From an uncultured Silvanigrella sp. (lineage in GTDB: Bacteria > Bdellovibrionota_B > Oligoflexia > Silvanigrellales > Silvanigrellaceae), in contig CAIZJW010000181.1 of NCBI GenBank assembly GCA_903933385.1, positions 1 to 32,893 of the forward strand: 32,893 nucleotides of DNA, written 5' to 3'. How positions within the stretch are numbered: position 1 is the stretch's first letter; each line of letters opens with the position of its first letter. The notes under the pieces were generated by a model. That model was not told the DNA's origin, searched no databases, and saw only the letters and a list, made by a program, of their open reading frames with translations. This document shows, in pieces, positions 1 to 32,893 of this stretch. Position numbers and translations under genes: made by a program.

Positions 1-70
1 CTGCGGGTCTCTGAGCACGTCAAACAAGATGTTTATTAATTTAAATTGAGTCAATCGAGAGGTTTTCAAG

Positions 71-817
71 ATGGTTTCCACTCAAGAGCTTCAAACATGG
101 AAATGGCCCATTGCTCTAGTTACATTAGGTTTCCTGACATTATCTGTTTCGAATGCTGCATATTCACAGGATAACTCTGAAAAGAAAGATGCCGCTGCAG
201 CCCCACAATCCACGCCTTCCGCACAAAGTGGCACGGGTGAAAATGAAGGTGCCTCGAAAAAGGAATCGGAGCCTGTTGCATCTTCTGCATCTGTCCCTGG
301 TTCTGCCTCAGTGTCGCAATCGAATGGTTGGATTTATCAGATGCGTGCAAACTTTGGCCTAGCAAAGACATCGGCTGCCAAAGACTTCAAGTCGGATCGC
401 CTAGGTGCTGCTCTTTTTGCAGGAAAGGTGTTAGCCGATCTTGAACTTCCCATTCCATTCGCTAGCTCTAAAGATGTCAGTGTCGGTGCGTCGTATCATA
501 CGTTCTCTGGCGTTGAGTTAGTCGAAAATTCGAGCTGGGCATTGCAATCTGTTGGCGCACAGATGAGAGTGGTTCTCGAACCTGGTTTGCCAAACAACAT
601 CGATTTGGCGGTTCAGGGTGGAGTCGCCTGGCAGCGACTTGTGTCTGAAGAAATGCAAACCAGACATGAAAAGGTTAAGAATGGCGTCGCCCTCACGGCT
701 GGCGGATATGCACGTTGGCCAGTGCTCAAGGAATTGCATTTAATTGGTGGCACAGATCTTGTGCTTGGCCAAGCGAGTTGCCTCGCGATTTCACTCGGAT
801 TAGAGGCAGGCTTTTAA
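71..817 (+). CDS. Exported protein with low-complexity linker and outer-membrane beta-barrel-like C-terminus
   Basis: The 248-residue product starts with a hydrophobic segment (about residues 13-32) that reads as a signal peptide. Residues 33-85 form a Ser/Ala/Pro/Glu-rich linker without predicted structure. Residues 86-248 alternate polar and apolar residues with many Gly and aromatic positions, and the chain ends in Gly-Phe. That ending is the usual terminal residue of proteins inserted by the BAM machinery, so a small outer-membrane barrel is a fair inference. I recognise no named family. GAGAGG lies 8 bases before the ATG and supports this start. The gene converges on the next gene with one base between the stops and no visible terminator. 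Confidence 0.75.
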   Translation: MVSTQELQTWKWPIALVTLGFLTLSVSNAAYSQDNSEKKDAAAAPQSTPSAQSGTGENEGASKKESEPVASSASVPGSASVSQSNGWIYQMRANFGLAKTSAAKDFKSDRLGAALFAGKVLADLELPIPFASSKDVSVGASYHTFSGVELVENSSWALQSVGAQMRVVLEPGLPNNIDLAVQGGVAWQRLVSEEMQTRHEKVKNGVALTAGGYARWPVLKELHLIGGTDLVLGQASCLAISLGLEAGF

Positions 818-818
818 A

Positions 819-1442
819 CTACTTGGGCGATGTTGTTGAATTCCTTACATCCAGTAAATTCTGGTTTTTGAATTCGGTTAAATCAACAGACCCCTCGATG
901 GGCTGACCACCGCAGTCGAGACTTCCGCCATCAAGCAAACCAGCCTGTGACAATGAAGCTTTTGTTCCAGACAGAAGCAAAATCTTTCCATCAGCAGGCA
1001 CGGTAAGAGCAGTGATACTCGCACTGTCTATGCCATATTGCTGAAGTGATTTTTGCACGGTTTCGTTTTCAAGACTCAAGTCTTTCAGCGCAGATCCTAT
1101 TCCAACGGAGGGCTCGAAGACGAACAGATTTCTTATTTCACGGCCAGTATTGAGAGTGACCATGAATTCAAACCCAGCAACAATGTCTTCATTGAGTAAA
1201 TAGAATTTTCGATTGCGATAATCGACTCCGTTGCATTGTCCAGGACAAGCAACTCTCACGCGGGCTTTACTTTCTGTGCCTGCGCTCTCGAAGCTCGGCG
1301 GCACCATGCCACAGAGAGTAGATGCTCCGTCTGGCGCACCCAGCAAATCTTTTGTTTTCGACTGATTGTACGTTCTTGGCTTGCACGCAACTTGAAATGA
1401 ACAAACTGCAGCCATGATTCCAGCAAAAATGAAAGTATTCAT
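819..1442 (-). CDS. Probable lipoprotein of unknown function
   Basis: The 207-residue product begins with a short hydrophobic stretch ending in FQVAC at residues 16-20, a weak lipobox (Gln at -3 is unusual), so it may be a lipoprotein or simply exported. The mature part holds Cys44, two nearby cysteines in a CPGQC motif (about 65-69) and one further Cys near residue 177, compatible with disulfides outside the cytoplasm. No catalytic motif or known family is recognised. GAGGAAA sits about 10 bases before the chosen ATG; an ATG slightly upstream is in another frame and opens a non-coding-looking frame. It converges on the barrel-like gene at its 3' end and is divergent from the next gene. Confidence 0.7.
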   Translation of the reverse strand: MNTFIFAGIMAAVCSFQVACKPRTYNQSKTKDLLGAPDGASTLCGMVPPSFESAGTESKARVRVACPGQCNGVDYRNRKFYLLNEDIVAGFEFMVTLNTGREIRNLFVFEPSVGIGSALKDLSLENETVQKSLQQYGIDSASITALTVPADGKILLLSGTKASLSQAGLLDGGSLDCGGQPIEGSVDLTEFKNQNLLDVRNSTTSPK

Positions 1443-1581
1443 GGCCGTTATTTTTCCTCATGAGGTTTGCTTTCTGCTCATAGCGTGTTTCGACTGCCTC
1501 GAATCTTTGAGGAAGGAAAAAATTGCACAATGCCTCAGGCTCCTGACATTGCTATAAGCAAAAAAAGTCAGGAGAAATGTC

Positions 1582-2079
1582 ATGGCCTCTAAAAAGAGTC
1601 ATTTTCTGAAATTATTTTTTGATGGTGTTGTTGTTTTTCTTCTTTTGCTCACATGTGTTCAGTTGGGTTTCAAAAGTGTTAATGCTTCAGTGGATGTTCT
1701 GCCGCGTCCAACACCAAAACATACGCCTAAGCCTCCTCCAACAGTGACACCACGTCCTGCTCCTGCTCGCCCGATTTCCGTGACAAGGCCGTCTCGCCCG
1801 ATGTGGCTGACTCAAGGTGAAATTCACGCCCATGAGGGCGAATACGTTTGCAGAGTTCAGTGCGATAAGAAATGGCAAGATCTCGATTTGGACGTTTTGC
1901 AGGCCACCCGCGGTGGCGAGGATTGGGTTTCCTTTGAGGGCAAGCCCGTCAATTGCAAAGAAGATATGAGCGAACCGCCTCAATGGGTCTTGTATGCAGG
2001 CCATTGGACATCCGCTGGCAATGCTCCAGAAGATTCCCTTTGCTTTTTGGTTATGAGCGAAAGCCGCCAGCTTCATTGA
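1582..2079 (+). CDS. Secreted protein with Pro/Thr linker and four-cysteine C-terminal domain
   Basis: The 165-residue product has Lys residues followed by a strong hydrophobic segment (about 10-30), a signal peptide or a membrane anchor. Residues 41-72 are a Pro/Thr/Arg-rich spacer of the kind that crosses peptidoglycan or separates domains. Residues 73-165 form a small domain with Cys90, Cys94, Cys125 and Cys154 and several Trp, probably two disulfides. The domain is not recognised; it has a small binding-domain look but no signature I can name. AGGAG lies 7 bases before the ATG. It is followed after about 80 bases by a histidine kinase gene on the same strand, but nothing shows a functional link. 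Confidence 0.72.
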   Translation: MASKKSHFLKLFFDGVVVFLLLLTCVQLGFKSVNASVDVLPRPTPKHTPKPPPTVTPRPAPARPISVTRPSRPMWLTQGEIHAHEGEYVCRVQCDKKWQDLDLDVLQATRGGEDWVSFEGKPVNCKEDMSEPPQWVLYAGHWTSAGNAPEDSLCFLVMSESRQLH

Positions 2080-2161
2080 TACGATGAAATATCTTCATCG
2101 TGTCTGAGGCAAAAAGTGTCGATATCTTCTCCAAGCGTCGGTCGCCGGAGACTTCGAAAAA

Positions 2162-3253
2162 ATGCTTTCAGTTGAGATCTCAAATTTGGCAGTTTTGTTG
2201 ATTCTGGCCGAAGCTGGTTTCATCTATCTTTTCATACGGAGCGAGCGTGTGCGTTCCTGGGCAGATGTCGTCTGCTGTGGCCTGCTCGGTGCGTTTGTGC
2301 ATCTTCTGTTGCTTCAGTTTGGAAATATTCGTTCAGAGGAGTGGGAAGTACTTTCGGCTTCAATACTTGTCTTGAGTTTTTCTTTCATGGGCTGGACCAT
2401 GAATCGAGATGATGAGCATATTCCGAAAATTGCGCCATCGTTAGCGCACTTTAGCAACGTGAGTGATGGAATCGGTGCTTTGGGTACTTCTGCTCACGAT
2501 GAGCGTCTTTTAGCTCTAGGTGGCATCTCGGCGCGACTTGTTCACGAAGTTAATCAGCCTCTGAGTACCGCGATATTACGCATCCAAGAAATGAAGCGAG
2601 CAAGAAAAAATAGCGATGAGCATTCTTTAGACAAATGTATTGCTAGCATCGAAATTCAGCTTCAGCATGTTGTACAACTCACACAAGCAGTCAGGAGTTA
2701 CTCTTCTCCTGATAGTCAGGCTCAGACCGGTTTTGTTGAGGTGAGTGAAGTTTTTCAACTTGTCCATGATTTGAGTGAAGTGTGGACGTCTGGCAATGGA
2801 ATTGAATTCAGATGGCCTGCAGAGTTCCCTCTCATTGTGGTGTCTGGTGGCCGAACTTTGCATGCTCAGGTATTGATGAATCTTATTCGAAATGCAGTGG
2901 ATGCTGTCTGTGAGCTTCCTCGGCAAGCTCACAGATGGATTGAAATAGAGATCTCAGAGCAAGGCGGTTCGGTTGAAATTTCGGTGACCAATGCCGGGCC
3001 CGCTGTGGGCAAAAAAACTCAATCGAATCTTTTTAGGCCGTTTTTTTCAACCAAGCGTATGGGTCAAGGCCTGGGTTTGGGATTATCTATCTGTCGTGAA
3101 CTTGTTGAGTCGGTGGGTGGCGAAATCTGGTATGATGAAAATTCGCCAAACCCAAGATTTGTGGTCAGTTATTCCTTTTTGCCCTCAGTGCAAGATGAGC
3201 TAAACGCTGAGTCGTCATTGACGAATTATCAAGACTATAAAGAAGTCGCCTGA
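2162..3253 (+). CDS. Membrane sensor histidine kinase (orphan)
   Basis: The 363-residue product has two or three membrane segments (about 6-25, 35-52, 62-79) with almost no periplasmic domain, then a HisKA/HATPase_c kinase. The H-box is LVHEVNQPLS with His128 as the phosphorylation site; the N-box is around Asn240-Asn244 (NLIRNAVDAV); the G2 box is GQGLGLGLS at 301-309. The G1 box reads NAGPA at 277-281 where DxGxG is usual, so the Asp that normally contacts adenine is Asn. The HEVNQPL form of the H-box is common in NtrB/DctB-like kinases. It is followed only by a convergent gene, so there is no adjacent response regulator. Small loops suggest it senses a membrane or cytoplasmic signal (inference). 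Confidence 0.9.
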   Translation: MLSVEISNLAVLLILAEAGFIYLFIRSERVRSWADVVCCGLLGAFVHLLLLQFGNIRSEEWEVLSASILVLSFSFMGWTMNRDDEHIPKIAPSLAHFSNVSDGIGALGTSAHDERLLALGGISARLVHEVNQPLSTAILRIQEMKRARKNSDEHSLDKCIASIEIQLQHVVQLTQAVRSYSSPDSQAQTGFVEVSEVFQLVHDLSEVWTSGNGIEFRWPAEFPLIVVSGGRTLHAQVLMNLIRNAVDAVCELPRQAHRWIEIEISEQGGSVEISVTNAGPAVGKKTQSNLFRPFFSTKRMGQGLGLGLSICRELVESVGGEIWYDENSPNPRFVVSYSFLPSVQDELNAESSLTNYQDYKEVA

Positions 3254-3260
3254 ATCTTGC

Positions 3261-4460
3261 CTAAAAGCGAAAGCCAACCCCAGCAGAGAAACCAAGTGTT
3301 TCAAATTGTGCCTTTGTGACTTGTCCATTCACGAGTGGCAGCTGAAGACTCATGCTGTTGAAGTCTAGGTTAAACTCAGTGAAGGCCCATTTTTGAATGG
3401 GCAGGTAGATACTCAATCCTGCAAAAATCGGCGCACCCTGGATCGAAAATTTTTCACTTGTGTTGGTTGATTCTCCGTCTTCCACAATAGGCGTGGAAAT
3501 TGAATCGCCAAATCCAATTCCACCAGAAACTGCTACGCGAGTCGTGCCTGCGATAATTATTCCTTGTTCTGCGTAAATTCCGAATCCCCGACCACTCACG
3601 TCACGTAAGGCTGGAAAGAGTTGATCAGAGTCGCCGCCTGTTGCAATTATTGCCGACTTGTTTATGAAACTATTATATAAAACGGCACCAGCTTCCGTCG
3701 AAAGTTGCGAGTTCAGAGAGAGAATTCTTGCTCCGGCTTGAATTTTTAGAGTTTGGGTAGACAGCTTTTGCATACCCAGAACTTTTCCATCTTTGACAAG
3801 ATCAATGGAAGGTGACGTGGAGGTGCTTGTCCAATGAATATCGCTGGTTCCTTGCAAATTTATTTTTGCGATTTGTGCAGGCTCTCGTGGAAAAAAACTA
3901 GATGCGCGCAGTCCGAAGCCACGTTGCGTGTAGCCAGGGCTCAAAAATTTATTCAGAGCCAAGCCAGGCAAGCTATTTTGGTAAACAACATACTGAGGAG
4001 CAATGTGAAGTATTGAACTTTCATTTGAAGGGGAGTCTTTGCGAGTCGAACCGGCTTCAAGACTCAGAGGTCTGATTGTGAAGCCTGCCAGAGAAGAGCA
4101 TTTTTCCTCACCGACGATCACAGTAGCAACCAGGTTTCCAGAAGGACGACTGAGACGTTCTAACCTGACAACTGCCACCCTATTTTTTGAATCATCTAGT
4201 ACTTCAGCTAATTCGCCTTCATTCATTCCACGAATCTTGACCGGAACGATACAGGCAGTGCGTTGAATGTTTTTTCGCCCTTTACCGATCTTTCCGCTCA
4301 CTCCGTCTTGGACTTTGGTTGGAGTTTGTCCATAGGCAAGCAGCGTCGGGCCGCAAAAAAGAAAGATCACCGAAGCAAGCAACGTTGTGACTGGGGAACA
4401 GCGTTGTTTGTGCAAGCTTTTAGGCGCGCAATACGGTTTTAATGAAAGCTCACTTTTCAT
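3261..4460 (-). CDS. Exported outer-membrane beta-barrel-like protein
   Basis: The 399-residue product has a long basic N-region (about 22 residues with several Lys/Arg) before a hydrophobic core (about 25-43) ending near AYGQ, a likely signal peptide. Residues 60-140 form a small domain with two cysteines. The C-terminal half (about 175-399) has alternating hydrophobic residues, many Gly and Ser, and ends FSAGVGFRF, with terminal Phe as in outer-membrane barrels. No family is recognised. No clear Shine-Dalgarno precedes the ATG, and no better internal start is seen. It is convergent with the kinase gene (7 bases between stops) and divergent from the metalloprotease gene over a 97-base gap. 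Confidence 0.72.
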   Translation of the reverse strand: MKSELSLKPYCAPKSLHKQRCSPVTTLLASVIFLFCGPTLLAYGQTPTKVQDGVSGKIGKGRKNIQRTACIVPVKIRGMNEGELAEVLDDSKNRVAVVRLERLSRPSGNLVATVIVGEEKCSSLAGFTIRPLSLEAGSTRKDSPSNESSILHIAPQYVVYQNSLPGLALNKFLSPGYTQRGFGLRASSFFPREPAQIAKINLQGTSDIHWTSTSTSPSIDLVKDGKVLGMQKLSTQTLKIQAGARILSLNSQLSTEAGAVLYNSFINKSAIIATGGDSDQLFPALRDVSGRGFGIYAEQGIIIAGTTRVAVSGGIGFGDSISTPIVEDGESTNTSEKFSIQGAPIFAGLSIYLPIQKWAFTEFNLDFNSMSLQLPLVNGQVTKAQFETLGFSAGVGFRF

Positions 4461-4557
4461 GAATCAAATGTCTGTTATTGCAAGAAAATCAACAAGGAAA
4501 AAAATTGCAGGGCTCTGACCAAATCTATTCCAGTAAACTGCAAGCGAGGTGTCTTTG

Positions 4558-6393
4558 ATGTTATTTTCCAACGGGGTTCTGACATCCGCTGTGGCGGCAA
4601 AGTTGTTCTTCTCCCCCGCTCCTCTTGTTGAAGAGACGAGCATGGCGCGTTTGCAGCCAGTGCTCGAATCATTCCCGGGTTTTTTAGATCACTCGTTTCA
4701 GTCTTCCGTGATTCAGACAGGAAGCTGGCATTGGGATGGAATTGAGCTTCATGCAAGCAAATTTAAAATTGGCTTTGAAGCGAATCGTCATGATCCGTTT
4801 TGGTTCGCTGGATTTTATCCGGCAACAGATTTGACCGCAGATGGCTTCTCTTTTTCAGCAGGGCATAGGCTAGATGCGATTCAGGCGAAGAGTTTCTTTG
4901 CTGAACACATGCGCATAGGGAGTTGGCAGATCGCCGAGCCAAAGCCTATTTTTCAAGTCGAAAATGGAGAGTTGGTGAGTTGGTGGAAGCTTCGTACGGA
5001 CCGAGGGCGTGTTTACTGGATGCGCGAATCCGACGGATTTTGGGGTGAAGAGGTGCCTTTGCCACTTCATGCAAAGGCAAAAGCTTTGCTTTACCGAGAG
5101 AACAAGGTGGCCTCTGCTGAGGCTGGGCTTGAAGAAATTCAACTTTCTGACCTCCTCGATGTTTCGTATCTTAGGAATAAGTTTTTCCGTGTGTTGAATT
5201 GTCAAGGAAGTAAGATTTCATACGAGAAGTGTGGAAATTATGCGCGTTCTGTGAGTGGATTTTACAAGTATCCCTATGAATCTTCCGAATATTCAGAGAT
5301 GGTCGGATATTACTCCATTCAACGAGCAATGGAGTGGCATCGGGGTATCCAAAGCGATACTCAGAAAACTTACTTCGAGAATTTTGCACTCAAAGGTCCA
5401 ATCGATGTGTTTGTTCGAGCCGATGCCAATAATGCTCCTTTTTATGTACCTCGAAGCTCAACACTAGAAAGTGACAACCCAGCGATAGTTGTCTCAACGG
5501 GAGCTGAAGATAATGTCACATCCGGCACTCTTTCTTTTTTAAGCAAAGATTCCGATGTTCTATTTCATGAGTTTTCTCATCACATCATTTATCGATCGGT
5601 TCAGCCCAATACTTCTGCGAGTCAGGCAAGGGTTATTCAAGAGGGGTTAGCTGATTATTTTGCTTATGCAATCACAGGGAATAATCGTCTTGGTGAAAGC
5701 ATTTATGGAGGAGAACCTCTGCGGCAGGGAAATTTGAGCAGTGCGCTCGCCTCTTCCCTGTTTAGTCCCTCTGGGAGCTGGAACCCATATAATGTTGGAG
5801 ATATTCTTAGTTCTGCATTGTGGAGCCTGCGGCAAACTTTTACTGAGTGGAAAGATGGTTACAATCAAATCGATAAAATTGTCTGGGATGCCATCGATTT
5901 GCTTCCGCCACTCGCAACAAATTATCAGTTTGCATGCGCAGTTTATGTGAGTGCGGGAAATTTTGAAAAGCAAGAGAATCTGACCACTGGTTCGCTGCGT
6001 TCACCCGTTGCAAATGAGTTTGTGAAACGTTTATTCTTCACATCAGCGACGCCCGACGCAAATGCATTATGCCCACCAATCAGTTCTATACTTCGCGATG
6101 TTGATGTTGAAGAATCCCTGGAGAGTGGCTTGCCTCTCATAGAGACTCCGAAAAATTCAGTCACATTCACTGGAGAGGGAAAACCAGCTCTTCCACCTTT
6201 CAGTGGAAGCTTGTATCAGCCAATTCAGCCACGTCGCACAGTTTGCGGCTCAGTTGCGTCGAGTCCAGCCCTTGCGAAGGGGCCGTCACTATTTTTCATC
6301 TTTGCGCCGGTTGTTATCGGATCGATGCTTCATAGATTTGCTCGATGGCGGAATCGCTTCCCGAAAAAGTCCCGCGTCGTTGAAGCCAAATGA
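4558..6393 (+). CDS. Gluzincin zinc metalloprotease with C-terminal Cys/TM/basic sorting-like tail
   Basis: The 611-residue product carries HEFSHH with His337, Glu338 and His341 as HExxH, and Glu362 in QEGLADYFAY as the likely third zinc ligand. This pattern is that of thermolysin/fungalysin-type (M4/M36-like) peptidases. The N-terminal 300 residues are unrecognised and may include a propeptide. The N-terminal hydrophobic stretch is short and lacks positive charge, so the export signal is uncertain. The tail has Cys563-Gly564-Ser565, a hydrophobic segment at about 576-591 and a basic cluster (HRFARWRNRF), the three-part layout of CTERM sorting signals. The ATG at 4558 is preferred over GTG 4549 because GAGG lies 8 bases before it. 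Its last 80 bases overlap the convergent transglutaminase gene. Confidence 0.85.
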   Translation: MLFSNGVLTSAVAAKLFFSPAPLVEETSMARLQPVLESFPGFLDHSFQSSVIQTGSWHWDGIELHASKFKIGFEANRHDPFWFAGFYPATDLTADGFSFSAGHRLDAIQAKSFFAEHMRIGSWQIAEPKPIFQVENGELVSWWKLRTDRGRVYWMRESDGFWGEEVPLPLHAKAKALLYRENKVASAEAGLEEIQLSDLLDVSYLRNKFFRVLNCQGSKISYEKCGNYARSVSGFYKYPYESSEYSEMVGYYSIQRAMEWHRGIQSDTQKTYFENFALKGPIDVFVRADANNAPFYVPRSSTLESDNPAIVVSTGAEDNVTSGTLSFLSKDSDVLFHEFSHHIIYRSVQPNTSASQARVIQEGLADYFAYAITGNNRLGESIYGGEPLRQGNLSSALASSLFSPSGSWNPYNVGDILSSALWSLRQTFTEWKDGYNQIDKIVWDAIDLLPPLATNYQFACAVYVSAGNFEKQENLTTGSLRSPVANEFVKRLFFTSATPDANALCPPISSILRDVDVEESLESGLPLIETPKNSVTFTGEGKPALPPFSGSLYQPIQPRRTVCGSVASSPALAKGPSLFFIFAPVVIGSMLHRFARWRNRFPKKSRVVEAK

Positions 6394-7474
6394 AATCTGG
6401 CCTCGCATCTTGCAACCAAACGCCCCCACGGATACGTCCTCCGGCGTCTATCTCTAGGCGGTATCTGTAGAGTGCTGAGCTCACGGCAGGGCGTTCGAGA
6501 AGTTGCCCTAGCGCATTCCACTGTGCTTCCACTTCCATCGAGTAATGCATTTCAGTTTCGATGGTGATCTCTTTTGTTGTCCCTGGTGCAGAGCCAGGCG
6601 AAGGACCTTGCCTGGCAATTTCCCTGCTCTGGAACCTATAAATGGGCTGATTCCAAACTTCGCCCATCCTTGCTACGTCGGCAACAAACCCTTCCTTCAA
6701 AATCCCAAGCTGGTTTGCAATCACGATGTGAAAGGCTCCGGCATTTGCATCTCGACAGGGCGGCGTATTCAATCCCAACGTTCCGAAGGTGTTACAGCGT
6801 GCCCCGAGGCCAACGGCAGGTGCCGAGTTACGTGTTGCCATATGCCAAGTGAGGAGAGCTTTCACGTCCGATGAACCGAACGAAACCGAAATACCATTCG
6901 CACCCTTCAGTGTCACAGGTTGTGGTTCGCGGAATTCTATTGCCGCAGGTGCCCAACCATGACACAGGCCTTCCCATGCCGCTGCTCCAGGGTATGTTCG
7001 CTTTCGTTCGGATTTTACCGTTGGAAAGTCGAAGCGGCCCGTGAAGATATCTAATTTTTCAGCCGGAGACAGTGCGGAGATCTGTTGCTGAGTCATCGAC
7101 TGAACCGATTGTCTCGAGGGCAAGCTGTAGGCAAATGGGCTGCCTGAAGGACTCAACCAGCGGTAAGCAATGCCCGCTCTTTGAGTCGACCAATAGGAAT
7201 CAGACCAAGGAATTCGATCGATCCGACCCGACATGGGTAATTTGTCGAGACGTACTTCGTATGTTCTGCCGAAGCGTGATGGCTCATTGATGACATCCCA
7301 TGCTTCGAAAACACGAGACTTTCGCTGCGTTTCATCTTCATATGAACAAGCAGAAAAACTAAAAATTGCGATCGGAATTAGAGCGGCTACGGCAAAGGAA
7401 ATTCTAGAATGTGCAGAGTCGGTCGTCAGTTTCTTGCGGAAATCCTGAGCTGCCAGAGTCGAAGGTGCTTTCAT
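6314..7474 (-). CDS. Lipoprotein of the transglutaminase-elicitor family (GP42/Pep-13 type)
   Basis: The 386-residue product has a signal sequence (about 25-42) ending in the lipobox FSAC with Cys43, so it is probably lipid-anchored. The body matches my knowledge of the Phytophthora GP42 transglutaminase family: WSDSYWS near 90-96, WEGLCHGWAPAA at 167-178, FHIV with His249, DVARMGEVWNQP ending at 277 and a C-terminal GGVWLQDARPDFIW. Cys171, His249 and Asp266 are in the Cys-His-Asp order of transglutaminases and are my inferred catalytic set. The enzyme would crosslink Gln and Lys side chains. VWNQP with Phe and Glu following matches the Pep-13 peptide pattern. GAGGGG about 10 bases before the ATG supports the start. 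A terminator for the upstream GH57 gene sits in its leader. Confidence 0.85.
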   Translation of the reverse strand: MKAPSTLAAQDFRKKLTTDSAHSRISFAVAALIPIAIFSFSACSYEDETQRKSRVFEAWDVINEPSRFGRTYEVRLDKLPMSGRIDRIPWSDSYWSTQRAGIAYRWLSPSGSPFAYSLPSRQSVQSMTQQQISALSPAEKLDIFTGRFDFPTVKSERKRTYPGAAAWEGLCHGWAPAAIEFREPQPVTLKGANGISVSFGSSDVKALLTWHMATRNSAPAVGLGARCNTFGTLGLNTPPCRDANAGAFHIVIANQLGILKEGFVADVARMGEVWNQPIYRFQSREIARQGPSPGSAPGTTKEITIETEMHYSMEVEAQWNALGQLLERPAVSSALYRYRLEIDAGGRIRGGVWLQDARPDFIWLQRRGTFSGSDSAIEQIYEASIR

Positions 7475-7490
7475 CGCGACGCCCCCCTCG

Positions 7491-7525
7491 AAAAAAGACG
7501 TGCGGGTAAAACCCCCGCGCGTCTT
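7491..7525 (-). terminator. Rho-independent terminator of the GH57 gene
   Basis: A 12-pair stem (7495-7506 with 7514-7525, one G-T pair) encloses a 7-base loop and is followed on the minus strand by six T. The stem overlaps the GH57 stop codon and lies 17 bases upstream of the transglutaminase start, so it separates the two minus-strand genes. Confidence 0.85.
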
Positions 7526-8813
7526 AGGAAAGGCTAAGCTTAATTTCTCGACTTTCCGATGGCGTTATGTTGATTAAATGCACAGATTCAATTTCTCTTT
7601 GTTTCATTATGGTTTTCTGTGCATCGCGGCTTGCGAGGCAGACTCTTTCAAATGCTTCGACAGCGCTCCGGTGATCTAAATAGGCATCATAGGGCGAATC
7701 ATAGGGGCTAAAATATTTATGGACATCCCCATCATGGGAATACTTGATGCACATGTAGTAAAAGTGATCGCTTGTTTGCAGCTTGCGCCATTGTTCTTTC
7801 AAGACAGGTGAATTCAGCGAATTTACCAAGGGTTCAAGCGCCATAATTCTATCGAGAGCTTCCTCTTGCAGGGGGTTGCTGAGCCATGCGGAGAGATCGC
7901 GTTCGGTGTCAGCCCAGCTCGTAGGAACTGGAACAGACATTGTGCTGCGTGACTCAAAATTGAGGGCTTCTTCGACACCAACAAAATGAAGATTCGGATG
8001 AGAAACGACCCTGTGAATAAGATCTTCGAAGAAGTGGAAGATTCCTGAGTCAGCCCATTGGTGTTCACCAAAGGTTTCATAGTCCATGAAAAGTCCGATG
8101 AATTCATGCTTGCCGTCGAGCAGCGACTCAAGCCAATTGACATAGCGATCTGCTGTGAGCGGCCAACTTGCCCAGTTGCGATCCGAGAAGCGGAAAGCCA
8201 TGTCGTCGGAAAGTTTGTAGCTCTTGGGCAAAAGTCTGAGACCGCTCTGTGTTGGGTGCTTGAAAATGTGGTGTGCATTCCAGCCCTGGGGCAGCCAGGG
8301 ATCCCATCCTTCGAGAAGGCATCCTTCGAAACCGAGTTGCGACACCATTGTGCCAATCGAGTCAGAGTAGATAAGTTCCGTGTTGCGGAAAACGCGCGGA
8401 ACTTTATTGAAAAGTTCTTTCAGGGTCACAAGTTGCTCTGCCACTTGACTCCTGAATTCGCTGGGAGAACGCAGCGCAGCAAGCGAGTGGTGTGACGTCT
8501 CGCAAATGATGTGCGCATTGGGAAGGCGGCCGAGGAATGAGTACAATGCATAAAGATTTGGATCATATTCTTTGCACTGACTCAAAAAAGTGCCGCTAAA
8601 GGAAAATGAAACTCTAAAGTCGTTTGGATATTTCAGAAGCAAATGTTCGAGCAGTTTACCCATGGGCCAGTAGCATTTTTCAGCTACCTTATGAAAAACG
8701 CTTCTGTTTTTTTCGTCGCTAAACAAACTCTCTGCGGGTGCATTTTCATCGAGTCTGACTTGACGCAAACGATAGGGCTGATGAACCTGAAAATAAAAGC
8801 ACAGGGCAACCAT
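7524..8813 (-). CDS. Glycoside hydrolase family 57 (alpha-amylase / glucanotransferase-like)
   Basis: The 429-residue product begins FYFQVHQPYRLR, the first conserved GH57 region (His11-Gln-Pro). The next landmarks are GTFL near 74-77, RNTELIYSD with Glu146 as the expected nucleophile, and FMDYETFGEHQW with Asp244 as the expected acid/base. The length fits single-domain GH57 alpha-amylases. There is no signal peptide, so it should act in the cytoplasm on alpha-glucans such as glycogen or maltodextrin; the exact specificity (amylase, 4-alpha-glucanotransferase, branching) cannot be read here. GGAG lies 9 bases before the ATG. It follows the S8 protease gene by 73 bases on the same strand, and a terminator overlaps its stop codon. 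No glycogen-metabolism neighbour is present. Confidence 0.92.
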   Translation of the reverse strand: MVALCFYFQVHQPYRLRQVRLDENAPAESLFSDEKNRSVFHKVAEKCYWPMGKLLEHLLLKYPNDFRVSFSFSGTFLSQCKEYDPNLYALYSFLGRLPNAHIICETSHHSLAALRSPSEFRSQVAEQLVTLKELFNKVPRVFRNTELIYSDSIGTMVSQLGFEGCLLEGWDPWLPQGWNAHHIFKHPTQSGLRLLPKSYKLSDDMAFRFSDRNWASWPLTADRYVNWLESLLDGKHEFIGLFMDYETFGEHQWADSGIFHFFEDLIHRVVSHPNLHFVGVEEALNFESRSTMSVPVPTSWADTERDLSAWLSNPLQEEALDRIMALEPLVNSLNSPVLKEQWRKLQTSDHFYYMCIKYSHDGDVHKYFSPYDSPYDAYLDHRSAVEAFERVCLASRDAQKTIMKQREIESVHLINITPSESREIKLSLS

Positions 8814-8886
8814 ATTGATAGACTCCGCAGGAAGAATTTGTCCGGGAGCTTACCTGTAAATTTGTTTCCGCAACATGATCGGGGTG

Positions 8887-10194
8887 TCATCTTGATGCTG
8901 AACTCAGGAAGGCGGACAACTTGACAGCACAATTTTCAGAAGTGTCGACCGAACGACAGGGAAGAGGTGCTTCAAGAAGCTTGCGAATATTGAGAATTCC
9001 CGCTCCGTGTTTGTCGGTGTTCCATCCGGGAGGTGTTTCCATAGCCATTTCGCGAGCCACCGCCATAAACAATTTGCTGATGTTCTTTTTACCATAGAGC
9101 TTTGCCAGCGCGCTTGAATTGTGATGCTGCAACCAAAGCGCGGCAGCCCCTGCAGAGAAGGCGGTGGAATAACTTGTACCACTCGAGCGACGAACTATGC
9201 CCTGCAATGTCATTTCTGCGCCGTTTCGAGAGAGGATTTGGCTCACTTGTTGAAGCTGTGAAAGTCGAGGCGGATTTCGTGCATTTCGATCTATACCGAA
9301 GTGGCAAACGTCTTCTCCGGGGGCTGCCCAAGATATGTTTTTGCCGCTGAAAGCTTCCTGCCAATGTCCTAGAGGGCGCGTAGATGCGGTTACGCTAATG
9401 ACGCCTGGAAGATTTGCTGGCAACGGCACAATGTCGATAGGTAACGTTTGTCCGGCTGCTGCAACTACGATAATTCCTTGTTCCAGAGCTTCATTCACAG
9501 CGGTTTTTATAAAATTCTTTTGGTCAAAGACCGCGCCAAGGCTAATTGTCATAACTTGCGCACCCAGTTTGGTTGCGAGGCGAATTCCCTCGGCAAGATT
9601 GCGCAAATCCGCTGTTCCACCCGTTGAAATGTTTCCAACCATAACAACACTGTCGGTCACTTTGATTGGTAGCAAGCGTGCCCAAGGTGCAACGCCTTTG
9701 AAACCCCAACCTGGAACATTCGTTTCTGGAAGCGAGCCAACGATCAAGCTTGCAGTCTCGGTGCCATGGCCAAAGTTCGGTGCTTTAGGATTGTTGTCGA
9801 TAGCTGGTAAGTGGGGTTGGACAAAGTTCATAATTCCCATGAATGAATTGATTTTCGGTCCCCAAAGAAGCCCGGCTGAGTATAGCCCAGAGTCAGAATT
9901 TCTCTGCAGGGCAGGGAAGGGAATAATTCCCGTATCGATGTGAGCGATGGAGATTCCATCACCGGGAAGCTCTTTTTTCGCTGCGTAAATAATTTCTTGT
10001 GCTTGCTCAATTTCCAATTGTTCCCAGGCCCAATGACAATCGTCGGACGTAAGTCGATCGCGAAAATTTGCTTCCTGAACTGCTGCGGGATTGCGAAGAT
10101 TATCGGTATGCTTTTGGTTTTGTGCAAAGCCAGGCTGTTCGGTAGTCATGAGCATTGAAATGAGACTTAAGAGCGTGACCGAATACTTCGACAT
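8887..10194 (-). CDS. Exported subtilisin-like serine protease (S8)
   Basis: The 435-residue product has a signal peptide (about 1-24, ending GFAQ) and an S8 catalytic domain. Asp87 is in IAHIDTGI, His143 in FGHGTETASLI and Ser341 in SSGTSYSTAFSAGAAAL. The oxyanion-hole position reads VVAAAGQ, so Gln249 stands where almost all subtilases have Asn; activity may be altered but the triad is intact. The short region 25-75 may be a small propeptide or linker. Late Cys residues (about 409 and 417) could form a C-terminal disulfide. GGAGGTG precedes the ATG at ideal spacing, indicating strong translation. The upstream leader holds a hairpin and a 14-base palindrome. GH57 follows after 73 bases. Confidence 0.93.
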   Translation of the reverse strand: MSKYSVTLLSLISMLMTTEQPGFAQNQKHTDNLRNPAAVQEANFRDRLTSDDCHWAWEQLEIEQAQEIIYAAKKELPGDGISIAHIDTGIIPFPALQRNSDSGLYSAGLLWGPKINSFMGIMNFVQPHLPAIDNNPKAPNFGHGTETASLIVGSLPETNVPGWGFKGVAPWARLLPIKVTDSVVMVGNISTGGTADLRNLAEGIRLATKLGAQVMTISLGAVFDQKNFIKTAVNEALEQGIIVVAAAGQTLPIDIVPLPANLPGVISVTASTRPLGHWQEAFSGKNISWAAPGEDVCHFGIDRNARNPPRLSQLQQVSQILSRNGAEMTLQGIVRRSSGTSYSTAFSAGAAALWLQHHNSSALAKLYGKKNISKLFMAVAREMAMETPPGWNTDKHGAGILNIRKLLEAPLPCRSVDTSENCAVKLSAFLSSASR

Positions 10195-10233
10195 CGTTCA
10201 CCTCCGAATTTGATTTTCGATTCGGGCGAGGGA

Positions 10234-10260
10234 GGAGACTTTTACAAACAGGAAGTCTCC
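10234..10260. repeat. Perfect 8-bp hairpin in the S8 protease leader
   Basis: GGAGACTT at 10234-10241 is perfectly complementary to AAGTCTCC at 10253-10260, with an 11-base loop. It lies 40 bases upstream of the protease start on the minus strand. There is no T-run on either side, so it is not an obvious terminator; it may be a leader RNA structure or an operator. Confidence 0.4.
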
Positions 10261-10311
10261 CCCTGATTTGGCAGGTGAGCATGGCGGGACGTTGTTCAGG
10301 ATGAATCTAGA

Positions 10312-10325
10312 CATCTCATGAGATG
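10312..10325. promoter_or_regulatory. 14-bp perfect palindrome, candidate operator
   Basis: CATCTCATGAGATG is a perfect palindrome between the HPt gene and the S8 protease gene. Its 9-base half CATGAGATG recurs at 10378-10386, 61 bases away. A palindrome plus a repeated half-site in a 229-base non-coding gap looks like a dimeric regulator site for the protease promoter (inference). No promoter of good quality could be placed relative to it. Confidence 0.35.
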
Positions 10326-10423
10326 CTTTCCATACGTTGAACAGCGCGGCTTGTGACTGTCTTAACGTACCCAAATGCATGAGATGTTTGGAATCGATTA
10401 AATTCTTATTTAGGTAAGATTGG

Positions 10424-10849
10424 TTATTGTTTTAAGGGATTTATCCAGTTCCTGATTTCTTCACTCGAAATAAGGAAAGAGTTCACTATTTCATCTGCGC
10501 ATTGTGAATTGATTTCAGCCGAATTCTGAGTTGCAGATTTTTCTAGATGTGAACACAGATTTGCCATGCCTTGAGCGCCGATATTTGCGGCGGAGCCTTT
10601 CAGGCGATGAGCAATTCGTACGACAGTCTCAAGCTGCGCGCTCGTGATGGCACTTTTCAAGTCACTGAGTAACTGCGGAGTTGTTTTTTCGAACAACTCC
10701 ACAAGCTCAGCGAGAAGATTGTCTGTTCCAGGCGGAGAAAGCTCTTCAAGAGCGCGCAACAAGTCGACGTTGAGGTTGACAAAATTTCCAGAAACTTCAT
10801 TCATTCCAAAATCCAATTCGGCTAACTTTTGTATCTGGAAGTTCTTCAC
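10424..10849 (-). CDS. Histidine phosphotransfer (HPt) protein
   Basis: The 141-residue product is an HPt domain: RIAHRLKGSAANIGA places the phospho-accepting His at residue 81, within the expected four-helix bundle (about 40-135). HPt proteins relay phosphate between receiver domains. Its start overlaps the stop of the response regulator gene by four bases (ATGA), so the two are translationally coupled. The N-terminal 25 residues look like an extension. No hybrid kinase is next to it; the kinase at 2162-3253 has no receiver domain, so the donor is probably encoded elsewhere. Confidence 0.9.
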   Translation of the reverse strand: MKNFQIQKLAELDFGMNEVSGNFVNLNVDLLRALEELSPPGTDNLLAELVELFEKTTPQLLSDLKSAITSAQLETVVRIAHRLKGSAANIGAQGMANLCSHLEKSATQNSAEINSQCADEIVNSFLISSEEIRNWINPLKQ

Positions 10850-11562
10850 AGTGCGTTCAACATCGGAGTCACGTTGGTTTGAACATCGAGGCTCAATCCC
10901 GCTCCGTAAACAGATTGGATTTTCACGCTACTTGAAACACCTTCGAGAGCTCGTCGCAGTTCAAAAAGCTTTCGATAGAACGCGTTATCGCTGACGCGCA
11001 CTGGGCCCCATGCCTCACGTTTGAGAGTTTCTTTGGGGACAACAGTTCCTTTTGCCTTGATGAGCTGTGCGAGGAGGAGAGTTTCTACAGGTGCGAGGAA
11101 TTGTCGTCCGATTGGGCCTGTGACCACTCTATGAGCCGTATCCAAACTTACATCTCCGGCCGCCAATGCACTTTTTGCGGCACGATCTTGAAGGTGAGCA
11201 AGTCGTGTTTGGAAGCGCGCTTGAACCTCGCGAGGCTTAATGGGCTTGAGCAAAAAGTCGTCGGCACCCTTTCGAAAGGCATCTACAAGCCAGTCATCAG
11301 CTGGGTCGGCTGTGATAACAATAATAGGGCAGTAAGGCCATCGAGCGCGCAATTGCGGAACGATGTCGAGGCCAGACTGATCGTTTGCTAGATGGATATC
11401 AACGAACACGGCAAGCGGTTCGATTGTAGGTATCCGTGAAGAAAATTCGGTGGTTGTTGAGAAGGCAAGGGAGCGCAGAGAAATCGATTTTTCGATAATC
11501 CGCGACACCATTGGATCGTCATCAAGGGTGATCACGTATTGGTTACCTGCCAACTGCTGCAT
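10846..11562 (-). CDS. OmpR/PhoB-type response regulator
   Basis: The 238-residue product has a receiver domain (about 8-125) with acidic pocket Asp14-Asp16, phospho-acceptor Asp55 in VFVDIHL, Thr84 in VITAD and Lys106 in LLKPI. A winged-helix DNA-binding domain follows (about 134-226) with the typical closing pattern SVYGAGLSL in place of TVRGVGY. An upstream in-frame ATG at 11685 would add 41 residues without family similarity, whereas GGAGG lies four bases before the ATG at 11562, so that start is chosen. The HPt gene overlaps its 3' end by four bases. The S8 protease and GH57 genes downstream are possible targets, but that is only inferred from proximity. Confidence 0.9.
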   Translation of the reverse strand: MQQLAGNQYVITLDDDPMVSRIIEKSISLRSLAFSTTTEFSSRIPTIEPLAVFVDIHLANDQSGLDIVPQLRARWPYCPIIVITADPADDWLVDAFRKGADDFLLKPIKPREVQARFQTRLAHLQDRAAKSALAAGDVSLDTAHRVVTGPIGRQFLAPVETLLLAQLIKAKGTVVPKETLKREAWGPVRVSDNAFYRKLFELRRALEGVSSSVKIQSVYGAGLSLDVQTNVTPMLNAL

Positions 11563-11692
11563 TTTTCCTCCAGATGTCTCTCGCATAGAATTGTAATTCT
11601 GTTTCCTGAGGAGGTTTCTTAGCGAAACGTTCCCGAAACGCCAGAGTTCGGGCGGACGCTTACCCAATTGTAAGATGCATCGCAATCAAAAG

Positions 11693-11729
11693 AAAAAAAC
11701 CAAGCATCTTTGATGATTTGCTTGGTTTT
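11693..11729 (-). terminator. Terminator of the transposase remnant
   Basis: AAAACCAAGCA at 11696-11706 pairs perfectly over 11 bases with 11719-11729 across a 12-base loop. On the minus strand the stem is followed by a T-rich run. It lies 13 bases past the transposase stop and upstream of the response regulator gene, isolating the latter from readthrough. Confidence 0.8.
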
Positions 11730-11742
11730 GACGTGTAGCAGT

Positions 11743-12123
11743 TCAGTTCTCGTCAGTAGCTCTTTTTAGGAATGACCGGGCAGAAGCTAGATTTCTTCTA
11801 TCTTTGAGAACAGCGTTGAGAATATTTCCTTTGCTGTCGGTGGAACGGTACATGTATTTCCATTCTCCGTTAACTTTTACGTACGATTCTTCAACGTTGA
11901 GTCCTGTTTTTAATCCTCGTGATGCACGGCGAGGCTTTCTCGACACAACCTCCCCGAATTTCTGGACCCACTCGAAAACTGTCTTGTGTGAAACTTCTAC
12001 GCCATGTTGCATGAGTTTGTCAGAAACAGCTCGGTACGTGAGATTGTCTCTTTGGTACCAAATGACGGCCAATTCAATGACTTCCCAAGGATACCGATGT
12101 TGCTTGTCGAGTCTGTCGCTCAT
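11743..12123 (-). pseudogene. Truncated IS6-family transposase (N-terminal half only)
   Basis: The 126-residue frame begins DKQHRYPWEVIELAVIWY and includes an HTH region (about 10-55) and the segment around the first catalytic Asp of IS6/IS26-type DDE transposases. Family members normally read VDETYxKVxGxWxYLYRAVD; here it is NVEESYVKVNGEWKYMYRS, so the catalytic Asp is Glu. Full-length enzymes are about 230-240 residues; the frame stops before the second Asp and the Glu, and the missing half is not found in another frame downstream. It is therefore almost certainly inactive. The frame itself is otherwise clean and has its own terminator, so a retained DNA-binding role cannot be excluded. Confidence 0.85.
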
Positions 12124-12159
12124 TTTTTCTGTCCTTTTGAGGAGGGCGTGTCAGCAAAA

Positions 12160-12264
12160 TCCGACCGACAGTCTTTTCGATTGTTCAGGCGCAAAGTTTA
12201 GGGATTTTTATTTTAGTACTTACGGGTGTTTACGATAAAGAAAACCATAACCGCATCGGTCGGA
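12160..12264. repeat. 9-bp inverted repeat flanking an 87-base spacer
   Basis: TCCGACCGA at 12160-12168 is the exact reverse complement of TCGGTCGGA at 12256-12264. The pair lies in the 232-base gap between the transposase remnant and the lytic transglycosylase gene, in AT-richer DNA. It may be ends of a decayed small element or paired binding sites. No target-site duplication is evident next to it. Confidence 0.35.
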
Positions 12265-12355
12265 CACAATACACCAGTGCAAGCTCGCAAGATTGACGCC
12301 TTTCCAGAGGCATGTTTGCGGTACTCTCTAGGGACCAGTTTAGGGAGTGCGGTTG

Positions 12356-14647
12356 ATGACTCGCCACGTTAAGAAAATATTGGTTTCAACCTCACTCTTA
12401 GCGTGTTTGGGTGTGCCTCCCGCGTTCGCTCAAGTTTCGTTTAAAAAAAATCTGAAAAATCAGCCCGCACCCAACGAAATTCGTGCTGCAGAGCTCGTTT
12501 CCGGGGCAAAAAGAAAACTTACAAATGGGCAATTTGTACAAGCCGAAAGCGACCTGCTTTCGGCGCGACCTTTGATAAGCGACCCTCTGTTGCGGGTTCT
12601 CTGGAACTCACTGAATGTTGACTTAATGGAGGCTAAAGGGAATTGGGCAGAGGCTGCGTTTTATGGGGCAGCGACTTTGCGAGAGTATACTTCTTTGGTT
12701 GGTTCTGAGGGTAAAACTTCTTCCCTGCAATGGAACTTTTCTGTCCGAGGAATCTTTTTCAAAACCCTCAAGAATCACATGTTAGCGGGACTCGTTGTCG
12801 ATTCATTTGTTTTGTTTGAAAGGCGCAAAAACGAATTGTCGCGTGAAATGTTTTCCAGCGACGAAGAAATTATTTTGAAGAAGCTGGCCGACGAATTACG
12901 CAGGATCGATCGAGATCAAGAAGCGCAAGTTGTTGAGAAATTAATCTTTAGAAATTATCCATTCTTAAGTCTTTCTTTGCGTGAATCATTGACGCCCGAC
13001 ACAATTTGTCGATTGGATGAAGAAATCAACAGTGCGCCTGATAAGAAGGGACGTGCTTCAGGTCTCGTTCAACGCCTTGGTGCACGCGAAGATATTCGCA
13101 ATTTTGTCTTTTCGATGATGGGACTGCCTGCCGCGTTAAAAATTATTCACTCATCAATTGATTCATTATCTGGGCAAACCCGTTCTGAGTTACTTGATCT
13201 TGTGGAGTGGCTGCACTCGGTGCGCGAGTATAATTTTGCTCTCGACATCACCAATAAACTCATTCTTTCGCAGAACTTTGAGCCACCGTTTACTCGCGAT
13301 CGACTTGTCATGTTGCACGCAAAGAATCTCAATGGTGTGCATCGCCCCGTTGAGGCAGCCGCATTCTATCGCGGACTTATCCTTCAGTATCCCGAGACCG
13401 ACATCGCGAATACTGCTAGGCCAAGATACGTTCTTTCGCTTCATTATGCTCAGAAATACGTTGATGTAGCTCGGGAGGCTTCGAGTTTGGCTGGACTACT
13501 GCGTCAGCGGGATGTGACCTGGCGAACGTTTTGGGCTCGCTATCTGAGCAAGCAGTTTTCCCTCGCTCTTTCAGCAACGGAGCATGAGTCGGGAAATGAG
13601 CAAAGAGCTCGGTTTCAATATTGGCGAGGGCGTGCATATGAAAGTGATGGTTTGCACAGAGAAGCTAAGGATGTTTTCAAAAAGATTCCACACGTCGACA
13701 ATGCATCGCACTATGGTTTATTTGCAAGTTGGCGACTCGACACTTCTCCAGTCCAGCCTGTCTCTGTTCAGAGAGCCGGGGTTGCCTTGGCTGCAAAAAA
13801 ATTAACACAGTTTGACATCGGCGAAACTGCAGCTCTTAAAAACAAAGCTAAGTTTTCAGAGCGCTATGCGATGCACGAAACCCTGATCGATGCTGGGTTA
13901 GGTGACCTAATGCGTGGCCCGCTGCGCAAGCGGCTTCAGACACTCGGGGCCTCTGGCGGGGAATTAGCGGAAGTGTTGGTTGCGGCCGGTGATGCACATG
14001 CGAGCGTTCAGTTTGCATCGTCTCAAAGAAAAATAAACGGCAGTGTCCCAATGGGACGAACGAAAGACTGGAAAGTGTTTTTGGCAAAAAACACAGAATC
14101 AATGAAGCTGCTTTATCCTAGCCCATACCGAATTCAAGTTGCTGAGGCGGCGGAGAAGTTTGGAATTAGTCCTTGGTTAGTTCTTAGCATCATGCGGGCA
14201 GAGTCATTGTTTCAGCCGCAGGTTGTGAGCAATGTCGGCGCTCGTGGTCTTATGCAAATTATGCCAACATCAGGCGCGCGCATTGCAGAACTTACGGGTT
14301 ATCCCGATTTTGAGCCTGCACATCTCGACAGGCCAGAAGTGAGTATCGCCTTTGGCGCGTTGTATCTGGCGCGTTTGTTGACCTACTACAGCGGTAATCT
14401 GCCGCTTGCCATTGCAGCCTACAATGCCGGTCCTGAAGCGATAGATAGATGGCTCAAGAGAAATTCAGGAATGAGTTTGGATGAGTTTCTGGAAGACATT
14501 CCATTCGAGCAAACGCGTAAATATGTTGCGACCGTGCTGACCAACATGGAGGCCTACAGCCGAATTTATTCAAACGGCACGAAGGGCGTTGCAGTAAATC
14601 TCTCCGCGACACTTCCAATGCCCCGAAATGATTTGGAAATCTTCTGA
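12356..14647 (+). CDS. Soluble-type lytic murein transglycosylase (Slt-like)
   Basis: The 763-residue product has a signal peptide (1-25, ending PPAFA) and a long helical N-terminal region (about 40-590) of the superhelical U-domain kind seen in Slt70. The C-terminal SLT domain (about 598-735) contains LVLSIMRAESLF with Glu616 as the catalytic acid, then GARGLMQIMP and AIAAYNAGP. The enzyme cleaves peptidoglycan glycan strands in the periplasm with formation of 1,6-anhydro ends. The ATG at 12356 is chosen over an in-frame GTG at 12347, since TAGGGAG lies about 8 bases before the ATG. It is longer than E. coli Slt70 (about 640). The transporter genes follow after 95 bases. Confidence 0.93.
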   Translation: MTRHVKKILVSTSLLACLGVPPAFAQVSFKKNLKNQPAPNEIRAAELVSGAKRKLTNGQFVQAESDLLSARPLISDPLLRVLWNSLNVDLMEAKGNWAEAAFYGAATLREYTSLVGSEGKTSSLQWNFSVRGIFFKTLKNHMLAGLVVDSFVLFERRKNELSREMFSSDEEIILKKLADELRRIDRDQEAQVVEKLIFRNYPFLSLSLRESLTPDTICRLDEEINSAPDKKGRASGLVQRLGAREDIRNFVFSMMGLPAALKIIHSSIDSLSGQTRSELLDLVEWLHSVREYNFALDITNKLILSQNFEPPFTRDRLVMLHAKNLNGVHRPVEAAAFYRGLILQYPETDIANTARPRYVLSLHYAQKYVDVAREASSLAGLLRQRDVTWRTFWARYLSKQFSLALSATEHESGNEQRARFQYWRGRAYESDGLHREAKDVFKKIPHVDNASHYGLFASWRLDTSPVQPVSVQRAGVALAAKKLTQFDIGETAALKNKAKFSERYAMHETLIDAGLGDLMRGPLRKRLQTLGASGGELAEVLVAAGDAHASVQFASSQRKINGSVPMGRTKDWKVFLAKNTESMKLLYPSPYRIQVAEAAEKFGISPWLVLSIMRAESLFQPQVVSNVGARGLMQIMPTSGARIAELTGYPDFEPAHLDRPEVSIAFGALYLARLLTYYSGNLPLAIAAYNAGPEAIDRWLKRNSGMSLDEFLEDIPFEQTRKYVATVLTNMEAYSRIYSNGTKGVAVNLSATLPMPRNDLEIF

Positions 14648-14742
14648 TATAAGAACTTCTGGCGTTTTGTCGCGTGCTGTTTTATACGCCGAGCTGCCCG
14701 TTCGAGGGTGCCGTTTTTTTTGAATAAAGTAGGAGATTTGGT

Positions 14743-15588
14743 GTGTTCAACCCGCGCTCCCACGCATCCTGGAAGTTCCTGGCCGCTGATTCGAATTCCG
14801 GATTGGTCGACGAAACGTCGCCAATTCTCTCAATCAATGGCGTTGAAAAAGTTTATCCGAACGGCACTCGTGCTCTCAAAGGCGTGAGCTTCGACGTTCC
14901 TCGTGGGAGTTTTGTGGCCGTCATTGGCCTGTCGGGCTCTGGCAAATCAACCATGCTGCGCTGCATCAATCGAATTCATGAGCCTACAGCGGGCTCCATT
15001 CTTTTCGACGGTCAGGAGATGACAACTCTCTCTCCCAAAGAACTGCGTCATGCACGCCAGCAAATCGGTATGGTTTTTCAGCATTTCAATCTGATTAAGC
15101 GGCGTGATGTTCTCACCAATGTGCTTTCAGGTAAGCTGGGGCAGATGGCTGAATTTCCCTTTGGCGGAATTTTTAAGAGATGGCCAAAGGAATGGATCGA
15201 AGAGGCACATGCCGCTCTTAAGTTGGTCGGCATCCCTGACAAGGCTTTAGTGAGAGCAGATGGTTTGTCGGGCGGTCAGCAGCAACGTGTCGCCATTGCT
15301 CGAACGCTGATGCAGAAACCAAAACTTCTTCTTGCCGATGAGCCTGTGGCGTCACTTGACCCGTCTACGAGTAATTCCGTCATGCAGTATTTGAAGATTC
15401 TCAATGAAAAGCATGGCGTCACTGTCGTTTGTAATCTTCACTTTTTGAGCCTCGTCCGCGAGTACGCAACTCATGTTGTGGCGCTTCGGGGTGGTGAAAA
15501 GGTGTTCGAAGGAAAGCCTTTGGACATCACGCCACAATGGTTCAAAGATATTTACGGCGAGCAGGCCAAAGAAGTGGAGATTCACTAA
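14743..15588 (+). CDS. phnC: ABC transporter ATPase, phosphonate (PhnC) type
   Basis: The 281-residue product has Walker A GLSGSGKST at 62-70, Q-loop Gln113, signature LSGGQQQR at 175-182, Walker B LLLADEP at 195-201, and switch His233 in VVCNLHFLSLVREYA. The NLH pattern before the switch helix is typical of PhnC, the ATPase for phosphonate, phosphite or related oxyanion import. The first 26 residues are an extension before the usual ABC start. GTG at 14743 is the start: AGGAG lies 7 bases upstream. The permease gene begins two bases after its stop. No periplasmic binding protein (PhnD) is in the window, so the substrate is unproven. Confidence 0.88.
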   Translation: MFNPRSHASWKFLAADSNSGLVDETSPILSINGVEKVYPNGTRALKGVSFDVPRGSFVAVIGLSGSGKSTMLRCINRIHEPTAGSILFDGQEMTTLSPKELRHARQQIGMVFQHFNLIKRRDVLTNVLSGKLGQMAEFPFGGIFKRWPKEWIEEAHAALKLVGIPDKALVRADGLSGGQQQRVAIARTLMQKPKLLLADEPVASLDPSTSNSVMQYLKILNEKHGVTVVCNLHFLSLVREYATHVVALRGGEKVFEGKPLDITPQWFKDIYGEQAKEVEIH

Positions 15589-15590
15589 AA

Positions 15591-16886
15591 ATGCGTATTC
15601 CATCTTTTGTTCCTTTGGTTGAGAGCGAGCGCCGGTCGAGAGAAGTGACCGGATTTGTCATTGAAATTCTCGTGTGGGCCTATTTGGCGTTGGTGGCGGC
15701 TCGCATCATTTGGTGGGACATCGCACTGCCTTTTGTTGAAGGTTATGCCATTGATGATGTCCCACGCGCTTGGGCCGTCTCGTTCATAGAATCACTTGCC
15801 TATGATAGCCGATATTCCGAGTTTAGCTGGAAAGCATGCGGCATAGTGTTTGTGCTTGGTGCATTGATAGGTGCAGGAGTTGGCGCAACCGGACGTGGAT
15901 TTGGTCCTTGGGTTGCTAGTATTTCGAAACTTCAGGTCAATAACCCAGAAGATTCCATCCGTATCCGTGAGCATTGGTCGCTTGCGCGCAAGGAAGGCAT
16001 CTTGCTTTTGTTGCTCACAATTCTCACTGGTTGGGTTCTCACAAAAGTTCAAATTAGCAAGATGACTGAACTGGTTGGACTTCAGAGTTTTGCTCGGCTT
16101 GTCCTGCAATTGGCCTGTGGCTTGCCTCTCATTGGTCAACCGTTATTTGTCGTGCTTGAATCTATTTTCAATGGAATTATCGCACTCAGCAATACGTTTG
16201 GTTCCGTTTTCAACTCAACTTCTGAGCCATTGCCTCGATTCGCACTTGAGTGCGTGCCAACAGATGCGTCGTACTATGGAAACGCAGTTTCGAAGTTGCT
16301 CGAGAGCGTTTATCTCGCATTTATGGCTACATTTTTTGCAGTTCCAGTGGCCTTTGTTCTGGCTTTTTTCGGCGCAAGAAACCTCACAAGGCATTCATTT
16401 GTAACACGTCTTTCGTATACAGTTGTTCGTCTTTACATCAATATCACTCGCTCTATTGAACCCATTATCTGGGCGATCTTGTTTTCAGTTTGGATAGGAA
16501 TTGGTCCGTTTGCTGGAGCGCTCGCTCTCATGGTGCATAGTGTTTCAAGTTTGGTGAAACAATATTCTGAGGCAATCGAGGGCGTCGACGACGGTCCTAT
16601 TGAAGCTTTGGAGGCAACTGGAGCGAGTCATGTGGCAGTGGCTTGGTTTGCAGTGGTTCCGCAGGTCATCCTCCCCTATTTGGCTTTCACCATTTATCGT
16701 TGGGATATCAATGTGCGTATGGCAACGATCATTGGTTTGGTGGGTGGCGGTGGCATCGGTGGACTCCTGATTCAGGAGCAGGGACTTGCTCACTGGACTC
16801 AAGTGGGAACGCTGGCTGCGCTGATCTTTATCGTAGTTTGGACCATGGATTTTCTCTCGGCTAAGGTACGCGAAGCAATTCAGTGA
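15591..16886 (+). CDS. phnE: ABC transporter permease, PhnE type with extended N-terminus
   Basis: The 431-residue product has membrane segments near 21-40, 82-100, 135-153, 240-260, 290-316, 350-368, 377-395 and 405-422. The C-terminal half (about 235-428) is a binding-protein-dependent permease domain with the ATPase-docking EAA-type loop at EALEATGASHVAVAWFAVVP (338-357) and the PhnE-like NVRMATIIGLVGGGGIGG segment (374-391). PhnE proteins are usually about 260-280 residues; the added N-terminal 150 residues with two or three helices are unusual. The ATG at 15591 is used because the family sequence begins there. It is coupled to the ATPase gene (two bases apart) and abuts lipB. Confidence 0.85.
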   Translation: MRIPSFVPLVESERRSREVTGFVIEILVWAYLALVAARIIWWDIALPFVEGYAIDDVPRAWAVSFIESLAYDSRYSEFSWKACGIVFVLGALIGAGVGATGRGFGPWVASISKLQVNNPEDSIRIREHWSLARKEGILLLLLTILTGWVLTKVQISKMTELVGLQSFARLVLQLACGLPLIGQPLFVVLESIFNGIIALSNTFGSVFNSTSEPLPRFALECVPTDASYYGNAVSKLLESVYLAFMATFFAVPVAFVLAFFGARNLTRHSFVTRLSYTVVRLYINITRSIEPIIWAILFSVWIGIGPFAGALALMVHSVSSLVKQYSEAIEGVDDGPIEALEATGASHVAVAWFAVVPQVILPYLAFTIYRWDINVRMATIIGLVGGGGIGGLLIQEQGLAHWTQVGTLAALIFIVVWTMDFLSAKVREAIQ

Positions 16887-16897
16887 AGGCCCCTTCA

Positions 16898-17548
16898 ATG
16901 CGTGTGGTTCACCTCGGGCTGATTAAATATAAAGATGCACTTGCGCTGATGGAGGAACTTCACAGCGCAATTGCTTCAACCTCTGACCACGAAGAAACTC
17001 TTCTCATTGTAGAACATCCGCCTGTTGTCACAATGGGATTGCGCGAGCGGTCTCTTGATCTTGTGACACCAGAAGATCAGCTCCAAGTTCATGGAGTCGA
17101 CTTTGAAAAAATAGACCGAGGTGGGAGCGTCACGGTTCACGAACCCGGGCAGTTGGTTCTTTATCCCTTGATGCGTGTTGACGCGCGTAGGTTAACAGTG
17201 CGTCGGTTAGTTTGGGCTCTTGAGGAAATTATGATTCTTGAATGTGCACGCTGGGGGCTCTTGGCTGCAAGAGACGAAATCAACCCGGGTGTTTGGGTTG
17301 CACAAAACAAGATTGGCGCTGTGGGTGTTCGAGTGGCAAATCATGTCAGCAAACATGGTTTGGCTCTGAACGTTTCAAACACTCTGGGCACGTTCTCCCA
17401 TATCGTTCCGTGCGGAATTCACGGACGTGGAGTGACATCTTTAAAAAATTCCGAAATCGCCAATCACAGTGAAATGAATCTGCCGCTCATCGGAAACCGG
17501 ATGGCGGCAGATTTTGAGAAACTAGTTTTGAAATTTCGGGCCGACTAA
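16898..17548 (+). CDS. lipB: Octanoyl-ACP:protein octanoyltransferase (lipoate biosynthesis)
   Basis: The 216-residue product transfers octanoate from acyl carrier protein to lipoyl domains, the first step of lipoate synthesis. It shows RGGSVTVHEPGQLVLYP at 74-90, the LipB signature with Val80 where an aromatic residue is usual, then GVWVAQNKIGAVGVRV with Lys138, HGLALNV at 153-159 and FSHIVPCGI with Cys172; Lys138 and Cys172 correspond to the known catalytic pair. GTG at 16883 overlaps the permease stop and is possible, but GAAGG stands 8 bases before the ATG at 16898 and the family begins at that MRVVHLG. It may be transcribed with the transporter. No lipA is present. Confidence 0.93.
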   Translation: MRVVHLGLIKYKDALALMEELHSAIASTSDHEETLLIVEHPPVVTMGLRERSLDLVTPEDQLQVHGVDFEKIDRGGSVTVHEPGQLVLYPLMRVDARRLTVRRLVWALEEIMILECARWGLLAARDEINPGVWVAQNKIGAVGVRVANHVSKHGLALNVSNTLGTFSHIVPCGIHGRGVTSLKNSEIANHSEMNLPLIGNRMAADFEKLVLKFRAD

Positions 17549-17578
17549 AAAATATTCAACCCCAAATAAGCATGCTGT

Positions 17579-18181
17579 TTATTTCTTAGCAACGAGCTTG
17601 AGTGTGAGCTCGAATTCGTCGCTGATGATTTTGTCAGCAGTCAGTTCTTTGAAGAAGTTACCAGAGCCGTATTTCAATCCCCACTTGGTGCGGTCGATTT
17701 TGATTGTGGCTTCGCCAGATGCGACACCCTTTTCAGCAGATATTTTTGCCGGAAAAGTGATTGAATTGGTTTTGCCGATCATGGTGAAGTCACCTGAGAC
17801 GGTCACTTCATTTTTGTTCTTAGGGTTTGGCTTGACACCGGTGATTTTGAAAGATGCATTTGGGTGTTTTGCAACATCAAAGAAATCAGGGCTCGCAAGA
17901 TGGCCAACGAGTTTCTTTTGATAATCCGGCGTACCCTTAAGATCTTCATTGCTGATGCTGCCCATGTCGACAACAAAATTTCCCGCAGTGAGCAAGCCTT
18001 TTGGATCGAACGTGACCGAACCTTCTTTGATGCTGATGTTGCCATTGTGGGCACTTCCCATTTTCTTGGTACCCTTCCAGCCAACGCTGCTTGCCGAAGC
18101 ATCAATCTTCAGAACGTCAGCGGCAAATGCTGGAACAGCAAAAAGTGCGGATGCGAGCGCGAAAAAAGATTTGTTGAACAT
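17579..18181 (-). CDS. YceI-family periplasmic protein
   Basis: The 200-residue product has a signal peptide ending VPAFA after residue 20. It then shows the YceI lipocalin-like pattern: an initial VLKIDASASSVGWKG segment, FDVAKHPNASFKITG in the middle, DFTMIGKTNSITFPA, and KWGLKYGSG near the end. YceI proteins bind isoprenoid or other amphiphilic ligands in the periplasm; the ligand here is unknown. The ATG at 18181 is chosen over one 57 bases upstream because it gives a clean signal peptide and GGGGA lies 9 bases before it. It converges on lipB with 30 bases between, which contain only a weak AT hairpin. Confidence 0.93.
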   Translation of the reverse strand: MFNKSFFALASALFAVPAFAADVLKIDASASSVGWKGTKKMGSAHNGNISIKEGSVTFDPKGLLTAGNFVVDMGSISNEDLKGTPDYQKKLVGHLASPDFFDVAKHPNASFKITGVKPNPKNKNEVTVSGDFTMIGKTNSITFPAKISAEKGVASGEATIKIDRTKWGLKYGSGNFFKELTADKIISDEFELTLKLVAKK

Positions 18182-18206
18182 GAAAACAATCCCCATAAAA
18201 ATGAAA

Positions 18207-18276
18207 GTCACCCCAGATGGAGTGACATGATTATCCACGCTTCTCGGATGGAGACAAGAGGTGACAGAAACGTCAC
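18207..18276. repeat. Cluster of GTGAC/GTCAC inverted motifs upstream of the YceI gene
   Basis: GTCAC at 18207 and GTGAC at 18222 form an imperfect 8-pair hairpin, and GTGAC at 18261 with GTCAC at 18272 form a second 5-pair one. Four copies of the half-site in 70 bases lie in the gap before the YceI gene and across the stop codon of the upstream gene. They may be operators; chance is not excluded. Confidence 0.3.
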
Positions 18277-19460
18277 AGGGCTGGTGGTTGCGGAACAGGG
18301 GCCTTGTATTCGTAAATGCGTTGTTCGACTTTTACGCCGTTCCACGAATAGAATTCTTTTTCAAAGCGTTTTTTGTTGCCGTCCGATGCCTTTTTACCAG
18401 GAATTGTTACGTTGGCGTATCCGAAAATTCGGCCGTTGAATCCTTCAAAAAGGTTGTCCACGGTGATTTCTTTGACTTCAATTTTGAAGCCACGAGTCAG
18501 AGCCGCGACTCCATTTATGTCGAGGGTGTTTTTGGTCAGCGTTATTGCACCCTCCAATCCAGCGTCACCAACGTTGGTAGGAGAGGTCATTGTGGTTACA
18601 TAGCCGTCGGCTAAAATGTGAGGCTTAAACGCCATGGAATATTCTGGAGCCGCTGCGTTCGAACGCCCTGGGTTCAATTCCAAATCGAGATTGACACTGC
18701 CGCGCACGCCTATCTTTGCCTCAAGAGTGGCCGGACCTACAGGAACCGTGATGCTTTTGAAGGGTACATCGAAGGCTGTGCTCCAAATACGCCCCTCTTG
18801 CTCATCAATGCGGCCACGTCGGAAAACTTGTTTGCCATTTACGTAGATTTGAGTTTCTTTTCGTTCGGTTCCGTCATTCATGCGAACTGCACGCTGAACA
18901 ATCTGTGCAATTGATGGCGACTCAGCATTCAAAAATCGCCCGGAGACCACATGGCTTGTGGTTCTGTCGAGTTCCACTCCTGCGTCTTCAGAGGAAAGTT
19001 CTCGTTGTGTTATTTGCCCGGTTGAGTTCACACTTGCGAGCTCATGAGAAATTTGGTGGCTCCACCGAGCTTCACTTTCGGGTGAGTTATTCTCTGGAAG
19101 GTTGTTTTTAAAAACGGGCTTTGCTGCTTGTGAATAGGCAACAACGCCAAGATCATCGCTTTGCGAACGCAGTGTCACACCGTAAGAGTTGAGCTCTCGC
19201 TCGATTCCGTTGAGTTCGAGCAAATATTGATTCAAAGGTACGATTCTGCCGTCGAAGAGCTCAACAGCGCTTCCAGACATTGGCGCCGAAGTAACGACAT
19301 CGCGCTGGGTGAATTGCTTGTAAGGGAGGTATTTTGCTTGAGCGGGTGCCTTCAGTTTGATGTTGTTCAAATGATTTTGAGCGGCCTCGACGCGAAGGCT
19401 CAATGCGAAAGAGATTGCGACAACACCAAGCATGAGAGGGGTTTCTGCAACGAAGTTCAT
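18273..19460 (-). CDS. Exported protein of unknown function
   Basis: The 395-residue product has a hydrophobic N-terminus (about 8-22) ending RVEA, a likely signal peptide. The rest is mostly beta-type sequence with few cysteines and no recognised catalytic motif. Residues 60-100 include a predicted helix; residues 150-280 contain many charged and Asn residues; the C-terminal part (about 280-395) holds repeated short strands and ends in a Pro-rich tail. A role in the envelope is inferred only from the signal peptide. GGAGG precedes the ATG by 7 bases, a strong start. It is upstream of the YceI gene on the same strand with about 90 bases between, so co-transcription is possible. Confidence 0.75.
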   Translation of the reverse strand: MNFVAETPLMLGVVAISFALSLRVEAAQNHLNNIKLKAPAQAKYLPYKQFTQRDVVTSAPMSGSAVELFDGRIVPLNQYLLELNGIERELNSYGVTLRSQSDDLGVVAYSQAAKPVFKNNLPENNSPESEARWSHQISHELASVNSTGQITQRELSSEDAGVELDRTTSHVVSGRFLNAESPSIAQIVQRAVRMNDGTERKETQIYVNGKQVFRRGRIDEQEGRIWSTAFDVPFKSITVPVGPATLEAKIGVRGSVNLDLELNPGRSNAAAPEYSMAFKPHILADGYVTTMTSPTNVGDAGLEGAITLTKNTLDINGVAALTRGFKIEVKEITVDNLFEGFNGRIFGYANVTIPGKKASDGNKKRFEKEFYSWNGVKVEQRIYEYKAPVPQPPAL

Positions 19461-19607
19461 GGAACAACCTCCGATTAAAGATAAGTCAGAACAGGCGGTT
19501 ATATTTCTTGCGAGAAAAACTATCGGAGCTTACATTGTCATACATTGAGTGGCAACGGTGAACACCGCGTTTCTTGGTAAATTTGAACTGAGGTATCGCG
19601 CTTTACA

Positions 19608-20846
19608 ATGTCAAAAAATACTGAAATCAAAGAAAAAAATGCAGGCGGTCATCTGTTGGGCCAGCGCAGAGCGATGAGTCGTCGGTTCATTTTTTTTGCG
19701 AGCCTCTTTTTATTTTCAGGATTGGTTTTGATCCATTTTTCAGACAAAGATGATTCTATTTTTTCGCAAAATCCTCTTAAAAATGAATCTGCGATTCAGA
19801 AAAATAGTGTTCCCACTGCAGCAAGCGATATTGAATCATTGACACAGCAGGAGTCTTCCAATTCTATCCTTCCTTCATCTGTTGTGCCGAAAAATGCTCC
19901 AGTCATTGGAGAAGGCGAATTTGCAGCCATAGTTTCGGCGTCGAGCAGTCATGATGTTTTGTTGCGAAACAAAGCTCTCAATCAGTTGCAAATGATGGCG
20001 AAAAATAGAGAAAATTTGGCAATCATTCGTGAAGCGCTTTTGGGATTAGAGGCAACAGATGACGCATTTGCTCCTCTCGTGGCTGCCCTAGGAGCTGTGG
20101 GGAGTTCTGATGTCCAGGGGATGTTGTGCGAGCTTGTTGAGCAGAGAAGGGGGGATTGGCGTTCATTTTCTGCAATTATTCCTGTTTTAGGATTAATCGA
20201 GCAACCGTCTTCGGAAACTATCGAATTTCTCGTTGCTCAATCGCGTCTTTCTGACCGAGATTTCTCCTCAACAGCAGCTCTAGCTTTGGGTTCTATTGTG
20301 CACACACTCAGCAAAACTGATCGCAATAAAGGTGAAGATTTACTGCAGAGCTACATCAATAGAATAAAAGATTCAAAAGGAAATATTGAGGACATAAAAG
20401 AAAGCTTGGCTGTGCTTGGGAATGCCGGACTGCCCTCGTCTGCTGAACCAATTCTTGGTTTCTTGAACCACTCTCGAGCTGATGTTCGAGCTGATGCCGT
20501 GATGGCTCTCCGCTTTATGAATTTGCCAGTGGTTGAAAACAAGCTTCTTGCGCGGTTGGAATTCGATTCCGATGTTGAGGTTCGCATGCGGGTCGTTGAT
20601 GCTCTCGTTCACTTGCCTGTCTCGGAAAAAAGCCTGTTGGCAGCGAAATCGATTTTGTCGAGGGAAAAGAGCGTCGCTGGTCCGTTGCGTGAAAAAGTTC
20701 TCGATTTGTTTTCACACTCCGAGCTGAATGCTGATGAAAGGCAGAAGTTAGCAGATTGGCTCACACGTTTCGCGGAAAATGAAACCGATAGCGCTGTGCG
20801 CAAAAAAGCAAATTCTATTCTTCATGAGCTCATCAGGCAGCGATGA
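19608..20846 (+). CDS. Membrane-anchored HEAT-repeat protein
   Basis: The 412-residue product has a basic cytoplasmic start, one membrane helix (about 27-43) and a Ser/Asn-rich linker to about residue 105. The remainder (about 106-412) is made of helical hairpin repeats of HEAT type, for example HSRADVRADAVMALRFM and DSDVEVRMRVVDALVHL, each about 30-40 residues. Such domains are protein-protein scaffolds; the topology places it in the periplasm. No enzyme motif is seen. GAGG lies 14 bases before the ATG, rather far. It converges on the aspartate kinase gene with two bases between the stops. Confidence 0.82.
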   Translation: MSKNTEIKEKNAGGHLLGQRRAMSRRFIFFASLFLFSGLVLIHFSDKDDSIFSQNPLKNESAIQKNSVPTAASDIESLTQQESSNSILPSSVVPKNAPVIGEGEFAAIVSASSSHDVLLRNKALNQLQMMAKNRENLAIIREALLGLEATDDAFAPLVAALGAVGSSDVQGMLCELVEQRRGDWRSFSAIIPVLGLIEQPSSETIEFLVAQSRLSDRDFSSTAALALGSIVHTLSKTDRNKGEDLLQSYINRIKDSKGNIEDIKESLAVLGNAGLPSSAEPILGFLNHSRADVRADAVMALRFMNLPVVENKLLARLEFDSDVEVRMRVVDALVHLPVSEKSLLAAKSILSREKSVAGPLREKVLDLFSHSELNADERQKLADWLTRFAENETDSAVRKKANSILHELIRQR

Positions 20847-20848
20847 TT

Positions 20849-21661
20849 TTATCGTTTTTCGAAAACAGGGTGCTGTGGTCGGCTGTTTGATTTACATTCG
20901 GATTTTCCAATCCAAGTTCCCATAGAATTTGATTTTTGATGGGACGCATCCTCAAAGGGAAGAACCCAAAGAGGAATTGAATTGAGCTGCGCAATTTCGA
21001 TGCACCGAGGCTGAAGCACCTGCGCTCCTGCTTTTGTGATTGCGAGTGCCTCGGAAAACGACATCTGCTCGAATTTTCTGGCAGCGGGGATCTTTTTGGG
21101 GTCTGCATCAAAGATGCCCTCCACGTCTTTGTAGAATTCCACGTGGTGCGCTGAAAGAGCCGCAGCTAAGGCAACGGCGGTTGTGTCTGAGCCGCCGCGT
21201 CCCAGTGTCGTAATGTCACCTGTTTTGGGACACACGCCCTGAAATCCTGCAACAATGACAATTTTATTTCCGGCAAGAGCGTTCAGAATACGTTGGGGTT
21301 TTACTTCGAGGATGCGCGCATCTGTGTGAGCCTCGTCAGTTAAAATGCCGCTTTGACTCCCAGTAAAGCTCACTGCGTCAAGGCCAAGTTTCGACAAGGC
21401 CATGGCCAAGAGCGAGATGCTGATTCTTTCCCCAACCGAAACCAACATGTCGAGCTCGCGAGAGGGTGGGTTGGGATGAACTTTGTGCGCAAGTGCTATG
21501 AGCTCATCGGTTGTGTCGCCCATTGCGCTCACGACAACAACCAGCGTTATATTCTCATTTATTCTTCTTCGGATGAGTTCAGCGATCTCAAGAAATCTTT
21601 CGGGGGAGCTGACTGCAGCTCCCCCGAATTTCATAACAATGCTTTTTTGTGAGGCAGTCAT
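20849..21661 (-). CDS. Aspartate kinase lacking ACT domains
   Basis: The 270-residue product is the catalytic amino-acid-kinase domain of aspartokinase, which makes aspartyl phosphate for lysine, threonine and methionine synthesis. It shows KFGGAAV at 11-17 (usually KFGGTSV), VGERIS at 76-81, TLGRGGSDTTAVALAAAL at 152-169, KDVEGIFDADP at 178-188 and GAQVLQPR at 212-219, then closes with GTWIG at 248-252. Normal monofunctional enzymes are about 400 or more residues with two ACT domains for feedback control; here only an 18-residue tail follows. The stop is clean, so this is not an obvious frameshift. It follows the receiver-protein gene by three bases and is probably co-transcribed with it. 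Confidence 0.9.
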   Translation of the reverse strand: MTASQKSIVMKFGGAAVSSPERFLEIAELIRRRINENITLVVVVSAMGDTTDELIALAHKVHPNPPSRELDMLVSVGERISISLLAMALSKLGLDAVSFTGSQSGILTDEAHTDARILEVKPQRILNALAGNKIVIVAGFQGVCPKTGDITTLGRGGSDTTAVALAAALSAHHVEFYKDVEGIFDADPKKIPAARKFEQMSFSEALAITKAGAQVLQPRCIEIAQLNSIPLWVLPFEDASHQKSNSMGTWIGKSECKSNSRPQHPVFEKR

Positions 21662-21664
21662 TTT

Positions 21665-22168
21665 TCAGCCTGTTCTGGTCAGGAGCTCGCGCACCGTGCG
21701 CTGGATTTCGTCCACATCGAATGGCTTTGTGATGTATTCATCGCAGCCGGCTTCGAATCCTCGGCGGATGTCTTCTTCTGTTTTATTGCCAGAAATGAAT
21801 GCAACCGGCAAATCTTTGAGCATCGGTTTTGCTTTAAGAAGCCCGCACAGCTCGTATCCATCCACCCAAGGAAGATTGATATCGAGGAGGATGAGGTCGA
21901 TGCGAGTGTCTTCGATGATCTTGGAGAGCTCCATTGCATCCTTTGCAACCAGAACCCGATAATTGTCTTTTTCAAAGATTCTCTTAATCGCGTTGCGCAT
22001 CACTAACTCGTCGTCGACCACAAGGATCGTCTTAGTTTCGAGTCTTTTGGATGCTGCCCGGTAGTCGTCCAAGCTGACGACTTTGTTCTGGGCTACCGCT
22101 CGTTTGTTGAGCTCTGCAACCTGCTTTGACAAGGACTTGTCGCCGAATTTGCGCCTATTCATATCCAC
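21665..22168 (-). CDS. Receiver-only response regulator with N-terminal extension
   Basis: The 167-residue product has a 45-residue charged N-terminal extension followed by one receiver domain. The acidic pair is Asp52-Asp53 in LVVDDE, the phospho-acceptor is Asp96 in LILLDINLP, and SGNK and YITKPF supply the conserved Ser and Lys. There is no output domain, so it signals through a partner protein. AAGG lies 8 bases before the ATG. The aspartate kinase gene begins three bases past its stop, which suggests coordinated expression. The upstream gap contains a 6-pair hairpin (22205-22221) in its leader and the divergent promoter of the transporter operon. Confidence 0.88.
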   Translation of the reverse strand: MDMNRRKFGDKSLSKQVAELNKRAVAQNKVVSLDDYRAASKRLETKTILVVDDELVMRNAIKRIFEKDNYRVLVAKDAMELSKIIEDTRIDLILLDINLPWVDGYELCGLLKAKPMLKDLPVAFISGNKTEEDIRRGFEAGCDEYITKPFDVDEIQRTVRELLTRTG

Positions 22169-22255
22169 AACCTTGTTGAAGAGCGTTAGAACCGTTTTCA
22201 GTGTAACCGAGGCTTTCGGTTGGGCTCGATGGGCATCGTGTCCTGTGTTGTAAAT

Positions 22256-22285
22256 TTGACTGACAAAAGCCGACGAGCGTATAAT
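22256..22285 (+). promoter_or_regulatory. Sigma70-type promoter of the Gld-like operon
   Basis: TTGACT at 22256-22261 and a perfect TATAAT at 22280-22285 are 18 bases apart, about 70 bases before the ATPase start. It is one of the two clearest housekeeping promoters in the window. Confidence 0.75.
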
Positions 22286-22354
22286 CTCGGGCGCTTTGGA
22301 AAAACAATACGTAACACAAAGCTCATTTGAAGTTCTCTATGGTTAGGAGGAACA

Positions 22355-23314
22355 ATGATTGAGGTTAAGGACCTTGTGAAGCTCTACGGAGAGCGAAAAG
22401 TTTTGCATGGTCTCAACTTTTCGGTTGGCGTGGGGCGTGTGTGTGGTTTTCTCGGGCCAAATGGCGCCGGGAAATCGACGACTATGGACATTCTTGCGGG
22501 TTTGTTGGGACCAAGCGACGGGACCGCAAAAATTTGCGGTTTTGATGTCGTAACCCAAACCAGAGAGGTAAAAGAAGTTGTCGGGTACCTTCCAGACAAT
22601 CCGCCTCTATATAAAGAAATGCGGGTTTCCGACTTTGTCCACTTCGTCGCAAAACTTCGCGGTGTGCCGTCAGTCCAGCGAAAATCTGCGGTCGATCGCG
22701 TTTTAAACGATTGCGACGTGACCGATGTGGCAGATCGCTTGGTTGGTAATCTTTCCAAGGGATATCGCCAACGAGTCGCTCTTTGTTCGGCGCTTGTGCA
22801 TCAGCCTAAAGTTCTGATCCTCGATGAGCCTACAGAAGGTCTCGATCCAAATCAGATCGTTCACATTCGCGAATTGATTCGCAAGCTCGCCAAAGACAGA
22901 ACTGTTATTCTCAGTTCACATATTCTTTCCGAAGTTCAGGCCACATGTGATGATGTCATCATCATTAATCAGGGACAAATTGCTGCTGAATCAACATTGG
23001 AAGATGTTGGCACTGGCAAGCCGTCCATAGTGTTTTCATTTGCAGACAAACTTGATTCTGCGATGACATGGTTCAAAGAAAAAACTTTTGTATCCAAGGT
23101 CGAACTCTACTCGGATAAGCCAAACAGCGTTCTTGTGAATTTCAAGGACGACTTTTACGGTGATGCAAGAACTGCGAACATGGTTCAGGTCAATAGTCAG
23201 CTTGTGCAGCAGGGCTATGGACTCACGAGTGTTTACGAGCATCGCACCGGACTCGAGTCACTGTTTTTCAATGCCATCAAAAGCCAGACCATGAATCTCG
23301 GGGGACAAGCATGA
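22355..23314 (+). CDS. ABC-2 type transporter ATPase (GldA-like)
   Basis: The 319-residue product has Walker A GPNGAGKST at 34-42, signature LSKGYRQR at 133-140, Walker B LILDEP at 154-159 with the following TEGLDP loop, and switch His189 in LSSHIL. This is the family of GldA, the ATPase of the GldAFG complex needed for gliding in Bacteroidota and widespread in delta-type bacteria with unclear function. A C-terminal extension (about 225-319) follows the nucleotide-binding domain, as in GldA. AGGAGG lies 5 bases before the ATG. The stop overlaps the permease start by four bases. Confidence 0.9.
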   Translation: MIEVKDLVKLYGERKVLHGLNFSVGVGRVCGFLGPNGAGKSTTMDILAGLLGPSDGTAKICGFDVVTQTREVKEVVGYLPDNPPLYKEMRVSDFVHFVAKLRGVPSVQRKSAVDRVLNDCDVTDVADRLVGNLSKGYRQRVALCSALVHQPKVLILDEPTEGLDPNQIVHIRELIRKLAKDRTVILSSHILSEVQATCDDVIIINQGQIAAESTLEDVGTGKPSIVFSFADKLDSAMTWFKEKTFVSKVELYSDKPNSVLVNFKDDFYGDARTANMVQVNSQLVQQGYGLTSVYEHRTGLESLFFNAIKSQTMNLGGQA

Positions 23315-24039
23315 AAGCCGCCTTGACCATTGCTCAGCGCGATTTTCGCGGATTTCTCGGCACTCCTGTTGGATGGATTGCTGCATGCATTCTGTTCCTC
23401 GTTTCAGGATTGCTATTTACAATCGTCACCAACCAATTGTTGATGCGGGGTGAAGCCGTTGATCCGGTTGCCGATATTATGGGCAGCCTCATTGGTTTCT
23501 TGAATTACATCAATATTTTTGTGGTTCCGATTTTTACGATGCGTGTGATGAGCGAAGAACTCGCGCAGGGGACATTTCGGTTGCATGCCGGAGCCCCAAT
23601 CACTTCTGGCGCAATCATCGCAGGCAAATTCCTGGGAATCATGCTCTACTTTGCGGTTATTGGCGTTTTGCTCCTCATATATCCGCTCTACGCTGCTGTT
23701 TTTGCTGAGCCCGACTATAAGGTGATGGCAGCAGGATTTTCTGGACTCTTGCTCAACATCGCTGCAATCGTCGCAATTGGCATCTTCGTGGCTTCGCTCA
23801 CGCAAAATGCCGTTATTAGTTATCTTGGTTCTGTCTTTTTTATCATTCTTTTTCTTTTCAGTGCCTACATCAAGGGTGTGCCTGAGTGGTACCAAAGGTC
23901 TGTGAATATCCTTGAGCTCGGCAACGAGCTGTCTCGTGGAATTCTCAAAACCTCGTCGGTGGCCATTTATTTGGCAATTGTTGCAACCTTTCTGTTCCTG
24001 AGTCGTTTGGTTGTTGAGACCAAGCGCTGGAGAGTTTGA
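23311..24039 (+). CDS. ABC-2 type transporter permease (GldF-like)
   Basis: The 242-residue product has about six membrane segments (near 17-38, 58-76, 97-128, 140-160, 168-190, 216-236) and the segment MRVMSEELAQGTFRL after the second helix, which is typical of ABC-2/GldF permeases. It would form the membrane channel with the preceding ATPase. Its start overlaps the ATPase stop (ATGA) and GGGGGA precedes it. The next gene begins one base after its stop. Confidence 0.88.
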   Translation: MKAALTIAQRDFRGFLGTPVGWIAACILFLVSGLLFTIVTNQLLMRGEAVDPVADIMGSLIGFLNYINIFVVPIFTMRVMSEELAQGTFRLHAGAPITSGAIIAGKFLGIMLYFAVIGVLLLIYPLYAAVFAEPDYKVMAAGFSGLLLNIAAIVAIGIFVASLTQNAVISYLGSVFFIILFLFSAYIKGVPEWYQRSVNILELGNELSRGILKTSSVAIYLAIVATFLFLSRLVVETKRWRV

Positions 24040-24040
24040 A

Positions 24041-25789
24041 ATGAAAAAATATCGTCTTGAACTTTCGATTGGACTCATTCTGGCCCTTTTGCTTGTTGTC
24101 CTTTTGTGGACAAATTTGTCTTCAATTGCTCCTCAGCTTCCCATTGGCTTGCTTGCTGCCTGTGTTGTGGCGTTAATCTCCGTGATCGCACCATGGCCTG
24201 AGCGCGATTCCGAGGGGCGCTTGGTTTCAAGTCCCTCAGAGCGTTATGCGCCGAAAGAATTTTTCCTCGCGGCTGTTTGGAGTGTGCTTGGAATTGTCAT
24301 CATCATTGGTGTGGCGACGTTGCTCAACCGAGAACGCTTCAGCAAGACCTTCGACCTCACGCAACGCAAGGTGAACTCACTCAGTGCCGAGACGGTCAAT
24401 GTTCTCAAAGACCTCAAAAACGACATTCAGATTTTCTGTATCCCGTCGCAAGATCCGCGCGAGCGCTATTGTGATGAAAGTGGGCAGCTGCGTCGTTTGT
24501 ATGCTGAAACCTCACCCAAGGTTCAGCATTTTGCTTTGAGTCTCTCAGATCAGGCTGCCTTGGCGCAGGTGCGTCCGACGGGTTATAGCCGCATGGTCCT
24601 TGTCACAAAAGATGGCAATCGGAATGAAGTCACCGGCAGTGTGACTGAAAGCAAGCTGACTAATGCCATTCTGAGCCTGACCAAAACAAAGCGAGTTGTT
24701 TACTTTCTCACAGGAAATGGTGAGCACCCGACGAGCATGGAAGGAAGCAGGAATTACGCAAATGTGGCTGAAATTCTCCGCAATCGTGCGTATGAAGTGG
24801 TGCAACACAAGATCACTGAAGACCTTCCCTCAGACGCTCAAATGGTCGTTGCTGGCCCTGCAAAAGGTCCATACTCGGTCATCGTTGAAAACATGTTGCG
24901 TCGCTTTCTCGCCAGGGGCGGTCGCCTGATACTGGTTCTGAATCCCTACAGAGATCCAGGTATGCCAAAGCTCATGGCCGATTTGGGAATCAAGCTTGAT
25001 CCAACCGTTTTGCTCAACAACCAAGGAGCCACAGCGTTTGGTGCGCAACTTGCTCAGCTCGATCCAATGCGTCCGCCCATTGTTGTCGGTGAATTTTCTC
25101 GACAATCACCGATCACCAGCCCATTTGGTGTAAATGATATTGGTTTGGCAGATGGTGCCCGTGCCATGGTCTTTGAAGCCCCTGCAGCAAGCGATCCGAG
25201 TGCTCCCAAACTCAAGGCCACTGTGTTGATGTCTGCTATGCATGCAGCACCAGTGACCCTGACCGAAGATCAGCGCAATCGATTGCCTTTGGAAGGAGAT
25301 CTTCGCCTCACTCCAAATGCGGGCTTTGATCCTAAGAAAACTTATCCTGTTGCATTGGACGTTGAAATCGAGAATCCGGCAAAGCTTGCTGAGGGAATTC
25401 CGAGCGCAACGCTTGCTTCGAAAGATTCAACCGGAAAGGTTTCTCTCGACGGTGCGTCTCAAGGTGGTGCGGCAGCTGATAAGTCCAAGCCAGGCGATGT
25501 GGCGAGCGATGCTGCCAAAGACAAAGCCTCCGCGGAAGTTGTTGTGCTTGGATTCGACCCAGTGGCTTTTGAACGTGCCATTCCAACAACGACCAACCTG
25601 ATTCCGATTTCCGTTGCGCACCTTTACAAGGAAAAAGATCTGGTGAGCATCCCTAACAAGGATTTTGCACCTAAGCGGTTCAAAATGGAGCGCAATCCGG
25701 GTAATTTTGTATTCTTGTTTGCCTTTATTCTTCCACTCCTGACTGCACTCTCTGGCTTTTATATCTATGTTCGCCGGAGGTCTGCATGA
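24041..25789 (+). CDS. GldG-like ABC transporter-associated membrane protein
   Basis: The 582-residue product has N-terminal membrane helices (about 8-24, 33-50, 73-95), a large periplasmic domain and a C-terminal helix (about 557-575) followed by RRRS. FDLTQRKVNSLS at 104-115 is the GldG-family signature, and the following domain (about 118-400) belongs to the same family. An Ala/Ser/Asp/Lys-rich low-complexity segment (about 457-500) interrupts the last part. The ATG at 24041 is chosen over an earlier frame start because GGAGAG lies before it and it follows the permease stop by one base. The next gene overlaps by four bases. Confidence 0.88.
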   Translation: MKKYRLELSIGLILALLLVVLLWTNLSSIAPQLPIGLLAACVVALISVIAPWPERDSEGRLVSSPSERYAPKEFFLAAVWSVLGIVIIIGVATLLNRERFSKTFDLTQRKVNSLSAETVNVLKDLKNDIQIFCIPSQDPRERYCDESGQLRRLYAETSPKVQHFALSLSDQAALAQVRPTGYSRMVLVTKDGNRNEVTGSVTESKLTNAILSLTKTKRVVYFLTGNGEHPTSMEGSRNYANVAEILRNRAYEVVQHKITEDLPSDAQMVVAGPAKGPYSVIVENMLRRFLARGGRLILVLNPYRDPGMPKLMADLGIKLDPTVLLNNQGATAFGAQLAQLDPMRPPIVVGEFSRQSPITSPFGVNDIGLADGARAMVFEAPAASDPSAPKLKATVLMSAMHAAPVTLTEDQRNRLPLEGDLRLTPNAGFDPKKTYPVALDVEIENPAKLAEGIPSATLASKDSTGKVSLDGASQGGAAADKSKPGDVASDAAKDKASAEVVVLGFDPVAFERAIPTTTNLIPISVAHLYKEKDLVSIPNKDFAPKRFKMERNPGNFVFLFAFILPLLTALSGFYIYVRRRSA

Positions 25790-27270
25790 AGTCGTGGGTC
25801 AAGATTTCGATCGCGGTTGCAGCGGGAGCCGCAATCTGGGGAGGGCTGGTCCTCGACCAGCACCTCGCCGAGAAAGAGGAAGTAAGCAAGAAACAAGAGG
25901 TTCGTTTGCTTGATTTTGAAAGCAAAGATGTCCTCAAAATCAATCTTCAAAACAAATTCGGTCAGTTCGTTTTTCAACGTGAAAACAGTACGTCGAATTG
26001 GAAGATGCTTGAGCCACAAGGCCCAAAGCCCGATCAAGATGCCATCAACAACCTGCTCGCGGCAGTGCAGTCGACCAATTATGAACAGCACTTGGAAGAT
26101 GCCAAAAAGGCTGCAGATGGCTTGAAAAGTGGCGACCCATCTCTTGCAAAGAATTACGGATTTGAAAAAGCGCGCGTCGCAATCGTTTTGGATGTTGCCG
26201 CAAACAAAGAATCTGGAACGAAGGCGCGTGAATTGAAGTTATGGTTGGGGGGAGATGTTGGAATCGGCTCGGGTGCCGGCTCTGCATTTAACGCGCTTTC
26301 CATCTATGCAATTAGTACGGATCGCAACGGACTTCTTGTTGCAGGTAATTCAATTGCATCAACGCTTGAAAAAGGTCTGAGAGATCTTCGGTCCAAAGTG
26401 ATTGGTGATTTTTCTGTCTCAGATGTTTCGTCGTTTGAACTCAATAAAAACGATGGCACGAAAATCGTCTTGAACAAGACCAAAGAGAACAATCAGAATG
26501 TTTGGTCTGTCGTTCAGCCGAAGAAAATTGTTGCAGACAACAATCAGGTTGGTCTTTATCTCGATTCATTTATTCGGCTCAGAGCTGATAAAATCACCGA
26601 GGCTGCGTCTATCAATGAGCAGAATAAAGCTGCATTAGGCCTGGCGCAGCCCAATGCATCTCTTGTTCTGAAGGCTGAAGACGGAAAGGTCATTCAGACA
26701 ATTCAGATGGGCCTGACGAGTGAGTCTCTCTTTCTGACAATGGCGGATGGTTCTGTGGGAAGTGTCGAATTGACAAAATTCTCAGACCTTGCACCTTCGT
26801 TAAAGTTTTTCCGCGATCGGCGTGTTCTCTCAGGTATTAGTTTTAATGATATCAGCTCCTTGAAGACTTTATCCGGGGTTGTCTATCAAAAAGAAGGCTC
26901 GTCTTGGTACAAAGCGGGCGCAGAGGTTGCGAAAGACGCTAAGAATCCTGAGAAAATTGCTAATGAAGATGCGAGAAAGTTTGTTGAAGATTGGGAATTC
27001 ATAACTGCCGAAGACGTTTTGGATGCCGATGAAACAACTAATTTGCCAAAATTTGGCCTGGATAAGCCCCTGACACGCTTTACTTTGTCTTCAACCGACA
27101 CAAAGAAGCCACAATTTGAATTATTGGTTGGAAATCGTGTTCCCAACAACGAAAAAGCTGTGTATGTGAAGCGCGCCGACAAACCCGAAGTTTTCGTCAT
27201 GGAAACGAAATGGCTTGACGTGCTCACCCGTCTTGATCAAGGAGGGCAGAGTCCACAAGCCAAGAAATGA
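25786..27270 (+). CDS. DUF4340 protein of the Gld-like transporter operon
   Basis: The 494-residue product has one N-terminal membrane helix (about 5-24) and a large extracytoplasmic region of repeated beta-alpha units. LLDFESKDVLKINLQNKFGQ is cut short here: residues from about 38 match the DUF4340 pattern of short strands followed by WKMLEPQGPKPDQDAINNLL. DUF4340 proteins are nearly always encoded next to GldG-like proteins, which the ATGA overlap with the previous gene confirms. Function is not established; a substrate-engaging or assembly role is inferred. GGAGG lies just before the start. Confidence 0.87.
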   Translation: MKSWVKISIAVAAGAAIWGGLVLDQHLAEKEEVSKKQEVRLLDFESKDVLKINLQNKFGQFVFQRENSTSNWKMLEPQGPKPDQDAINNLLAAVQSTNYEQHLEDAKKAADGLKSGDPSLAKNYGFEKARVAIVLDVAANKESGTKARELKLWLGGDVGIGSGAGSAFNALSIYAISTDRNGLLVAGNSIASTLEKGLRDLRSKVIGDFSVSDVSSFELNKNDGTKIVLNKTKENNQNVWSVVQPKKIVADNNQVGLYLDSFIRLRADKITEAASINEQNKAALGLAQPNASLVLKAEDGKVIQTIQMGLTSESLFLTMADGSVGSVELTKFSDLAPSLKFFRDRRVLSGISFNDISSLKTLSGVVYQKEGSSWYKAGAEVAKDAKNPEKIANEDARKFVEDWEFITAEDVLDADETTNLPKFGLDKPLTRFTLSSTDTKKPQFELLVGNRVPNNEKAVYVKRADKPEVFVMETKWLDVLTRLDQGGQSPQAKK

Positions 27271-27283
27271 GGACTCTCAGCCT

Positions 27284-27949
27284 ATGTCTGCCAAGACCGA
27301 GTTGATTCTGGTTCCAGTATCCACCCATACAGGTGAGTTGCGTGTTCTCGTGAAACGCGACCCCTCTACAGAGAAGCAACTTCTTCCAAACTTGCTTCTC
27401 AAAACCGATCTCCTTCAGAAGTCTGCTCTTGAATACGTTCTGCGTGAATTACTCGCGCAGTGCGATGTGGAGGAGCTCTCGGGGTGGATTTCATCTTCCA
27501 AGTGCAAAGATCGCGTGGTGGACGTCTACGACCGCGATTTGTTGTTTGAAGGCGCACAGAGTGTTGCCATCGTTCGGGTTGTAGCTATCCCGAGCGAGCT
27601 CGCACCCGATGCACGCGGCGTTTGGTTGACTCCCGAGGAGCTTTTTTCCGAAACCAGCCATCTGTCCCACGACTGTCGTCTTTTCGTTCGTGATGCGCTG
27701 GCGTGCGTTCCCTACTGGATTCGCCATTCCTCGCTCGCATTCGAACTGTTGCCCAAAGTGTTTTCCATTCAAGATCTGCGACTGTTGGTTGGATTGCTTT
27801 CAGGACAGGACATCGACCCTGGTAACTTTCACCGGCGCCTCAAGAGGCTAGATGTCCTCAATCCACTCGTCGCTGGACAGAGAGTTCATCGCTGGGAGTT
27901 TTCCTGGGGCAAGGGCGATGTTCTCAAGGGAGAAGGGCTTATTCCATAA
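27284..27949 (+). CDS. Degenerate Nudix plus winged-helix protein (NrtR-like)
   Basis: The 221-residue product begins with a Nudix-like fold (about 1-140): strands TELILVPVS, LRVLVKR and a remnant Nudix box SALEYVLRELLAQCDV at 47-62 in which the REUXEEXGU glutamates are missing. The C-terminal part (about 149-207), SSLAFELLPKVFSIQDLRLL then NFHRRLKRLDVL, matches the winged helix of NrtR, a repressor of NAD metabolism genes that binds ADP-ribose instead of cleaving it. So it is probably a ligand-sensing DNA-binding protein without hydrolase activity. GAGG lies 11 bases before the ATG at 27284. It is the last gene of the Gld-like operon (13-base gap), and the terminator stem contains its stop codon. 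Confidence 0.8.
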   Translation: MSAKTELILVPVSTHTGELRVLVKRDPSTEKQLLPNLLLKTDLLQKSALEYVLRELLAQCDVEELSGWISSSKCKDRVVDVYDRDLLFEGAQSVAIVRVVAIPSELAPDARGVWLTPEELFSETSHLSHDCRLFVRDALACVPYWIRHSSLAFELLPKVFSIQDLRLLVGLLSGQDIDPGNFHRRLKRLDVLNPLVAGQRVHRWEFSWGKGDVLKGEGLIP

Positions 27950-27962
27950 GCCCTTTTTTTTT
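27933..27962 (+). terminator. Terminator of the Gld-like operon
   Basis: AAGGGCTTAT at 27933-27942 pairs perfectly with 27946-27955 across a 3-base loop, followed by T to 27962. The stop codon of the NrtR-like gene lies inside the stem. Confidence 0.95.
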
Positions 27963-27973
27963 GCCCGAATGGC

Positions 27974-28002
27974 TTGACCTTCATTCCGCGAAAATCTATA
28001 CC
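27974..28002 (+). promoter_or_regulatory. Sigma70-type promoter of tRNA-Asn
   Basis: TTGACC at 27974-27979 and TATACC at 27997-28002 are 17 bases apart, with the -10 ending 9 bases before the mature tRNA. GC follows the -10, as is common for stable RNA genes. Confidence 0.7.
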
Positions 28003-28011
28003 CTGTCGCGT

Positions 28012-28087
28012 TCCCCAGTAGCTCAGTTGGTAGAGCAGCGGACTGTTAATCCGCGTGTCGTCGGTTCAAACCCGGCCTGGGGAGCCA
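28012..28087 (+). tRNA. tRNA-Asn (anticodon GTT)
   Basis: The 76-base sequence folds as a standard cloverleaf: acceptor TCCCCAG pairs with CTGGGGA, the D-arm is GCTCAGTTGGTAGAGC, the anticodon loop is CTGTTAA with GTT, and the T-loop is GTTCAAA. CCA is encoded (28085-28087). It has its own promoter upstream and an AT-stem hairpin downstream. Confidence 0.97.
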
Positions 28088-28097
28088 CTCCTTTTCG

Positions 28098-28117
28098 AAT
28101 TTTCATCATTGAAAATT
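28098..28117. terminator. AT-rich hairpin between tRNA-Asn and the phosphatase gene
   Basis: AATTTTCA at 28098-28105 pairs perfectly with 28110-28117 across a 4-base loop. It lies 10 bases past the tRNA and 28 bases past the convergent phosphatase stop, so it may end both transcripts, though the T-runs are short and the stem is weak. Confidence 0.5.
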
Positions 28118-28145
28118 TCTTCTATCTAAAGCCAACTTCAAAATA

Positions 28146-30659
28146 CTACGCCGCAGAAACAGTCGTGTTCGCTTCTGGTTTCCAGGTAATGGCTACAATC
28201 GAGACATCATCATCTGGCGGATGTGATTTCCAAATATCGCGCGCGAATTTCACAAATGAATCCAAATTGACGGAGTCGAAGACGACATTGCGGCAAAACT
28301 GCAAAATCGATCGTCGTGTCATGCATTCGCCGTTTGGTCCGGTGTTTTCCAGTAGTCCGTCAGTATAGAGAACAAGTGAATCCTTAGGACTCAGGTTGAT
28401 TGTCTCTGCGCTGAAGGTTGCATTCGGATCGATACCTAAAAGTGATCCAGAGACGACCACCGATTCAGGTCGCTGGTTTGGCACAATATGAAATGGGTGT
28501 GGGTGCCCTGCACTCACGACATGGCACGAGCCTGTGTCGAGTTCGAGGCAGACAAAGAGCATCGACATGAATTTTAGTCCGCGGTTCGCATCCAGCATGA
28601 CTCGATTCACGTGCTGCGCAAGTTGTTGAACTGCTTCGGATGCTGAATCGTAATCGTCGGAGTTATACGATTCCCAGCTTTTGATAATTCCGGCTGCCAC
28701 GCCTGTCACAATTGAAGCCGCGAAATCGTGTCCGGTGACGTCTCCAATGGTCACAAAAAGACGGCGTCTTTTCTCGCTGTGATAATAGCCAAACCAGTCG
28801 CCGCCTGTTTTGCCTGCGCTGCGAGCGTATGAAGACAGAGCAACATTATCAAGGTTCAGTGAGGGAGGTAGAAGTGCGCTCTGGATCGATTCAGCTGCAT
28901 CAAGTTGAACATCCATTTGAGCCTTTTTTCTGACATCACGAAGATACTCTATGTTCTTCAGGGCAATCAGCAAGCTCGCAGAAACTGCATTGAGGAACTT
29001 TATCACCTGCTGATGCTCGTCTTGGCCGAATGAGTTTTTATCATAACGGCGAATGATGATTGCACCATCTAGGGAGTTTGTTTCCAGAGGTACAGTCAGA
29101 ACAGATTCTGGTGCAGAAGAAATGTATTCCCTAATTGCGTCAGTGTTTCGGATGACCGGAATTGAAGTCGCAGGCGTCAATTCTCTGTGTGGAACAAGTG
29201 AGTTGGGCGGTTTATCGCTGTCTGAAGCAGAGATTTCGTAAATTTCACCTTCCTCATGATTTCCCTTGTTTACATAAGTGAAGTGTACGAACTCTCCATC
29301 ACCATTATTTTTCTCCATAAAAGAGACCCGAGTGAGCATGAAATCGATGGTGAATTGATGCCCAGAAAGGCTGAGCTGCTTGCTGATCGCAGATGCAACT
29401 GCAGCGAGAGCTTCGCGGTAGTTGCGGGCTTGCGAAAGTGCATAAGTGCAGTCGAAGACTCGCTGCAGTCGATCTCTTGCCGCAATCTCTGCAAGCTCGT
29501 TCTTCCTGGAGTTCTGAAAAAGTTTTGTGAAGAACTGCCCCTGCATGGCAGTCAGGCAAAGGAAAAAGAGCAGGATGCCCACGTGAAGCATGCGGAAATT
29601 TGAATTAAAGAGCCGGATTTCGTTTGCCATCTCCCAAAGCCCACCAAGGAATAGGAAGGCGAATCCCAAGTAAAATGTTTTGGCGTATGTATGCTTGCTT
29701 AATTTTAAAAGTGAGTGGGTGAAGATTGTCGTGAAAATTGGCACGGAAAAAGCATAGAAATAGGTTAAAAATGGGAGAAGTCCGAGCGGGCTGAAGAGGA
29801 AACCTGTGAGTGAAATAGCCACAAATAAAACATTGAACCATAGAGCCGATTTTATCCAGTTATTTTCTCTGATGGAAAATATATTCGAATAGAACTTTAT
29901 AAAAAACAGCGGAGAACTAAAAAGACCAATGAGGCTGAGGTTGCCTAACAAAGCTGGATCGAGACCCAGTTGGTGTCGCAGTCGCAAACCAGCAACAAGA
30001 TAAAAAAACGCGCATGTCGAAAAAAGTGCTAGATGTAAATAGGTTCTGACGTTTCTGTAAAACAAAAATAAAAATAATCCAGAGATGCTGAGTATAGCGA
30101 GGATACTAGAAACAAAAATTGGGACGAGATCTTCTTTGAGCATCTGCAGAAGGAATTCTGAACGCTGGCCCAAAGCTATCCTTCCAACGGGCCCTATGCG
30201 TTGGTGTTCAGATTCCACACGCATGTAAAATTCGGAGCGATTTCTCTCTGGATTGAGTGTGAGGAGGTGGGGTGGAAAACCAGCATATCCTTTGTCGCCC
30301 CCAAATGCGTACAACATCTGGCCATCGCGAGAGAACACTTTGAAGCGCATAAAGACTTTTTCAAACTTCAGTGTCACGGGCTCATTATTCACACTTTGTG
30401 TTACAATTTTTAGCCAGAGTTTTTCTGTTTTGCGTGGAGATAGATTGTTTTTTTGAGAATTAAATGGTTGCCAAACCTGATTTTCATTGAGTTGTGGAGG
30501 AGTCTTGATATTTTCGTCGATAAATGAATATTCGACCTGAAGATTGTCCTGCATCTCTTGGGCCGTTGCTACAGGAAAAAAAACAGCAGGCAGACACATG
30601 ATTCCCAGAATCAGATGCCTCATAAAATATTTCAATAACTGAATCCTGCGGCTGTTCAT
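28146..30659 (-). CDS. 7TM receptor with GAF-like and SpoIIE (PP2C) phosphatase domains
   Basis: The 837-residue product has a signal peptide (about 12-33), a periplasmic beta domain (about 40-180, DISMED2-like), seven membrane helices (about 185-395), a coiled stretch, a GAF-like domain (about 410-570) and a C-terminal SpoIIE-type PP2C phosphatase (about 600-830). The phosphatase retains GGDWFGY, IGDVTGH with Asp640, LYTDGLLEN with Asp767 and PPDDDVSIV, so the metal-binding acids are present and it is probably active. Such receptors turn an external signal into dephosphorylation of an anti-sigma-antagonist or similar protein; no such partner is nearby. Its ribosome binding site lies within a hairpin (see 30664-30693). 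A second, degenerate SpoIIE protein lies upstream. Confidence 0.92.
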   Translation of the reverse strand: MNSRRIQLLKYFMRHLILGIMCLPAVFFPVATAQEMQDNLQVEYSFIDENIKTPPQLNENQVWQPFNSQKNNLSPRKTEKLWLKIVTQSVNNEPVTLKFEKVFMRFKVFSRDGQMLYAFGGDKGYAGFPPHLLTLNPERNRSEFYMRVESEHQRIGPVGRIALGQRSEFLLQMLKEDLVPIFVSSILAILSISGLFLFLFYRNVRTYLHLALFSTCAFFYLVAGLRLRHQLGLDPALLGNLSLIGLFSSPLFFIKFYSNIFSIRENNWIKSALWFNVLFVAISLTGFLFSPLGLLPFLTYFYAFSVPIFTTIFTHSLLKLSKHTYAKTFYLGFAFLFLGGLWEMANEIRLFNSNFRMLHVGILLFFLCLTAMQGQFFTKLFQNSRKNELAEIAARDRLQRVFDCTYALSQARNYREALAAVASAISKQLSLSGHQFTIDFMLTRVSFMEKNNGDGEFVHFTYVNKGNHEEGEIYEISASDSDKPPNSLVPHRELTPATSIPVIRNTDAIREYISSAPESVLTVPLETNSLDGAIIIRRYDKNSFGQDEHQQVIKFLNAVSASLLIALKNIEYLRDVRKKAQMDVQLDAAESIQSALLPPSLNLDNVALSSYARSAGKTGGDWFGYYHSEKRRRLFVTIGDVTGHDFAASIVTGVAAGIIKSWESYNSDDYDSASEAVQQLAQHVNRVMLDANRGLKFMSMLFVCLELDTGSCHVVSAGHPHPFHIVPNQRPESVVVSGSLLGIDPNATFSAETINLSPKDSLVLYTDGLLENTGPNGECMTRRSILQFCRNVVFDSVNLDSFVKFARDIWKSHPPDDDVSIVAITWKPEANTTVSAA

Positions 30660-30663
30660 TTAA

Positions 30664-30693
30664 AAAGACTCCCGTGCTGCTATCGGAGTCTTT
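30664..30693 (-). promoter_or_regulatory. Terminator-like hairpin containing the phosphatase ribosome binding site
   Basis: AAAGACTCC at 30664-30672 pairs perfectly over 9 bases with 30685-30693 across a 12-base loop. On the minus strand the distal arm is GGAGTCTTT followed by TT, so it reads as a terminator for the upstream gene, yet its GGAG is the Shine-Dalgarno of the phosphatase, 9 bases before the ATG. Folding would hide it. Confidence 0.7.
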
Positions 30694-30749
30694 AGTTGCA
30701 TCTTTTTAAGAGTGTCAGCCGCTAGAGGGGTAATAATTGCAGTCGAGGG

Positions 30750-31349
30750 TCACTGATTCGGTATCACTTTCTTTTCGAGCATGCAGAAGTAATAAGGATT
30801 TAATGACATAACCTCTGGTGTCACACCGCAAATTCTACCAAGCACTGTGCCAGCCGCGATTTCATTGTTAATGACTGTTTGCGGCTGTTTTTTGCATTTT
30901 TCGCGTTCCATCACGAATTGATCAACGGTGAGATAATGTCTTGGAAAAGGTGCCTTCGGCATGACGGAACCGCTATTGAACTCCCAAGCGGCAGGCAAAT
31001 TACTCACTCCGCTTGGGGTTGCGATTCCATATTCGACAACATTGTTATTTTGCAGCAATGGGCGCTCGTTGACAAAACTCATGTAGCCACAGCCCTGCCA
31101 ACCGCAGTTTTGAATTGGTGAGTTCACATGAACAACCACCACGCACTTGTTTTTGATGAGGTTGGCATTCACTGTCGTGCACCACCCAGCGAAGTTACCA
31201 GCCACGCTCGTTCTGTTATCGCAACTGAATCCCACAGTGCTGAGTGCCGAGCCGCTGTTGGATCCCGCTTTGGCCGCGTTTCCGTACAAGAGAGACGCGC
31301 CAGCCATCAGGAGAAGCCCAGAGATTTTCAGAATCGTTTGCTGCTTCAT
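30750..31349 (-). CDS. Secreted eight-cysteine protein of unknown function
   Basis: The 199-residue product has a signal peptide ending NAAKA after residue 28. The mature protein has Cys43, 57, 69, 82, 87, 152, 174 and 189, an even number that suggests four disulfides, and aromatic/Gly-rich motifs such as CGWQGCGYMSF. No family is recognised. AAGGA lies 9 bases before the ATG. It follows the trypsin-like lipoprotein gene by 25 bases on the same strand, so the two are probably an operon and may act together outside the cell; a protease substrate or inhibitor role is only a guess. The hairpin before the phosphatase gene lies past its stop. Confidence 0.75.
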   Translation of the reverse strand: MKQQTILKISGLLLMAGASLLYGNAAKAGSNSGSALSTVGFSCDNRTSVAGNFAGWCTTVNANLIKNKCVVVVHVNSPIQNCGWQGCGYMSFVNERPLLQNNNVVEYGIATPSGVSNLPAAWEFNSGSVMPKAPFPRHYLTVDQFVMEREKCKKQPQTVINNEIAAGTVLGRICGVTPEVMSLNPYYFCMLEKKVIPNQ

Positions 31350-31374
31350 GAGCGTGTTCCTTGTAGTAAGTTAA

Positions 31375-32382
31375 TCACTGAACTTTAACCCAGCGAATGG
31401 TGTCCGATAGTTTTGTAGCTGGCGTGTAATATGAACTTATCTTCAATTCGTAACCCCCAGTCGTGGAAATGATCTCTGGTGCAATCACTTCACGGCTGAG
31501 GACGCCCTGTAGGCAAAGATATGCGTTCATCTTATCTATATTTTTATCACCGTCTATCAGCCAAATTGGCCCTCCAGACTCTCCCGGAACTGAGCCCACT
31601 CTGTCGAGCAAAAAAGTTTTACCGATGCCCGAATTGGCAATTCTGAGAGGCTGAGAGTTCTCGGGGCCGCTGCTGTTGAACCTTAATCCGACCTTGCTGT
31701 TGGCCTGAACTATTCCAGCCGCATCGTCTGCAAGCACCCCGATCGCAAGTTCGCGCCCTACGGGAAGTGCGGTTGCGTTGGGACAGGTGGGCAGGAAGCT
31801 TAATTTGGCTTGTGCAAGAGACGTTCCGAATTGCTTGAATCTGATAATATCTGTTCGCTGAGGTCCATCATGTAGAACTTCAGGATTGGATTTTGTCACA
31901 GCAGCTGCAGCTCGGGATGTATTCACGTAGGGTTTTAGGAACTTAGTTGCGCCCGGAATTGGTAAGCCATCCGCAACCCTTTGGGATAATGACACACTTG
32001 TGAACCCGAGCGGATTTATTTTCTCAAAACAGTGTGTTGCTGTGTAAAAGTAGACGATTGCCAACGTTGCAGGGGCGGCTGGATCCGGCTCGAAGGCGAA
32101 GGCGCCAGCGCATTTATTCAACGTCCCGGGCTCCGTAAACTTTACCATGTTGCCGAAAGCCAGATCTGCATTGAGCGGAGGGCGCTTGGTTTTAGAGTTC
32201 AATACGCCGGCGAAGCTTCCCTGCAAATCTGCTTTGGCTGCAGCGATTCCTAACAATTCATCGCCTTCGGATTGTCTTGCCGACACAGCTATAGGAGAGC
32301 TTTGGATGAGCCGGCTCTCGTTTTGATTTGCCTGACCGCAAGCGATAAGCCAAAAGACAGGCAGCGCCACAACTGTTTTCAT
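31375..32382 (-). CDS. Trypsin-like serine protease lipoprotein (S1 type)
   Basis: The 335-residue product starts MKTVVALPVFWLIACGQ with a good lipobox (LIAC, Cys15), so it is probably a lipoprotein. It has the chymotrypsin-fold set: TATHC with His117 and Cys118 (partner likely Cys91, as in the loop disulfide of trypsin), RTDIIRF with Asp178, and VPGESGGPIW with Ser269. The linker before the domain (about 16-55) is polar. The ATG at 32382 is used because GGGAGG lies 7 bases before it; an in-frame ATG 27 bases earlier would place extra residues ahead of the signal sequence. The eight-cysteine protein gene follows after 25 bases. Upstream, 32383-32572 is AT-rich, with a minus-strand TATAAT at 32461-32466 but no convincing -35. 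Confidence 0.88.
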   Translation of the reverse strand: MKTVVALPVFWLIACGQANQNESRLIQSSPIAVSARQSEGDELLGIAAAKADLQGSFAGVLNSKTKRPPLNADLAFGNMVKFTEPGTLNKCAGAFAFEPDPAAPATLAIVYFYTATHCFEKINPLGFTSVSLSQRVADGLPIPGATKFLKPYVNTSRAAAAVTKSNPEVLHDGPQRTDIIRFKQFGTSLAQAKLSFLPTCPNATALPVGRELAIGVLADDAAGIVQANSKVGLRFNSSGPENSQPLRIANSGIGKTFLLDRVGSVPGESGGPIWLIDGDKNIDKMNAYLCLQGVLSREVIAPEIISTTGGYELKISSYYTPATKLSDTIRWVKVQ

Positions 32383-32572
32383 GGAGATCCTCCCGAAGAG
32401 AGCCTGCAAAGTACTTCGGGATGTATTACGATTTGTTAAGTTAAATTAAAAACATCTGTTATTATAATTAGTTGAGAGATTGTTGAATGCGCGAGCTTGA
32501 GATTCAGACCCAGCAAGTTGCGTTTCGTGGTGGGTACTCCTCAAACAACAACGGCCCGTTTCTCTAAAAAAT

Positions 32573-32893
32573 TCAGGCTGCATCCTCTTCAATGTCTTCG
32601 GAAACGGTTCTCTGGGATTGCCCGAATGGATGAATAAAGATTTTTATGAGTTCTGATTCATCGAGCTCAGTGAGGTCTGTGTTACGGCTTCCAATGTTGC
32701 AGATAACAAGCTCGCAACCGGGATTCAGATTCACCCAACGAGGCAATGGAATTGAATCACTGCCTAGACCCATGGGGTCTGAGTGCGGTGTGAGCACGAT
32801 ATTCTTGCGTGCACCTAACTTCAGCATGGGCCCTGGATATCCTGCATTTATAAAAACCATCTTCTGTAAATCCAGATCGATTATCGCCAGAAA
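32573..32893 (-). CDS. C-terminal part of a degenerate SpoIIE/PP2C-type protein (cut by the window edge)
   Basis: The open frame continues without a stop to the window edge; 107 C-terminal residues are visible. FLAIIDLDLQ then FINAGYPGPMLKLG matches the SpoIIE-type pattern before the VNAGHPPP turn, and DPMGLG matches the G-x-PLG turn. Where active enzymes have LVLYTDGLTE this protein has LVICNIGSRN, so the metal-binding Asp is missing, and the usual terminal DDxT motif is also absent. This suggests a non-catalytic relative, perhaps a binding or regulatory domain. The apparent ATG at 32860 is internal and not the true start. It lies upstream of the protease gene on the same strand, with 190 bases between. 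Confidence 0.75.
   Translation of the reverse strand, partial: FLAIIDLDLQKMVFINAGYPGPMLKLGARKNIVLTPHSDPMGLGSDSIPLPRWVNLNPGCELVICNIGSRNTDLTELDESELIKIFIHPFGQSQRTVSEDIEEDAA

Follow-up and report, generated by a model that had tools for sequence, protein, structure and literature searches.

The 386-amino acid protein encoded on the minus strand at positions 6314–7474 of the DNA analyzed here (a stretch of 32,893 nucleotides, hereafter the window) is almost certainly a member of the GP42 (PF16683) family. Its segment resembling the plant-recognized peptide Pep-13 is best read, from conservation and predicted structure, as a probable part of the catalytic machinery of this family. The protein is new and the family is already known, as Pfam contains it as PF16683. 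The gene, its features, and its neighbors are located in the window as follows.

4549–6393, plus strand: convergent neighbor, a possible zinc peptidase of 614 amino acids, by motif (HEFSHH...EGLADYFAY)
6314–7474, minus strand: GP42-family (PF16683) putative transglutaminase lipoprotein of 386 amino acids, by Pfam, phmmer, AlphaFold2, and Foldseek
6620–6658, minus strand: Pep-13-like segment VWNQPIYRFQSRE, residues 273–285, from the translation of the open reading frame (ORF)
6677–6679, minus strand: putative catalytic Asp266 (FVADV), by conservation and alignment with FVADV of 3TW5
6728–6730, minus strand: putative catalytic His249 (FHIV), by conservation and alignment with FHIA of 3TW5
6755–6796, minus strand: conserved pair Cys227/Cys240, a putative disulfide, by conservation
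6953–6976, minus strand: WEGLCHGW block with the putative nucleophile Cys171, by conservation and alignment with 3TW5
7346–7474, minus strand: signal sequence and putative lipobox FSAC (Cys43, 7348–7346), by sequence, AlphaFold2 model, and a homolog
7524–8813, minus strand: GH57 family protein, upstream of the transglutaminase gene and on the same strand (PF03065, E 7.8e-52)
8887–10194, minus strand: secreted subtilase, next but one to the transglutaminase gene (PF00082, E 7.8e-24)

The ORF at 6314–7474 starts with ATG, and its product matches the PF16683 (TGase_elicitor) profile with an E-value of 1.4e-32 and 113.4 bits (cut-off 25). Residues 66–365 align with positions 7–332 of the 361-position profile. 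PF16683 is the single Pfam family found in this protein, which has no Pfam match to peptidase families. By sequence, its only relative in the PDB is GP42 of Phytophthora sojae (3TW5; phmmer E 5.8e-22), and a search of the PDB with a profile of 46 homologs likewise found 3TW5 (E 2.5e-60). An AlphaFold2 model computed from the window and related-locus sequences (mean pLDDT 84.7, pTM 0.79) has 3TW5 as its sole significant Foldseek match in the PDB (E 1.7e-21, probability 1.00, TM 0.62/0.69), and the predicted structure thus has the GP42 fold, with 24% sequence identity in the structural alignment. A first-pass annotation of this DNA, made from the sequence by eye, had assigned the protein to this family from its WEGLCHGW, FHIV, and RPDFIW blocks. 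All three blocks were found and align with GP42, and both the profile search and the comparison with the GP42 crystal structure uphold the assignment.

The two proteins also share an aligned Cys-His-Asp set, C171, H249, and D266 in the window protein. Among 80 homologs having the cysteine, W167, G169, and C171 are conserved at 98.8–100%, with G169 and C171 being invariant, and H249 and D266 are each conserved at 98.7%. The catalytic set that had been proposed from the sequence is therefore conserved in 98.7–100% of these Cys-positive homologs. Asp266 sits in the strand formed by residues 263–269 of the model. The 3TW5 chain reads WFGISHAW opposite WEGLCHGW and so has Ser at the position of Cys171; this fits with GP42 having been crystallized as an inactive C-to-S mutant. 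C227 and C240 are each present in 97.5% of Cys-positive homologs and are missing from paralogs lacking Cys171. GP42 differs from the window protein in having Phe/Tyr at these two positions.

A further difference from GP42 is that the window protein is a probable lipoprotein. Residues 25–40 are hydrophobic and helical in the AlphaFold2 model, in which the rest of residues 1–57 is of low confidence, and this stretch is followed by FSAC. Judged by eye, FSAC is a plausible but not ideal lipobox (Phe at –3). The nearest homolog, 75% identical, has ATSC at this place, and other relatives also have a Cys at or near it, while some have no lipobox. The sequence thus suggests that the protein is likely a lipid-anchored envelope lipoprotein, as first annotated.

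The PF16683 proteins of Silvanigrellales, Oligoflexia, and Bacteriovorax are full-length relatives having the same conserved residues as the window protein, which is 75% identical to the one at locus L005 and 31–48% identical to other full-length close relatives. Some of these proteins differ in lacking a lipobox or in having C-terminal extensions or lectin domains. A more distant relative is WP_233902700.1, encoded on a Vibrio owensii plasmid (L064, NZ_CP025798.1), which has PF16683 with WMGLCHGW and VWNQP along with a ricin-B lectin domain, and is 26.7% identical to the window protein. The fusion of TGase_elicitor to ricin-B lectin occurs in two distant lineages, V. owensii (L064) and Oligoflexia (L040). 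The metagenome-assembled genome named ‘Betaproteobacteria bacterium M_surface_10_m2_064’ (L005/G049/G061) shares the coordinates of its family matches with G049, which is listed in the window's genus; the name ‘Betaproteobacteria’ appears to be wrong.

The Pep-13-like segment VWNQPIYRFQSRE lies in a model strand (residues 272–289) that adjoins the strand of Asp266. Its letters, residue numbers, and coordinates had been given exactly, according to the translation: the first base of residue 273 is 7474 – 3 x 272 = 6658, and the last base of residue 285 is 6620. The Pep-13 sequence that the first-pass annotation used for comparison, VWNQPVRGFKVYE, matches both the published peptide (PMC6770897) and the 3TW5 chain. 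The two peptides share VWNQP, the Phe, and the Glu, as had been stated, amounting to seven identities in 13 positions and including both Trp2 and Pro5 of Pep-13. The remaining six of 13 positions differ, which falls short of near-identity, and it is beyond VWNQP, F, and E that the 13-mer of GP42 departs from that of the window protein. When shuffled Pep-13 peptides were compared with the six frames of the window, 5–6 identities were obtained in 29 of 30 trials and seven in one, and taken as a bare 13-mer the match is marginal. However, the homology spans the whole protein (E 1.4e-32 to PF16683; E 5.8e-22 to 3TW5), which rules out a chance 13-mer match and places the resemblance to Pep-13 far beyond chance. 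The phmmer alignment pairs VWNQP of the window protein with VWNQP of 3TW5, at the same place. Nine of the 83 homologs in which this 13-mer is represented are nearer to Pep-13 than is the window protein, which is therefore an average member of the family in this likeness. A Silvanigrellaceae metagenome-assembled genome encodes a protein (L012:1028–2110) that reads IWNQPVRGFKSRL, with nine consecutive Pep-13 residues (WNQPVRGFK); this protein has Asn in place of Asp266.

Conservation was assessed in 87 related ORFs, 79 of which have Cys171 and data at the motif. Asn275 is kept in 79 of these 79. The motif takes the form [VI]WN[QYHF]P in 71, IANQP in four, and VWN[QHK]A in the other four. Trp274 and Pro277 are found in 95% of Cys-positive homologs, and the fourth position of the motif, Gln in Pep-13, varies freely, being Tyr, His, or Phe. 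The existence of natural members with Trp-to-Ala or Pro-to-Ala substitutions indicates that the enzyme fixes other residues more strongly than the two that matter most to plants.

The segment can also be followed through loss of the nucleophile. In four Bacteriovoracaceae loci (L025–L028), a second PF16683 copy occurs in tandem directly upstream, as in L028:3860–4903 beside L028:4884–5942, and has Arg in place of Cys171. These Cys171-less copies have lost W274/N275 as well as C227/C240, and have kept H249 in all cases and D266 in three of four. Their closest relative is a partial copy at L021, and because it retains both Cys and VWNHP, the losses of the Cys and of the motif fell together on one lineage, probably as one evolutionary event. 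An AlphaFold2 model of one Cys-less copy (pLDDT 81.9) matches 3TW5 by Foldseek (E 1.8e-17). The GP42 fold is thus still predicted for a copy lacking WN, which argues that the motif is dispensable for the fold; this prediction is supporting rather than independent evidence, as the alignment behind it contained Cys-positive relatives. Since WN was lost together with the Cys while the predicted fold stayed, the segment is probably catalytic, and since a single evolutionary event is involved, this link of motif to Cys is suggestive rather than proven. A catalytic role is in line with published work in which GP42 cannot do without the Pep-13 region for its transglutaminase activity (PMC6770897). 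In these tandem pairs, the Cys-less upstream copy may be a pseudoenzyme that partners the active one.

The neighboring genes provide a context that is limited to close relatives. The 3' end of the plus-strand ORF at 4549–6393 and the transglutaminase gene overlap tail-to-tail by 80 bp, and this ORF is kept in place, overlapping convergently, in L005 and L020 (46–50% identity). Its only Pfam match is DUF2268, below the cut-off (E 0.0067), and its product, judged from the sequence, is probably secreted and belongs to a family of zinc peptidases not yet described. The proposal that the lipoprotein gene adjoins genes for secreted proteases thus holds in part: the subtilase is confirmed by Pfam and is syntenic in L005 and L022, whereas the product of 4549–6393 has the motif and no family above the cut-off. 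A terminator-like hairpin (7518–7502) lies between the GH57 and transglutaminase genes, but hairpins of this type do not occur more often here than in shuffled sequences. The order of metallopeptidase-like ORF, transglutaminase, GH57, subtilase, and response regulator was found only in the close relatives L005 and L020/L022. No partner gene is shared across genera when the flanking ORFs of 30 loci are clustered, and the tandem pair in Bacteriovoracaceae is flanked by housekeeping ORFs resembling dihydrofolate reductase (DHFR) and thymidylate synthase. Operon or partner genes were rejected on the ground that neighbors are kept only within the genus, and the transglutaminase-like enzyme seems to stand alone. 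The transglutaminase of Streptomyces is paired with an activating metalloprotease. A pairing of this kind was set aside for the window, where the 4549–6393 ORF has no confirmed family and its pairing with the transglutaminase gene is confined to the genus.

Two other genes in the window were observed. A 126-amino acid ORF at 11743–12123 (minus strand) corresponds to the N-terminal half of an IS6 transposase (118.8 bits, just under the cut-off), has equal length and the same stop in two relatives, and is under purifying selection. It has Glu at the position of the first catalytic Asp of IS6 enzymes and, with a response regulator next to it, resembles a truncated transposase that has been domesticated. 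An 837-amino acid 7TMR-DISM receptor with a SpoIIE-type phosphatase domain is encoded at 28146–30659 (minus strand).

PF16683 was found in 52 of 58 genomes of the window's phylum (34 of the 39 of good quality) and in 127 of 241 genomes of the Bacteriovorax phylum, to which the Bacteriovoracaceae genome belongs, at up to 12 places in each genome in both cases; places may outnumber genes because long members are matched in pieces. The window's own genome has four such places, probably representing three genes. Five of eight genomes of one genus in the window's family are positive, as are eight of 149 in the phylum of a Planctomycetia genome, compared with none of 14 control genomes. A review (PMC4915311), citing Reiss et al. 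2011, describes GP42 homologs as limited to oomycetes and some marine Vibrio, and the first-pass annotation had similarly placed the family outside oomycetes mainly in marine Vibrio. The distribution does not support this view, as nearly all genomes of the window's phylum and many of the Bacteriovorax phylum have the family. Within the literature searched, we found no report connecting a GP42-type transglutaminase with Bdellovibrionota, no role assigned to these bacterial enzymes, and no report of enzymatic activity for bacterial members of the family; the breadth of the GP42-type family in bacteria appears to have been previously unnoted there. Relatives of the window protein were absent from viral contigs and from PHROGs, and carriage by phage was rejected on this ground.

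In a phylogeny of 84 rows, the Vibrio plasmid protein and Silvanigrella-type proteins branch together (support 91/93), inside a clade whose other members all come from Bdellovibrionota-type genomes. The Vibrio-containing clade has support of 94/93 in a 40-row tree, in which GP42 lies outside the clade, weakly supported and at the end of a very long branch. A single clade of GP42 and Vibrio, the grouping that bears on Vibrio as donor to oomycetes, is neither rejected nor favored (p-AU 0.108). The phylogeny that had been suggested as a check therefore places Vibrio among Bdellovibrionota proteins and GP42 only weakly. Bdellovibrionota diversity is a candidate donor of the oomycete gene.

We lean toward the window protein being a Cys-His-Asp acyltransferase that is anchored to the envelope and crosslinks proteins, probably those of its own envelope. 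We infer that this papain-like enzyme of the GP42 type would be exported and held at the cell envelope by a lipid anchor, and that its Cys171 would attack a target protein at a glutamine side-chain amide to form a thioester. The thioester would be handed to a lysine amine, yielding an isopeptide crosslink. The targets would most likely be proteins of the envelope or surface of the bacterium itself. Support of catalysis by Asn275, usually along with Trp274 and Pro277, would explain why the Pep-13-like strand is kept after the strand of Asp266. The main rival, which we consider rather unlikely, has the same chemistry aimed outward, with a surface or released enzyme modifying prey bacterial, protist, or animal proteins. 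Phyla whose predatory and host-associated species are well known have expanded sets of family members (up to 12 matches per genome), and glycan-binding ricin-B lectin domains are fused to such members in Oligoflexia L040 and Vibrio L064; paralogs in such numbers and such fusions could equally represent enzymes aimed at other cells, and a secreted subtilase is encoded close by in the window. However, the window protein has a probable lipid anchor and no binding domain, no conserved attack genes were found beside its gene, and the family also occurs in Silvanigrella-type genomes (the five of eight in one genus), a group described as non-predatory (PMC11656739).

The next rival concerns the chemistry itself, and we judge it improbable that the protein is a papain-like cysteine peptidase or glutamine deamidase instead of a crosslinker. 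The GP42 core resembles the papain-like protease Mac-1/IdeS, and the Cys-His-Asp set suits hydrolysis as much as transfer, but the only characterized relative by sequence is a transglutaminase and peptidase families gave no match. A non-enzymatic envelope lipoprotein retaining the fold alone would have precedent in the Cys-less tandem paralogs, in which members without the nucleophile persist; it is highly improbable for the window protein, which retains all residues that are conserved among Cys-positive homologs, C171, H249, D266, and N275 among them. We give least credence to the VWNQP segment being a plant-recognized elicitor in a protein that meets plants. The first-pass annotation had raised a possible plant-recognized molecule, and VWNQP, Phe, and Glu do occur in Pep-13 as well, among them the Trp and Pro that matter for elicitation. 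Against this, the motif belongs to the core of the family as a whole, goes with the active-site Cys, and is constant through aquatic and marine bacteria, for which reason a plant elicitor was rejected as the main reading. The window 13-mer also departs from Pep-13 at six of 13 positions, and potato PERU alleles already discriminate among Pep-13 variants (PMC13322757). With nine homologs surpassing it in likeness to Pep-13, nothing marks the window peptide out. Members with Trp-to-Ala occur naturally, whereas the W2A Pep-13 peptide has almost no activity in potato (PMC6895089). No link of the source organism to plants was found, and plant recognition is very unlikely to be the biological role of the protein.

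For crosslinking enzymes of this kind, it is possible, and we put it forward tentatively, that they serve Bdellovibrionota-type bacteria as a multi-copy core toolkit for the envelope or for predation, and that the Vibrio and oomycete genes were taken from this diversity. If this is true, the Pep-13 epitope of plant immunity would have begun as an active-site strand of enzymes of predatory bacteria. The distribution of PF16683 corrects the idea, stated in PMC4915311, of GP42 homologs as confined to oomycetes and marine Vibrio. The conservation of the motif also provides an independent, evolutionary reason for Pep-13 being a stable target of plant immunity, namely that the peptide contains an Asn-centered core tied to the nucleophile.

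Follow-up and report, generated by a model that had tools for sequence, protein, structure and literature searches.

What would a protein of the NrtR type do at the end of a transporter operon? The question is raised by positions 22355–27949 (+) of the window, by which we mean the whole 32,893-nt stretch of uncultured Silvanigrella DNA analyzed here. Five genes form an operon in this region, and they encode a GldA-like ATPase, a GldF-like permease, a GldG-like subunit, a DUF4340 protein and a protein of 221 amino acids (Table 1). The five plus-strand ORFs of the original prediction, including the fifth, were thus found in place.

Table 1. Coordinates of the operon, its regulatory elements and its neighbors in the window
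Feature	Start	End	Strand	Evidence
Catalytic domain of an aspartate kinase, lacking ACT domains, downstream of the response regulator	20849	21661	-	PF00696 174.8 bits; synteny
Receiver-only response regulator, divergent and in synteny with the operon	21665	22147	-	PF00072 98.4 bits
Conserved element TGTTGTAAATTTGACTGA over the -35 box, candidate operator or promoter element	22246	22263	+	Best motif common to ten promoters
Sigma-70-type promoter, TTGACT-N18-TATAAT	22256	22285	+	11/12 consensus; -35 and -10 invariant in three congeners
Conserved 5' leader with inverted repeat GCTTTG-N18-CAAAGC (22293–22322)	22292	22342	+	Genus-level footprint
GldA-like ABC ATPase	22355	23314	+	PF00005 101.4 bits; TIGR03522 (GldA) 290.6 bits, under cut-off 402.6
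GldF-like ABC-2 permease	23311	24039	+	PF01061 29.8 bits (cut-off 26.9); TIGR03518 (GldF) 91 bits, under 288.5
GldG-like ABC_transp_aux subunit	24041	25789	+	PF09822 41.9 bits (cut-off 34.7)
DUF4340 protein	25786	27270	+	PF14238 96.3 bits (cut-off 25), 4 stretches
NrtR-family-like protein, 221 aa (probable catalytically dead Nudix-like N-terminus, winged helix)	27284	27949	+	PF21906; profile-profile comparison
Winged-helix core, recognition helix IDPGNFHRRLKRL at residues 177–189	27737	27868	+	PF21906 match
Intrinsic terminator, overlaps the 3' end of the fifth gene (last codons and stop)	27925	27963	+	Hairpin -20.7 kcal/mol, z -5.5, then T run

The genes are closely packed. The gldA-like and gldF-like ORFs overlap by 4 nt, the GldG-like ORF begins 1 nt past the gldF-like stop and overlaps the DUF4340 ORF by 4 nt, and the fifth gene starts with an ATG 13 nt past the DUF4340 stop. 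The promoter proposed upstream of gldA was confirmed as a near-consensus sequence, and the terminator that the fifth gene was said to share with the operon lies across its end; a simple consensus scan missed this hairpin. Compared with GldA-GldF-GldG of gliding Bacteroidota, the same kinds of subunits are encoded (ATPase, ABC-2 permease and GldG-like auxiliary protein), but the three proteins score below all of the NCBIfam equivalog cut-offs for the gliding-motility proteins (Table 1; 20.3 against 389.9 bits for GldG). The window operon also has an additional gene, whose product scores well above the DUF4340 cut-off. Upstream, 12 of the 13 family loci that extend to that side have the response regulator adjoining gldA, and the same arrangement recurs in one further family of the order. 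For the aspartate kinase gene, the NCBIfam aspartate kinase models cover about 250 of about 410 positions.

The prediction also depended on conservation of the fifth gene in orthologous operons, and within the family it survives: in each of the 13 family genomes that cover the position, the gene comes immediately after DUF4340. DUF4340 is present in 53 of the 56 genomes of the phylum sample, and the fifth gene was not detected in that sample outside the family. Since it was detected only within the family, the fifth gene is, on the genomes compared, a family-specific addition to the four-gene core. A scan of named genomes with protein patterns returned two congeners only. That the phylum sample lacks it outside the family is what would be expected of a chance neighbor or a decaying passenger gene. 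We regard that reading as scarcely credible, and the comparative data already contradict it, as the gene is fixed beside DUF4340 in five genera and its synonymous sites are near saturation at a dN of 0.08–0.13. Across genera, the fifth protein is 56–63% identical, against 31–43% for DUF4340. Judged from these substitution patterns, the fifth gene is under strong purifying selection, which is strongest in the recognition helix. Overlap with the terminator was considered as the reason for the invariant C-terminal GLIP and was rejected: loci without the hairpin still encode GLIP, and do so with varied codons.

The search with the NrtR winged-helix profile bore out the proposed C-terminal domain. 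PF21906 (NrtR_WHD) matched residues 152–195 of the window protein with 32.1 bits (cut-off 27); it matched 12 of 12 scanned orthologues and was over the cut-off in all 13 genomes that carry the gene. Residues 151–192 are the most conserved stretch of the protein (27 of 42 invariant), the recognition helix follows the pattern IDxGNFHRRLKRL across orthologues, and helix and wing are nearly invariant across five genera. The N-terminal half is probably Nudix-like and non-catalytic. The proposed loss of catalytic residues stood, as the Nudix box GX5EX7REUXEEXGU is absent from 12 of 12 orthologues and its region is the least conserved part of the protein. A likeness to the proposed fold emerged in profile-profile comparison, with no match of the fifth protein to the Pfam Nudix models. 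Against AraR, SoNrtR and an NrtR-like paralogue, the full-length profile reached 96.5% (E 7e-10) and the N-terminal half alone 53% (E 1.4e-4), while 12 column-shuffled controls gave 0.054–0.65. AlphaFold2 run on three close sequences produced poor models (pLDDT 39 for the full length and 61 for the winged helix), and Foldseek with these low-confidence models found no match at E <= 0.001.

The paralogue is encoded in the same genome (G000:C203), where it adjoins hemF and a CcmF-like gene. It shares the architecture of the fifth protein (profile-profile 96.8%), and the Nudix box is lacking in both. In contrast to the fifth protein, it has a complete winged-helix match (61 of 61 positions) and a DVRNFRKK helix, and at the profile level it matches AraR at 1e-20. 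The best solved relative of the fifth protein by sequence is AraR of Bacteroides thetaiotaomicron (PDB 5bs6), although this match is weak (E 0.012). AraR sets a precedent for the ligand domain: it belongs to the NrtR family, and its Nudix-like domain is non-catalytic and senses L-arabinose (PMC4666351). The DNA-contact residues of the NrtR family differ between groups (PMC4666351). The fifth protein shares with AraR a probable non-catalytic Nudix-like domain, D178, N181 and the arginine matching R86; the context here is a transporter and there arabinose.

An ADP-ribose-like ligand had been suggested, and this part of the prediction was not sustained. SoNrtR and MsNrtR are ADP-ribose-responsive repressors of NAD genes, and the fifth protein has in common with them a probable Nudix-like N-terminus and a winged helix. 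MsNrtR, an auto-repressor, has already lost its hydrolase activity (PMC6800001). The fifth protein differs from NrtR at the start of the recognition helix, in the wing, in R98 and N43, in its lack of an NAD context and in an operon promoter with no NrtR-sized palindrome above chance. The positions of SoNrtR R98 and N43 are occupied by L87/F88/E89 and by the variable residue 27, and the R84-S93 loop contains no further arginine except in one orthologue, at the variable position 90. The third ligand-contact histidine is present, and the position of AraR His131 kept, only in the genus of the window. Additionally, the NCBIfam NtrR equivalog was missed by far (17.5 bits against a cut-off of 400), and no NAD metabolism gene was found near the operon, whose neighbors are the response regulator, the aspartate kinase, a SpoIIE phosphatase and tRNA-Asn. 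ADP-ribose or NAD regulation as the leading reading was rejected on residues, score and context, and ADP-ribose is an unlikely signal on the residues compared. That the protein is a genuine NrtR, sensing ADP-ribose and governing NAD-linked genes, is in our judgment very improbable, even though it matches the winged-helix family, is basic at the R41/R34 position and carries an arginine, invariant among orthologues, at the AraR R86 position.

The DNA-contact set of AraR (K179, R180, N181, K184 and K204/R205) was compared with the fifth protein. There P/A and G take the place of the base-contact residues K179 and R180, N181 is kept, K184 is R, and the wing that carries K204/R205 is about 6 aa shorter. 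Because of the changes at K179/R180 and in the wing, DNA binding by the fifth protein is not assured. Together with a PF21906 match that spans only profile positions 1–44 of 61 in the window protein, and with the fixed linkage to transporter genes, these changes would suit a scaffold that has lost DNA binding and taken on a new role, as cytosolic partner to either the ABC transporter or the neighboring response regulator. We consider this unlikely, as the helix is very basic and nearly invariant (NFHRRLKR), the wing retains R200, H202 and R/K203, and contact residues vary between NrtR-family groups in any case.

An NrtR-type operator is expected to be a palindrome of about 21–23 bp near the regulator's own promoter, and among ten gldA promoters no palindrome of 22–23 bp rose above shuffles, nor was a dyad operator shared by all of them found. 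A CGG-N10-CCG dyad, detected by eye, occurs in one genus (g5) only, and the inverted repeat of the leader in three congeners only. The leader itself is identical at 38 of 51 columns in three species, compared with 16% at fourfold sites; its RNA folds no better than shuffles, and the Rfam match was a tRNA only. The 18-bp element over the -35 box is conserved in 10 of 10 sampled promoters, with an information content of 18.8 against 11.7–12.2 in shuffles. It is non-palindromic, and its exact sequence has one match in each of five genomes, at the gldA promoter only. On these alignments it is the best candidate site of the fifth protein, and it may simply be the promoter itself. The predicted feedback on the operon's own promoter is favored by this conserved element and disfavored by the lack of an NrtR-sized palindrome above chance.

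The same lack, set against a recognition helix that is nearly invariant in five genera while the gldA promoter has no cross-genus dyad, would fit a DNA-binding regulator with targets elsewhere, kept in the operon because its regulon is needed alongside the transporter. This is possible, but we hold it to be the lesser prospect by some way, as the motif scan identified no other target, the -35 element has no second exact copy in the five genomes, and near matches, among which a second regulon member was sought, hardly departed from the reversed-pattern control. A single near match recurs in five g5 genomes; in the two loci where it was read (L120 and L112), it falls in the spacer between rpsK and rpoA and is antisense to the two genes.

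We place at about evens the reading that the fifth protein is an operon-local, catalytically dead NrtR-type regulator with an effector other than ADP-ribose, feeding back on the transporter operon. By analogy with NrtR and AraR, it would work as a dimer, either a repressor or a switch. A small effector other than ADP-ribose, perhaps the transported compound or its metabolite, would bind to the pseudo-Nudix domain; binding would rotate the winged helices and release the DNA, with the -35 element as the candidate site of action, and transcription of the transporter operon would be adjusted. A more specific proposal, which we offer tentatively and with doubt, is that the protein belongs to a new NrtR-family branch, confined to one family, that senses the cargo molecule of the Gld-like/DUF4340 transporter and controls the transporter via its changed helix and shortened wing.

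To our knowledge, no substrate has been established for Gld-like ABC/DUF4340 transporters, although they are common across this phylum. A dedicated regulator, in fixed linkage with the operon within one family, provides a handle, as its effector would hint at the cargo or at the signal for transport. NAD or ADP-ribose sensing does not follow from the presence of an NrtR-type winged helix, and the label of NAD regulator would be misleading for such genes. If a new branch sensing the transported molecule does exist, its effector would give the first indication of what this type of transporter carries.

All five open reading frames of the operon, which runs from GldA-, GldF- and GldG-like proteins through DUF4340 to the fifth gene, were found at the predicted positions. 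Gene coupling is tight: gldA/gldF and gldG/DUF4340 overlap by 4 nt, gldF and gldG lie 1 nt apart, and a 13-nt gap separates DUF4340 from the fifth gene, which probably starts at ATG 27284. Pfam matches comprised an ABC ATPase, an ABC-2 permease, an ABC_transp_aux subunit and DUF4340. None of the GldA, GldF and GldG NCBIfam equivalog cut-offs was reached by the operon proteins, so "Gld-like" is the right wording.

Features of the operon and of other loci (L, loci of the comparison sample)
Feature	Position	Strand	Remarks
Transglutaminase elicitor domain	window 6314-7474	-	PF16683, 113 bits; adjoins GH57 glycoside hydrolase and subtilase
Short IS6-type transposase ORF	window 11743-12123	-	~126 aa against a 202-position model
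Receiver-only response regulator and ACT-less aspartate kinase	window 20849-22147	-	divergent from operon across family
Near-consensus promoter	window 22256-22285
5' leader, highly conserved	window 22292-22342		three congeners share inverted repeat GCTTTG-N18-CAAAGC; not found beyond the genus
Strong terminator hairpin, then T's	window 27925-27963		encloses fifth gene's stop codon; overlaps its last codons and stop in window's genus
Second NrtR-like protein	L081:8350-9087; L082:6731-7468; L030:3885-4619	-; +; -	full winged-helix match, AraR-like
rpsK-rpoA spacer, ~400 bp, rpsD not between (two genomes read, one genus of the family)	L120 and L112, ~1283-1700		holds near match to gldA promoter element, other strand

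Among 56 whole genomes, 14 of them from the window's family (Silvanigrellaceae), the fifth gene was identified in 13 family members, always directly downstream of DUF4340 and usually with gldA-gldF-gldG ahead; the fourteenth contig stops within DUF4340, leaving the following position unread. The predicted retention in orthologous operons was thus borne out at 13 of 13 readable family loci. No match was detected outside the family in the phylum sample (58 genomes). G014, from another family of the order, has the core of four genes together with the response regulator; no fifth gene follows, the next gene being convergent. In the more distant genome G016 the operon likewise stops after DUF4340. 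This family-restricted occurrence therefore indicates a family-level addition, or loss elsewhere. The fifth gene is under selection: in the window's genus, where synonymous sites are close to saturated, its dN is 0.08-0.13, on a par with gldA and gldF and below gldG and DUF4340. The response regulator, which accompanies the operon in one further family of the order as well, shows 95-96% identity within the genus (dN ~0.04).

The fifth protein has a winged-helix architecture, with NrtR_WHD (PF21906) above the Pfam cut-off and matched by all 12 orthologues scanned; Nudix models gave no match in the Pfam search. For residues 12-193, profile-profile comparison gave 96.5% against a set that combined AraR (the NrtR-family arabinose regulator of Bacteroides thetaiotaomicron), SoNrtR (an NrtR protein of NAD control) and an NrtR-like paralogue from this genome with that paralogue's homologues. 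With the N-terminal half only, E was 1.4e-4, compared with 0.054-0.65 in 12 column-shuffled controls; this domain is probably, short of proof, Nudix-like. A Nudix box was present in 0/12 orthologues, and its expected place, residues 36-70, is the least conserved part (2/35 invariant). Conservation is highest in residues 151-192 (27/42 invariant), followed in identity by residues 71-105 (18/35). By reading of translations, the second NrtR-like protein adjoins hemF and a CcmF-like cytochrome-biogenesis gene, and a homologue in L031 a fructose-bisphosphate aldolase-like gene.

AraR reads bases through K179, R180, N181 and K184, plus wing residues K204 and R205; the fifth protein carries P/A, G, N and R at the first four positions, and its wing is about six residues shorter. 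Its recognition helix is still basic and nearly invariant among orthologues. Because NrtR-family contact residues differ by group together with their sites (PMC4666351), altered DNA specificity appears as plausible as loss of binding.

The promoter region appears constrained, with leader identity among three congeners at 38/51 positions versus 16% at fourfold sites. An 18-bp element over the -35 (TGTTGTAAATTTGACTGA in the window) was the best common motif of ten promoters, with an information content of 18.8 versus ≤12.2 in shuffles (15.4 versus ≤14.0 for five lineages only), a significance overstated by relatedness through descent. The exact element occurs once per genome, in the gldA promoter only (five genomes, three genera). 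No NrtR-sized palindrome above chance was found in the ten promoters, nor a dyad common to all sampled promoters. This 18-bp stretch could be an operator or simply promoter.

An ADP-ribose-like ligand had been part of the original prediction. SoNrtR contacts ADP-ribose through residues including R41, N43, K76 and R98, and AraR holds its sugar by R34, R86 and H131 (PMC4666351). By moderately firm equivalences (HMMER alignments to AraR and of the paralogue profile to SoNrtR, DRD motif anchoring), the orthologues have R or K at R34/R41 and an invariant R at R86; N43 is variable, R98 has no counterpart in the post-R84 loop DLLFExxQS except in one orthologue (variable position 90), and the His of H131 is kept in the window's genus only. 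Because N43 and R98 are not kept, no NAD gene lies near the operon and the NtrR equivalog cut-off is missed, ADP-ribose is unlikely, and that part should be dropped; the NrtR-type gene in a Gld-like transporter operon is real.

The fifth protein belongs to a known regulator family as a lineage-specific variant, and is most likely an operon-local transcription factor with a putative effector. Ligand rotates the winged helices of AraR (PMC4666351), and MsNrtR, of NAD control, is auto-repressing (PMC6800001); by analogy, ligand binding would rotate the fifth protein's winged helices, and it may act on its own operon. Dimer formation, the ligand, the target and the direction of regulation are what we infer from these relatives. 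The fifth protein offers a useful, testable link from regulator to transporter.
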